Part shown: positions 1 through 49,538 of the stretch, one piece after another | How the letters are laid out: each line of letters begins with the position of its first letter | Position numbering within the stretch: position 1 is the stretch's first letter | Source of the DNA: Candidatus Edwardsbacteria bacterium | Lineage (GTDB): Bacteria > Edwardsbacteria > AC1 > EtOH8 | Reading direction: 5' to 3' | DNA length: 49,538 nt | Assembly (NCBI GenBank): GCA_018821925.1 | Contig: JAHJLF010000057.1 | Span: forward strand, 1-49,538 | Notes under the pieces: generated by a model | Database searches by the model: none | The model's input: only the letters and a program-made list of their open reading frames with translations | What the model was told of the DNA's origin: nothing | Program-made: the position numbers and the translations under genes

Positions 1-1033
1 CACCGAGATCTACACCGCCGCCGAGGAGAAATTCTCCATCGAGGACCTGATAGTCGATGAGGAGATGGTTATTACCATCAGCCATGCCGGGTATATCAAA
101 CGCCTTTCGGCGACGGCCTACAAGCGGCAGGGCCGGGGCGGCAAGGGGGTGACCGGCATGAAGACCAAGGACGAGGATTTCGTGGAGGGGATGTTCATCG
201 CCTCCACCCACCATTACATCCTGTTCTTCACCGACAAGGGCCGTTGTTACTGGCTGAAGGTATACGAGGTTCCCGAGGGAGGCCGGGCCACCAAGGGCCG
301 GCAGATCAGCAACATTCTGGAATTAAAGGCCGACGAGAAGATCGCCGCTTATATCGCGGTCAAGGAATTCGACGACCAGCATTTCGTGGTGATGGCCACC
401 AGCAGCGGGGTAATCAAAAAGACCGCCCTGTCGGTATTTTCCAATCCCCGCAAGGCCGGCATCATCGCCGCCTCGGTGGACGACAAGGATTATCTGATAG
501 AGGCCAAGCTGACCGACGGGACCGAGGACGTCATCCTGGTCACCCGCCAGGGGCAGGCCTGCCGCTTCCATGAGTCGGACGTTCGCTCCATGGGCCGGAC
601 CGCCGGCGGGGTCAGGGGCATCACTCTGGAGAAGAAGGATTACGTGATCGGGATGGTGGTGGTCAAGCGGGAGGGCAGCCTACTGACCATCTGCGACCGG
701 GGCTACGGCAAACGCAGCGATATCGCCGATTACCGGGTGACCCGGCGGGGCGGCAAGGGGGTCATCAGCATGAAGCTCACCGACAAGACCGGCGAACTGG
801 TGGCGGTCAAGGAGGTGGTGGACAGCGACGAGCTGATGATCATCTCGACCGAGGGCCAGGTAATAAGACTGACTCTTAAAAACGTCAGGGTGATGGGCCG
901 GGCCACCCAGGGGGTGCGCCTGATCAATCTGGACGGCAAGGACAAGGTGGTGGATGTGGCCCGTCTGGCAGCCAAGGATGACGAGGAGAACGGAACCGAT
1001 AACGGAATTGTTGAAGAAGTAACCGAGGAATAA
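1..1033 (+). CDS. gyrA: DNA gyrase subunit A, C-terminal part (5' truncated by window edge)
   Basis: This is the C-terminal DNA-wrapping domain of the gyrase A subunit, which bends DNA around the enzyme so that it can introduce negative supercoils in the cytoplasm. The reading frame is open from base 2 (first residues TEIYTAAEEK), so the N-terminal breakage-reunion domain lies outside the window. The frame shows the repeated beta-pinwheel blades, each with a glycine-arginine signature. The first blade has QGRGGKG, a close variant of the GyrA box QRRGGKG that separates gyrase from topoisomerase IV ParC; a related RRGGKGV occurs in a later blade. The C-terminus is acidic (DDEENGTDNGIVEEVTEE), as is common for GyrA tails. 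A strong terminator follows eight bases after the stop. Confidence 0.95.
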   Translation, partial: TEIYTAAEEKFSIEDLIVDEEMVITISHAGYIKRLSATAYKRQGRGGKGVTGMKTKDEDFVEGMFIASTHHYILFFTDKGRCYWLKVYEVPEGGRATKGRQISNILELKADEKIAAYIAVKEFDDQHFVVMATSSGVIKKTALSVFSNPRKAGIIAASVDDKDYLIEAKLTDGTEDVILVTRQGQACRFHESDVRSMGRTAGGVRGITLEKKDYVIGMVVVKREGSLLTICDRGYGKRSDIADYRVTRRGGKGVISMKLTDKTGELVAVKEVVDSDELMIISTEGQVIRLTLKNVRVMGRATQGVRLINLDGKDKVVDVARLAAKDDEENGTDNGIVEEVTEE

Positions 1034-1040
1034 AAGATAA

Positions 1041-1070
1041 TAGCCGCCCTCTTTATGAGGGCGGCTATTT
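1041..1070 (+). terminator. Rho-independent terminator after gyrA
   Basis: A perfect 11-base-pair stem (1041-1051 with 1057-1067) around a TTTAT loop is followed by a short T run. It lies directly after the gyrA stop codon and before the AT-rich gene at 1100, so it separates the two transcripts. Confidence 0.85.
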
Positions 1071-1099
1071 ATGTAAAAACAATAGACGTTCAGAACATT

Positions 1100-2218
1100 A
1101 TGAATAAAATTACCGGTGTGTTATTATTGGTTCTAAATACTTCATCACTACTGGCCACCGATGTTCGCATTGCAGGGATGGGGGGATGGAACAATGTCGT
1201 TCAGGACGTTGAATTTGAAGCATTCTATAATCCGGCCTTATTGCCCAACATTGAGCGAAGCTATGTTATCGCCGGTATTGGCGCAAGATTTGACAAAGGG
1301 ACATATGGCACAGCACATACTTTTATGGATACAACAATATATACTGATACAAACTATAATTATGAAACATATAATCCCACCCTGGGTCTGTTAATGCCGG
1401 TTACAGTGAAAGGCCCATATATTGGCATCATGGCCGGGTTAGATATTAACTGCCCGGATGTCCCTAATAATTATGGGATTATCAATTTAAGGCTTGCACA
1501 GAAACTGAAAAATTTTAATATTGGCGTTGGATATGATAATAATCTAAATGCAGGAAACAGCTATGGTAATAAATTAAAAAGCCAGGTTATAATCGGTGCA
1601 TATTTCGGCAGCAAATCGAATAATTATTCGGTGGTCTATAATAGAAGATACTTTAACAGACAATGCCGGGACAGTGAAACAACCTTAACAGCGTATAATT
1701 CTGATAATTTATCCTTTAACTGGTTCCATAAATGGAAGGATTGTTTTCTTACCGCCTTAGCTTCCAGTTATGCTTATGAACGACATGATGAATATCAAAG
1801 TGGTTACGAGCGGAGGGAGCATGACTTTGGTCTTCAACCCAGCATTCAAATCAGGATAAAGCCCATTAATACCATAGCTTCGGCCGGGATAAATTTGGAT
1901 CTAAATATATATCAATATAAACCTTATTTTATTTCACATTACAATACCGCCTACAGCAATACAAATTTGCATGGTTGGTGGTGCTGTGGCGTAGAAACCG
2001 AGATCACACCATTTATCACTATCAGGGGCGGATTAAATGCCGGAAAAGATTTTGTGCCAAAACTGTATACAACAGTTTACGATCAATATTCGAGCTATGT
2101 CTTTGGCACAACTTATAAAATAAATGAAAATATTAAAATGGAATATGCGTTTATTCCAAATTTCAAAAGAATCAAAGAAGATCAGGATCACTATCTAAAA
2201 TTAATCTATTCATACTGA
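1100..2218 (+). CDS. Putative outer-membrane beta-barrel protein
   Basis: The product is a 372-residue exported protein of unknown specific function. It starts with a signal peptide (MNKITGVLLLVLNTSSLLA), followed by VRIAGMGG and a FYNPALLP segment that resembles the GMGG...NPA opening of FadL/UPF0164/PorV-like barrels. The body is rich in alternating aromatic and polar residues, and it ends in IYSY, with a terminal aromatic as expected of a barrel. I place the start at 1100 because the in-frame codons before it (from 1055) lie inside the gyrA terminator. The gene is clearly more AT-rich than gyrA and the downstream operons, which suggests acquisition by transfer or relaxed codon use. It is followed four bases later by the PAS gene. 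Confidence 0.7.
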   Translation: MNKITGVLLLVLNTSSLLATDVRIAGMGGWNNVVQDVEFEAFYNPALLPNIERSYVIAGIGARFDKGTYGTAHTFMDTTIYTDTNYNYETYNPTLGLLMPVTVKGPYIGIMAGLDINCPDVPNNYGIINLRLAQKLKNFNIGVGYDNNLNAGNSYGNKLKSQVIIGAYFGSKSNNYSVVYNRRYFNRQCRDSETTLTAYNSDNLSFNWFHKWKDCFLTALASSYAYERHDEYQSGYERREHDFGLQPSIQIRIKPINTIASAGINLDLNIYQYKPYFISHYNTAYSNTNLHGWWCCGVETEITPFITIRGGLNAGKDFVPKLYTTVYDQYSSYVFGTTYKINENIKMEYAFIPNFKRIKEDQDHYLKLIYSY

Positions 2219-2222
2219 AATA

Positions 2223-2564
2223 ATGAATAATTTCGATTATTTTAAACAATTCTGCGGGGCGGTAACGGTCTGCGACCGGGATGGCATCATCCTTTACATG
2301 AACGATAAGGCCGTTGGCACTTTTGCCAAATACGGCGGAAGGGACCTGATAGGTCAGAACCTTTTGGACTGCCATCCCGAACCGGCCAGGGCCAAGCTAA
2401 AGACGATGATGAATGAACAAAGCACCAATATCTACACCATCGAGAAGAACGGGGTGAAAAAACTGATCCACCAAAGCCCCTGGTTCAAGGATGGTGAATA
2501 CCGGGGATTTGTGGAATTGTCCCTGGATATCCCCTTTGACCTGCCGCACCATGCAAGAAAATGA
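2223..2564 (+). CDS. Single-domain PAS sensor protein
   Basis: This is a 113-residue stand-alone PAS domain. It shows the usual elements: an N-terminal strand reading AVTVCDRDGIILYMND, a helical stretch with GRDLIGQNLLDCHP, and C-terminal strands ending in a WFKDGEYRGFVELSLDI segment. The LLDCHPEPA piece resembles PAS domains found in DUF438-type and small one-domain sensors. No output domain is attached, so it probably acts by binding a partner protein or a ligand. It starts four bases after the barrel gene but has GC content closer to the rest of the chromosome. The signal sensed cannot be told from the sequence. Confidence 0.75.
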   Translation: MNNFDYFKQFCGAVTVCDRDGIILYMNDKAVGTFAKYGGRDLIGQNLLDCHPEPARAKLKTMMNEQSTNIYTIEKNGVKKLIHQSPWFKDGEYRGFVELSLDIPFDLPHHARK

Positions 2565-2643
2565 TTTTTCTGCTTGCTTTTTATAATGCATCGTAGTATA
2601 GTTCAAAGGTAAATATTCCCAAAACATAACTGGAGGTATGAAG

Positions 2644-3069
2644 ATGGAAGATCAAATCGGCACCGGGTTGCTGGCGGCGATGGGCGTGGTCTGGATGTTC
2701 GTGGGACTGGCCGCCTACCTGTTCTCAGCCTTTGCCTTGATGGCTATTGCCAAAAAGACCAACACTCCCAACGGCTGGCTGGGCTTCATTCCCATCGGCA
2801 ATGTGTATCTGATGACTCAGATAGCCAAATTGCCCTGGTGGTGGACATTATCAATACTGCTGGCCATCATTCCAGTACTGGGTGCAATTGTGATGATGGT
2901 GGCCATGATCTACATCTGGTGGAAGATCGCCGAGAGGTTGGGCAAGCCCGGCTGGTGGAGCCTGCTGTTGCTGATACCGATCGCCAATATCGTGATAATC
3001 GCCATTTTGGCCTGGGGCAAGGATACTCCGGGCAAAGATACTCCGGCCCCGGCCCCGGCCCAGGTCTAA
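2644..3069 (+). CDS. DUF5684-family membrane protein
   Basis: The product is a 141-residue integral membrane protein of unknown function. It has an N-terminal membrane helix, then NGWLGFIPIGNVYLM, a hydrophobic pair of helices, and a second GKPGWWSLLLLIPIANI copy. This repeated glycine-tryptophan/IPI-N pattern is typical of DUF5684 proteins, which are sometimes fused to signal peptidase I. The C-terminus is a short proline-alanine tail. A GGAGG ribosome binding site at 2632-2636 is only one base before the ATG at 2638 but seven bases before the ATG at 2644, so I choose 2644. A strong terminator follows, making this a likely single-gene transcript. Confidence 0.8.
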   Translation: MEDQIGTGLLAAMGVVWMFVGLAAYLFSAFALMAIAKKTNTPNGWLGFIPIGNVYLMTQIAKLPWWWTLSILLAIIPVLGAIVMMVAMIYIWWKIAERLGKPGWWSLLLLIPIANIVIIAILAWGKDTPGKDTPAPAPAQV

Positions 3070-3098
3070 ATAATTTCCCACCAAGTTAGATTCATTTC

Positions 3099-3131
3099 AA
3101 GCCGTTCTGTCGATAGCACAGAACGGCTTTT
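3099..3131 (+). terminator. Rho-independent terminator after the DUF5684 gene
   Basis: A perfect 12-base-pair stem (3099-3110 with 3118-3129) with a seven-base loop is followed by a short T-rich tail. It insulates the DUF5684 gene from the VWA gene. Confidence 0.85.
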
Positions 3132-3154
3132 ACCTTTCCCGGCGTTTTCTTTTA

Positions 3155-3184
3155 TTGACATCATCGGCGCATAATAAGTATAAT
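3155..3184 (+). promoter_or_regulatory. Sigma-70-type promoter of the VWA gene, probably leaderless
   Basis: A perfect -35 box TTGACA (3155-3160) and a perfect -10 box TATAAT (3179-3184) are separated by 18 bases. The -10 box ends six bases before the ATG at 3191, so transcription should begin at or next to the start codon. No ribosome binding site fits between them. Confidence 0.8.
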
Positions 3185-3190
3185 CCTTTC

Positions 3191-5248
3191 ATGAAATTAA
3201 TCCTGATAATCCTCATAACGGCCCTGTCCTTTTGGTCGCTGATAAGCGAAAAGAATCGGATCGGCTTTAAGCAATGGGTGGCATTTGCCGGACTACGGTC
3301 TGTGGCAATCATTTTATTTGCCTTGGTGCTTTGGGGAGTTCCGCTTGGCCTGAATATTTTTACCAAGCAAGAAAACAACATAGCCCTGGTAGTGGATGCC
3401 AGCAGAAGCATGGCCCAACGTGACGGCGGGCCGACCAGTCGTTTTGACAGGGCGATGGACCTTCTGGGAAAAATACCCTCCCAACAGAGTATAAAAATAT
3501 ATATTTATGACAAGAACGGCTTGAGTGAGGCCGAGCCTGGCACGCCGGTTGAGCATTCCGACAATACCGATTTGATAAAGATGATCAACGCGGCTGTTTC
3601 CTTAAAGCCGAAAGCGGTGGTGCTTTTCTCGGACGGCAATCATAACGCGGCAGGAAACCCGCCGGTCGAGTTCTCCGGCGGGGATGTTCCGATATACACC
3701 ATTGGCATCGGCCCGGAGGCTGATAATCAATATCCCTCGATCTCCCGGATAAATTCACCAGAGGAGATCTCACCGGGGCAAAAAGCTTCAATAGAGCTGC
3801 AGCTGGACAATGTCAAGGACAAGGGAAAGATAGTCTTAATCGATAACCGGGGAAGAACCCTGCAACAGGCGGAATACTCTTCCGGTAAAAAAACAATCAC
3901 TCTGGAGGCGACTACTTCTGCTTTGGGACTAAGTCGTTATACGGTGAATATGCTGTCCGGGGGCGATACCATCGACCGAAAAAATGTGGTAATAAACGTA
4001 AAAAAAGACCGGATTACTGTTCTCTACTTGTCAGGCAATCCGGGATGGGACCTGCGGTTCATGCTTCAGGCGGCGGCCAATGCCAAAAATATCGAAATAG
4101 ATCCCTATCTTTGGAAAAATAACAGCTGGGCAGGCATTGGCAACCAAGAGCAAAACCAGCAGTATCTGGGTGATAAAATAAAAACCGCCGATGTGATCAT
4201 TCTGCAGGACATCAAAGGAAACATATTGGACAGCGGCTTGGAGGGCGATATCGCCGCCCGGGTGCAGAATGGAGGGTGCGGACTTTTGATAATGGGTCTG
4301 GATTGGCTCTGGGCGTTTCGCAGCCGCCAACTGTATGCTATTGCACCTATAATGCCTTCGTCCAATAGCGGAAGCACCGAAGGAACGATTTCGCTGACGA
4401 AATATTTCTTGACTTCCGCCATGTTCGATCAGTCCATGACCGAACAGATCGCTAAACGGATTGTAAAATATCCTCCATTGAACATAAGGGGGAAAGTCAA
4501 ACAGTTAGCTACCGATGCGGTACTATTGGGAAGTATTGAAAATAAGAAAGAGAACATCCCCTTTTTGGGCCGTCGCTATTTCGGCCGGGGACGCGTAATG
4601 CAGATAACGGCATCATCACTGTGGCCATGGAAAATGACCGCCCAGGGGATACTGGGAGACAGCCTGATCTATTCCGCGTTGATCACCGGGAGCTTTCACT
4701 GGCTGGCCGGGATGGAGGATCAGAACATAACCCTATCCACCGATCGAAGCTTTTATTATCCCAACGAAAAGATCATTTTCCAGGGAACCATGCCGGCGGA
4801 AAACAGCCGGGCCCAGGGCCTGGAGTGGTCAGTTGAGATCAGAGGGAGAAATGGTGTTCGGCAAAAACGGAGAATGTCACATTGGGGATCGGGGCGCTAT
4901 ATATTCGATGCCGGGACCATGCCGCCGGGCGAGTACAGTTATGAATCGCTCCTTTCATCTGACGGCAAAAAACTAACCGAACTTTCCGGCAGGTTCTGGG
5001 TGGAGCCCTTCACTTATCAGGAAAAGGAGCGTTTCCAGAACCGGGAGTTGTTAAGGGAGATATCCCGGGTTACCCAGGGCAGATATTGGGATATAGATTC
5101 TTTGGCCGGCAATAATGACTGGCTGGATCAGGTCAAACCGCAACCGGCGGCGGGAGAAAAGACCCAGGCCCCCTGGCTGTTTCTGCTGATCATGGCCCTT
5201 CTGCTGGCCGGGGAATGGTACTGGCGGCGGCGCTCCGGCTTAAGCTGA
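3191..5248 (+). CDS. VWA-domain membrane protein
   Basis: This 685-residue protein is probably anchored in the inner membrane with most of its mass outside the cytoplasm. Two N-terminal hydrophobic helices (about residues 2-18 and 33-52) are followed by a von Willebrand factor A domain with the metal-ion site DASRSM and a later VVLFSDGNHN strand. Further on are a segment with VLYLSGNPGWDLRF that resembles the glutamine-amidotransferase-like fold common in this family, a beta-rich region, and one C-terminal membrane helix just before WYWRRR. I choose the ATG at 3191 because the promoter -10 box lies six bases upstream and the earlier in-frame codons overlap the -35 box. The rhomboid protease gene follows after 16 bases. 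The function is unknown; it may bind a partner protein in the envelope. Confidence 0.8.
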   Translation: MKLILIILITALSFWSLISEKNRIGFKQWVAFAGLRSVAIILFALVLWGVPLGLNIFTKQENNIALVVDASRSMAQRDGGPTSRFDRAMDLLGKIPSQQSIKIYIYDKNGLSEAEPGTPVEHSDNTDLIKMINAAVSLKPKAVVLFSDGNHNAAGNPPVEFSGGDVPIYTIGIGPEADNQYPSISRINSPEEISPGQKASIELQLDNVKDKGKIVLIDNRGRTLQQAEYSSGKKTITLEATTSALGLSRYTVNMLSGGDTIDRKNVVINVKKDRITVLYLSGNPGWDLRFMLQAAANAKNIEIDPYLWKNNSWAGIGNQEQNQQYLGDKIKTADVIILQDIKGNILDSGLEGDIAARVQNGGCGLLIMGLDWLWAFRSRQLYAIAPIMPSSNSGSTEGTISLTKYFLTSAMFDQSMTEQIAKRIVKYPPLNIRGKVKQLATDAVLLGSIENKKENIPFLGRRYFGRGRVMQITASSLWPWKMTAQGILGDSLIYSALITGSFHWLAGMEDQNITLSTDRSFYYPNEKIIFQGTMPAENSRAQGLEWSVEIRGRNGVRQKRRMSHWGSGRYIFDAGTMPPGEYSYESLLSSDGKKLTELSGRFWVEPFTYQEKERFQNRELLREISRVTQGRYWDIDSLAGNNDWLDQVKPQPAAGEKTQAPWLFLLIMALLLAGEWYWRRRSGLS

Positions 5249-5264
5249 ACATGAAAGGCAACCG

Positions 5265-5936
5265 ATGATACCCCTAAAGGATGACATACCATCATCCCGT
5301 TTTCCGGTGGTCAACACCATCCTGATCGCTTTGAACGGCCTGGTGTTTTTCTATGAGGTCGGCTTGGGTCACGAGGTTTCGCAATTCATCCAGCGCTTCG
5401 GGATGATCCCGGCCAACCTGATGAACCAGGGGTTCGGAGGCTGGGGAAACATCTTTTCATCCATGTTTATCCACGGCGGCTGGGAGCATATCATCGGCAA
5501 TATGCTGTACCTTTTCATCTTCGGCGACAACGTGGAGGATGCTTTGGGGCACTTCCGGTATCTGCTCTTTTATCTGCTGTGCGGCATAGCCGCTGCCTGG
5601 GGGCATATATTGTTCAATCCCCATTCGATCATCCCCACCGTGGGGGCCTCCGGGGCGGTAGCCGGGGTGCTGGGGGCCTATCTGCTACTGTATCCCAGGG
5701 CCAGGGTGCTGACGGTGATCCCCATCGGAATATTCATCCGAATAATTAAGGTCCCGGCCGTGCTGGTGTTGGGGTTCTGGATAGTGCTGCAACTGTTGTT
5801 CGGGCTGATCAGCCTGCCCCTGCCGGGCGAGCAGTCCGGAGGGATCGCCTGGTTCGCCCATATCGGGGGTTTCTTTACCGGGATGCTGCTGGCCAGCCCG
5901 TTTATCCGCCGGAGAAATAAAGGGTCATTTGTTTAA
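5265..5936 (+). CDS. Rhomboid family intramembrane serine protease
   Basis: This 223-residue polytopic membrane protein should cleave substrates within the membrane. The catalytic serine is S129 in the GASG motif and the catalytic histidine is H199 in AHIGG. The HGGWEHIIGNM segment supplies the conserved H75 and N79 that line the active site. About six hydrophobic helices are visible, as in the core rhomboid fold. The gene starts 16 bases after the VWA gene with an AAAGG-like ribosome binding site, so the two are probably co-transcribed, and the VWA protein, which has membrane helices, could be a substrate or partner (inference). The usual rhomboid length and all key residues are present. Confidence 0.93.
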   Translation: MIPLKDDIPSSRFPVVNTILIALNGLVFFYEVGLGHEVSQFIQRFGMIPANLMNQGFGGWGNIFSSMFIHGGWEHIIGNMLYLFIFGDNVEDALGHFRYLLFYLLCGIAAAWGHILFNPHSIIPTVGASGAVAGVLGAYLLLYPRARVLTVIPIGIFIRIIKVPAVLVLGFWIVLQLLFGLISLPLPGEQSGGIAWFAHIGGFFTGMLLASPFIRRRNKGSFV

Positions 5937-5943
5937 AAAAATG

Positions 5944-5972
5944 TTGCAAAAGGGCTTGGTTTCTGACATAAT
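5944..5972 (+). promoter_or_regulatory. Predicted promoter of the creatininase-cyclase operon
   Basis: A TTGCAA box (5944-5949) and a CATAAT box (5967-5972) with a 17-base spacer lie between the rhomboid and creatininase genes. Transcription would start near 5979 and give a short leader that includes the AAGGAA ribosome binding site before 6025. Confidence 0.5.
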
Positions 5973-6024
5973 TAAAAATTAGACTGATGATTAATATTTA
6001 TTATATGATATCAAGGAACCAGCC

Positions 6025-6753
6025 ATGGAATACCGATTGGAAAAACTGAACTGGAAGCAGTTCAAAAAGATGGTGCCCGAAAAGACCGACATCGTTCTGC
6101 TGCCGGTGGGGACCATCGAGGCCCACGGGCCCGGGGCCTTGGGCACCGATGCCATAATCCCCGGCTACTTGGCCGAGCGGCTTTCCCGGTCGCTTAACGC
6201 CATGGTGGCCCCGGCCATCAACTACGGCGTTACCAATTCCCTGATCGGCTTCCCGGGGTCGCTGACCGTCAGCCCCCAGACCCTCAAGGCCTATGTCAGG
6301 GAGGTGGCTTTCAGCCTGGCCGACGCCGGTTTCAAAAAGATCATCGTGCTCAACGGCCATGGCGGAAACATCGACAGTCTGGACGATCTGGGGGCCGGAC
6401 TGTGGAAGGAGAAGAAGGCCGGGTGCCTGGTGATCAACTGGTGGATGGCGGCCGAAGAGGCGTCGGCCAAATATTTCGACGGCTCCGGCCATGCCGGGGC
6501 GGACGAGCTGGCGGCCCTGATGGCCATAGACCCCTCGTTGGTCTCAAAATCAGACTACCGCCGGGAGGAGGCCGGGCATCGTTTCCAAGGCATCAGCATG
6601 CATCCTTTCTACCGGAGCATGATATTGAACCAGCCGGGGAAGGGCTATCCGGTATTCAATACCGTCCGGGCCAAGAAATATATGGAGGCGGTGGTGATGA
6701 GATTAACCTCGGACATTAAACAGATATTGGCCGGCTGGGAGAAGATCATCTGA
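6025..6753 (+). CDS. Creatininase-family hydrolase
   Basis: This 242-residue cytoplasmic protein belongs to the metal-dependent creatininase/MftE/FAPy-deformylase superfamily, whose members hydrolyse amide bonds in small cyclic or formylated substrates or cleave peptides. The metal and active-site motifs are present: PVGTIEAHGP, LGTDAI, LNGHGGN and GHAGADE. The substrate cannot be assigned from sequence; the mycofactocin genes expected around MftE are absent. An AAGGAA ribosome binding site precedes the ATG. The stop codon shares one base with the start of the cyclase gene (TGATG), so the two are translationally coupled. That coupling to a signalling protein is unusual and suggests a joint role. 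Confidence 0.88.
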   Translation: MEYRLEKLNWKQFKKMVPEKTDIVLLPVGTIEAHGPGALGTDAIIPGYLAERLSRSLNAMVAPAINYGVTNSLIGFPGSLTVSPQTLKAYVREVAFSLADAGFKKIIVLNGHGGNIDSLDDLGAGLWKEKKAGCLVINWWMAAEEASAKYFDGSGHAGADELAALMAIDPSLVSKSDYRREEAGHRFQGISMHPFYRSMILNQPGKGYPVFNTVRAKKYMEAVVMRLTSDIKQILAGWEKII

Positions 6754-9545
6754 TGGATAACGGGAACTTCAAAATATCGGAATTTGAGAAGATCATCAAG
6801 ACCAGCAGCCGCTACATCTCCAGGACCGATGAAACGCTGGGGCAGCCGGAACAGGCCCGGGAGAAGATAAGCCTGGTATCCCAGTTCCTCAAGGAGCGAA
6901 GGCTGAGCGGCGAGATCCTTTCGGTGTTCGGGGAGGCCAAGAACCCGGGGCTGGTCTATGTGGAGCTTCCCCAGGGCACTAGGGAGTTTCACGGGCAGGC
7001 GGCCCAGATGCTGTTGGAATGCTGCCTTTACGATGCCGACGGGCAGCCCAACGAAAGGGCCTGGGACCGGTGGCGCGATTTCGGGAGGAACATCTACTAC
7101 GGTACGGTGGAGGAGATCTACCTCAACTTCACTTCGGCCCGGCCGGAGCTGGCCCTGATATTCGAGCTGGCCTACCGCCAGCTGATGTCCGAGGCTTCGA
7201 TATTATGGTGGGAACAGCAGCCGGAGGCGGTCAAAAGCAAGGAGTCGCAGGTGATGCGGAGATTCAATCTGGAGCTGACCGCCCTGCTTCGCCCAATCAG
7301 GGATACGGTGCTGCAGAAGCACTCCATCGACACCGAGCTTTTTGAAAAACTGCTGGATCACGGATGGAACGTAACCTTCGACTTAGAAAATCCCCAGGCC
7401 AGAAATTTTGCCCCGCTGCTCAGGGAGCTTAATCTTTCCCAGTGGATGGTCTCGGAGCTATTCCACCTGCTGTACACAGAGCAATTGAAAGCCAATGAAG
7501 AGGCGCTTTGGGAGAAGCTAGGCAGCAGCAACTTTGCCAAACCCGAAGAGATAACAAATATGATCTCCGGCAGCCTGTCCCAGATCACCGAGGTAGCCGC
7601 CCGGGAGATCCAGAAGGTCATTATTAAAAGAGCCTCCGAACTGGAGGTCAAGCTCAACCAGGAGCTAGTCGACCTTCAGAAATACACCAGCCGGGTCAAA
7701 AAGCAGACCCAGGAACTGGTGATGCTGAACAACAGCGACATGTCCAAGGTGGTGGATGCCAAGCTCTATTCCGAGAACCTGCTTAACCTTTCGGCCAAGG
7801 TCACCGATTCGCTGATGCAGTTCCAGAGAAATCTTACCGGCCAATTGTGGTACCTACAGGACCTGGAACGCAAGGAAAAAACCCTCCAGACATCCATCGA
7901 AAAATGCCAATCACTGCAACGGATGCCCCTGAAGGACCTGACCTCAATGCTTACCTCTCAGTCTACCGAGATCTACACCGATCTCCTGAAGCATTTGGGA
8001 TTTTTCAACAATCTTGACAAATCAATAAAACACGACTGGGAGGGGCTTACCAAGAACCTGGCCAAAATCCTGGTGGAGATGATCCGTCAGGGGCTGGAGC
8101 AATCCAACACCAAGGTAAAAACCCTGGATCGGGAGGCGGCCAGGCGCAATCCCAACGATTCTCATGCGGCGGCCGTTCTGTTCGAAATGGAGCAGGCCCA
8201 GGCCGACGGAAGGGCCATATCCGGATTGATTGAGGACCAGGGAGGGAACCGGGCCTTCCATGTGGAGCTGCTGATAGAGAACTACCGTAAGTTCCTTAAA
8301 GAGGTGGCCGAGCCGATCATGAATTACCGCCGGCTGGCCTCGCTGGTCAAGCTGTGGCCGCCTTTGATGGTGAAAGATCCTCCTGTTTTGAGACAACAGG
8401 AATTATGCGACGAGGTCTTCTATCTTTCGGAAAGGCTTAAAAGGTATAATCGGTGCTATTCTTTTGTGGCCCAGGGGGCGGTCCTGCCCCAGTCCTCGGC
8501 CGCCCTGAAAAACGACAGCGAGGTGCGGGAAAGGGTATACAAACATTTCTCCCGGGTGGTCACGGTGATGGTCTATGACATCCGGGGCTCCAGTTTCATG
8601 AGCTCCAAACTGATGAATGCCGACAAGGAAAGGGAGATCAAGAACAAGCTGGGCTATATGATCGCCCAGGTCATCAGGCAGCATGGCGGGTTTATCGTCA
8701 AGGACACCGGGGACGGCGGATTGGCCTGGTTCGGGGACAACGCCCATGAGACTTACGAAAAATGCTACAAGGAGGTCTTCACCGGCAAGGGTCTCAAACT
8801 GAGGCATTCCATCAGCTCGGGAACGGAGTTGAACATCCTGCCGGCCACCGAGTCCACCAAACAGGCGGTGGACTGCGCCGCAGAGATGCTTAATATGGCC
8901 GAGAAATTCATCAAGGAGAATTTCAGCAATTACCGGGACTGGTTCCGGGACGCCAAGGAAAGGGAGATCCTTTACGAAGGGATAAACTATGCGGTCCTGC
9001 CGCCGGCTTTCAAATCGCTGTTCCGGATAGGGGTGGGGATATCCTCAGGCTCCTCCGGCAAAGAGATCAACCTGTCGCTCAATTCGTTCGGCGATACCGA
9101 TCTGTGCGGGGCGGCGGTCAATAATGCCAGTCTGTATGCCACTGGCAAGGACCCCAGCCGCTCGGTGATCCTGCTGGATCACGTTTCTTTTGCCAATATG
9201 ATGCTCAACACCGAGAGGTTCACCTCTTTATACCAAGAGCAATTATGGAAGACCAAGACCACCGGGAGTGACGACTGGGAAAGCAAGCTCAGGGAGAGCC
9301 TCAAAATATGCGATTCTGTTACCGATGACGGCAGTTATTACATCCCGGGAAGGAACTATTCGGTAAAAAGAACCGGCTATCAGATCGTGGGGCTGTCGAA
9401 TACATCAAAGGAGGCCAGCCTGCGGATGGAGGCCGGGGACAAGGAGGCAGCCATGCAGGATGACGGCAGGTTCATGGATCCCCAGACCAAGACCGAGATA
9501 AAATTCGTATACGAAATTCAACCCCAGGAGAAGGGGGGTAAGTAA
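6753..9545 (+). CDS. Large protein with class III nucleotidyl cyclase-like domain
   Basis: This 930-residue protein has no clear membrane segment. Residues 1-270 are helical and match nothing I recognise; residues about 275-400 form a charged coiled coil; residues about 600-870 resemble a class III adenylate/guanylate cyclase catalytic domain. That domain carries VMVYDIRGSS with a metal-binding aspartate at D609, the second aspartate at D654 in TGDGGLAWFG, and a later IGVGISSG...FGDTDLCGAAVN stretch like the G-(I/V)-N core of cyclases. An insertion separates these parts. The sequence DIRGSS replaces the usual DIRGFT, so activity and nucleotide choice are uncertain. The gene is coupled to the creatininase gene upstream, and the REC-GAF-GGDEF gene begins two bases after its stop. 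Confidence 0.72.
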   Translation: MDNGNFKISEFEKIIKTSSRYISRTDETLGQPEQAREKISLVSQFLKERRLSGEILSVFGEAKNPGLVYVELPQGTREFHGQAAQMLLECCLYDADGQPNERAWDRWRDFGRNIYYGTVEEIYLNFTSARPELALIFELAYRQLMSEASILWWEQQPEAVKSKESQVMRRFNLELTALLRPIRDTVLQKHSIDTELFEKLLDHGWNVTFDLENPQARNFAPLLRELNLSQWMVSELFHLLYTEQLKANEEALWEKLGSSNFAKPEEITNMISGSLSQITEVAAREIQKVIIKRASELEVKLNQELVDLQKYTSRVKKQTQELVMLNNSDMSKVVDAKLYSENLLNLSAKVTDSLMQFQRNLTGQLWYLQDLERKEKTLQTSIEKCQSLQRMPLKDLTSMLTSQSTEIYTDLLKHLGFFNNLDKSIKHDWEGLTKNLAKILVEMIRQGLEQSNTKVKTLDREAARRNPNDSHAAAVLFEMEQAQADGRAISGLIEDQGGNRAFHVELLIENYRKFLKEVAEPIMNYRRLASLVKLWPPLMVKDPPVLRQQELCDEVFYLSERLKRYNRCYSFVAQGAVLPQSSAALKNDSEVRERVYKHFSRVVTVMVYDIRGSSFMSSKLMNADKEREIKNKLGYMIAQVIRQHGGFIVKDTGDGGLAWFGDNAHETYEKCYKEVFTGKGLKLRHSISSGTELNILPATESTKQAVDCAAEMLNMAEKFIKENFSNYRDWFRDAKEREILYEGINYAVLPPAFKSLFRIGVGISSGSSGKEINLSLNSFGDTDLCGAAVNNASLYATGKDPSRSVILLDHVSFANMMLNTERFTSLYQEQLWKTKTTGSDDWESKLRESLKICDSVTDDGSYYIPGRNYSVKRTGYQIVGLSNTSKEASLRMEAGDKEAAMQDDGRFMDPQTKTEIKFVYEIQPQEKGGK

Positions 9546-9547
9546 CC

Positions 9548-10963
9548 ATGGCGGAGATACTGATCGTTGACCAGGACCGGCTCTTTGCCCTGACCCTGAT
9601 TCATGTCCTGAGCGGCCATCACCACCAGTCGGTGCTGGCCTCCGACGAAAAGGAAGTGGTGAACATCATCCGGGGCCGCAACATCGACCTGATCCTGATG
9701 GATGCCGAGCTGGCCAGCCGGAAGAACCTCCATCTGCTTAAGCATTTAAGACAGGCCAACCCCGATATCCCGGTGGTGCTTTCGATATCCAAGAAGGTTG
9801 ACAAGGACGACAGAGAGCAACTCCGGAGCGGGCTATACGACTATATCAACAAACCGTTCGGGCACGAGGAACTGCTGCTGGCGGTGGAACGGGGCCTGGA
9901 AAGGCGGCGCCTCCAGAACGAGAATCGCCAGCTGCTGGGGGACCTCAAACAGCGGATCCGGGAACTGTCCACCTTCAATACCATAGCCAAAACGCTCAAC
10001 TCCACCCTCAATCTCAAAGAGGTGCTGGATATTGTGATGGGCAAGGTCAAAGAGCTTATCAAGGCCGAGGCCTGGTCCATTTTGATGCTGGATGAGAAGA
10101 CCAACGAGCTGGTGTTCGAGGTGGCCACCGGGGAGAAGGGGCAGCAGGTGAAGGAGATGAGGCTGGGCATGGGACAGGGGGTGGCCGGCTGGGTGGCTCA
10201 GAACCAACGGCCGGTGATCGTGCCGGATACCGCCCAGGATCAGCGTTTCTTCAAGGGGCTGGACCAGAAGACAGGGTTCCGCACCAGATCCATCATCGCC
10301 ACTCCCCTGGTGTCGCGGGGCCGGCTGATCGGAGTGGTGGAGATAATAAATAAGCTGGGCGACGCTTCTTTTGACCAGAAGGATCTGGATCTGCTGCAAA
10401 CCCTGACCGATCATGCCGCCATAGCCATAGAGAACGCCCGGCTGTACGAGAAGGCCCGGAGGCTGGCCATCACCGACGACCTGACCGGACTGTTCAATTC
10501 CCGGCACTGCGACATGTTCCTGAAGAAGGCCTTGGACGAGGCGGTCAAAAAAGAAAAGCCGCTGTCCCTGATATTCATCGACCTGGATCACTTGAAGGAG
10601 GTGGACGATACTTACGGCCATCTGATGGGCGGGCACGCCCTGAAGGAGGTGGCCGACAGGATAGCCGGGGAGGTCAACCCGCCGGATATGGCCTCGCGCT
10701 ACGGCGGCGACGAGTACGTGATCATTCTGCCCGATAAGAACTCCCGGCAGGCCATGGAGCTGGCCGAGAGCATCAGAAAAAAGATCGAGGCCGAGCCGTT
10801 TCTGACCGATCACAAACTGTCGTGCCGGATAACGGCCAGCATCGGCATTGCCAACTACCCGGAACAGGCCGGAAGCGCCGACGAGCTGTTCTCCAAGGCC
10901 GACCAGGCCATGTACCAGGTCAAGGAATCGGGAAAGAACCGGGTCAAATTAGCCGATAAATAA
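9548..10963 (+). CDS. REC-GAF-GGDEF response regulator (diguanylate cyclase)
   Basis: This 471-residue protein should make cyclic di-GMP under control of a phosphorelay. Residues 1-120 form a receiver domain with the phosphoacceptor D52 in LILMDAEL and the conserved K102 in NKPF. Residues about 140-300 are a GAF domain (STFNTIAKTLNSTL through HAAIAIENARLYE). Residues about 305-471 are a GGDEF domain with GGDEY at 386-390, so the catalytic site looks intact. The product-inhibition site RxxD upstream of it reads NPPD (377-380), so feedback inhibition by cyclic di-GMP is probably lost. It follows the cyclase gene by two bases and is presumably in the same operon. No cognate histidine kinase is in the window. 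Confidence 0.93.
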   Translation: MAEILIVDQDRLFALTLIHVLSGHHHQSVLASDEKEVVNIIRGRNIDLILMDAELASRKNLHLLKHLRQANPDIPVVLSISKKVDKDDREQLRSGLYDYINKPFGHEELLLAVERGLERRRLQNENRQLLGDLKQRIRELSTFNTIAKTLNSTLNLKEVLDIVMGKVKELIKAEAWSILMLDEKTNELVFEVATGEKGQQVKEMRLGMGQGVAGWVAQNQRPVIVPDTAQDQRFFKGLDQKTGFRTRSIIATPLVSRGRLIGVVEIINKLGDASFDQKDLDLLQTLTDHAAIAIENARLYEKARRLAITDDLTGLFNSRHCDMFLKKALDEAVKKEKPLSLIFIDLDHLKEVDDTYGHLMGGHALKEVADRIAGEVNPPDMASRYGGDEYVIILPDKNSRQAMELAESIRKKIEAEPFLTDHKLSCRITASIGIANYPEQAGSADELFSKADQAMYQVKESGKNRVKLADK

Positions 10964-10982
10964 TTGCAAGGTATATAATGCC

Positions 10983-11360
10983 ATGACGCCTTTCTGCCCC
11001 AATTGCCGGACTGAATACCGCCAAGGGTTCAAGAGCTGTTCTGATTGCGGATCCGACCTGGCGGAAACCCTGCCGCCTGAGGCCGACAATCAGGAGGAGG
11101 TCAATTCGGACCTGGTGGCGGTTTGCGATGCTCCGGACCAGATGTCAGCTCTGGCCCTGTCGTCCTTTTTGAATGACAGCGGCATTCGGGCCGTCATTAA
11201 ATCGGAGCAGATCCCCATGTATGACGGGGTGGCCATGATGCTGTTTCCCCGCTGGGGCCGGGTGATGGTTTTGGAGCACCAATATGAAAAAGCCAGGGTG
11301 CTGATAGATGAATATATGGCCGGAGAAGCCCTGGCCGAAGAGGAACCGCCGCCAGCATAG
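10983..11360 (+). CDS. Zinc-ribbon DUF2007 protein
   Basis: This 125-residue protein has an N-terminal zinc ribbon (C5, C8, C19, C22) followed by a DUF2007 domain, a small ferredoxin-like fold described as a putative signal-transducing domain. The domain is visible as LVAVCDAPDQMSALALSSFL followed by VMVLEHQYEKARVLIDEY. Its biochemical role is unknown. It begins 19 bases after the REC-GAF-GGDEF gene and is probably the last gene of that operon. The stop is TAG, directly followed by a hairpin whose T tract is on the opposite strand. Confidence 0.85.
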   Translation: MTPFCPNCRTEYRQGFKSCSDCGSDLAETLPPEADNQEEVNSDLVAVCDAPDQMSALALSSFLNDSGIRAVIKSEQIPMYDGVAMMLFPRWGRVMVLEHQYEKARVLIDEYMAGEALAEEEPPPA

Positions 11361-11389
11361 AAAAAGCCGCAAACCTAAGTTTGCGGCTT
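11361..11389 (-). terminator. Terminator of the tRNA-Leu transcript
   Basis: A perfect 11-base-pair stem (11364-11374 with 11379-11389) with a CTAA loop is flanked on the left by AAAAA. Read on the minus strand this becomes a hairpin followed by a T run, so it ends the tRNA transcript. It may also stop plus-strand transcripts from the DUF2007 operon, but there it has no good T tract. Confidence 0.85.
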
Positions 11390-11405
11390 AAAAATGCCGG
11401 TAAAA

Positions 11406-11491
11406 TGGTGCCGAGGGGGGGAGTCGAACCCCCATGTCCTTGCGAACACTAAGTTCTGAGCCTAGCGCGTCTACAGTTCCGCCACCACGGC
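11406..11491 (-). tRNA. tRNA-Leu (anticodon CAG)
   Basis: Read on the minus strand this is an 86-base class II tRNA with CCA encoded at its 3' end (11406-11408). The anticodon loop is CTCAGAA on a five-pair stem, giving anticodon CAG for leucine codon CUG. The long variable arm (TGTTC paired with GGACA around GCAA) and the T arm (GGGGG-TTCGACT-CCCCC) are clear. Two oddities are visible: the acceptor stem has one T:T mismatch at pair 5-68, and the D loop has one G where most leucine tRNAs have the adjacent G18-G19 pair. It has its own promoter and terminator. Confidence 0.93.
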
Positions 11492-11507
11492 CTAACCATA
11501 AAGTGTT

Positions 11508-11537
11508 ATTATAATATAAAATACGCGCCACTGTCAA
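11508..11537 (-). promoter_or_regulatory. Sigma-70-type promoter of tRNA-Leu
   Basis: On the minus strand a perfect TTGACA (11532-11537) and a perfect TATAAT (11508-11513) are separated by 18 bases. The -10 box ends 16 bases before the mature 5' end of the tRNA at 11491, which leaves a short leader for RNase P to remove. Confidence 0.88.
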
Positions 11538-11546
11538 GATTATATA

Positions 11547-11999
11547 ATGATTGAAAGCATATTAAATAAAAAGGCCCGGTATGATTACGAGATAATCGAC
11601 CGGCTGGAAACCGGGATCGTTCTGCGGGGCACCGAGGTCAAGTCCATCCGCCAGGGACAGGCCAACCTCAAGGATAGTTTTGCTATGGTTAAGGGCCGGG
11701 AGCTGTTTCTGTTCAATATGCATGTTTCACCCTATGATCACGGCAACCGCTACAATCTGGAGGCCACCCGCCCCAGAAAGCTGCTGCTCCACCGGGAGCA
11801 GATCCGGAAATTGACCGCCCAGCAAAAAGAGAAGAACCTGTCTCTGATCCCGTTGTCGCTGTATTTTAAAAAGGGAAAGGTGAAGATCGATCTGGCTCTG
11901 GCCAAAGGCAAGAAACAGTATGACCGGCGGGAGGACATCAAGAAACGGGACGTGGACCGGGAGATGCGGGGCACCAACAAGGGGAGGTTCCGAGGATAG
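11547..11999 (+). CDS. smpB: SsrA-binding protein SmpB
   Basis: SmpB binds tmRNA and brings it to stalled ribosomes for trans-translation. The 150-residue product has the family's opening (NKKARYDYEIIDRLETGIVL), the RGTEVKSIR loop, the SPYDHGN segment and the basic KKRDVDREM tail. Length and order match the family. The ATG overlaps an AT-rich stretch that contains the tRNA promoter on the other strand, and I see no good ribosome binding site, so it could be translated with little or no leader. The 3' end faces the radical SAM gene with only two bases between the stop codons. The adjacent RNA gene is a leucine tRNA, not tmRNA. Confidence 0.95.
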   Translation: MIESILNKKARYDYEIIDRLETGIVLRGTEVKSIRQGQANLKDSFAMVKGRELFLFNMHVSPYDHGNRYNLEATRPRKLLLHREQIRKLTAQQKEKNLSLIPLSLYFKKGKVKIDLALAKGKKQYDRREDIKKRDVDREMRGTNKGRFRG

Positions 12000-12001
12000 C
12001 C

Positions 12002-12994
12002 TCACCACCAGACCGAAAAATAACGGCAGTGCCGGCAGAGGGATATCTGATCCCTTTGGCCGGCATTATGTTTTTGCCGCAGGTCGCCCAAAACAGCTCC
12101 CTGCCAGATCCCGGCCAAATTGTCTGTTTCGACATTTCCTATCATTTGCCGGGCTTCGTAATCCAGGCAGCAGACCGGCACTGTGCCGTCCCAGTAGATG
12201 TTCAGTTGGTCCCAGAGGTAACGGCAGGGCGGCCAAAAGTTCTGCTCCATAAGGTGCGGGCTGTGTTCCCTGTCTGGGAGGGGCACCTGGCCGGCCCAGT
12301 CCTGGGCCTGCCGGAAAATAAGGCGATCAGCTTTGTGTTCCCATAAACGCCGAAGTTCTGTTATCTCTTTTTCATTATCGCTAAGGGTAACCACCTGGAT
12401 ATAGATCTTGGGCCGGGGTGAAAGCGACAAGATATGGTCGATATTTTCCACCACTTTACTATAATCGAGCCCGGGGCGCAGTCTATGGTAAGTTTCCGGA
12501 GAAGCTCCATCAAGGCTGATATGCATCTGGTCCAGCCCGGCCGAGATCAGCCGGGCGGCTTTTTCCGGGGAGAGCAAGGAGGCATTACTGACCAGGCCGA
12601 TATTCCCAAAGCCTTTTGATTTTGCCAGGGATATGCGTTCTTCCAAATGGGGATCCAGCAGTGGTTCCCCGAAGCCGGATAGCAGAAGATTCTCGATGGG
12701 CCAATCCTGCAGCTGCTCCAAAACCCTCTTATACAGCTCCAACGACATAACCCCCTGGGCCCGTTTCATATTCTTGTGGCCGCACATGATGCAGGCCGAA
12801 TTGCAGGCGCTGGTGCCTTCTATGGCAACCGTCCGGGGATAGAGCAGTCTTTCTTCCTGTATCCCTTTTATCCGCCGGGAATAGAGGTGCCGGTACAAAG
12901 GATTCCGGACGAGCCGTCCCGCTGAAACCATCCGGTAAGCCAGGGGCCTCCATACAGGGGAGTCCGATAAAATGCGACGAAGATTAAAACCCAT
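12002..12994 (-). CDS. Radical SAM/SPASM protein in the glycan operon
   Basis: This 330-residue enzyme should bind a 4Fe-4S cluster and cleave S-adenosylmethionine to start radical chemistry. The cluster motif is CNSACIMC, within the pattern CxxxCxxC, followed by LLSGFGEPLL and a GNIGLVSNAS strand of the radical SAM barrel. The C-terminal part has a SPASM-like set of cysteines (PPCRYLW, VPVCCLDYE and LCRHC) that would hold additional clusters. The substrate is unknown. It is the last gene of the minus-strand operon and starts one base after the glycosyltransferase gene, so a role in modifying a surface glycan or its lipid carrier is plausible but is inference from position. Confidence 0.85.
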   Translation of the reverse strand: MGFNLRRILSDSPVWRPLAYRMVSAGRLVRNPLYRHLYSRRIKGIQEERLLYPRTVAIEGTSACNSACIMCGHKNMKRAQGVMSLELYKRVLEQLQDWPIENLLLSGFGEPLLDPHLEERISLAKSKGFGNIGLVSNASLLSPEKAARLISAGLDQMHISLDGASPETYHRLRPGLDYSKVVENIDHILSLSPRPKIYIQVVTLSDNEKEITELRRLWEHKADRLIFRQAQDWAGQVPLPDREHSPHLMEQNFWPPCRYLWDQLNIYWDGTVPVCCLDYEARQMIGNVETDNLAGIWQGAVLGDLRQKHNAGQRDQISLCRHCRYFSVWW

Positions 12995-12995
12995 T

Positions 12996-13877
12996 TTATT
13001 TAGACCTACGTTTTTCGGATTTAGATAATGCCTGAAACAACAATCTGAAGGGCAGAGTGGTCAACAGCAGTGATTTTACCAGGCAAGTTGATAATCTGCC
13101 AGGGTAGTGCTTGTCGAAGAAAGCGGCCAGGCTGCGGTGGGAGGAAACGGTCATGGCCAGCCGGGCCTTTTTTATGCTGACCCCCTGCAGGTGGGTCAGC
13201 CTGGACTGGGGAAGGAAAAATATTTTCCATCCGGCTCGCTTGAGCCTGAAGCACCAATCCACCTCATTGAGAAACATGGGGAATCTTTTGCTGTCCATCG
13301 GCCCGATCTGATCGACGGTCGCTTTGCGAACCAACAAACAGGCTCCCATCGGCTGGTCCACCTCCCGCTGGCTTTGGTGGTCAAAATATCCCATTCGCCA
13401 GGAGCCGAAAACTGGATGGCCGGGAAAAAGTCTGGCCAGGCCGGTGAATTCCCAGATAAAATGAACCGGCCGGGGAAACTCCCGACAGGAGGGCTGGATG
13501 GTATCGTCGGCGTTCAGCAATTGGGGGCCCAATGCTCCAACCGTAGGATTGGAGTCCATGAAGGATTCCAATATTTTTAAGGAATCTGGCTGGAGAATGG
13601 TATCGGGATTTAATAGGAGAATATAATTCCCGGCGGCCCTGTCCAGCCCCTGATTAGTGGCCTGGGCGAAACCCAGGTTGCGGGTATTGGAGATAAGGAG
13701 AATGTTTCTCCCATAATTATTTATTAGATCAACAGTGTTATCCTCAGAAGCATTGTCGATGACGATCACTTCGCAAGAAACATAGTTTTGGGCATAGACC
13801 GAATCCAGGCAGGTGAGGATCTCGTTACCGCTGTTCCAGGTGACTATGATGATGGAGATTTTCGGTGTTTTGGTCAT
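12996..13877 (-). CDS. Family 2 glycosyltransferase (rhamnosyltransferase-like)
   Basis: This 293-residue protein should transfer a sugar from a nucleotide-sugar donor to a growing surface polysaccharide at the inner face of the cytoplasmic membrane. It has the GT2 (GT-A fold) sequence order: ISIIIVTWNSG at the N-terminus, VIVIDNASEDNT, the LLLNPD motif that replaces the DxD metal site in WbbL-like enzymes, and a FLNEVDWCFR segment with the catalytic acidic residues. The C-terminus has a hydrophobic stretch (LLLTTLPFRLLF) that could associate with the membrane. It lies 22 bases after the GT4 gene and one base before the radical SAM gene. WbbL-like rhamnosyltransferase is the nearest family I recognise; donor and acceptor are not determined. 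Confidence 0.88.
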   Translation of the reverse strand: MTKTPKISIIIVTWNSGNEILTCLDSVYAQNYVSCEVIVIDNASEDNTVDLINNYGRNILLISNTRNLGFAQATNQGLDRAAGNYILLLNPDTILQPDSLKILESFMDSNPTVGALGPQLLNADDTIQPSCREFPRPVHFIWEFTGLARLFPGHPVFGSWRMGYFDHQSQREVDQPMGACLLVRKATVDQIGPMDSKRFPMFLNEVDWCFRLKRAGWKIFFLPQSRLTHLQGVSIKKARLAMTVSSHRSLAAFFDKHYPGRLSTCLVKSLLLTTLPFRLLFQALSKSEKRRSK

Positions 13878-13899
13878 TATTCCCAGAAAAGAATATTAT

Positions 13900-15159
13900 T
13901 CATTTAGCAACCAATCTGTCGAGTTCATCCGAAAGGTGATTGGCAATAATTCTGCGGTCATATGAAGCCGTGTAGACGCTGCCAGCAGAAATCAAACCCG
14001 GCCCCATCTCTTTGTTATTATAAAGTTCCACGATATAACCTTTGGCTGATATGCTGTCAGACAAAGAAAACACCTTGCCTGTTTTTGTCCGGTTGATCAA
14101 CCCCGCGGCAGCCCCGCCTTCGGGAGTACTGGCCAGGATGGGTTTTTGGGCCCCCAGGTATTCATAAAGTTTTCCGGTGGCCACGGTGTTCCCCTCGGAG
14201 GGATGTATTACCAACCAGAGAAGATCAGCGCTTTTGAGGAGAGCGATGCTCTCTTTATGCGGAACATAACCCTTAAACTCCACGATCTGTTCCATTCCGG
14301 CCAAGCGAACCATATCTTTATCTTGCTGGCGAAAGGTGCCGGCGAAGATAACCTGAATATTGCTGAAAATCTCGGGATGCAAGTCGCGGATGATCTTCAG
14401 GGCGTTCAACAAAGGTTGGGGGGAGCGCTTCTCCACGAAAGTTCCGGTATAGACGATGGTGAATTTGGATTGTTTTATCGGGGCAACGCTTTCGAAATCG
14501 GCCGGGTCGAACCCCTGGGGCAAAACCTTGAATTTATCGGAACTTATCTCTGGATGCATACTCCCAAAGGAATCAACGATCTCCTGATTTATGGCCACGA
14601 CCCTGTCAGCATTTTTAAGCACCTTTTTTTCCAAAAAACAGTCGAGCTTTTTGTGCAGGGGGCTGGCGTATGCCGCCTGGGGGTTTTGGGTCCAGGCATC
14701 GCGGAAGTCGCAGACCAGTGGTTTGTTCAGTTTTCGTTTCAGGGCCAGGGCGGCCAGATGCGAGGAGAAGGGCGGGGCGGTGGAATAGATGGCGTCAATG
14801 CTCTGCTCTTTTGCAATGGACAATCCCCGGTTTACTGCGAAGGGGATCCAGCCCAGTTTATTGTCGGGAATAAAGAATCTGTTCAAGCCCGATATCATAC
14901 CGCGCCGGGCAACAGCTGAAGGCCTATGTTTTGATGGTGATAGATAAAGCGGGTCAAAAGAGAAGGTGCGTACGATCTCGGTGTCGGGGATCTCCTCCAG
15001 CAACGCCGGGTCGTAGCCATAGCTGCCGCGGGGTTTGATGGTCAGCACCACCGGCTGCCATCCGAACTGCGGCAGATATTTGACGAACTTGAGGGTCCGC
15101 TGTACACCGCTCATACCCATGGGCGGGAAGTAATAACTCAAAACCAGCAGGCGTTTCAT
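13900..15159 (-). CDS. Family 4 glycosyltransferase
   Basis: This 419-residue protein has the GT-B fold layout of family 4 glycosyltransferases. The N-terminal half starts with LLVLSYYFPPMGMSGVQRT, whose glycine-rich loop is typical. The C-terminal half has FTIVYTGTFVEKRSPQPLL and a KLYEYLGAQKPILAS donor-binding segment in which the family usually has an E-x7-E arrangement. It shares four bases with the upstream epimerase gene, so translation is coupled, and it precedes the GT2 gene. It probably adds a sugar during synthesis of a cell-surface polysaccharide; the donor cannot be assigned. Confidence 0.87.
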   Translation of the reverse strand: MKRLLVLSYYFPPMGMSGVQRTLKFVKYLPQFGWQPVVLTIKPRGSYGYDPALLEEIPDTEIVRTFSFDPLYLSPSKHRPSAVARRGMISGLNRFFIPDNKLGWIPFAVNRGLSIAKEQSIDAIYSTAPPFSSHLAALALKRKLNKPLVCDFRDAWTQNPQAAYASPLHKKLDCFLEKKVLKNADRVVAINQEIVDSFGSMHPEISSDKFKVLPQGFDPADFESVAPIKQSKFTIVYTGTFVEKRSPQPLLNALKIIRDLHPEIFSNIQVIFAGTFRQQDKDMVRLAGMEQIVEFKGYVPHKESIALLKSADLLWLVIHPSEGNTVATGKLYEYLGAQKPILASTPEGGAAAGLINRTKTGKVFSLSDSISAKGYIVELYNNKEMGPGLISAGSVYTASYDRRIIANHLSDELDRLVAK

Positions 15160-16232
15160 TTACCCAAACGCCTTTCCAGATGTCCCACTATCAGCCGGGT
15201 GGTGTGGCCCTGGCCGTAAAGATTGGGATGGGCGGACGGCGGCTTCAAACCCGCCAGGGTTTTTAGAATGCGTTTTTTATCCGGCCCCACCAGTTGATTC
15301 CATCCGGTTTTAACCGTCTCCACCCACTCGGTCTCGTGGCGCACTGTCAAACAGGGAGTCTTAAGCAGGTAGGCCTCCTTCTGGATGCCGCCGGAATCGG
15401 TGATCACCGCATAGGCGGCTGACTGCAGGGCCAGCGACTCCCGATATCCCCGGGGCGGGATCAAAAGAATGTTCTCCGATCTTTTCAATTTATTCCAAAG
15501 CGATAATTCTTTCAGCTTCTTCTCGGTTCGGGGATGGACCGGGAAGACCGCCTTTTTCCCGGATGAGATCAGGGCCTCTATTATGGCGGATAGATTATCA
15601 GGATTGTCGGTATTCTCCGCCCGATGGATGGTCACAAACAAGTAATTTCCGGGTACTAAAAACAGCTTCTTGAGTATTTTTGCAGCCTGGTCTTTGGTTG
15701 GGAGAATATCTTTCATGGCATCGTACATGATGTCGCCCACCATGTAGAGCCCGCTGTTTATCCCCTCTTTTTTCAAATTATCCACCGCAGTTTTGGTGGA
15801 GCAGAAATGCATATTTGACAGGTGGTCGGCCACCACCCGGTTGACCTCCTCCGGCATCATGCGGTTGAAGCTGCGCATGCCGGCCTCGATATGGGCCAGG
15901 GGGATGTGCAGCTTGGCAGCGATCAGCGCCCCGGCCAGGGTGGAATTGGTGTCGCCGAAGATTATGATGGCATCGGGTTTTTGCCTGATGACCACCGGCT
16001 CCAGCTTACTCAGCATAGCGGCGGTCTGGGCTCCGTGCAGCCCGGAGCCGACCGCCAGATTAAAATCCGGCCGGGGGATGTGCAGCTCTTTAAAAAACTG
16101 CTGGGACATGCCGTAATCGTAATGCTGACCGGTGTGCACCAGGATCTCCCGGTGCTTTTTCCTGAGGGCCCGGGAAAGCGGGGCGGCCTTGATGAATTGG
16201 GGCCGGGCCCCGATGATTGTCAGAAACTTCAT
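15156..16232 (-). CDS. wecB: UDP-N-acetylglucosamine 2-epimerase (non-hydrolysing)
   Basis: This 358-residue cytoplasmic enzyme interconverts UDP-GlcNAc and UDP-ManNAc, a precursor of surface polysaccharides. The family signature is clear: IIGARPQFIKAAPL at the N-terminus, HTGQHYDYGMSQ, FGDTNST with D94, HIEAGMRSFN with E116, the PEEVNR motif at 127-132 and VTIHRAEN further on. Length is normal for WecB. It overlaps the propeller-protein gene before it and the GT4 gene after it by four bases each, so it is firmly inside the operon. It provides the sugar precursor for the neighbouring transferases, although no UDP-ManNAc dehydrogenase is present here. Confidence 0.94.
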   Translation of the reverse strand: MKFLTIIGARPQFIKAAPLSRALRKKHREILVHTGQHYDYGMSQQFFKELHIPRPDFNLAVGSGLHGAQTAAMLSKLEPVVIRQKPDAIIIFGDTNSTLAGALIAAKLHIPLAHIEAGMRSFNRMMPEEVNRVVADHLSNMHFCSTKTAVDNLKKEGINSGLYMVGDIMYDAMKDILPTKDQAAKILKKLFLVPGNYLFVTIHRAENTDNPDNLSAIIEALISSGKKAVFPVHPRTEKKLKELSLWNKLKRSENILLIPPRGYRESLALQSAAYAVITDSGGIQKEAYLLKTPCLTVRHETEWVETVKTGWNQLVGPDKKRILKTLAGLKPPSAHPNLYGQGHTTRLIVGHLERRLGK

Positions 16233-18373
16233 CTTACTATCACCAATTTGCAGATTACAGGTTTTTGTCCGGATGATTGTATGCGGCAGAGATAGATGCC
16301 GGAGGCGGGGCGACGGGAGAATCCTATGTCCGGCCGGATTGTCAGGGTATGGGCCGGGGCCGGCGGGCCGTAAAAAGTGCCGCAGGGACGGCCGTCCAGG
16401 GTATAGATATCGATCCGGGCCTCGGTCGGCAGGTTGCTGAAATAGATGTAACTGTCTTTTGCCAAGTTGAACGGATTGGGGGCGATATAAGATTGCTGGG
16501 CTGCCCGGAGGACAACATCATTATACTTGAAAAGGCTCAAGCCCTTGGCGGTGGCGATGTATATGTCGTCCCCGGTGCTGCTTCCCGGCACTGCCAGCAC
16601 CTTAATGATGCTATTGCTGATGAGTTTCGAGAAATTGTCATAGCTGTTGTCTTGGGAATAATTTTTCCACTGGCCGTCCCAGGTCAGGCAATTCAGTCCG
16701 TTATCGGTCCCGATCCAGAGGTTGTCGGACCTGTCACGAGAAAGCGAGATCACATTATTGGAGAGGATCGGCGAATTATCGGCCCGGTAATGCAGGAAAA
16801 TTTTTCCGTCATAGTAAAACAGTCCGTTGTCGGTTCCTATCCAGATGTTTCCCCTGGAATCAAGACATAGGGCGGCCACGTAGTTGCTGGCCAGACCACT
16901 GGTTGGAGACCAGTTACTCCATACGCCCTCCGGGGTTCTTCTATAAAGACCGTTATAATAGGAGCCGATCCACAGGTTCTGCTTTTTGTCCAAGAGAATG
17001 CTGATGGGGTAGAACTTGTTGGTAGGGGCATTAAAAGAACGCCAGGAGGAATCCTGTTGCGAGAAAAAACTGATAGCGTCTATTCCGTCAGGCAGGTCGT
17101 AATTTATCAAATATACCCCGCCCGGGACCGGCAGTATCTGGCCAATGTATGGGGTTGGCAAGGGATTGGGGGAAGAATAAGCAAGCCAAAGGTCATCTGG
17201 TCTTTTTACGAAAAGGCCCTGTCCCCAGGTACCCACCCACAGGCTATTATCGGTGGTTACTCCGATGAAAGAAGGTTGGTTTATTGGCCAGCCGGTGTTG
17301 GCCTGGTCCAGATAATTCCATATGTCGTCCCGGTTATAACTTATGCCCATCTGGGGATGGGCGATCCAGATCACGCCATCGCTGCCCACCGCCAGATATT
17401 TGATATTGTTATCTCTCATACAGTCAAAGGCAAAACCCTTCCAGCTTCCGCCCTCATAACGGCAGAGGCCGGTGGCACTGCCGGCCCACAACCGTTGATC
17501 CCCATCGATAGACAATGAAAGCACATTATTGCTTAAAAGTCCGGTACTTATATCGCTCAGGACGCTCTGATACCAAAGTTTTATCCCGTTATTGGTGGCA
17601 AAGAACAGGGAATCCCCGATCTGGGCGATGCTTCTAACTTGGTCGCCCAACCCCGGGATTCTCTGCCAGGTTCCGCCAACCAGCCGGGCCGCACCGTTGG
17701 CAGTGCCGATCAGGGATAGTGTATCTGTCAGCAGGATGCATCTGATATCCGATGACAAGCCATCATAGCTGGCGAAAGTTTTCCAGTTGCTGGTATCACG
17801 GATGGAATTCAAGGGTGAAACTTTTACAATGCATAAACCCTGGTCGGTGGCGATCCACAGCGAATCGTTTCGGACCGCCAGGGCCTGGGTCTGATTGCCT
17901 AATTTATATCCCTGTTGGGCCAGCAGGGAGAACCAGTTGTATCCGTCATAATAGGAAAGCGAGCCGTATCCGCCGGCAAAAATGCTTTGACCGCTGGCCA
18001 CTACGCACAGGACAGTGTCCGAGGCCAGGCCGTCGTTCCGGGAGAACACTGTCCAGGCATTGCCGGCCGAATCCAATCTGGTCAGCCCTCCGCCCAGGGT
18101 GCCGATCCACTTGTTGTGACGGGCATCCAAAGTTACCGAAGACGCCTCGATATACGGCAGGCCGTCCACGTTGGTGTAGTGTTTGATCAAGACCGTATCG
18201 CTGGATGAGAAGGAGAATATCCCGCCCGGTGTGGCTCCCCAGATGATATTGCCTCCCGGCTGGAAGGCCATCTGGGAAACATTTTTGAAATTGGTGTAGC
18301 TTATCCACTGCTGGGCCTGGGATGAAAGACAGAGGACTAGCAGGGATGATATTGTAAGGAAAGGTTTTTTCAT
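16229..18373 (-). CDS. Exported two-component-type propeller protein with C-terminal sorting-like domain
   Basis: This 714-residue protein begins with a signal peptide (MKKPFLTISSLLVLCLSSQA) and then carries many repeats of the Reg_prop type, with units such as NKWIGTLGGGLTRLD and NIWIGTDNGLFYYDG, forming one or two beta-propellers. The last 80 residues contain APNPFN, IDIYTLDGR and SGIYLCRI and end in KLVIVR, the layout of a type IX secretion C-terminal sorting domain or the related FlgD-like Ig fold. No histidine kinase or DNA-binding output domain follows, unlike hybrid two-component sensors. It is the first gene of the glycan operon and has a likely leaderless promoter. It is probably exported to the cell surface; its partner is unknown. 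Confidence 0.85.
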   Translation of the reverse strand: MKKPFLTISSLLVLCLSSQAQQWISYTNFKNVSQMAFQPGGNIIWGATPGGIFSFSSSDTVLIKHYTNVDGLPYIEASSVTLDARHNKWIGTLGGGLTRLDSAGNAWTVFSRNDGLASDTVLCVVASGQSIFAGGYGSLSYYDGYNWFSLLAQQGYKLGNQTQALAVRNDSLWIATDQGLCIVKVSPLNSIRDTSNWKTFASYDGLSSDIRCILLTDTLSLIGTANGAARLVGGTWQRIPGLGDQVRSIAQIGDSLFFATNNGIKLWYQSVLSDISTGLLSNNVLSLSIDGDQRLWAGSATGLCRYEGGSWKGFAFDCMRDNNIKYLAVGSDGVIWIAHPQMGISYNRDDIWNYLDQANTGWPINQPSFIGVTTDNSLWVGTWGQGLFVKRPDDLWLAYSSPNPLPTPYIGQILPVPGGVYLINYDLPDGIDAISFFSQQDSSWRSFNAPTNKFYPISILLDKKQNLWIGSYYNGLYRRTPEGVWSNWSPTSGLASNYVAALCLDSRGNIWIGTDNGLFYYDGKIFLHYRADNSPILSNNVISLSRDRSDNLWIGTDNGLNCLTWDGQWKNYSQDNSYDNFSKLISNSIIKVLAVPGSSTGDDIYIATAKGLSLFKYNDVVLRAAQQSYIAPNPFNLAKDSYIYFSNLPTEARIDIYTLDGRPCGTFYGPPAPAHTLTIRPDIGFSRRPASGIYLCRIQSSGQKPVICKLVIVR

Positions 18374-18379
18374 AACTGA

Positions 18380-18409
18380 ATATTACCTTAAGTAGACCTT
18401 TAAAGTCAA
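18380..18409 (-). promoter_or_regulatory. Promoter of the glycan operon, probably leaderless
   Basis: On the minus strand TTGACT (18404-18409) and TAATAT (18380-18385) are separated by 18 bases. The -10 box ends six bases before the ATG at 18373, the same geometry as the VWA promoter at 3155, and there is no ribosome binding site. Confidence 0.7.
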
Positions 18410-18507
18410 TGGTTTTGGAGCAGTTTGGTTGAGACATCTATTATTATCACTCGCCTTTATATTCTCTATTGAAATACCAAAGCCACCTGTGCTAACATAA
18501 TGATACT

Positions 18508-19686
18508 ATGTTCAAATCAGATTCTTACGACGTAATAGTGGTCGGCGGCGGGCCGGCCGGGTCCATGGCTGCCAAAGAGATAGCCCAAGCCGGGCATTCC
18601 GTCCTGATGGTGGAAAAGCACCGGGAGATCGGCATTCCGCTGTGCTGCGCCGAGGCCACCAGCCTCAGGAGCCTGGGGCTGTTCATGAAGCCCGACCCCA
18701 AGTGGGTGGCGGCGCCCATCAACGGGGCCATTCTTTATTCCCCGGACGAGACCGAAGTGGCGGTGCCCTGGGCCGAGGTGGGGGTGGTGCTGGAGCGCAA
18801 GATCTTCGACCGCCACCTGGCCGGGCTGGCCGGAGCCGCCGGGGTCGAGGTGATGGTCAACACCGAGGCGGTGGCAATCAAAATGAACGGCGAGAATGTT
18901 GAGGAAATAACATTAAGATCAGGTAATGAAACTAAACAAATAAAATGCCGGGCGGTTATCGGGGCTGACGGAGTGGAATCCCTGATCGGCGCTTGGGCCG
19001 GGATGGATACCCGGCTGGAGCCGGAACAATTTCACAGCTGTGCCCAATACCTGATGTCCAACGTGGGCGGTTCTCAGGATATGGTCCGCTTCTGGGTGGG
19101 CCGGAACATCGCCCCAGGAGGCTATCTGTGGATATTTCCCAAGGGCAACGGCCTGGCCAACGTGGGACTGGGAATAGTGGCTTCATTGGCCGGAGAGAAA
19201 AAGCCGGTGCAATACCTGGATGAATTCATCGTCAAAAATCTGCCCGGGGCCAAAGTGATCGAAGCCATGGTGGGCGGCACGCCGGCCCTGGGTTCCGATT
19301 ACCCGATGGTCAAGGGCAACGTCCTGCTGGCCGGGGATGCCGCCCGGCTGACCGATCCCCTGTCGGGTGCGGGCATCGCCATCGCCATGGCCTCGGGCAC
19401 GCTGGCCGGAAAGCTGACCGCCGAATATCTTAAGACCAACGACCTCGCACTGCTGAAAAAATACCCCAAGGAATGGTGGAGCGGGCCGTGGAAGGACCTT
19501 AAATTCCATCATCTGGTGCGGGAGGTGTTTTTGAAGCTGTCCGATCAGGAGATGGACCGGATCGCCAGACTGCTGGTCAATATCCTGGCCGGGAAAGATC
19601 CGGCCCAGATAAATCCGATAGATGTGGCCAAGACGGTCATCAAATCCGATCCGGGAATCTTATTATTGGGAAGGCACCTGCTGTGA
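18508..19686 (+). CDS. Geranylgeranyl reductase family FAD-dependent oxidoreductase
   Basis: This 392-residue flavoprotein belongs to the family that saturates isoprenoid chains of lipids, quinones or pigments. It has an N-terminal dinucleotide-binding motif (VVGGGPAGS, residues 11-19), a VEKHREIG strand end, the LCCAEA segment matching the family's cysteine motif after the first strand, and a GDAARLTDPLSGAGI FAD-binding motif near residue 280. Reduction of the menaquinone side chain or of a polyprenyl carrier is a likely role, but the substrate is not shown by sequence. A CATAAT box ends exactly six bases before the ATG and no ribosome binding site is visible, so the gene may be leaderless. 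Its 3' end overlaps the next gene by four bases. Confidence 0.87.
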   Translation: MFKSDSYDVIVVGGGPAGSMAAKEIAQAGHSVLMVEKHREIGIPLCCAEATSLRSLGLFMKPDPKWVAAPINGAILYSPDETEVAVPWAEVGVVLERKIFDRHLAGLAGAAGVEVMVNTEAVAIKMNGENVEEITLRSGNETKQIKCRAVIGADGVESLIGAWAGMDTRLEPEQFHSCAQYLMSNVGGSQDMVRFWVGRNIAPGGYLWIFPKGNGLANVGLGIVASLAGEKKPVQYLDEFIVKNLPGAKVIEAMVGGTPALGSDYPMVKGNVLLAGDAARLTDPLSGAGIAIAMASGTLAGKLTAEYLKTNDLALLKKYPKEWWSGPWKDLKFHHLVREVFLKLSDQEMDRIARLLVNILAGKDPAQINPIDVAKTVIKSDPGILLLGRHLL

Positions 19687-20720
19687 GCAAAATTACGATC
19701 GTATCCATCGCATTTCTGGCATCTCTGTTATTGATGGCAGCTGACCTGAGGGCCGGCATCTCCCAAAAATTCGACGGACGGATAGATCAGGGGCTGGAGA
19801 TCCTCTATCAGGGGGATTACGACAGCGCCCTGGTGATATTCGATTCTTTCATCCGCGACAATCCGCAGAACCCGGCCGGGTATTTCTTTAAGGCCGGGCT
19901 GTACCAGACCAGGATGTCGGCCTATGAAAGCGATTTCTGGCACAAGTATTATAAGAATTCCGTGGACAGCGCCATAATGCTCTGCGACCTGGCCCTCGAC
20001 GATGATCCCAAGGATGCCTGGGCTTATTTTGTCAGGGGCGGGAGTTTCTCCTACATCGCGGCCTGGGATGCCAAGCAGGGTAAATACCTGGCGGCCTTCC
20101 GGAACGGCCTGAAAGCGGTGTCCGATTTCAAAAAGGCCCGGGAGGCCGATCCCTCCCTGTATGACGCCTACATCGGGATAGGCTCCTATCACTATTTTCG
20201 GACCAAGGCCACCGGTTTTATAAAGTGGCTGCCCTTCATCGGAGACGACCGGGACCAGGGAATCTCGGAGATAATCACCGCCATCGAGAAGGGGCGTTAC
20301 TCCCGGGTGATGGGGCAGAACGCCCTGCTGTGGATATACACCGATTACGGAAGGGATAAAAAAGCCCTGGAGCTGGGCGGGGCTCTGGAAAAGCAGTATC
20401 CCAACAATCCCTTCTTCCACTGGGCGGTGCCGGAGGTATTGTGGCGGCAGAAAAAATGGCCGGAGGCTGAGGCCGCTTATGGCAAACTAATGAACCTGCT
20501 GGAACGCCAGAATGCCCTGAACAATTACAACAAGGTGGTGGCCTCCTATAAGCTGGCCAAGTGCTTTTTGGAGAATGGGAAATACCAGAGCGCTTACCGC
20601 GCCGCCCAGCAATCCATCAGCTATCCGCTTGACCAGAATACCGCCGGCCGGCTGGTGAACGAGCGCTGCAGGGCCCAGGAGGTGATGCTTCAGGCCGAAA
20701 AGAGAATGAAGGATAACTAG
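19683..20720 (+). CDS. Exported TPR-repeat protein
   Basis: This 345-residue protein starts at a GTG that overlaps the stop of the reductase gene (GTGA), so the two are translationally coupled. A signal peptide (SKITIVSIAFLASLLLMAADLRA) is followed by helix pairs of tetratricopeptide type, for example LEILYQGDYDSALVIFDSFI and KWPEAEAAYGKLMNLLE. Such proteins in the periplasm serve as scaffolds. No catalytic motif is seen. Its partner may be the SpoIID-like lipoprotein encoded four bases downstream, but this rests only on position. Confidence 0.75.
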   Translation: MSKITIVSIAFLASLLLMAADLRAGISQKFDGRIDQGLEILYQGDYDSALVIFDSFIRDNPQNPAGYFFKAGLYQTRMSAYESDFWHKYYKNSVDSAIMLCDLALDDDPKDAWAYFVRGGSFSYIAAWDAKQGKYLAAFRNGLKAVSDFKKAREADPSLYDAYIGIGSYHYFRTKATGFIKWLPFIGDDRDQGISEIITAIEKGRYSRVMGQNALLWIYTDYGRDKKALELGGALEKQYPNNPFFHWAVPEVLWRQKKWPEAEAAYGKLMNLLERQNALNNYNKVVASYKLAKCFLENGKYQSAYRAAQQSISYPLDQNTAGRLVNERCRAQEVMLQAEKRMKDN

Positions 20721-20724
20721 CAAT

Positions 20725-21912
20725 TTGCAAAAAAGCAATTTATTATATCTCATAACATTTTTATGCGGCATTGCAGTTTTAAGCTGTTCCCCGGTCTACC
20801 TGAGCCGCAAATCTCCGGAGGGCGAGGTACTGATAAGGATCGCCCTGCAGAGGCGCCAGCCCAAAGCAGTGGTCTACGGGTCATACAATATATCGGTATG
20901 GGATAAGAGCCACAACAGCATTATCCTGCCGGGCGAAAGCTGGAGCATTATTCCTTCGGGCTCGGGATTGACGGCTGAAACGAACAGGGGCACTGCCATC
21001 GAAGGCATCGAGGGGCGGATCCGACTGTGGTCCGCCGACGAATATTTCATCAACCAGAAGCGGGTAAAAGGCGCGGTCGAGATCCGCCGGGAGAATGACC
21101 AGGGCCTGCTGGTGATTGCCGAGATGCCGTTGGAGGAATATCTGCCGGGGGTGCTGGCCTCCGAGATAGGCGGCCTGGCTGACAAATCACCCCAGGCGGC
21201 CATGGCCCAGGCCATAATCTCCCGCAGCTACGCCTTTGCCAGGATCGGCGCCAAGCCGGAGAGCTATTACGATATCGAGGCCGGAACCTCGCATCAATGC
21301 TTTGACCTGGACAACGTGGCTTCGCCCACCGTCAAGCGGGCAGTTAATGATACCAAAGGGAAAGTGCTGACCTTCCGGGGCAGGGTGATATCGCCCAATT
21401 TTCATTCCACCTGCGGGGGCAGGACCGCCCGGCCCTCCGAGGTTTGGAACGCCAAAGATGAAGATTTCCCCTATCTGGAACCGGTGGAGGATAAATGGTG
21501 CAGCATCTCTCCGAGATATTCATGGAGCGATACCATCATGGCGGAGGAGCTGGCGGGAAAGCTTTTCCCCGGGAAGCTGTCGGTCATAAAGGATGTAAAG
21601 GTCATAGGAAGAGGAAGGTCCGGCAGAATAGCATCGCTTTCAGTTGCGACCAGCGCCGGAGATACTGTGCTGACCAAAGCGGCGGTGCGCAACGGGCTGA
21701 AGGACAAGCCCCTGCTCAGCACCTGGTTTGATCTTGAGAATATCCGCAATTTCGAGGGGAATATTGAAAAGATCATTATAAGCGGAAAAGGTTTCGGCCA
21801 CGGGGTGGGCCTGTGCCAGTGGGGGGCCATTGGGATGGCTCGGGCCGGCAAAAGCTATAAGAGCATTTTAAAACATTATTACAAAGGGGTGGAGATAGAG
21901 AGGGTATATTGA
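20725..21912 (+). CDS. SpoIID/LytB-domain lipoprotein
   Basis: This 395-residue protein starts at a TTG four bases after the TPR gene. Its N-terminus is a lipoprotein signal with a VLSC lipobox, so C21 would be lipidated. The rest is a SpoIID/LytB domain: EMPLEEYLPGVLASEIG, an AMAQAIISRSYA helix, the SPNFHSTCGGRTA motif and the closing GHGVGLCQWGAIGMA with YKSILKHYYKGV. SpoIID of Firmicutes is a lytic transglycosylase acting on denuded peptidoglycan glycan strands, and relatives in Gram-negative lineages probably bind or cleave peptidoglycan during cell-wall turnover. This is the last gene of its operon; a strong terminator follows. Confidence 0.9.
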   Translation: MQKSNLLYLITFLCGIAVLSCSPVYLSRKSPEGEVLIRIALQRRQPKAVVYGSYNISVWDKSHNSIILPGESWSIIPSGSGLTAETNRGTAIEGIEGRIRLWSADEYFINQKRVKGAVEIRRENDQGLLVIAEMPLEEYLPGVLASEIGGLADKSPQAAMAQAIISRSYAFARIGAKPESYYDIEAGTSHQCFDLDNVASPTVKRAVNDTKGKVLTFRGRVISPNFHSTCGGRTARPSEVWNAKDEDFPYLEPVEDKWCSISPRYSWSDTIMAEELAGKLFPGKLSVIKDVKVIGRGRSGRIASLSVATSAGDTVLTKAAVRNGLKDKPLLSTWFDLENIRNFEGNIEKIIISGKGFGHGVGLCQWGAIGMARAGKSYKSILKHYYKGVEIERVY

Positions 21913-21992
21913 TCAACCGCCACCGGTCTTTTTGCCGGATTATCATTGCCTGATGAAAAAGGACGTAAATATGGGTGTTTTTCAACAAATCA

Positions 21993-22022
21993 GGGCGGTT
22001 TTAAAACCGCCCCTTTTTCTTT
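21993..22022 (+). terminator. Rho-independent terminator after the SpoIID-like gene
   Basis: GGGCGGTTTT (21993-22002) pairs with AAAACCGCCC (22003-22012), and CTTTTTCTTT follows. It closes the reductase-TPR-SpoIID transcript. Confidence 0.88.
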
Positions 22023-22109
22023 AAAAATGCTTAATTTTAAGCTTGCAAATATATGGTTTATCAGTTAAACTTATTGTCTAACCGGATTATTATTCAAGGA
22101 GTTAATATA

Positions 22110-22967
22110 ATGGACTACCTAAAATTTTATGGGATGACCGACCAACCATTCTCCAACGCGCCCGACAACCGATTCTACTACGACAGCCCCCAGCATTCCA
22201 AGGCCATCCTCAAGCTGTCCCATGCCGCCGAGATGATGAAAGGCCTGGCGGTGGTTTTGGGCGATATCGGCACCGGAAAGACCACCATCTCCCGGCGAAT
22301 GCTGGAGATCCTGCCGGACGAGCAGTTCGAGACCGGCCTGCTGGTTATCGTTCACTCCGAAGTAACCCCGGGCTGGCTGATCTCCAAGATCGCCCTGCAG
22401 TTGGGGGTGGAGAAGCCGGCCGAAACCAAGGCTATGATGGTGGGCCAGCTTTACGAACAGCTGATGAAGATCTATAACGAGGGCCGCAAGGCATTGATCA
22501 TCATCGACGAAGCCAACATGCTCAAGAACAAGGAGATCATGGAGGAGATGCGGGGCCTGCTGAACATGGAGGTATCCGGCAGCATGCTGATAACCTTTCT
22601 GCTGTTCGGGCTGCCCGATCTGGAACAGTGCCTGGCCATGGATCCCCCTTTAAGGGAGCGGATAGCGGTCAAGCACAAGCTGGAGCCGCTGACCTCGGAG
22701 TCCACCCGGGGCTACATCCAGTACCGCCTGGCGGTGGTGGGCTGCCAGCACGAACTGTTCACCGATTCGGCCTACGAGTTCATCCATTTCTACTCCGACG
22801 GAAAGCCCCGCCTGATAAACACCATCTGCGATAACGCTCTGCTGGAGGGCTCCATGAGCGGCATTCAGCAGATAGACGAATCGCTGATCGAGACGGTGGT
22901 CAGCGACCTGGGCCTCAAGAGCGAGGCCGAAGAATCGGGCGGCAAGAACAAACAGCCGGTATTTTGA
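22110..22967 (+). CDS. ExeA/GspA-type AAA+ ATPase
   Basis: This 285-residue ATPase resembles ExeA/GspA, which in type II secretion helps assemble secretin rings, and TniB/MuB-like ATPases. It starts with MDYLKFYGMTDQPFSNAPD, typical of the family; Walker A is GDIGTGKT (residues 51-58), Walker B is ALIIIDEAN, and a sensor region reads LLFGLPDLEQCL before RERIAVKHKLEPL. The peptidoglycan-binding domain of ExeA is absent. I choose the ATG at 22110 because AAGGAG (22096-22101) lies eight bases before it; an in-frame ATG at 22053 lacks a site. The PHP gene follows after three bases. No other secretion genes are near, so the role is open. Confidence 0.85.
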   Translation: MDYLKFYGMTDQPFSNAPDNRFYYDSPQHSKAILKLSHAAEMMKGLAVVLGDIGTGKTTISRRMLEILPDEQFETGLLVIVHSEVTPGWLISKIALQLGVEKPAETKAMMVGQLYEQLMKIYNEGRKALIIIDEANMLKNKEIMEEMRGLLNMEVSGSMLITFLLFGLPDLEQCLAMDPPLRERIAVKHKLEPLTSESTRGYIQYRLAVVGCQHELFTDSAYEFIHFYSDGKPRLINTICDNALLEGSMSGIQQIDESLIETVVSDLGLKSEAEESGGKNKQPVF

Positions 22968-22970
22968 TCC

Positions 22971-23819
22971 ATGATCAGCCATCAATATTTTGTAGACCTG
23001 CATATCCATACGGCAGCCTCTGACGGCATCTTCACCCCGGAAGAACTGGTAAAGCAGGCTTCGCTAAAAGGGCTCAAGGCCATTGCCATCACCGACCACG
23101 ATGCCTGGGACGCCATCGGGCCGATCTCCAGCTTGGCTTTCAAGGTGGGGATCGAGGTCATCCCCGGGATAGAGCTGTCCACCAACATCGAGGGGGCCGA
23201 GATCCACATCCTGGGATACTTCATCGATTACACCCAGAGCCATTTCCGGGAGAGGGTGCTGCATTTTAAGAATGCCCGGATCGAACGGGCCCACCGGATG
23301 GTGGAGAAGCTGGCCGAGCTGGGGGTGCGCCTGGAGATCGATAGGGTGCTGGAGATCGCCGGTTCGGGCTCGGTAGGCCGGCCGCATGTGGCCCGGGCCC
23401 TGGCCGAGGAGGGCTACGTGGGCGGCACCGATGAGGCCTTCACCAGGTACCTGGGCAACGGATGCCCGGCCTATGTGCCCAAGAATTTTCTGACCCCTCA
23501 GGAGTCCTTCGACCTGGTCCATTCGGTGGGTGGGCTGGCCTTTTTTGCCCACCCCGGGATCGAGAATCGGGACGGGCTGATAGACCTGTTCGCCTCCCAA
23601 GGCCTGGACGGGCTGGAGGTGTGGCATTCCAAACATTCCAACAGCCAGGTGAAGAACTATCTGGAGATCGTCCGACAGAAGAACCTTTTGGCCTGCGGCG
23701 GCTCCGACTGCCACAGCGACAACCTGATGAACAACGGAGGCGGCTCGGTAAAAGTGCCCTACAGTGTGGTAGAGGAGATGAAACGATATCTGGCGAATAA
23801 AAAAGAAAAGCAAGCTTAG
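22971..23819 (+). CDS. PHP-domain phosphoesterase
   Basis: This 282-residue metal-dependent phosphoesterase belongs to the PHP family of 3',5'-nucleoside bisphosphate phosphatase/YciV type, which act on small nucleotides or oligoribonucleotides. Metal ligands are visible in VDLHIHTAASDG, AITDHDAW, the PGIELST glutamate, FFAHPG and CGGSDCHSD. The order of the motifs and the length match the family. It begins three bases after the ATPase stop and ends 15 bases before apgM, so all three probably form one transcript. The exact substrate cannot be read from the sequence. Confidence 0.88.
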   Translation: MISHQYFVDLHIHTAASDGIFTPEELVKQASLKGLKAIAITDHDAWDAIGPISSLAFKVGIEVIPGIELSTNIEGAEIHILGYFIDYTQSHFRERVLHFKNARIERAHRMVEKLAELGVRLEIDRVLEIAGSGSVGRPHVARALAEEGYVGGTDEAFTRYLGNGCPAYVPKNFLTPQESFDLVHSVGGLAFFAHPGIENRDGLIDLFASQGLDGLEVWHSKHSNSQVKNYLEIVRQKNLLACGGSDCHSDNLMNNGGGSVKVPYSVVEEMKRYLANKKEKQA

Positions 23820-23834
23820 CCAAGGGAGCGATAT

Positions 23835-25046
23835 ATGCTGGACGATTCATTATTGCAGGAACTGCTGGTCAGCAATGATAAGAAAATAGTGCTGATCGTG
23901 GCCGATGGCCTGGGCGGCCTTCCCCGGGAGAGAGACGGCCAGACCGAACTGGAGTCGGCCGCCAAGCCGCATATCGATGCCCTGGCCATCAAATCGGTCT
24001 GCGGGCTGACGATACCCGTTTCCTACGGCATCACCCCCGGCAGCGGACCGGCCCACCTGTCGCTATTCGGGTATGACCCCATCAAATATCAGATCGGCCG
24101 GGGAGTGCTGGAGGCCCTGGGCATCGGACTGGAGATGACTCCTCGGGACGTGGCGGCTCGGGCCAATTTTGCTACCATGGATCCCAACGGGCTGATAACC
24201 GACCGACGGGCCGGCCGGATCCCCACCGAGAAGAACATGGAACTGTGCGCCAAAATGCAGGCGGCCATCCCGGCCATTGACGGTGTGGAGGTGATGATCC
24301 GGCACGGCAAGGAGCACCGCTTCGTGGTGCTGTTTCGGGGCGATGGGCTCTCCGGCAACCTGCACGACACCGATCCCCAGCGGGAGGGTTTAGCGGCCAT
24401 AGAGCCCAAGGCCTTCTTCGAGGAGGACCTCAAGCTGGCCGCCGTGACAACCAAATTCATCGCCCAGGCCAACCAGCTGCTGAAGGACCAGCACCCGGCC
24501 AACACCCTTTTGATGCGGGGCTTTGCCAAGCATCCCGACATCCCCTCCATGAACAAGAGGTTCGGCCTTAAAGCCGCGGCCATCGCCACCTATCCCATGT
24601 ACAAGGGGCTGGCCAAGCTGGTGGGCATGACCGAGCTGGACACCGGCCAGACCATCGAGGATGAGTTCGAGACCTTAAGGCTCTATTATAACGATTTTGA
24701 TTTCTTCTACATCCACATCAAGAAGACCGATTCCTACGGAGAGGACGGCAACTTCAACGCCAAGGTCCAGGTGATCACCGAGCTGGACGACGCCATGCCG
24801 ATGGTCAGCAAACTGAACCCGGACGTGCTGGTGATAACCAGTGACCATTCCACCCCGGCCCGGATGAAGGGCCACAGCTGGCATCCCAACCCCTTCATGC
24901 TGCATTCCCCGTATGTCCGGCCGGACGGCCTGGACAGTTTTAACGAGCGGAACTGCGCCTACGGCAGTTTGGGCTGTTTCCCGGCGGTGGAGGCCATGCC
25001 CCTGATGCTGGCCAATGCTCTGAAGCTGGGCAAATTCGGGGCCTAG
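23835..25046 (+). CDS. apgM: 2,3-bisphosphoglycerate-independent phosphoglycerate mutase, archaeal type
   Basis: This 403-residue enzyme interconverts 3- and 2-phosphoglycerate in glycolysis. It is of the archaeal ApgM type of the alkaline-phosphatase superfamily, not GpmI: the opening is KIVLIVADGLGGLP with metal ligand D24, and the phosphorylated serine is likely S70 in ITPGSGPAHLSLFGYDP. Later motifs are NFATMD, RAGRIPT, the HDTDPQ segment, HIKKTDSYGEDG and VITSDHSTPA with metal ligands. A GGGAG ribosome binding site precedes the ATG. The archaeal type is also found in several bacterial lineages, so it is not by itself proof of transfer. The gene is intact and the only glycolytic gene in the window. 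Confidence 0.93.
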   Translation: MLDDSLLQELLVSNDKKIVLIVADGLGGLPRERDGQTELESAAKPHIDALAIKSVCGLTIPVSYGITPGSGPAHLSLFGYDPIKYQIGRGVLEALGIGLEMTPRDVAARANFATMDPNGLITDRRAGRIPTEKNMELCAKMQAAIPAIDGVEVMIRHGKEHRFVVLFRGDGLSGNLHDTDPQREGLAAIEPKAFFEEDLKLAAVTTKFIAQANQLLKDQHPANTLLMRGFAKHPDIPSMNKRFGLKAAAIATYPMYKGLAKLVGMTELDTGQTIEDEFETLRLYYNDFDFFYIHIKKTDSYGEDGNFNAKVQVITELDDAMPMVSKLNPDVLVITSDHSTPARMKGHSWHPNPFMLHSPYVRPDGLDSFNERNCAYGSLGCFPAVEAMPLMLANALKLGKFGA

Positions 25047-25059
25047 AAATTTCAAATCG

Positions 25060-25763
25060 ATGTTTTCCCAAAAGGTTTCTACATATCTGGTCTGGCTGTC
25101 ATGATCGCCGGACTGGCATTCATCCCCTGGCCCGGAGCGGCCCAATCCCTGTCCTTCGGCCTGTGGGGAAATTTAAACGGGGCCAAGTTCGTCTGGAACC
25201 AGAACACCAACGCTACGATCAATGAAAAGGTCGGACTGGGCGGAGGCGGGTATATAAATTATCGGATCAACCGGCTGGTCTCCTTCCGGTCAGGGCTTCT
25301 GCTCAACCAGAAGGGGGCCGAGGTGGTGTAGGCTTTCCGCCAGACCGACCCGGCCACCGGCATTACCTACGATCATTACAATACCTCGAACACCAGGCTG
25401 AACTATGCCGAGGTTCCGGTGGCGGTCTGCTTCAGCCTGCCGAGGTCATATCATCCCTTGCTTAATTTATATTTCGGTTTTTACGGGGCGCTGCTTGTCT
25501 CCGGACGGCAGGTCATTACCAACAGCGCTTCAGCCGGGATCATCCAGATGGACAGCGTTTACACAACTCCGGAGTCTGCCTTCAGAAAGGATGATTACGG
25601 ACTGGTACTGGGCGGAAACATCCCCATGGGTCGGATCGAGCTGGGCGGCTGCTACAGCATAGGTTTCCCCAGGATATTAAGGTCGAACATCGCGGATATC
25701 AACCGGTACGTGGACCACCGCAACCGGGTGCTGTCGTTAACCGTGGGCTATCGGATAAGATAA
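25060..25763 (+). pseudogene. Outer-membrane barrel protein (PorT-like), interrupted by an in-frame TAG
   Basis: One reading frame from 25101 to 25763 encodes a small beta-barrel protein except for a TAG at 25329-25331. Before it are LSFGLWGNLNGAKF and YINYRINRLVSFRSGLLLNQKG; after it the same frame continues with RLNYAEVPVAVCFSLP and ends in VLSLTVGYRIR. This is the layout of PorT-family outer-membrane barrels of about 200-230 residues. The 5' end is also unsound: the signal peptide seems to begin at ATG 25060 (MFSQKVSTYLVWLS) in another frame, and the ATG at 25101 gives a signal lacking basic residues. A frameshift plus an amber stop suggests a decaying gene; sequencing error is the alternative. 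Confidence 0.7.
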
Positions 25764-25796
25764 ATCAAACCAAAACAAATATAAAGGAAGTTGATC

Positions 25797-27032
25797 ATGG
25801 CCAAGAATATCATCATCAACGCCGAGACCCTGTTCGACGGAAAGAAAAAACTGAACAACGTCTCGGTGGTCATCGAGAACGACAAAATAGTGGAGATCGG
25901 CAAGAAAAAGAAGAAGGCCGATTTTTCGGGAGTGGTCACCCCGGCCTTCATAGACGCCCACTCCCACATCGGGATGGCCCGCTTCGGCGAGCCGGGGGCC
26001 GAGGATGAGGCCAACGACATCACCGACCAGTTCCTGCCCATCAACGACCCCCTGAACAGCGTCTACTTCGACGATCTGGCCTTCAAGGAGGCGGTGGACT
26101 TCGGGGTGCTGTACAGCTGCATCGTCCCCGGCAGCGGCAATCTTTTAGGCGGCCGGGCCATGATCATCAAAAACTTCGCCCGCCACCGCCAGGAAGCCCT
26201 GCTTAAGGACTACGGTTACAAGATGGCACTGGGCTATAACCCGCGCTCCACCGGGGAATGGAAGGGGACCCGGCCCAACACCCGGATGGGCATCTATGGG
26301 ATGCTGGAGAAGAAATTCGACTCGGTGCTGCTGAAGAAACAAAAGACCGAGCTGGCCAGGGAGAAGAAGCTCAAGGAGCTGGACATCAAGGTGCGGAGCG
26401 GCGAGAAGAAGCTGAACCGGGCGGATGTGGAGTTCGAAAAGAAGACCATCGAGAAGGAATATCTTCTGGATTTCGACTGCGAGGAGAGGTCCCTGCTGGA
26501 TCTGCTGGAGGGCAGGAAGATCGCCAAGGTTCACGTCCACAAGGAGGACGACGCGCTGTATCTGATCGAGCTGGTCAAGAAATACAAGATCAGGGTCACC
26601 GCCGACCATCTGGGCGACGTGCATCACAAGGAGATATTCGATGAACTGGCAAAGCATGACATTCCGGTGGTCTACGGCCCGCTGGGCGCCATGCCATACA
26701 AGGTGGAGCTGAAGAACGAGAGCTACAAGAACACCGAACTGCTGATGAAGTCCAAGGCCCGGTACGGGCTGATGACCGACCACCCGGTGATCATGGCCCC
26801 GGCCCTGAGGGACAGCCTGAAGTTTTTTATGATCTTCGGGATGAAAGAAGAGGAGGCCATCTCGCTGATCACCTACAAGAATGCCGGGATCCTGGGGATA
26901 GATGATATCCTGGGCAGCGTGGAGCCGGGCAAGCTGGCCAGCCTGATAGTCTGGAACAAGAACCCCCTGCAATTGTCGGCCTATCCCAGTTGCGTGATGG
27001 CCGAAGGAAAAGTGATTCGGAAGGGGATGTAG
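25797..27032 (+). CDS. Amidohydrolase-family metal-dependent hydrolase
   Basis: This 411-residue protein has the composite layout of the amidohydrolase superfamily: a small N-terminal beta domain, a barrel starting with TPAFIDAHSHIG (metal ligands H55 and H57), later VHVHKE, VTADHLGDVHH and the LMTDHPV aspartate, and a C-terminal strand set ending in SLIVWNKNPL. It resembles imidazolonepropionase-like deacetylases of unknown substrate. A charged helical insertion (about residues 175-220, rich in K and E) sits inside the barrel. I choose ATG 25797 because an AAGGAAG site lies 6-7 bases upstream, while the TTG at 25791 is too close. A decayed copy of its 3' end lies at 27537-27656. Confidence 0.86.
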   Translation: MAKNIIINAETLFDGKKKLNNVSVVIENDKIVEIGKKKKKADFSGVVTPAFIDAHSHIGMARFGEPGAEDEANDITDQFLPINDPLNSVYFDDLAFKEAVDFGVLYSCIVPGSGNLLGGRAMIIKNFARHRQEALLKDYGYKMALGYNPRSTGEWKGTRPNTRMGIYGMLEKKFDSVLLKKQKTELAREKKLKELDIKVRSGEKKLNRADVEFEKKTIEKEYLLDFDCEERSLLDLLEGRKIAKVHVHKEDDALYLIELVKKYKIRVTADHLGDVHHKEIFDELAKHDIPVVYGPLGAMPYKVELKNESYKNTELLMKSKARYGLMTDHPVIMAPALRDSLKFFMIFGMKEEEAISLITYKNAGILGIDDILGSVEPGKLASLIVWNKNPLQLSAYPSCVMAEGKVIRKGM

Positions 27033-27103
27033 CGGCAAAAATAAAATATTTTCAGCATCCGTTACAATGAGGCCATACAAACAGGCAAACAGAAAGGGGG
27101 CAA

Positions 27104-27520
27104 ATGAGCCAGAGAAAAATTTACATAACTGCATACGATAAAAAACGTTTGGAACAGATGATTTCCAACCACCTGCAGGCCTATAATCCAGAACTAAAAT
27201 ATCTCACAGATTTGCAGGGGGAGTTGAACCGGGCCGAGGTAGTTTTATCCGAAGCAATTCCCAATGATATGGTGACGATGAACAGCAAAGTGACGGTCAA
27301 GGACATGGAAACAGGAGAGTCTTTCACCTATACTTTGGTTTTTCCGGCGGCGGCTAACATTTCGCAGGATAAGATTTCCGTTTTATCGCCAGTTGGGACA
27401 GCCTTGATTGGCTACCAAGCTGGTGATATAGTGGAATGGGAGGTGCCGGAAGGCATCAGGAAATTAAAAATTATGGAGGTCGTCTATCAGCCCGAGGCGG
27501 CAGGTGACTATCACCTGTAA
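27104..27520 (+). CDS. rnk: Rnk-like regulator of nucleoside diphosphate kinase (GreA/GreB C-terminal fold)
   Basis: This 138-residue protein matches Rnk, which in Escherichia coli binds RNA polymerase at the secondary channel and affects nucleoside diphosphate kinase levels. The N-terminal half is a short helical hairpin; the C-terminal half is the GreA/GreB-like FKBP fold with NDMVTMNSKV, TLVFPA, ISVLSPVGTALIGYQAGD, and the closing YQPEAAGDYHL. An AAAGGGGG ribosome binding site lies just before the ATG. Rnk is best known from Proteobacteria, so its presence between an amidohydrolase gene and the remnant of a second one suggests an acquired gene. No Ndk gene is nearby. Confidence 0.88.
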   Translation: MSQRKIYITAYDKKRLEQMISNHLQAYNPELKYLTDLQGELNRAEVVLSEAIPNDMVTMNSKVTVKDMETGESFTYTLVFPAAANISQDKISVLSPVGTALIGYQAGDIVEWEVPEGIRKLKIMEVVYQPEAAGDYHL

Positions 27521-27536
27521 TTTTTATATGCTAACC

Positions 27537-27656
27537 GGCAGCGTGGTGCCGGGCAAGCTGGCCAGCCTGACGGTGTGGAACAAGAACCCGCTGCAGATGG
27601 CGGCCTATCCCAACTGCGTGATGGCCGAAGGAAAAGTGATTCGGAAAGGAATTTGA
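27537..27656 (+). pseudogene. 3'-terminal remnant of a second amidohydrolase gene
   Basis: This 120-base stretch encodes GSVVPGKLASLTVWNKNPLQ and continues to KVIRKGI and a stop, matching the last 39 codons of the amidohydrolase at 25797. By eye about nine bases in ten agree. Amino-acid changes are conservative (I to V, S to A, S to N), so it diverged as a working paralogue before the rest was lost. It has no start and sits between rnk and the AT-rich nuclease pair. Confidence 0.85.
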
Positions 27657-27669
27657 TAGGAAAGATGCT

Positions 27670-28395
27670 TTGGACAGTCAAATGAAAAGCATGGATAGCA
27701 GGTTGATTGAACAAAAGAAATCACTTATTTTGATTGAAAAAGAACTTGCGTTATGTGCTTTGGAAACAGAGCTTGAAAAATTAAAAAAGCACCCAGAGCC
27801 AGAGTTTAATCTTTTTGATGCTTTCTATGTTCATGAAGAAGAGCAAGTATCAACAATATTGGCTTATTTGTTTAACTGGAACAATGCATTGAGTGCTGGT
27901 GATAAATTTTTATATGTCTTCTTGGAAAAATTTCTTGACACATCTAATTCGGCTATAATACAGAAAAATAAATGGTATGTTGAATTAGAGGTTCATGTTA
28001 CAGATGAAAAAGGGGAAAAGGCGAGGCGACCAGACATAGTGCTTGAATGCGATGAAATGGTAGTATTTATTGAAAATAAAATAAATAAATCAGCGATAAA
28101 AGAGAATCAAATAAAAGAAACGATTGGTTTTATTGATGGGGCTAAAAATAGATGGTTAAACAAAAAGAAAACGTATTTAGTTTTAGCTCCAGATAAAAAT
28201 AATGAAATAATAAAAAACGAATGTGAAAAAGCCAGAAGAGAGCACAAAGACATTAACGTAACTATTGTTGGTTGGGATGAAGTCATAAATATATGTAGAC
28301 AGTTTATAACAAAGATTGAGAAGAACACGCGCTTATATTTTACAATGATTGATTTTTCAATTTATATTAAAAGGATTATGAGTGATGGCAGATGA
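27670..28395 (+). CDS. PD-(D/E)XK nuclease family protein
   Basis: This protein of about 241 residues shows a PD-(D/E)XK nuclease core: RRPDIVLECDEMVVFIENKIN gives the D, the acidic residue and the lysine in the right spacing (PD, then ENK 15 residues on). It resembles the PDDEXK_4 type group found near defence genes. The N-terminal part has the NLFDAFYVHEEEQVSTILAY segment often seen in that group. The gene is strongly AT-rich compared with both flanks, a sign of transfer. The start is either TTG 27670, with AGGAAAG seven bases upstream, or ATG 27682. It overlaps the next gene by 11 bases. A role in restricting foreign DNA is plausible but unproven. Confidence 0.75.
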   Translation: MDSQMKSMDSRLIEQKKSLILIEKELALCALETELEKLKKHPEPEFNLFDAFYVHEEEQVSTILAYLFNWNNALSAGDKFLYVFLEKFLDTSNSAIIQKNKWYVELEVHVTDEKGEKARRPDIVLECDEMVVFIENKINKSAIKENQIKETIGFIDGAKNRWLNKKKTYLVLAPDKNNEIIKNECEKARREHKDINVTIVGWDEVINICRQFITKIEKNTRLYFTMIDFSIYIKRIMSDGR

Positions 28396-28945
28396 GAATA
28401 ACAAGAAGGGAAGTGAATCCGAAACATATGAATTAGATTCAAAGATCGCTCGATATGCTAAACTATACATTGACTATGGTGGCCAATTAGAAAAAATCGA
28501 AGAATCAGGCAAAAATTTTATGAAAATAGTTCTTAGCAGAATCGAGGAAATATTTAATGCGGACAATAAATTAAAAACAAAAACAAATATAAAGGATTAC
28601 TTAATATTCAAAAACTATTATAGTTTTGGAATAAGTATACCAAAAGGACAAAACACATTAACTATAGATGTGTCATTCTTTGATCCGGAAGATATATCTG
28701 CAAGGCCTTCTATTGAAATATATCTTACAGGAAAAGTAAAAAACGGAAACAATTTCTTTTCAGCCTTAGAGAAAAACATTGGTAAATATAAAGCAATAAA
28801 AATTGGTCAGAGGGATAGGGGTAGATATTATGAATGTGCAGTAGACTTTACAAAGGACGTAAACACAATTGCTGAAGCTATGTATAAAGAGTTATCGGAA
28901 ATTTTTGACGTGATTGAACAAATCATAAATAAATTAGATGAATAA
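28385..28945 (+). CDS. Unknown partner of the PD-(D/E)XK nuclease
   Basis: This 186-residue protein is not one I recognise. It is strongly charged, has an N-terminal helical part (SKIARYAKLYIDYGGQLEKI), a central beta-rich part (YYSFGISIPKG, LTIDVSFFDPEDI, SIEIYLTG) and a C-terminal helix. There is no signal peptide or membrane segment. Its start overlaps the nuclease gene by 11 bases and it shares the same AT-rich composition, so the two arrived and are expressed together. It could be a specificity or regulatory subunit, or an immunity protein. I choose the ATG at 28385 rather than the GTG three bases before it. Confidence 0.65.
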   Translation: MADENNKKGSESETYELDSKIARYAKLYIDYGGQLEKIEESGKNFMKIVLSRIEEIFNADNKLKTKTNIKDYLIFKNYYSFGISIPKGQNTLTIDVSFFDPEDISARPSIEIYLTGKVKNGNNFFSALEKNIGKYKAIKIGQRDRGRYYECAVDFTKDVNTIAEAMYKELSEIFDVIEQIINKLDE

Positions 28946-29049
28946 ATATTTATCTCTATAATCAAATTCACACCCAGGTCATGTTACGGGGCAAATCGAC
29001 AGAATCTGTATACCTTAAATGTGTAAGCTAACAATCCTAAAGAACCAAA

Positions 29050-29547
29050 ATGCTGTACCAAAAAATCATAGAAAAATTGAATGACGAACAGGTTGAATAT
29101 CTGGTTGCCGGAGGCATTGCGGTAAACCTGCACGGTTACATCCGGGCCACCATGGATCTGGATGTGCTGATGATGCTGGACGATGTGAATACGAGCAAAT
29201 TCATAAAAATTGTAAAAGAACTGGGCTATAAGCCAAAGGTTCCGGTGACAATAGATGACTTTTCCGATCCTGCGAAAAGGAAGGAATGGATAAGCAAGAA
29301 AAACATGGTAGTATTCTCGGTCTATAATCCAGACAACGACATGGAACACGTGGATATACTGCTAGAGGACAAAATAGATTTTCACAAGGCATACAAAAGG
29401 CGCGAGATCATCAAATCCGGTGGATTGATGATAAATCTTATCAGCCTAGACGACCTGATCCGGCTCAAGGAGATTGCCGGAAGAGAAAGGGACAAGATAG
29501 ACATCAAGGCATTGCAAAAAATAAAGGAGCTGAGAAATGAGAAATAA
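29050..29547 (+). CDS. Nucleotidyltransferase of MNT/AbiEii type
   Basis: This 165-residue protein has a minimal nucleotidyltransferase fold. The motif EYLVAGGIAVNLHG is followed by the paired acidic residues in TMDLDVLM and a third in HVDILL, which together form the metal site of polymerase-beta-like transferases. A C-terminal LISLDDLIRLKEIAGRERD helix is typical of AbiEii/DUF6036-like proteins, some of which are toxins that modify tRNA. It overlaps a 59-residue gene by 11 bases, as toxin-antitoxin pairs often do. It lies in the accessory islet next to the nuclease pair. The exact target is unknown, and a housekeeping role cannot be excluded. Confidence 0.78.
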   Translation: MLYQKIIEKLNDEQVEYLVAGGIAVNLHGYIRATMDLDVLMMLDDVNTSKFIKIVKELGYKPKVPVTIDDFSDPAKRKEWISKKNMVVFSVYNPDNDMEHVDILLEDKIDFHKAYKRREIIKSGGLMINLISLDDLIRLKEIAGRERDKIDIKALQKIKELRNEK

Positions 29548-29716
29548 AATAAACAAAGATGACCAGTATTACAACCTTGACGATCTGCGATCTGCCCAAA
29601 AACTTAGTTATGGCCAAAGGATGGAAATGCTGGAAAAGATCAACGAATTCCTGATGAAAACAATGCCTGAAAAGAGCAAACAAATCAGCCGGAAACTTCA
29701 AGAAAATAATTTTTGA
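29537..29716 (+). CDS. Small 59-residue partner of the nucleotidyltransferase
   Basis: A short frame starts at ATG 29537, inside the end of the nucleotidyltransferase gene and after an AAAGGAG site at 29523-29529. The protein reads MRNKINKDDQYYNLDDL, then a helical segment with LSYGQRMEMLEKINEFL and a basic end. It looks fully helical with no membrane segment. The 11-base overlap, small size and coupling make it a candidate antitoxin or activating subunit. I do not recognise its family. It ends eight bases before purH. Confidence 0.68.
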   Translation: MRNKINKDDQYYNLDDLRSAQKLSYGQRMEMLEKINEFLMKTMPEKSKQISRKLQENNF

Positions 29717-29724
29717 TCAAAACC

Positions 29725-31284
29725 ATGCAAACCAAACGAGCACTTATCAGCGTCTACGATAAGACCGGGCTGGAAAAATTCGCCCGGGAGCTGGCCTCTT
29801 TGGGCTACGAGATAGTCTCCAGCGGCGGGACCGCCGGGCACCTGCGGGAGAAGGGGATCGATGTGATCGACGTCTCCGACGTCACCGGGTTCCCCGAGAT
29901 GCTGGACGGCCGGGTCAAAACCCTGCATCCCCGGATCCATGCCGGCATCCTGGCCTGCCGCCATATTCCAGCCCATATGGAGAAGCTAAAGCAGAACGAT
30001 ATCGCGCCCATCGATCTGGTGATCGTCAACCTGTACCCCTTTGAGCAGACGGTGGCCAAACCCGACGTCACCGAGGAGCAGGCCATCGAGAACATTGACA
30101 TCGGCGGGCCCTCGCTGATCCGGGCGGCGGCCAAGAACTACCAGGCGGTGGCGGTGCTGACCTCGCCGGAGCAGTACCAGCCGGTGCTGGACGAGATCAA
30201 GCAACACAAAGATGTGTCGCTGGAAACCAAAAAGAAACTGGCGGTCCGCGCCTTCGAACTGACCGGCCGGTACGACGTGGCCATAAACAATTATTTCTCC
30301 GAACGCATCTCAGGCGGCCAGGAATTGCCGGTCGGCATCAACCTTTCCCTCGACAAAGCCATAGGGCTCAGATACGGCGAGAACCCACATCAGAATGCCG
30401 GGTTCTATGTTCACTCCGGAGCCAAAATTCCTTTCGAACAGATACACGGCAAGGAGATCTCTTATAACAATATCCTGGACCTGTCGGCCGCCTGGGAGCT
30501 GATCCAGGAATTCAAAAAACCATCCTGCGCCATCATCAAGCACACCAACCCCTGCGGCTGCGCCACTGCCGAGAGCATTGTTCAGGCTTATGTGCTGGCC
30601 AGCCAGGGCGAATTGCCGCCCGAGCCCATCTCGCGGTTCGGTGGGATCATCAGCTTCAACCGGCCGCTGGACCAGGAGACCGCCATGCAGATCGTGGCTC
30701 CGGGCAGTTTCTACGAGGTGATCGCCGCTCCGGACTTCGGCCCCGGGGTTAAGGACATCTTTGCCGGACGCAAGGGCTGGGGTCAGAATGTCCGTTTGGT
30801 CAAAGTGGACAGGGAGACGGTCCGGGCGGAGTGGATATTACGATCGGCGGCCGGAGGATACCTGATCCAGCGTCCCGACGGTATGGTGCTGGACGAGAAG
30901 ATCCTGCAGCATGTCTCCGGCCCGGCGCCTGCCGAGGCAATGATGGCGGATCTGGTATTCGCCTACCGGTTGGTGAAACATCTTAAATCCAATGCCATCG
31001 CCATAGCTAAAGACCAGCAACTGATAGGGACCGGGGCCGGGCAGATGAACCGGCTGGCCTCGGTCCGGCTGGCCCTGAAACAAGCAGGCGATCGCGCCAA
31101 AGGCGCGGTGCTGGCCTCCGATGGCTTCTTCCCGTTCCACGACAACATTGAGGAGGCAGCGGCCGGCGGCATCGCGGCCATCATCCAGCCGGGCGGCTCG
31201 GTCAAGGATTCGGATGTCATCCAGAAGGCCAAGGAGATGAATATCACCATGCTGCTCACCGGCCACCGGCATTTCCGGCACTAG
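29725..31284 (+). CDS. purH: Bifunctional AICAR formyltransferase / IMP cyclohydrolase
   Basis: This 519-residue enzyme catalyses the last two steps of purine synthesis, formylating AICAR with 10-formyl-tetrahydrofolate and closing the ring to IMP. The N-terminal MGS-like cyclohydrolase domain starts with RALISVYDKTGLEKFA and contains SSGGTAGHL, and the formyltransferase domain has the IIKHTNPCGCA motif with its catalytic Lys-His pair, then RFGGIISFNRPLD and a TGHRHFRH end. I choose ATG 29725 because it matches the family start; a TTG at 29713 would overlap the small upstream gene. No strong ribosome binding site is seen. glyA and folK further on supply the folate one-carbon units. Confidence 0.95.
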   Translation: MQTKRALISVYDKTGLEKFARELASLGYEIVSSGGTAGHLREKGIDVIDVSDVTGFPEMLDGRVKTLHPRIHAGILACRHIPAHMEKLKQNDIAPIDLVIVNLYPFEQTVAKPDVTEEQAIENIDIGGPSLIRAAAKNYQAVAVLTSPEQYQPVLDEIKQHKDVSLETKKKLAVRAFELTGRYDVAINNYFSERISGGQELPVGINLSLDKAIGLRYGENPHQNAGFYVHSGAKIPFEQIHGKEISYNNILDLSAAWELIQEFKKPSCAIIKHTNPCGCATAESIVQAYVLASQGELPPEPISRFGGIISFNRPLDQETAMQIVAPGSFYEVIAAPDFGPGVKDIFAGRKGWGQNVRLVKVDRETVRAEWILRSAAGGYLIQRPDGMVLDEKILQHVSGPAPAEAMMADLVFAYRLVKHLKSNAIAIAKDQQLIGTGAGQMNRLASVRLALKQAGDRAKGAVLASDGFFPFHDNIEEAAAGGIAAIIQPGGSVKDSDVIQKAKEMNITMLLTGHRHFRH

Positions 31285-31383
31285 AATATTTCATAAGGAA
31301 ACCATGAAACCATGAAAATTTCTGATTGGCAATAGGTTTATAATATTTCCTGGGTTCATTATTAAAAAGGGATAGAGATAATC

Positions 31384-33534
31384 ATGGCCAACATATCTCC
31401 TATGCTGATGACCCGGCTGGTGGGCCAGCTGACCGGCTCCCTGCGCAATCTAAAGATGTATCCGGCCAGCCATCCCACCTCCCAAAAACTGTTCGAGGCC
31501 AGCCTTCAGTTGATCAAAGATGCGATGGGTCCTGATAGCTTTTTGAGCTTCAGTCTGGCCGGGAACATCCTGCTCCTGAACGATAATCCGGTGCCCGATT
31601 CCCGCAAGGAGGTGTTCGCCAATTTCATCTCCGAGTTGGGAAAACGCAGCGTGGGCCAGCTGACCTTTAAGCAGGGCATCGATCGCGACCAGCTGCAGGG
31701 ATTTTTTGAGACCATGGCCATGGATGTGGATCAGGTAAAAGCCAAGGGTGGGCTGGCGGCCGCGCTGGCCCTGCGGGGCATCTCCAACATAGTCGCTACC
31801 GGGATCTCCTACGGAGGAGGCTCGGGGTCCGGAGGCAGCTCAGGAGGCGGGGCCGCCCTGGAAAGCCTGCTGCCGGAGCAGATAATAGCCATGCTCAAAA
31901 GCGATCCCTCCATGGTGACAGAGATGCTTTTGAAGGGCGCCCTGGCCATGGCCGACACCCCGGAGGGCCAGGAGAAATTAGTAAGCGATCTGGACCGGCT
32001 GGCTATGATGGCCAAGATGCAGGGCGGCGGCGAATACGCCTCGATGATGGCCAATGTTATAGGGGGCTTAGATCAGCGCAGCAGTCAGATGGTAACCCAG
32101 GTAAAGCTGGACAACCCCGAATGGTCCGACGTGGTGCGGGAACTGCTGACCAAGTATTCCGACGAAGATCTGGCCAAACTGATCATCGACAAGACCGAGG
32201 TGCTGGCCCTGGAGGCCAAGAACGACCCGGTGGTGCTGGCCGAAAAACTGCGGGGGATGGTGGCTTCCATTCCGGCCGACAATTCCCGCAAGCAAACCTT
32301 GTATCCTCTGGTCCAGGCCAAGCTGCAATATTACGGATTGAGCGCCGAGGATTGCGCTTTCGTCTTCGGGCAGATATCCTCCACCCAGCCGGTATTGGAG
32401 AGATATCTGGCTGACCTGGCCTCCCGCCCGGCGGCGGAGATGGCCTCGGAGGACGAAGTGAAAACCCTGCGCTGGATACTAAGGCGCGACGAGAGTTGCC
32501 GGCCGGCCCTGGAGGGTTTTTTGAAACTGCTGGCCGAGGCCGATCCCGGCGTCAGGGAAAGCGCCCTGGCGAAAATGATGACACTGGAGAACGACCTGCT
32601 GGCCATCGAGCGCTTCGACCTGGTCGAGCTGGTGATAGACAACACCACCAGCAGGCTGCGCCAGGAGAGCGAACCCCGGATCTATCAGCAGGCCCTCGAG
32701 GTGATCCAGCTGATGGCCGACCAGATCAAGAACACAAAGCACCAGTCCCTGGTCTCCCGCATCAGCAAGGATATCTCGGACATTATGCTGCTGATGGCCG
32801 AAAAGCCGGTGGCCAGGGACATGATAAAGATCCTGGCCTTGATCGGCGACGAGGCGGCCATCCGTTCCCTGATACTGGGCCTTTTGAAGGACCCCATCCT
32901 GGAGGACGCCGCCAGCGTCCTGGCCGGCATCAAGGAAAAGGCCCTGCCCTATCTTATGGATACGGTCAAGGAGAGCGAGGACAGCAACATGCGGCTTAAA
33001 TGCATGTATGTGCTCAATAAAATAGGGCAGGGCGTGGAGCCCATCGCTATCAAGGCTTTGGGTGAGGATCGCTGGTTTGTGCGCCGCAACATGGCGGTGC
33101 TGCTGGCCCTGATGGGCACGGAGTCCTCCATTCCCCATCTGGGCGAGGCCCTCAACGACAAGGACGTCCGGGTACGGCTCGAGGTGCTGAAGGCCATCTA
33201 CAAGATCAGCGGCAAGGAGTCCGAGGCCTGGCTGATAAGGGCCATGGCCGACAAGGAGCCCGAAGTCAAAAAGCTGGCCATCGAGCATCTGGCCAAGGTT
33301 GGAGACGAGGCCTCGGTAGATGCCTTGACCGAGCTATATACCAAACGCGACCTGCTGAGCCGGGGGGAGACGCCGGAGATCAAAAAACAGATCCTCATCT
33401 CCCTGGGGCAGATAGAGCTGAAGAGCTCGGCCGGTTTCCTGATGAAGGTGGCCAAGGACCGGGACCCGGAACTGGCCCAGGCTGCCCAGACCGCCCTGGC
33501 GGCGCTTTTAAAGAAAATGAAACCACAACAGTAA
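31384..33534 (+). CDS. HEAT-repeat protein with N-terminal unknown domain
   Basis: This 716-residue protein has no signal peptide. Residues 1-140 form an alpha/beta domain of unknown type (LKMYPASHPTSQKL, then SFSLAGNILLLND). A glycine-serine linker lies at about 145-157, then a long helical region. The C-terminal third is a run of HEAT-type repeats, for example LGEALNDKDVRVRLEVLKAI and EPEVKKLAIEHLAKVGDEA. Such repeats form a curved scaffold for protein binding. The N-terminal part resembles proteins found with HD-GYP or DUF4388 signalling proteins, but I would not assign a function. It is followed by guaA after 16 bases. Confidence 0.78.
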   Translation: MANISPMLMTRLVGQLTGSLRNLKMYPASHPTSQKLFEASLQLIKDAMGPDSFLSFSLAGNILLLNDNPVPDSRKEVFANFISELGKRSVGQLTFKQGIDRDQLQGFFETMAMDVDQVKAKGGLAAALALRGISNIVATGISYGGGSGSGGSSGGGAALESLLPEQIIAMLKSDPSMVTEMLLKGALAMADTPEGQEKLVSDLDRLAMMAKMQGGGEYASMMANVIGGLDQRSSQMVTQVKLDNPEWSDVVRELLTKYSDEDLAKLIIDKTEVLALEAKNDPVVLAEKLRGMVASIPADNSRKQTLYPLVQAKLQYYGLSAEDCAFVFGQISSTQPVLERYLADLASRPAAEMASEDEVKTLRWILRRDESCRPALEGFLKLLAEADPGVRESALAKMMTLENDLLAIERFDLVELVIDNTTSRLRQESEPRIYQQALEVIQLMADQIKNTKHQSLVSRISKDISDIMLLMAEKPVARDMIKILALIGDEAAIRSLILGLLKDPILEDAASVLAGIKEKALPYLMDTVKESEDSNMRLKCMYVLNKIGQGVEPIAIKALGEDRWFVRRNMAVLLALMGTESSIPHLGEALNDKDVRVRLEVLKAIYKISGKESEAWLIRAMADKEPEVKKLAIEHLAKVGDEASVDALTELYTKRDLLSRGETPEIKKQILISLGQIELKSSAGFLMKVAKDRDPELAQAAQTALAALLKKMKPQQ

Positions 33535-33550
33535 ATTATCGGAGGGCCTT

Positions 33551-35095
33551 TTGGACAGGATAAACATCATCGATTTCGGCTCGCAGTATACCCAGCTGAT
33601 CGCCCGCAAGGTCAGGGAGCAGAAGGTCTATTGCCAGATCATCCCCTGCCATGCCGGGACCGGAAAAATCATGGAGGGGAATCCCAGCGGGTTGATCCTA
33701 TCCGGCGGGCCGTCCAGCCTGTTCGATAAGAACGCCCCCACCATCGACGCCGAAATATTCTCCGCCGGAATACCCATCCTGGGCATCTGCTACGGCATGC
33801 AGCTGACCGCCCTGCTGCTGGGGGGGAAGGTGCAGAGAAGCCGGGAGAGGGAATACGGCCACGCCATTCTAAAACTGGCCCGCAATGATTCGGCCGGCTG
33901 GTTGTTCTCCGGAATGCCGGACGCCACCCAGGTGTGGATGAGCCACGGGGACAGCGTGCTTAAAGCCCCGCCGGGCTTCGAGACCATCGCCTCCACCGAC
34001 AGCTGCCGGATAGCGGCCATGGCCGACAAGAAGCGGAGGATCTACGGGCTCCAGTTCCATCCCGAAGTGGCCCACACCCTGAACGGCCACAAGATGCTGT
34101 CCGGTTTCCTGTTCACGGTCTGCGGCTGCAAGGGCGACTGGACCATGGACTCCATCATCGAACAATCGGTCCAAAGCATCCAGGAGCAGGCCGGCAAGGC
34201 GAAAGTGGTGCTGGGCCTTTCCGGCGGGGTGGACTCCTCGGTGGCGGCGGTGCTGATCTCCCGGGCCCTGGGAAAACAGCTGCACTGCATCTTCGTGGAC
34301 AACGGTCTGCTGAGGATGAACGAGCGGCAGGAGGTGGAGAAGGTCTTTAAAAAACAGTTCCGGATTCCGCTGATAACGGTGGATGCATCCAAGATATTCT
34401 ACGCCAAATTGAAGAGGGTGCAGGATCCCGAGAGAAAACGCAAGATAATCGGAAAGGAATTCATAGAGGTTTTCGCCGGGGCGGCCCGGAAGATCGGAAA
34501 GGTGGAATATTTGGCCCAGGGCACCATCTATCCGGACGTGATCGAATCGGTCTCCTTCAAGGGGCCCTCGGCCACCATCAAGAGCCATCACAATGTGGGC
34601 GGGCTTCCCAAGAACATGCGCAACCTGAAGCTGATAGAACCCCTGCGGGAACTTTTCAAGGACGAGGTCAGGCAGGTGGGGCTGTCTCTGGGACTGCCCC
34701 GGGAGATGGTGATGCGCCACCCCTTCCCCGGGCCCGGCCTGGCGGTGCGGGTGCTGGGAGAGGTAACCAAGGAACGCTGCGACATCTTAAGGGCGGCCGA
34801 CCGCATCTTCATCGAGGAGATCAGGAATGCCGGGTGGTACGACCGCATCTCCCAGGCCCTGGCGGTGCTGCTTCCGGTCAGAGCGGTGGGGGTGATGGGC
34901 GACGAGCGGACCTATCAGAATGTGCTGGCCCTGAGGGCGGTCAACACCACCGATTTCATGACTGCCGAGTGGACCCGGCTGCCGGACGATCTGCTGGCCC
35001 GGGTCTCCAACCGGATCGTCAACGAGGTCAAGGATATCAACCGGGTGGTGTACGACATCTCCACCAAGCCGCCGGCCACCATCGAGTGGGAATAG
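33551..35095 (+). CDS. guaA: GMP synthase (glutamine-hydrolysing)
   Basis: This 514-residue enzyme converts XMP to GMP with ATP and glutamine. The glutamine amidotransferase domain has the catalytic cysteine C80 in LGICYGMQ and the histidine-glutamate pair in LQFHPEVAHT. The ATP-pyrophosphatase domain carries the P-loop LGLSGGVDSSV, and the dimerisation domain ends in the conserved KPPATIEWE. The start is a TTG with GGAGGG a few bases upstream, fixed by alignment to INIIDFGSQYTQLIARKVRE. Together with purH it covers two late purine steps in a short space. The length is normal. Confidence 0.96.
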   Translation: MDRINIIDFGSQYTQLIARKVREQKVYCQIIPCHAGTGKIMEGNPSGLILSGGPSSLFDKNAPTIDAEIFSAGIPILGICYGMQLTALLLGGKVQRSREREYGHAILKLARNDSAGWLFSGMPDATQVWMSHGDSVLKAPPGFETIASTDSCRIAAMADKKRRIYGLQFHPEVAHTLNGHKMLSGFLFTVCGCKGDWTMDSIIEQSVQSIQEQAGKAKVVLGLSGGVDSSVAAVLISRALGKQLHCIFVDNGLLRMNERQEVEKVFKKQFRIPLITVDASKIFYAKLKRVQDPERKRKIIGKEFIEVFAGAARKIGKVEYLAQGTIYPDVIESVSFKGPSATIKSHHNVGGLPKNMRNLKLIEPLRELFKDEVRQVGLSLGLPREMVMRHPFPGPGLAVRVLGEVTKERCDILRAADRIFIEEIRNAGWYDRISQALAVLLPVRAVGVMGDERTYQNVLALRAVNTTDFMTAEWTRLPDDLLARVSNRIVNEVKDINRVVYDISTKPPATIEWE

Positions 35096-35155
35096 TCCGG
35101 CAGATCATGGTGATGGGATAACAGATTTCAGGGGTAGGGACGGAGCCCTCCCTAG

Positions 35156-35170
35156 CTCCCCCAGCGGGAG
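35156..35170 (+). other. Small GC hairpin after guaA
   Basis: CTCCC and GGGAG enclose a CCAGC loop, inside a wider C-rich and G-rich stretch (35146-35174). It has no T tract and is a weak terminator at best; it may be a degenerate intergenic repeat. Confidence 0.35.
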
Positions 35171-35211
35171 AGGGAAATCGTTTATAACGCAAATTAAAAA
35201 CCGGGATTATT

Positions 35212-35901
35212 ATGTCAGAAGATTACATCGATCTGGGTAACAAGCTGGAGAAGCACGGCCATCTGGACCAGGCGCTGAACGCCTTCGAGAACGCCCTGCA
35301 GGCCGAGCCGGACAACGCCGACGCCTGGTTCAGCAAGGGCCGCATCCTCAGCCGGATGGAGAGCTTCGACGAGGCCATCAAAGCCTACGACCAGGCCATC
35401 GCCCTAAGGCCCGATTTTGCCAAGGCCTGGTGCAACAAGGGCATCGTGCTGGGGGTGCTGGATAGCGATCAGGAGGCGGAGGCAGCCCTGGACAAGGCCA
35501 TCAGCCTGGACCCCAAGATGATCGCCGCCTGGTACAACAAGGGCCTGGCGGTGCGCGACCTGGGGCGCTATGATGAAGCCATCAAAATATTCGATCAGGC
35601 CATCAAGCTGGACGCCGAGTTCAACGATGCCTGGTACAGCAAGGGCGTCACTTTGCGCCATATGAAGAAATACGACGAGGCGGTGACCGCCCTGAACAAA
35701 TCCCTGGAGATATACTCCGATGACGCCGACGCCTGGTACGAGCTGGCCCGGGTCCAGCTGTTCAAGGGTGACCTCAATGCTTCGTTGCAGAGCCTGGCCA
35801 AGGCCATCGAGAACGACGATGACTACAAGGAGAATGTGACCCAGGACGAGGATTTCAAATCATTGTGGGAAACCCCAGAGCTGAAGAAGATGCTGGTTTA
35901 G
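35212..35901 (+). CDS. Cytoplasmic TPR-repeat protein
   Basis: This 229-residue protein is made almost wholly of tetratricopeptide repeats of 34 residues. Five to six copies follow one another, with units such as DNADAWFSKGRILSRMESFD and AWYNKGLAVRDLGRYDEAIK. There is no signal peptide or membrane segment, so it acts in the cytoplasm as a binding scaffold. The W-(F/Y)-x-K-G spacing and regular repeats match the TPR consensus very closely, which suggests recent repeat expansion. It is a single gene between guaA and the butyrate kinase block, with a REP-like palindrome after its stop. Confidence 0.88.
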   Translation: MSEDYIDLGNKLEKHGHLDQALNAFENALQAEPDNADAWFSKGRILSRMESFDEAIKAYDQAIALRPDFAKAWCNKGIVLGVLDSDQEAEAALDKAISLDPKMIAAWYNKGLAVRDLGRYDEAIKIFDQAIKLDAEFNDAWYSKGVTLRHMKKYDEAVTALNKSLEIYSDDADAWYELARVQLFKGDLNASLQSLAKAIENDDDYKENVTQDEDFKSLWETPELKKMLV

Positions 35902-35917
35902 AGCGCCGTACTGGGTC

Positions 35918-35946
35918 TGGATTCCCATTTGCATGGGAATGACAAA
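35918..35946 (+). repeat. REP-like palindrome, single copy
   Basis: GGATTCCCAT (35919-35928) and ATGGGAATGAC form an imperfect palindrome with a TTTGC centre. The ends GGATTCC...GGAATGAC match those of the repeats flanking the GIY-YIG gene at 39567. Confidence 0.7.
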
Positions 35947-35996
35947 GCCTGTCATTTAAAGCTGAAAATATACGGTCATTGTTAAGGAGAAAATTT

Positions 35997-37304
35997 ATGG
36001 CCAAGAAAAAGCCGGTCAAGAAAAGACCGATCAAAAAGACCATAGCCAAAAGGAAAAAGGCCGTCATCAAACCGGCCAAGGCCAAGAAACTCCCTGCCAA
36101 AAAGAAAGCCGTCAAGAAACAGCTTAGAGCCAAGGCGGCTCCGCGGAAAAAAACAGGGAAGAAGACAACCATCGCCAAGAAGGCAATAAAAAAATCACCG
36201 GCGGTAAAAAAGGCCCCAAAGTCAGATAAGGCCATCAAAGATTTTCTGATACTGGTGCTCAACCCAGGCTCCACCTCCACCAAGGTGGCGGTCTATCAAG
36301 GTTCAAAACGATTGGTGGCGGAATCCATCGGGCACGATAAATCCCAGGTCGAAAAATACCCCCGTATCGTGGACCAATACCCCATGCGCAAAGCTGTGAT
36401 CCTTGATTTTCTGACCAGAAATAAAATAGCGCTCAAATCGCTTTCGGCGGTAGTGGACCGGGGCGGGGTGTTAAAACCCATATCCTCCGGCACCTATCAT
36501 ATCAACCAGACCATTCTGGACGACCTGAAAGAAGCCAAGCGCGGCGAGCATATCTCCAATGTGGGAGCTTTCATCGCCAAGGAGATCGCCGATGCCGCCG
36601 GCTGTCCGGCTTTTATTGTGGACGCCGTTTCGGTGGACGAATTCTCTCCGCTGGCCCGTATCTCCGGACTGGCCGAGATCGAACGCAAATCATTATTGCA
36701 TGCTTTGAACATGCGGATGGCCGCCCTGCAGGCCTGCCAGGATCTCAATAAAAAATTGCCCGAGGTCAATCTGATCGTGGCCCATCTGGGGGGAGGCATT
36801 TCCATCTCGCCGGTGGATCATGGGAAATTCATAGATGTAAATAATGCCAACGAAGGCGGGCCGTTCTCTCCGGAACGGGCTGGCGGGGTGCCCACCGGGG
36901 CCTTGGTCAAAATGTGTTTCTCCGGCAAATATACCGTTGACGAGATCAAGAAAAAACTTACCCGCAGTGGGGGCCTGTCGGCCTACTTGGGAACCAATAT
37001 GGCCAATGTGGTCAAGGACCGGGTGCTGGCCGGGGACAAGCAGGCCGAGGAGGTTTTTAAGGCCATGGCCTACCAGATCGCCAAGGAGATCGGGGCCTGC
37101 GCCGTGGTGCTTAAAGGCAAGGTGGATGCCATCGTGGTCACCGGCGGGGTGGCCTTCAATAAGATATTCACCGACTGGATAAAGGAACGGGTATCTTTCA
37201 TCAGCCCCAAGGTTCTGATCTACCCCGGCGAGGACGAAATGCCGGCCCTGGCGGCCGGGGCGTTAAGGGTTCTAAAGAGAGAGGAAAAAGCCAGGGAATA
37301 TTAA
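35997..37304 (+). CDS. buk: Butyrate kinase with lysine-rich N-terminal tail
   Basis: This 435-residue protein has two parts. Residues 1-82 are a lysine-, alanine- and proline-rich tail (32 lysines in the first 80 residues, with repeated KKAxKK patterns) like histone H1 or AlgP tails. From residue 83 it is an acetokinase-family butyrate kinase, with ILVLNPGSTSTKVAVY, VVDRGGVLKPISSGTYHIN, VAHLGGGISISPVDHGK, the SPERAGGVPTGALVKMCFSGKY stretch and YPGEDEMPALA. The kinase makes ATP and butyrate or branched-chain acids from acyl phosphate. ATG 35997 is set by AAGGAG seven bases before it, and no other start codon lies between tail and kinase, so the fusion is real in this sequence. All catalytic motifs are present. 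Confidence 0.9.
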   Translation: MAKKKPVKKRPIKKTIAKRKKAVIKPAKAKKLPAKKKAVKKQLRAKAAPRKKTGKKTTIAKKAIKKSPAVKKAPKSDKAIKDFLILVLNPGSTSTKVAVYQGSKRLVAESIGHDKSQVEKYPRIVDQYPMRKAVILDFLTRNKIALKSLSAVVDRGGVLKPISSGTYHINQTILDDLKEAKRGEHISNVGAFIAKEIADAAGCPAFIVDAVSVDEFSPLARISGLAEIERKSLLHALNMRMAALQACQDLNKKLPEVNLIVAHLGGGISISPVDHGKFIDVNNANEGGPFSPERAGGVPTGALVKMCFSGKYTVDEIKKKLTRSGGLSAYLGTNMANVVKDRVLAGDKQAEEVFKAMAYQIAKEIGACAVVLKGKVDAIVVTGGVAFNKIFTDWIKERVSFISPKVLIYPGEDEMPALAAGALRVLKREEKAREY

Positions 37305-37310
37305 ACCACC

Positions 37311-37332
37311 TCCCTCCTTGAACAAGAAGGGG
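37311..37332 (+). other. Imperfect hairpin after buk
   Basis: TCCCTCCTT (37311-37319) pairs with AAGAAGGGG around a GAAC loop with one mismatch. The following bases are purine-rich rather than a T tract, so termination is uncertain. Confidence 0.35.
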
Positions 37333-37413
37333 AACGAGGGGAAGTAAAATAACATAGGATTCATAAATCGCAACAGTAGGCTCAATAAATTAACTTCAAA
37401 GGGGAATAGCGGA

Positions 37414-37782
37414 ATGGCGCACGATGTAAAACACGACCCGAAAAGGAACCTGGTGGTTATCACACATTCCGATCATGTGGACAAGGATGACCTGTGGAAC
37501 GCCCGTCTGGCAGCCCTGAAGATAATACAGGATAACGAATCGCCCAGGATACTGGTGGATATGAGGGACATCAACCTGACAACCACCACTTTGGAGAGGT
37601 TCGAATTCGCCCAATCGCACAACAAACATTTCTCCAACCGCACCAAGATAGCCACCCTGATAACCAAGGACGATCCCAGGAAGGAGGATCACCAGTTCGT
37701 GGAGACGGTCAGCCTGAACCGGGGATTTCTGTTGAGGGTTTTTGAGGACGAGGGCGAAGCGGAGAAATGGCTGCTGGGATAG
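37414..37782 (+). CDS. Small STAS/SpoIIAA-like protein of unknown function
   Basis: This 122-residue protein has alternating strands and helices: NLVVITHSDHVDKDDLW, SPRILVDMRDINLTTTT, TKIATLITKDDP and a final FLLRVFEDEGEAEKWLLG. The pattern, ending in a helix that contains EKWL, resembles SpoIIAA-like or STAS-like domains that bind nucleotides or partner proteins. I see no catalytic motif. It has its own ATG with a GGGG-rich region upstream. Its place between two butyrate kinase genes offers no functional hint. The assignment is by overall pattern only. Confidence 0.55.
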   Translation: MAHDVKHDPKRNLVVITHSDHVDKDDLWNARLAALKIIQDNESPRILVDMRDINLTTTTLERFEFAQSHNKHFSNRTKIATLITKDDPRKEDHQFVETVSLNRGFLLRVFEDEGEAEKWLLG

Positions 37783-37830
37783 TTGCTAAAAAACAAAAAT
37801 AAAATATAAAATATTCCAGAGGAACCGTCA

Positions 37831-37877
37831 TTGTCCTTTAAAGTTCTGGCCATCAATCCCGGCTCGACCTCGACCAA
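37831..37877 (+). pseudogene. 5' fragment of a butyrate kinase gene
   Basis: A TTG with an AGAGGAA ribosome binding site starts SFKVLAINPGSTSTN, the opening of a butyrate kinase; the frame then runs into unrelated AT-rich sequence and stops at 37894. The 47 bases differ from the start of buk at 38357 at four positions by my count. This is the remnant of a gene cut off where the hicBA segment begins. Confidence 0.85.
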
Positions 37878-37885
37878 TAAAAATC
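37876..37885 (+). repeat. Direct repeat, left copy (AATAAAAATC)
   Basis: AATAAAAATC lies exactly at the junction between the buk fragment and the hicBA segment. The same ten bases recur at 38333-38342. Confidence 0.6.
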
Positions 37886-37897
37886 AAGGATATTAAC

Positions 37898-38134
37898 ATG
37901 AAATTAAAAATCATCATCACATACGAAGACGGCTGGTACATCTCCAGTTGTCCCAACCTTCCAGGCTGTCATTCACAGGGGCGAACGACAAAAGAAGCCT
38001 TTGCGAACATTGAGGATGCCATAAAGGGATACATTGCAAGTTATGTCAAACACAAAGAGCCCTTGCCGGTGCAGCCCTTTATCGAAAAGCAGATTGAGGT
38101 TAAATATGACAGTATTTCCGCTAGTATCCGGTAG
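37898..38134 (+). CDS. hicB: HicB-family antitoxin
   Basis: This 78-residue protein is a HicB-type antitoxin with a degenerate RNase H-like fold: KLKIIITYEDGWYISSCPNLPGCHSQGRTTKEAFANIEDAI matches the family's EDGGYVASVPELPGCHSQG pattern. The C-terminal DNA-binding part is short or missing, as in many HicB proteins that only block the toxin. It comes before hicA and overlaps it by 29 bases, an antitoxin-first order found in many type II systems. The pair sits between a buk fragment and the buk gene at 38357. Confidence 0.9.
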   Translation: MKLKIIITYEDGWYISSCPNLPGCHSQGRTTKEAFANIEDAIKGYIASYVKHKEPLPVQPFIEKQIEVKYDSISASIR

Positions 38135-38330
38135 AAAACTGGTCAAAGCTCTGCGCAGAATAGGATATAATATTGACCACCAATCCGGCAGTCATATTAT
38201 TCTTCGGCATATAGATCCGCCTCATCGCCGCCTAACGATTCCAAATCATAATGAAATCGCCAAAGGGACGATGAAAAGCATTCTTCGTGATGCCGGTATA
38301 AGCATTGAAGAAATCAAAAAACTTCTATAG
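38106..38330 (+). CDS. hicA: HicA-family mRNA interferase toxin
   Basis: HicA is a small dsRNA-binding-fold ribonuclease that cuts mRNA when not held by HicB. The 74-residue frame from ATG 38106 reads SGRKLVKALRRIGY, then QSGSHIILRH with the catalytic histidine H30 in the GSH motif, then LTIPNHNEIAKGTMKSILRDAGI, a near-complete match to the YcfA/HicA family. The start lies inside hicB, so translation is coupled. A longer frame from 38034 has no family match in its extra residues. The gene ends 26 bases before the start of buk at 38357. Confidence 0.92.
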   Translation: MTVFPLVSGRKLVKALRRIGYNIDHQSGSHIILRHIDPPHRRLTIPNHNEIAKGTMKSILRDAGISIEEIKKLL

Positions 38331-38332
38331 TA

Positions 38333-38342
38333 AATAAAAATC
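38333..38342 (+). repeat. Direct repeat, right copy (AATAAAAATC)
   Basis: This is the second copy of the ten-base repeat, directly before the TGGAGGA ribosome binding site of buk at 38357. The two copies bracket hicBA exactly. Confidence 0.6.
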
Positions 38343-38356
38343 TGGAGGATCCACCT

Positions 38357-39352
38357 GTGCCCTTTAAAGTTCTGGCCATCAACCCCGGATCGACCTCGAC
38401 CAAGATAGCGGTCTTTGAGGACGATAAGCCGACATTCAAGCAGACCCTGAGCCATTCGGCCGAGGAGCTGGCCCCCTTCAAGCGCATCACCGACCAGTTC
38501 GATTTCCGCAAGAAGGCCATCGAGGATGTGCTGAATAAGGCTGGCATCAATGTCAAAGAACTCAATGCTGTCATCGGGCGGGGCGGGCTGTTCAAGCCCA
38601 TCCCCTCGGGCACCTATGCCGTCAGCCAGGCTATGAAGGATTACGTCCTGGCCGGGACCGGCGGCGACCATGCCTCCAACCTGGGCTGCCTGATCGCCGA
38701 CGACATCGCCCGCGACGTCGGGGTCAAGGCCTACATCGTGGACCCGGTGGTGGTGGACGAAATGGGGTCCCTGGCCCGCTATTCCGGCCTGCCGGAGCTG
38801 CCCCGGGTCAGCATCTTCCACGCCCTCAACCAGAAGGCGGTGGCCCATCGGGCGGCCAGGGAGATGGGAAAAAAGTACGCAGAGCTTAATTTGATTATGG
38901 TGCACCTGGGCGGTGGCATCTCCATTGGCATCCATGAAAAAGGCAAGGTGGTGGACGTCAACAACGCCCTGAACGGCGACGGGCCGTTCGCCCCGGAGCG
39001 TTCCGGAGGTTTGCCCACCGGCGACCTGGTGAAGATGTGCTTCTCCGGCAAATACACCCAGGCCGAAATGATGAAAAAACTGGCCGGCAAAGGGGGCTGT
39101 GTTTCACATCTGGGCACCAACGACGGAAGGGAAATGGAGAAGAGAGTCAAGGAAGGCGATGCCAAGACCACGTTGATCATCCAGGCCATGGCCTACCAGG
39201 TTTCCAAGTGCATCGGAGAGATGGCCACGGTGGTGAACGGCAAGGTGGACGCGATTGTTCTGACCGGCAGTTTCGCCTACTTCCCGGAATTCATAGATTG
39301 GATCAAGGAACGGGTGGGCTGGATCGCGAAGGTGCTGGTATACCCCGGCTAG
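38357..39352 (+). CDS. buk: Butyrate kinase, ended early by an amber codon
   Basis: This second butyrate kinase starts at GTG 38357, seven bases after TGGAGGA, and lacks a lysine-rich tail. Motifs are LAINPGSTSTKIAVFE, AVIGRGGLFKPIPSGTYAVS, MVHLGGGISIGIHEKGK and APERSGGLPTGDLVKMCFSGKY. Translation stops at TAG 39350-39352, codon 332, right after VLVYPG. The same frame continues with DEMTALAEAGMRILKGEEQ to TGA at 39425-39427, which matches the YPGEDEMPALAAGALRVLK end of the other kinase. The stop thus replaces a conserved glutamate codon, a single G-to-T change. The protein loses about 24 residues and may be inactive; sequencing error or strain variation is possible. Confidence 0.85.
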   Translation: MPFKVLAINPGSTSTKIAVFEDDKPTFKQTLSHSAEELAPFKRITDQFDFRKKAIEDVLNKAGINVKELNAVIGRGGLFKPIPSGTYAVSQAMKDYVLAGTGGDHASNLGCLIADDIARDVGVKAYIVDPVVVDEMGSLARYSGLPELPRVSIFHALNQKAVAHRAAREMGKKYAELNLIMVHLGGGISIGIHEKGKVVDVNNALNGDGPFAPERSGGLPTGDLVKMCFSGKYTQAEMMKKLAGKGGCVSHLGTNDGREMEKRVKEGDAKTTLIIQAMAYQVSKCIGEMATVVNGKVDAIVLTGSFAYFPEFIDWIKERVGWIAKVLVYPG

Positions 39353-39437
39353 GACGAGATGACGGCCCTGGCCGAGGCCGGGATGAGGATACTGAAGGGC
39401 GAGGAGCAGGCCAGAGAATACGCCTGACATTCCGAAT

Positions 39438-39464
39438 GTCATTCCTGCGAAGGCAGGAATCCAG
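39438..39464 (+). repeat. REP-like palindrome, left outer copy
   Basis: ATTCCTGC (39441-39448) pairs with GCAGGAAT (39453-39460) around GAAG, flanked by GTC and CCAG. It is the reverse complement, with small changes, of the copy at 39859. Confidence 0.8.
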
Positions 39465-39511
39465 AAGAGAACTAGACATTAACTCATGCGTAAATGATAA
39501 AAAATAAACGT

Positions 39512-39559
39512 GTCATTCCTGCCCCGCATCAAGTGCGGGATAAACTCCGGCAGGAATCC
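39512..39559 (+). repeat. REP-like compound palindrome, left inner copy
   Basis: ATTCCTGCC (39515-39523) pairs with GGCAGGAAT (39549-39557), and inside is a second hairpin, CCGCA (39524-39528) with TGCGG (39534-39538), so the unit can form a branched structure. Its reverse complement resembles the copy at 39912, including GGAGTTTA in the arm. Confidence 0.8.
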
Positions 39560-39566
39560 ATAAAAA

Positions 39567-39854
39567 ATGAAGCAAAGTTATGTTTATATCATTGCCAGCA
39601 AAAGAGGCGGCACGTTGTATATCGGCGTAACCAGTGACCTGAAACGCCGAATATATGAACATAAAAATAAACTGGTGGAAGGATTTTCAAAAAGGTACGA
39701 TATAAGCCTTTTAGTGTATTTCGAAATATACGATGATATTCGCCTGGCTATATTGCGGGAAAAGAGGCTGAAAGCCTGGAAGCGGGACTGGAAGATAAGG
39801 CTGATCGAAGAGCGAAATCCTGAATGGAATGATTTGTACAATGAATTGAGGTAG
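39567..39854 (+). CDS. GIY-YIG nuclease family protein
   Basis: This 95-residue protein is a single GIY-YIG domain of the YhbQ/UPF0213 type. It has YVYIIASKRGGTLYIGVTSDL, with the YVY and YIG motifs, followed by RRIYEH with the catalytic arginine, a FSKRYDISLLVYFE stretch and a WKRDWKIRLIEE helix. Catalytic residues look intact. Such small proteins cleave DNA or are of unknown role. The gene is bracketed by two pairs of inverted REP-like palindromes (39438 and 39512 on the left, 39859 and 39912 on the right), so it may form a small mobile element with them. It sits immediately after the interrupted butyrate kinase and starts seven bases after the inner repeat. Confidence 0.9.
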   Translation: MKQSYVYIIASKRGGTLYIGVTSDLKRRIYEHKNKLVEGFSKRYDISLLVYFEIYDDIRLAILREKRLKAWKRDWKIRLIEERNPEWNDLYNELR

Positions 39855-39858
39855 TCAT

Positions 39859-39883
39859 GGATTCCCGCCTTCGCAGGAATGAC
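39859..39883 (-). repeat. REP-like palindrome, right outer-type copy (inverted)
   Basis: ATTCCCGC (39861-39868) and GCAGGAAT (39873-39880) pair with one mismatch around CTTC. It is an inverted copy of the unit at 39438 and begins five bases after the GIY-YIG stop codon. Confidence 0.78.
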
Positions 39884-39911
39884 AAAATGGTGATAGTGTG
39901 AAAATAAAACT

Positions 39912-39959
39912 GGATTCCTGCTGGAGTTTACACTGAAAGAACTGAAGTGCAGGAATGAC
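39912..39959 (-). repeat. REP-like compound palindrome, right inner-type copy (inverted)
   Basis: ATTCCTGC (39914-39921) pairs with GCAGGAAT (39949-39956). The arm GGAGTTTA matches the reverse complement of the unit at 39512, while the inner hairpin has changed. With the copy at 39859 it forms the right boundary of the GIY-YIG element. Confidence 0.75.
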
Positions 39960-40016
39960 AAAGACACAAGGGCCACAGGGGTGGGATAGGTATCTGTATA
40001 AATTTAGGCAGGGAAA

Positions 40017-40643
40017 ATGATAAATAAAATATTGGCTTATATTTGGCTGGTTGGTCTATTTATTTCTCCGGTTTTCGGGCAGGAGTTCGGATCGGCAATG
40101 ATCACCTCTGTCCCCGATAGCGCCGATGTTTATATTGACGGATATTGTTTTGGCAAGACGCCTTTTCAGCCGGTCAATATCATTCCCGGTACTTACCAGA
40201 TAAAGTTGAAGCATAAGGGATATGACTCCCTGGTCACCGAAATGAATATTGAAAGCGGTAAAAGACTGGTAGGCAAGATAGAACTTAAAAAGAAGGAAGA
40301 CGCAGCGGGTGAAAATTCTTTTAAAACTGATAACACACAAGAAGATAGAAAGAAATTCAAGAATCTAAGTGAATCCCCAAAGTTTATATCTATGCAAAAT
40401 CCGGTTTATCCTCAATTGGCAAAAAATAATGGTCTTGAAGGGAAAACTTATTTGCATCTTTTGATTGATTTAGATGGAACAATTAAGTTAGTGGTTATTG
40501 ATAAAACAAGTGGATCATTTTGTTTGGATTATGAAGCGATCAAGACAGCATATACGGGTAAATTTTCACCGGCGCTGGATTATGAAAACCAACCGGCTCG
40601 TGTATGGATAATATATCCTATAAAATTTTTGATGAATAGATAA
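40017..40643 (+). CDS. Exported PEGA-TonB C-terminal domain protein
   Basis: This 208-residue protein begins with a signal peptide (NKILAYIWLVGLFISPVFG). Next comes a PEGA domain with SAMITSVPDSADVYIDGYCF and FGKTPFQPVNIIPG, a surface-associated beta-sandwich. After a charged linker (about 90-120) comes a TonB C-terminal-type domain: PVYPQLAKNNGLEGKTYLHL and a LDYEAIKTAYTGKFSPAL helix followed by VWIIYPIKF. Real TonB has an N-terminal membrane anchor, which here is replaced by a cleavable-looking signal. The gene is more AT-rich than ptb downstream. It probably works in the periplasm at the cell wall or outer membrane; partners are unknown. Confidence 0.82.
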   Translation: MINKILAYIWLVGLFISPVFGQEFGSAMITSVPDSADVYIDGYCFGKTPFQPVNIIPGTYQIKLKHKGYDSLVTEMNIESGKRLVGKIELKKKEDAAGENSFKTDNTQEDRKKFKNLSESPKFISMQNPVYPQLAKNNGLEGKTYLHLLIDLDGTIKLVVIDKTSGSFCLDYEAIKTAYTGKFSPALDYENQPARVWIIYPIKFLMNR

Positions 40644-40677
40644 ACAATAATATTTACATATCAGGAAAGCATAATAA

Positions 40678-41574
40678 ATGATCAAATCATTTTCCGACCT
40701 GATGAAACAGGCCAAGGCCAGCGGACCCAAGAAGGTGGCAGTGGCGGTGGCCCAGGACGAGGTGGTGCTGGAGGCATTAAGCGAAGCGGCCGCCGAGAAG
40801 ATTGCCACCCCAATATTGTTCGGCGACAAGACCGCCATCGAAGATGCCGCAAAAAAGGCCAAGGTGGACATCAAGGGCTGGGAGATAAACGACATCAAGG
40901 ATATGGCCGAAGCCAGCAAAGCAGCGGTGGCAGCGGTCTCCAGCGGCAAGGCCGATTTTTTGATGAAGGGCTTGGTGGCCACCTCAATATTCCTGAAAGC
41001 GGTGCTCGACAAGGAGATCGGCCTGCGCACCGGGCGGCTGTTGTCGCACGTAGCGGTAATGGAGATGAAGCTTTATCCCAAATTGTTCCTGCTGACCGAC
41101 GGCGGGATGAACGTCAAGCCCGACCTGATGGCCAAGGTGGACATCATCAACAATGCGGTTGGGATCTCCCGCAAGCTGGGGGTGGAGAACCCCAAGGTGG
41201 CGGTGCTGACCGCCCTGGAGACGGTCAACTCCAACATGCCGGAGACCATAGACGCCGCGCATCTGGCCAAGATGAACGATCGGGGGCAGATCAAGGGCTG
41301 CCTGGTGGACGGGCCGCTGGCCCTGGACCTGGCGGTGTCGGCCGAGGCCGCCGCCCATAAGAAGGTCAAGAGCTTGGTGGCCGGGGATGCCGACATCTTC
41401 TTGGCGCCGGAGATCGCGGCCGGCAATATGCTGGCCAAGGGCCTGATCTACCTGGGCGGGGCCCAGGCCGCCGGGCTGATCGCCGGGGCGGCCCGGCCGG
41501 TGGTGATGCTGTCCCGCTCCGATTCCAAACAGCAGAAGCTGAACTCCATCGCCCTGGGAGTGGTCAGCTGCTGA
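40678..41574 (+). CDS. ptb: Phosphate butyryltransferase (first copy)
   Basis: This 298-residue enzyme exchanges the CoA of butyryl- or branched acyl-CoA for phosphate and so feeds butyrate kinase for ATP formation. It has the Ptb/Pta family motifs: FLMKGLVATSIFLKAVLD, LSHVAVMEM, LFLLTDGGMNVKPDL, the INNAVGISRKLG helix, RGQIKGCLVDGPLALD and RPVVMLSRSDS. A CAGGAAAG ribosome binding site lies upstream. The stop shares one base with the start of the PAS-GGDEF gene. A second ptb gene follows that one. Whether the substrate is butyryl-, isobutyryl- or isovaleryl-CoA is unclear. Confidence 0.92.
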   Translation: MIKSFSDLMKQAKASGPKKVAVAVAQDEVVLEALSEAAAEKIATPILFGDKTAIEDAAKKAKVDIKGWEINDIKDMAEASKAAVAAVSSGKADFLMKGLVATSIFLKAVLDKEIGLRTGRLLSHVAVMEMKLYPKLFLLTDGGMNVKPDLMAKVDIINNAVGISRKLGVENPKVAVLTALETVNSNMPETIDAAHLAKMNDRGQIKGCLVDGPLALDLAVSAEAAAHKKVKSLVAGDADIFLAPEIAAGNMLAKGLIYLGGAQAAGLIAGAARPVVMLSRSDSKQQKLNSIALGVVSC

Positions 41575-42512
41575 TGGCCGGGCAAGCCGAAAATAATGCC
41601 GGCGGACTGCCCTGCGATACTTACAAGGCCATCCTGGACCAGACCTATGACGGGGTCTATTTTGTGGATAACGACCGGCGGATAACCTATTGGAACAAGG
41701 GGGCCGAGAGTATCTCCGGCTACCAGCCCGGGGAGGTGGTCAGCTTCCGCTGCTCCGACAACCTGTTGTGCCATATCGATACCGAGGGGCGGGAGATGTG
41801 CGGCCCGCTGTGTCCCTTGAGCCGGGCGGTGAACAGCGGGCAGATCACCGGCCAGACCAGGGTCTACCTGAAACACAAGGACGGGCGCCGGGTGCCGGTG
41901 GATGTGGTCTCCTCCCCCGTCAATGACCCCGACGGGCGGCGCCTGGGGGCGGTACAAATATTCCGGGATGCCAGCATCTACGAGGAGGAGGCCCGGGCCT
42001 CGGAATTGCTTTCCAAACTGGCTTCCATCGATCCCCTGACCGAACTGCTGAACCGCCGCAAGATAGAGATGGAGCTGGACCTGGAGATAAAGAAATCCCG
42101 GCGCTTGGGCCTGCCGCTGTCGCTGGTGTTTTGCGACCTGGATTATTTCAAGAACATCAACGACAAATACGGGCACCCGGTGGGGGACGAGGTCTTAAAA
42201 GGGGTCTCCCGGCACCTGCAGGCCGGTCTTCGGGAGTACGACCGGGCGGCCCGCTACGGGGGCGAGGAATTCCTGATCATGCTGCCCCAGACCAAGGCCG
42301 AGATCGCAGTGGAGATCGCCGAGAGGCTTCGCCTCTCCATCGAAAGATGGAGGCTGATCCACCAGGAGAAACTGTGGCCACTCAGCGTCACCATCAGTCT
42401 GGGGGTGGCCGAGCTGAACCGGGACGAGTCGCTGGCATCCCTGATAGACCGGGCCGACAAGGCCCTGTACCGGGCCAAGCAGGGCGGTCGCAACGCCGTC
42501 TTCTTAAGTTAA
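41574..42512 (+). CDS. PAS-GGDEF diguanylate cyclase between the two ptb genes
   Basis: This 312-residue protein should make cyclic di-GMP. The N-terminal PAS domain (about 12-135) has QTYDGVYFVDNDRRITYWN and a cysteine-rich loop, CSDNLLCHIDTEGREMCG followed by PLCPL, that may bind a metal or sense redox state. The GGDEF domain has GGEEF at 229-233 and an intact inhibitory site REYD at 220-223. The start overlaps the first ptb stop by one base, so the gene is translationally coupled to a fermentation enzyme. It has no membrane segment, so it is cytoplasmic. The arrangement suggests that signalling is tied to acyl phosphate metabolism, but no direct evidence is visible. Confidence 0.92.
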   Translation: MAGQAENNAGGLPCDTYKAILDQTYDGVYFVDNDRRITYWNKGAESISGYQPGEVVSFRCSDNLLCHIDTEGREMCGPLCPLSRAVNSGQITGQTRVYLKHKDGRRVPVDVVSSPVNDPDGRRLGAVQIFRDASIYEEEARASELLSKLASIDPLTELLNRRKIEMELDLEIKKSRRLGLPLSLVFCDLDYFKNINDKYGHPVGDEVLKGVSRHLQAGLREYDRAARYGGEEFLIMLPQTKAEIAVEIAERLRLSIERWRLIHQEKLWPLSVTISLGVAELNRDESLASLIDRADKALYRAKQGGRNAVFLS

Positions 42513-42554
42513 AATAACTAAAATATATAAAATAAAAAATCAGGAGAATTTTAA

Positions 42555-43460
42555 GTGACACAAGTGACATCATTGAAGCAGATGGCGGAACTGGTAAAAG
42601 GCGGACCCTTGAAGAAAGTGGCGGTGGCCTGCGGGCAGGATCCGGACATCATCGGGGCCCTGGCCCGGGCGGTCAACGAGAAGCTGGCCCAGGCCATCCT
42701 GATCGGCGACCAGAAGAAGACCGAGGCCCTGGCCCAGGAAAATAATATCGATCCCAAGATATTCACCCTGATAAACGAGACCGATCCTAAAAAAGCCGCA
42801 GCCAAAGCGGTGGAGATGGTCAAAAATGGCGAGGCCGACGTGCTGATGAAAGGCCTGATAGACACCGCGATCTACGCCCGGGCCTACCTGAACAAGGAGA
42901 GCGGCCTGATCAACAGCGCCACGGTCTCCCATGTGGCGGTGTTCGAGGTCCCCAACTATCCCCGCCTGCTGATAGTCACCGACGCCGCCCAGATACCCTA
43001 TCCTGATTTCGGCCAGAAGGTGGACATGATCAAACACGCCGTGGCGGTGGCCCAAAAATTGGGCATCGAGACCCCCAAGGTGGCGGTGCTGGCGGCGGTG
43101 GAGAAGGTCAATCCCAAGATGCCCTGCACCCTGGAGGCGGCCCAACTGGCCAAGATGGCCGACCGCGGGCAGATCAAGGGCTGCATAGTGGACGGCCCGC
43201 TGTCGATGGACGCGGCGGTCAGCCCGGAGTGCGCCGCCGGCAAGGGCATCAAATCCCCGGTGGCCGGCTATGCCGATATCCTGGTATGCCCGGACATCCA
43301 CTCCGGCAACATACTGTACAAGACCCTGACCCAGCTGGCCAGGGCCGAGTTGGCGGCCATAGTGCTCGGCACCAGCGCCCCGGTGGTGCTGACCTCGCGC
43401 ACCGATTCCGACGATACTAAGTTCATGTCGATAGTACTTTCGGTCCTGATGGCTAAGTAA
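42555..43460 (+). CDS. ptb: Phosphate butyryltransferase (second copy)
   Basis: This 301-residue enzyme is a paralogue of the one at 40678. It has VLMKGLIDTAIYARAYLN, VSHVAVFEVPNYPRLL, IKHAVAVAQKLGIETPKVAV and RGQIKGCIVDGPLSMD, so the Ptb family motifs are complete. The start is a GTG eight bases after AGGAG (42542-42546). Differences from the first copy, such as IVTDAAQIPYPDFGQKVD where the first has LLTDGGMNVKPD, suggest a different acyl preference. It is the last gene of the ptb-PAS-GGDEF-ptb unit, with a hairpin over its stop codon. Confidence 0.93.
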   Translation: MTQVTSLKQMAELVKGGPLKKVAVACGQDPDIIGALARAVNEKLAQAILIGDQKKTEALAQENNIDPKIFTLINETDPKKAAAKAVEMVKNGEADVLMKGLIDTAIYARAYLNKESGLINSATVSHVAVFEVPNYPRLLIVTDAAQIPYPDFGQKVDMIKHAVAVAQKLGIETPKVAVLAAVEKVNPKMPCTLEAAQLAKMADRGQIKGCIVDGPLSMDAAVSPECAAGKGIKSPVAGYADILVCPDIHSGNILYKTLTQLARAELAAIVLGTSAPVVLTSRTDSDDTKFMSIVLSVLMAK

Positions 43461-43478
43461 TTCGCGAGAGCGAATTAC
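43457..43478 (+). terminator. Hairpin at the end of ptb
   Basis: A perfect nine-base-pair stem (43457-43465 with 43470-43478) with a GAGA loop overlaps the stop codon of ptb. There is no T tract directly after it, so it is a possible terminator or RNA-stabilising end rather than a sure one. Confidence 0.5.
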
Positions 43479-43520
43479 CTACTGATCCTGTCTTTTAGTC
43501 GGGCATCTCCAAACATTCCC

Positions 43521-43549
43521 TTGACAATGCAGCGACAATAATTTATTCT
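43521..43549 (+). promoter_or_regulatory. Sigma-70-type promoter of the rpiB operon
   Basis: TTGACA (43521-43526) and TATTCT (43544-43549) are separated by 17 bases, giving a start near 43556 and a leader of about 15 bases with an AAAGG-type ribosome binding site before rpiB. Confidence 0.65.
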
Positions 43550-43570
43550 TAATCAAATAAAGGTTGTGGT

Positions 43571-44020
43571 ATGAAAGTTGCCATCGGGTCGGACCATCGG
43601 GGCTATTTTTTAAAAGAGCAGATCAAGAGCGCCTTTTCCCCCGACAATATAAAATTCAACGATCTGGGCGCCAAAAGCCGGGAGTCCTGCGACTTTCCCG
43701 ATTACGCCTACCCGGTGGCCCAAGCGGTGGCCAATGGCCAGGCCGACAAGGGCATCCTGATCTGCAGCACCGGCAACGGCATGGCCATGGCGGCCAACAA
43801 GGTCAAAGGGGTCAGGGCGGCGCTGGCGCTTACCCCCGACATGGCCCGCCTGTCGCGCCAGCATAACAACGCCAATGTTCTGGTGCTGCCGGCCGATTTC
43901 GTGGACCTCCAGATAGTCCCCAAGATCGTCAAGGTTTGGCTGGAGACCGAGTTCGAGGGGGGCCGCCACCAGAAGCGCTTAGACAAGATCGCAAAATACG
44001 AGGAGGACAATTCCAAATGA
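43571..44020 (+). CDS. rpiB: Ribose-5-phosphate isomerase B
   Basis: This 149-residue enzyme interconverts ribose-5-phosphate and ribulose-5-phosphate in the pentose phosphate pathway. The family motifs are KVAIGSDHRGYFLKE, the catalytic cysteine C65 in ICSTGNGM, KVKGVRAAL and HNNANVLVLPADFV. Length is normal. It has its own promoter at 43521. Its stop overlaps the ATG of the thioredoxin-like gene (ATGA). Supply of ribose phosphate fits the nucleotide genes downstream and purH/guaA upstream. Confidence 0.95.
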   Translation: MKVAIGSDHRGYFLKEQIKSAFSPDNIKFNDLGAKSRESCDFPDYAYPVAQAVANGQADKGILICSTGNGMAMAANKVKGVRAALALTPDMARLSRQHNNANVLVLPADFVDLQIVPKIVKVWLETEFEGGRHQKRLDKIAKYEEDNSK

Positions 44021-44664
44021 TGCGCTTAGCAACCTGCTGTCTTTTATTGGTCGGTGTTTTCGCACCTATTTTGGCCGCCGAGAGTGCGGTCCCGGAACTG
44101 ATCGGCAAGCCGGCCCCGATCGTAGTTCTGAAAACGCTTGACGGAAAGGATTTCTACCTGCGGGATTATTGCGGGAAGATCAGGGGGCCGCGCCATAGGC
44201 AGGAACGGGAGGTAGTGGTTCTCAGTTTTTTTACCTCCTGGTGCAAGAACTGCAAAAACGAAATACCGGTGCTTCAGCAGTTGGCCTCGGAGATGGCCGG
44301 ACTTCCGGTAAAGTTCTACCTGGTCAATGTCGGCCAGCCCCGGGATACCGTGGAAAACTACGTGTTCCAGAACGTGACCACCCTGCCGGTGTTGATGGAC
44401 CAGTATGAGGTGGCCTCAAAGAAATACAAGGTCAAGGAGCTGCCCACCCTGGTGATGATAGACCAGGATGGCATTTTAAGGGAATACCACACCGGGTTCC
44501 TCCCGGCCTACGGCGACAGCATCAGGCTTAAGGTCCGATCTTTGCTGGGCATGGGCCAGGCGGGAAACTCGGGACATGCAGCGGTCAAGCCGGATTCAAC
44601 CATGGCGAATACCGTAAAGGTGGCACCGAAGCCGGTGGTTAAGAAAAAGAAAACCAAGAAGTAA
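44017..44664 (+). CDS. Thioredoxin-like TlpA/ResA-family protein
   Basis: This 215-residue protein has a signal peptide (MRLATCCLLLVGVFAPILAA) and a thioredoxin fold of the TlpA type, so it acts in the periplasm as a thiol-disulfide reductase. The redox motif is WCKNC with C76 and C79, and the cis-proline is P143 in ELPTLVMI. The central insertion (NVGQPRDTVENYV) is typical of TlpA. The C-terminal 30 residues are low-complexity and end in a basic VVKKKKTKK tail. ATG 44017 shares four bases with the rpiB stop and follows AGGAGG at 44000-44005, so I choose it over a longer frame reaching back to 43936. Confidence 0.9.
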   Translation: MMRLATCCLLLVGVFAPILAAESAVPELIGKPAPIVVLKTLDGKDFYLRDYCGKIRGPRHRQEREVVVLSFFTSWCKNCKNEIPVLQQLASEMAGLPVKFYLVNVGQPRDTVENYVFQNVTTLPVLMDQYEVASKKYKVKELPTLVMIDQDGILREYHTGFLPAYGDSIRLKVRSLLGMGQAGNSGHAAVKPDSTMANTVKVAPKPVVKKKKTKK

Positions 44665-44682
44665 TATATTAAGGAAACAACC

Positions 44683-45990
44683 ATGAGCGATCTTAAGAAC
44701 AAAGACCCGGAAATATTTAAATCCATCATCGACGAGACCGAACGCCAGGAATACGGCCTGGAGCTGATAGCCTCCGAGAATTTCGTCTCCGAAGAGGTGA
44801 TGGAGGCCCAGGGCTCGGTGATGACCAACAAGTATGCCGAGGGCTATCCCGGTAAACGCTACTATGGCGGCTGCGAGTTCGTGGACGTGGCCGAGAATAT
44901 CGCCCGGGACCGGGCCAAAAAACTCTTCGACTGCGAATACGCCAACGTCCAGCCGCATTCCGGCTCCACCGCCAACCAAGCGGTATACTTTACATTCTGC
45001 CAGCCGGGCGACGTGGTGCTGGGGATGGACCTGGCCCACGGCGGACACCTGACCCACGGCTCGCCGGTGTCCTTCTCGGGAAAGATGTATAAAATATTCT
45101 CCTACGGGGTCAAAAAGGAGACCGGATATATCGACATGGATGACGCGGCCAAGAAGGCCCGGGAGCACAAGCCCAAGATGATCATCGTGGGGGCCTCGGC
45201 CTACAGCCGGCATTACGATTTCGCCAAATTCCGGGAGATCGCCGACGAGGTGGGCGCCTACCTGTTCGCCGATGTGGCCCATCCGGCCGGGCTGATCGCC
45301 GCCGGACTGCATCCCTCGCCCATTCCCCATTGCCATGTGGTCACCACCACCACCCATAAGACCCTGCGCGGCCCGCGGGGCGGGATGGTGCTGATCGGCC
45401 AGGACAGCGAAAACCCCTTCGGGATCAAGCTCAAGACCAAGGCCGGTGAGCGGCTGAAGATGATGTCCGAGGTGATGGACAGCACCGTGATGCCCGGCAT
45501 CCAGGGCGGCCCGCTGATGCACGTGATCGCCGCCAAGGCGGTAGCATTCAAGGAGGCGTTGGAGCCGTCATTCAAGACTTACGCCCAGCAGGTGATCGAC
45601 AATGCCCGGGCTTTGGCCGCCAGCCTGGTGGAGAGGGGATATTCCATCGTCTCCGGCGGCACCGACAACCATCTGATGCTGATAGATCTGACCGACAAGA
45701 ACATCACCGGCAAGGAGGCCGAGAATGCCCTGCATGCCGCCGGGATCACCGTCAACAAGAACATGGTGCCGTTCGACACCCGCAGCCCCTTCGTGACCTC
45801 CGGCTTCCGGATGGGCACCGCGGCCCTGACCACCCGGGGCATGAAGCAGAATGAGATGAAGCTGGTGGCCGGTATGATCGACAAGGTCCTGTCAAATATC
45901 GGAAACGAAAGCAAAATCAAAGAAGTATCCGGCGAGATCAGGGAGCTGTGCCGGCAATTTCCCCTGTATCCCAACCTATTGAAAGGATAA
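44683..45990 (+). CDS. glyA: Serine hydroxymethyltransferase
   Basis: This 435-residue pyridoxal-phosphate enzyme converts serine and tetrahydrofolate to glycine and methylene-tetrahydrofolate, the main one-carbon source for purine and thymidylate synthesis. It opens with [13 protein letters not shown], contains [15 protein letters not shown] and [11 protein letters not shown], and carries the cofactor lysine K226 in [14 protein letters not shown]. The C-terminal [16 protein letters not shown] motif is normal. It starts 18 bases after the thioredoxin-like gene and is followed three bases later by the DUF4388-like gene. I see no glycine riboswitch in the short gap upstream. Confidence 0.96.
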
Positions 45991-45993
45991 GAA

Positions 45994-46407
45994 ATGGGAG
46001 AGATCAAACAGTTAGGCAAGGTCCAGTTCGGGGATGTGGTGGCCACCGCCATCAAGGAACACTGGTCCGGCGTGCTGACCATCGACAATCCCGAATACAC
46101 CGAATACGTGGAATTCAAGGGGGGCTCCATCTCCGGCTTCTCCTCGGCCGAACGGAAGAAGCTGATAGGAGAGATACTGACCGCCGGCGGGCATTTAAGC
46201 CCGGAAGAGATCAAGAGGGCGGTCGACCACCAGAAGCAGAACGGTGGCAGGTTGGGCGACATACTGGTGGAGTTGGAGATGATAACCCGGCAGCGGCTGG
46301 AGGAGGCCATGGCCCTTCACCAGATGAGCGTGCTGGCCCTGTGCCTTTCGGCCAAGGACAGCGAGCTGTCCTTCGAGCCGGATATCGCCCTGGAAAGCAA
46401 GCAATAG
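45994..46407 (+). CDS. DUF4388/GspE-N-like small protein
   Basis: This 137-residue protein combines two pieces: an N-terminal half that resembles DUF4388 (KVQFGDVVATAIKEHWSGVL and VEFKGGSISGFSS), and a C-terminal helical half that resembles the N-terminal domain of GspE/PilB ATPases (LTAGGHLSPEEIKRAVDHQK, RLGDILVELEMITRQRLEEA). The latter domain binds cyclic di-GMP in MshE-type proteins, so this may be a cyclic di-GMP effector, which would fit the two diguanylate cyclases in the window; this is inference. It starts three bases after glyA and ends three bases before the deaminase gene. Confidence 0.7.
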   Translation: MGEIKQLGKVQFGDVVATAIKEHWSGVLTIDNPEYTEYVEFKGGSISGFSSAERKKLIGEILTAGGHLSPEEIKRAVDHQKQNGGRLGDILVELEMITRQRLEEAMALHQMSVLALCLSAKDSELSFEPDIALESKQ

Positions 46408-46410
46408 ATA

Positions 46411-46926
46411 ATGCCGCTTAAGAAGAAAGCCGCCAGACCGGCCAAAATATCCGGCCGGGCTAAAATATTGCCCGGGAAAAAAGCCCGGCCCAGCTGGGAG
46501 AAGTTTTTTATTGACCTGGCCCGGATGGTCTCCACCAGGTCCACCTGCCTGCGGCGCCAGGTGGGGGCGGTGGTGGTGCGCGATAAGCGGATACTGGCCA
46601 CCGGTTATAACGGGGCTCCTTCGGGGATGGAGCATTGCGACCAGGTGGGCTGCATTCGGGAGCAGCTGAAAGTGCCCTCCGGCGAGCGTCACGAGATCTG
46701 CCGGGCCATCCATGCCGAGCAGAACGCCATCATCCAGGCGGCCACCTTCGGGGTGTCGCTGGCCGGGGGCACCATCTACATAACCCATCACCCCTGCGTG
46801 CTGTGCTCCAAGATGCTCATCAACTCCGGGATCAAGAAGGTGGTGTACCAGCAGGGCTATCCGGATGAGCTATCACGCCTGATGCTCAAGGAAGCAAAAC
46901 TCAAAACAACCAAGTGCCGGCCATGA
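46411..46926 (+). CDS. dCMP deaminase / ComEB-family zinc deaminase
   Basis: This 171-residue enzyme probably deaminates dCMP to dUMP for thymidylate synthesis. The zinc site is H101 and E103 in HAEQNAI, with C129 and C132 in HHPCVLCSK. The family motif [14 protein letters not shown] is present. The first 28 residues are a basic, proline-containing extension ([10 protein letters not shown] and PGKKARPS), which the usual dCMP deaminase lacks; it might bind nucleic acid or be disordered. The gene starts three bases after the DUF4388-like gene and overlaps folK by four bases, so it is deep in the operon. Confidence 0.9.
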
Positions 46927-47444
46927 AAACAGCCAGGGAGAAGGCCATCCGGGCTTACATAGGATTGGGCTCCAACCTGGGCAAGCGCCTGGGAAACATC
47001 CGGAGCGCCATCGCCGCGCTGGAGCAGGTCCCGGGCATTGCCATCAATACCATCTCCTCGGTCTACGAGACCGAGCCGTTGGGAAATGTCAGCCAGCCAA
47101 AATTCCTTAATTCGGTGGCGGAGATCGAGACCGGGCTGCCGGCCGCCGAACTGCTGATGACCCTGCAGCGGATAGAAAAACACCTGGGCCGGAAGCGGCA
47201 GCTAAAGGATGAACCCCGGATCATCGACCTGGATATCCTGTACTACGATCGGCTGGTGATCAGCACCGAGGAATTGTCCATCCCCCATGCCCAGGCAACC
47301 CAGAGGGCCTTCGTGATGATCCCCCTGCTGGAGATCTCCCCGAATCTGGTCGACCCCTCCCGTAAAAAGAAAATAAGCGAAATCCTGGCAAGCTTGGACG
47401 CCAAAGGCCAGGGCGTGAGAAAATTAGATAAGAGCAGATATTAA
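46923..47444 (+). CDS. folK: 2-amino-4-hydroxy-6-hydroxymethyldihydropteridine pyrophosphokinase
   Basis: This 173-residue enzyme transfers pyrophosphate from ATP to the pterin in folate synthesis. Family motifs are [36 protein letters not shown], the [19 protein letters not shown] signature and [19 protein letters not shown] 46923 overlaps the deaminase stop (ATGA); an in-frame GTG at 46914 is a less likely start. The other folate synthesis genes are not in the window. It fits with glyA and purH, which use the folate carrier. Confidence 0.95.
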
Positions 47445-47447
47445 ACG

Positions 47448-48101
47448 ATGGCACAGATACCCAACTACATAGCGGTGGAGGGCGTGATCGGGGTGGGCAA
47501 GACCTCGCTGGCCCGGATGCTGGCCGAGCGCTTCAAATCCAAGCTGGTGCAGGAGGAGGTGGAGGAGAATCCCTTCCTTTCCAAATTCTATTCCGACCGC
47601 CGGGCCTTCGCCTTCCAGACCCAGATATTCTTCCTGCTGTCGCGTTTCAAACAGCAGCAGAATCTTTTTCAACAGGAATTGTTCAGCCAGGGCCTAGTGT
47701 CCGATTATCTGTTCGCCAAGGACAAGATCTTCGCCTACCTGAACCTGGACCAGAACGAGATCTCGCTCTACGAGCATATGCTGCCACTGCTGGAGAGGAA
47801 CATCAACCAGCCCGACCTGGTGATCTACCTGCAGGCCGAGGTGGACGTGCTGCTCAGGCGGATCAAACACCGGGGGCGGCCCTTCGAGCACGGCATGCAG
47901 CGGGAATATCTGGCCGAGCTCTCCGAGGCCTATAATCATTTCTTCTTCCATTATTCCGAGACCCCGCTTTTAGTAGTGAATGTCAACGACATCGATTTCG
48001 TGAACAACGAGGATGATTTCAACGACCTGGTGGAAAAGATCTGCCAGCCCCATCCCGGGACCAGGTATTATGTGCCGGTGGGTAGCAAGGGGAAAAGGTA
48101 A
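47448..48101 (+). CDS. Deoxynucleoside kinase
   Basis: This 217-residue enzyme phosphorylates deoxynucleosides (deoxyadenosine/deoxyguanosine kinase family) for the salvage pathway. The P-loop is EGVIGVGKTS (residues 11-20), followed by LVQEEVEENPFLSKFY, a LVSDYLFAKDKIFAY segment with the family DR/DY motif, and a LVIYLQAEVDVLLRRIKHRGR lid. It starts three bases after folK; folK next to such a kinase is an arrangement I recall from some other bacteria, but I cannot verify that here. The pairing with dCMP deaminase suggests an operon for deoxynucleotide supply. The exact substrate is not fixed by sequence. Confidence 0.9.
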   Translation: MAQIPNYIAVEGVIGVGKTSLARMLAERFKSKLVQEEVEENPFLSKFYSDRRAFAFQTQIFFLLSRFKQQQNLFQQELFSQGLVSDYLFAKDKIFAYLNLDQNEISLYEHMLPLLERNINQPDLVIYLQAEVDVLLRRIKHRGRPFEHGMQREYLAELSEAYNHFFFHYSETPLLVVNVNDIDFVNNEDDFNDLVEKICQPHPGTRYYVPVGSKGKR

Positions 48102-48173
48102 AACCCGTAATTTGTAAGGATACGAAAATGATATTAATCATACCGATCAACAATATTAAGGAGCGGGATTAAA

Positions 48174-49055
48174 ATGATAGATTGGAAAGGCTCTTTCGTG
48201 GCAATCGTAACGCCGTTCAGAAACGGTACCCTGGATGTACCGGCCCTGGAACGGCTTTTGGATTTTCATGCGGCCAACGGCACCGCCGGGGTGGTCTTTG
48301 CCGCCACCACCGGGGAGGGCCCGACGGTCCTGCCGGAGGAATACAAAAAGATCGTCGAAACAACCCTGAAGAAGGCCCAGGGCAAAATGAAGGTCCTGGC
48401 CTATACCGGCACCAACGACACTTTGAAGAGCATCACCAAGACCCAGGAGATGGAGAAGATGGGGGTGGACGGAGCTCTGGTGGTCACTCCTTATTACAAC
48501 AAGCCCAGCCAGGAGGGCCTTTATCAGCACTTCAAAGCAGTGGCTGGAGCCACCAAGCTGCCCATCATGCTGTACAATGTTCCGGGCAGGACCGGCGTCT
48601 CCCTAGATCCGGCCACCGTCTGCCGCCTGGCAGAGATTGACAACATCGTGGCCATCAAAGAGGCCTCGGGAAACCTGGACAATGTCAGCCAGATAATCTC
48701 GCTGTGTGGCGACAAGATGGCGGTGTTCTCCGGCGACGACTCCCTGACCCTGCCGATGCTGGCCATCGGGGCCCAAGGGGTGGTGTCGGTGGTGGCTAAT
48801 ATCGCCCCCAAGGATACCGCCAAAATGGTGGACAAATTTTTTAAAGGCAAGCTTGATGAGGCCCAAAAGATACACCTCAAACAGTTCCCGCTGATCAAGG
48901 CCCTATTCTTGGAGACCAGCCCCGGGCCGGTCAAGGCGGCCCTGAACCTGATGGGCCTGTGTCACGCCGAGATGCGGATGCCGCTGGTGGAAATAACAGA
49001 CGCCACCAAGAAACTGCTTAAAACCGAAATGAAAAAATACGGATTGATAATTTAA
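48174..49055 (+). CDS. dapA: 4-hydroxy-tetrahydrodipicolinate synthase
   Basis: This 293-residue aldolase condenses pyruvate and aspartate semialdehyde in the lysine and diaminopimelate pathway. It opens with WKGSFVAIVTPFRNGTLD; the Schiff-base lysine is K162 in IVAIKEASGN, the catalytic tyrosine is Y134 in LYNVPGRTG, and the ATTGEGPTV motif is present. A GGAGCGGG ribosome binding site precedes the ATG. The gap from the kinase gene is 72 bases and holds a 14-codon frame (48128-48172). It is followed three bases later by queH. Diaminopimelate for peptidoglycan fits the Gram-negative wall. Confidence 0.95.
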   Translation: MIDWKGSFVAIVTPFRNGTLDVPALERLLDFHAANGTAGVVFAATTGEGPTVLPEEYKKIVETTLKKAQGKMKVLAYTGTNDTLKSITKTQEMEKMGVDGALVVTPYYNKPSQEGLYQHFKAVAGATKLPIMLYNVPGRTGVSLDPATVCRLAEIDNIVAIKEASGNLDNVSQIISLCGDKMAVFSGDDSLTLPMLAIGAQGVVSVVANIAPKDTAKMVDKFFKGKLDEAQKIHLKQFPLIKALFLETSPGPVKAALNLMGLCHAEMRMPLVEITDATKKLLKTEMKKYGLII

Positions 49056-49058
49056 TTC

Positions 49059-49538
49059 ATGGCCCGGCTACTTTTACATATCTGCTGTGCTCCCTGCCTT
49101 TGCTATCCCTACCAGGCGCTGTCGGATGAGAAGGCGGATATCACTGGTTTCTGGTTCAACCCCAATATCCATCCATACCAGGAATACCAGGCGCGATTGG
49201 GATCGGTCAGGGATTTTGGCCTTCGTCATAATATAGACATCATCTATCGTGACGAATATCCTCTGGAAGAAAACCTTGCTGCATTGTCGAAGGGCCGCTG
49301 CCGGGTCTGTTATTCAATCCGGCTAGAGGCTGCGGCCAAAGAGGCCGCCCAACGGGGGTATGATGGATTTTCCACCACCTTGCTTTACAGCATATACCAG
49401 AAACACGACCTGATAAGAGACCTGGGATCGGAGATCGGCCAGAAGTTCGGGGTGGAGTTCATTTACCGGGATTTCCGGGAAGGCTGGGAGGCAGGCAGGG
49501 AAAAGGCCGGGGCGCTGGGGCTTTATCGGCAGAAATAC
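49059..49538 (+). CDS. queH: Epoxyqueuosine reductase QueH (3' truncated by window edge)
   Basis: The open frame from ATG 49059 runs off the end of the window. The 160 residues seen read LLLHICCAPCLCYPYQALSD, FNPNIHPYQEYQARL, then KGRCRVCYSIRLEAAAKEA and GFSTTLLYSIYQKHDLIR, the QueH (DUF208) family. QueH reduces epoxyqueuosine to queuosine in the last step of the tRNA wobble modification, using cysteine-bound clusters; the CC, CxxC and paired cysteines here fit that. It starts three bases after dapA, with no visible ribosome binding site of its own, so it is probably translated by coupling. Confidence 0.9.
   Translation, partial: MARLLLHICCAPCLCYPYQALSDEKADITGFWFNPNIHPYQEYQARLGSVRDFGLRHNIDIIYRDEYPLEENLAALSKGRCRVCYSIRLEAAAKEAAQRGYDGFSTTLLYSIYQKHDLIRDLGSEIGQKFGVEFIYRDFREGWEAGREKAGALGLYRQKY

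Follow-up and report, generated by a model that had tools for sequence, protein, structure and literature searches.

A lysine-rich, histone H1-like N-terminal tail on a butyrate kinase of Candidatus Edwardsbacteria

The question raised by this locus is whether a butyrate kinase is truly made with a lysine-rich tail resembling those of histone H1 and, if so, what such a tail might do for a metabolic enzyme. The gene (35997-37304) lies in a window of 49,538 nucleotides, meaning the whole stretch of DNA that was analysed, which is contig 57 of a 2.44-Mb draft genome that is 99% complete. The named relatives of the kinase belong to Candidatus Edwardsbacteria/UBP2.

A complete kinase behind a disordered tail

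The reading frame translates to 435 amino acids, comprising the tail (residues 1-82) and a complete butyrate kinase. Its features are as follows:

35983-35988, + strand: Shine-Dalgarno sequence AAGGAG for the tail-first ATG (from the sequence; orthologues have a similar purine-rich Shine-Dalgarno sequence at their tail-first ATG)
35997-36242, + strand: lysine-rich, H1-like N-terminal tail (from composition, predicted disorder and sub-threshold matches to HC2, PF07382, and NF038053)
36243-37301, + strand: butyrate kinase domain, residues 83-435 (TIGR02707, 476 bits; 1saz/1x9j, E 1e-101)
36255-36257, + strand: in-frame GTG, codon 87, the only near-cognate start codon beyond the tail (without a Shine-Dalgarno sequence; inside beta strand 1)

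Residues 85-433 match TIGR02707 at positions 2-350 of the 351 in the model (476.4 bits vs. an equivalog cut-off of 289.1). Likeness to Thermotoga maritima Buk2 (PDB 1saz/1x9j) extends over the whole catalytic domain (353 residues) with its motifs kept, but the known protein is tailless, its chain beginning with the first beta strand. Residues N89, R155, H185, D209, R294, and E414, which we take to be the ASKHA catalytic residues as mapped from acetate kinase, are identical in the aligned T. maritima Buk2 and invariant in 10 orthologues. Judged by its sequence, this is an ordinary butyrate (short-chain acyl) kinase, and it shares its ptb-buk locus with a second paralogue.

The tail contains 33 lysines (40%), 4 arginines, and 2 acidic residues, giving a net charge of +35, with alanine at 18% and proline at 9%; when the whole window was compared, the next lysine-richest open stretch of 80 residues held 17 lysines. 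These counts bear out a preliminary description of the DNA, which had put lysine at about 40% of the first 80 residues, and its likening of the composition to histone H1 is well supported by analogy with known tails and by selection on the charge, which is kept in 10 of 10 family genomes. The features of PhaF-, AlgP-, and HupB-type tails (disorder, richness in K, A, and P, high net charge, few acidic residues) are all present. On the other hand, HC2 (PF07382) gave 21 bits (E 0.0004) against a family cut-off of 40 bits and NF038053 gave 20.8 bits against a cut-off of 80. Because these curated H1-like cut-offs were not reached, we regard the tail as one that would work like H1-like tails and do not file it as a member of either family. 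The weak match to chlamydial Hc2 stems from the composition of the tail, and Hc2 itself differs in being a free-standing chromatin protein. Mean confidence of an AlphaFold2 model was moderate (64), and therefore only its division into order and disorder was used. With a pLDDT of about 31-46 in residues 1-80 and a first beta strand at residues 84-90, the tail is predicted to be intrinsically disordered, and neither a helix nor an amphipathic or lipid-binding element is predicted within it.

Conservation, start site, and origin of the tail

Whether orthologues keep the tail had been set beforehand as a refuting test, and a tailed, syntenic orthologue was found in all 10 genomes of the family set (Candidatus Edwardsbacteria/UBP2, four genera). 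Their tails span 62-113 residues, carry a net charge of +25 to +36, and include 1-4 acidic residues. Combined lysine and arginine stays at 35-45% while GC content of the tail ranges from 0.44 to 0.69, lysine being partly swapped for arginine in the GC-rich genomes. Across genera the tail sequence drifts fast and barely aligns; within the genus, dN/dS is 0.28-0.58 in the tail and 0.07-0.13 in the kinase. In neutral simulations started from the tail, no more than 0.4% of runs retained its composition at 0.5 substitutions/site, including when stops were purged, and 0 of 1000 did so at 1 or more substitutions/site, ruling out neutral A-rich drift. Since charge is maintained across GC content, dN/dS is below 1, and simulated drift loses the composition, the tail is very probably translated and retained for its charge.

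The same data bear on the start of translation. An in-frame GTG at codon 87 offers an opening for a start-site artefact, in which translation would begin within the kinase and the tail would be an untranslated A-rich leader; the preliminary description had overlooked this codon in stating that no start lies between tail and kinase. The GTG is nonetheless an unlikely start, as it has no Shine-Dalgarno sequence, would cut into the first beta strand, and does not occur at the same place in all relatives. The tail-first ATG, in contrast, lies ~8 nt 3′ of the end of AAGGAG, in agreement with the earlier view that the ribosome binding site places the ATG ahead of the tail, and orthologues likewise have a Shine-Dalgarno sequence and an ATG ahead of their tails. 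Together with tails that are stop-free in 10 of 10 genomes, a dN/dS below 1, and charge that is maintained even at a tail GC content of 0.69, these features leave an error in the start site with next to no probability, and we consider it ruled out.

A wider sample of 386 genomes yielded strong butyrate kinase matches in 80, 70 of them outside the family. No lysine-rich tail was seen outside the family at the roughly 30 loci where N-termini were read; the rest of these 70 genomes were judged by alignment start alone, and their alignments begin near the kinase. In a tree of the kinases, the tailed copies form one clade (support 100/100) and the untailed Edwardsbacteria paralogues (buk2) another. 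One row of this tree (L089_G007) is a wrong-frame match and was ignored, and the row of the tailed kinase of G004 was marked "no" by the script's threshold, yet the tail is present. Because the tailed copies are a single clade, the simplest reading is that the tail was gained once, before the family radiated. Several hundred in-frame, phosphotransacylase-like residues precede the butyrate kinase in some unrelated genomes (L156, L159, L157, and L163), perhaps representing ptb-buk fusions.

The locus and other tailed proteins

Further genes of the locus are as follows:

35212-35901, + strand: TPR-repeat protein directly upstream of the tailed buk (syntenic in all family genomes)
38357-39352, + strand: untailed paralogue buk2, ended by a TAG at 39350-39352 (sequence, profile match)
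40678-41574, + strand: phosphate butyryltransferase, ptb, of the same syntenic block (NF004472)
42555-43460, + strand: second phosphotransacylase of the PTA/PTB family (PF01515)

The order purH, HEAT, guaA, TPR, tailed buk, SpoIIAA-like gene, buk2, ptb, and GGDEF is preserved up to the contig ends, with some small genes gained and lost among family genomes. Within this block the tail is confined to one paralogue, and the adjoining buk2 is without it. The TAG that ends buk2 is in frame and interrupts the conserved YPG(E)DEM motif near the C-terminal end; intact copies occur in relatives, and the codon is either a real mutation or an assembly error. In addition, the buk2 start is present as a 78-nt direct repeat (37800-37877 and 38326-38403, 79% identity) on either side of a hicBA toxin-antitoxin pair (37898-38330), an arrangement that would result had hicBA inserted at the 5′ end of buk2 and duplicated that end. 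In G001 and G002, the SpoIIAA-like gene is followed directly by buk2.

When the tail was used as a protein query against its own genome, it matched itself alone, so tailed proteins were sought with DNA patterns for runs of Lys-Lys pairs across the genome. These patterns miss arginine-rich or sparser tails, and the resulting list is therefore a lower bound. It includes an aldehyde:ferredoxin-oxidoreductase-like protein with a C-terminal lysine-rich tail of ~115 residues (G000:C19:32904-35465; L091:12901-15465), which is found in 4 of 4 genomes of the genus, is weaker in G005, and is absent from three g4 genomes and G007. A polyprenyl diphosphate synthase has an N-terminal lysine-rich tail of ~60 residues (G000:C90:25074-26345; L092:10071-11345) that is shared by the genus and two g4 genomes, and the large subunit of methylmalonyl-CoA mutase has one of ~40 residues, likewise N-terminal (G000:C69:35313-37094; L093). 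A relative, G009, carries C-terminal lysine-rich tails on PPDK and on an enzyme of the aconitase/isopropylmalate dehydratase family (L152:1800-4001 and L155:1671-3074). Basic stretches are also present in ribosomal proteins L17 and S20 and in IF2, where they are ordinary. Among these tailed enzymes, only butyrate kinase was found tailed in every family genome. Two genera also have a very small lysine-rich ORF ending in MACAKKxAKKVVKKAVKKV..KKK (L148:1936-2112 and L149:1975-2124), possibly a free-standing H1-like micropeptide.

Possible roles of the tail

Known tails of this kind suggest, with a probability that we put at about 0.5, that the tail tethers the kinase electrostatically to nucleic acid. 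According to this proposal, a disordered polycationic tail became joined to butyrate kinase, most simply in one event before the family radiation, and its closely spaced lysines would bind polyanions independently of sequence, most likely DNA and/or RNA. Binding would keep the kinase on the nucleoid or polysomes, whereas the untailed paralogue would stay soluble, and the purpose might be the placing of ATP/acyl-phosphate turnover or co-placement with other tailed enzymes. A polyanion-binding role is well supported by analogy and by the selection on charge; from the analogy we further infer that the ligand is nucleic acid and that binding localises the enzyme, in which case the tail would link acyl-phosphate metabolism to the nucleoid. 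The recurrence of H1-like tails on other enzymes of the genome and its relatives lends support to the tether.

Several characterized systems provide the basis for this analogy. The lysine-rich AKKA/PAKKA tails of mycobacterial HupB and HbhA mediate sequence-independent DNA binding, although the motif search in M. tuberculosis that found them also picked up RplV, which is lysine-rich and did not bind DNA (PMC10665949). HupB and HbhA are nucleoid proteins, not metabolic enzymes, and their tails are C-terminal. In Pseudomonas, the disordered Lys/Ala/Pro-rich, H1-like tails of PhaF and AlgP are attached to another domain and have been linked to DNA binding and the placement of granules (PMC9239181), but they are C-terminal, consist of KPAA repeats, and have as partner a phasin or helical domain rather than an enzyme; we claim no homology. 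The PHA synthase PhaC2 of Cobetia and Halomonas is itself an enzyme of metabolism, and its long, disordered, basic HC2-like tail was proposed in Cobetia to anchor it to the nucleoid (PMC8686332). It is a different enzyme, its extension is C-terminal and 380 residues long, and binding is a proposal in both cases.

The charge of the tail might instead serve another polyanion, tethering the kinase to polyphosphate granules or to acidic phospholipids of the inner membrane, and this we consider rather unlikely. AlgP, with its H1-like tail, is located on polyphosphate granules (PMC9239181), the disordered lysine-rich N-terminus of E. coli YihI binds polyphosphate (PMC12345225), and one of the other tailed enzymes is a polyprenyl synthase, whose products are bound for the membrane. 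Yet a search confined to PPK1 (PF02503), positive in 7 of 14 known genomes used as a control, found it in 0 of 10 family genomes, making polyphosphate less likely as a ligand, and a membrane role is disfavored by the lack of any predicted amphipathic or lipid-binding element. Thus, where the preliminary description proposed a probable nucleic-acid- or polyphosphate-binding tail, the polyanion-binding role stands and the polyphosphate part is weakened; acidic membrane or PPK2-made polyphosphate may still be alternative ligands. We also think it unlikely that the tail is a general accessory for solubility or assembly with no nucleic-acid role, acting as an entropic bristle or docking on a single acidic partner (the TPR protein encoded upstream, for example). 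It is consistent with such a function that charge, length range, and disorder are conserved where sequence is not, that unrelated enzymes bear similar tails, and that the TPR gene adjoins in every genome. However, a bristle would accept acidic or neutral residues, and acidic ones are nearly absent in all ten tails; moreover, buk2 of the same locus does without a tail.

N-terminal extensions of enzymes are known to direct cargo to microcompartments, and the tail could conceivably be what directs the kinase into a microcompartment or encapsulin. The tailed polyprenyl synthase does resemble a family-2 encapsulin cargo model, but below the cut-off (219 bits vs. 450), and the tail of the kinase lacks a predicted helix. 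A BMC shell gene (PF00936) occurs in a single family member, G007 (L168; G007:C58:2966-3193), and is absent from the source genome and 8 other family genomes, in a search that covered BMC shells only. Lacking a shell gene in the source genome, microcompartment targeting is disfavored, and encapsulation as a whole appears very improbable. A bolder extension of the nucleic-acid tether, which we regard as improbable and speculative, is that the tail acts as an acyl-phosphate-sensing switch. Butyryl-phosphate from the active site would acylate nearby lysines chemically and neutralise them, which would free the kinase from its nucleic acid. The strength of the tether would then report the level of acyl-phosphate, and this lineage would have a single polyanion-organised metabolic assembly that also takes in the other tailed enzymes.

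The kinase family and the kind of tail are each known, and the literature searched contained no report of the two together. Known bacterial H1-like tails occur on nucleoid and granule proteins, whereas here one is present on a fermentation kinase across a whole family, with the adjacent untailed buk2 as a natural control and with similar tails on several other enzymes of central metabolism in the lineage. If the tail does tether its kinase, this would be evidence that bulk charge is used by some bacteria to station ordinary metabolic enzymes on the nucleoid or on polysomes.
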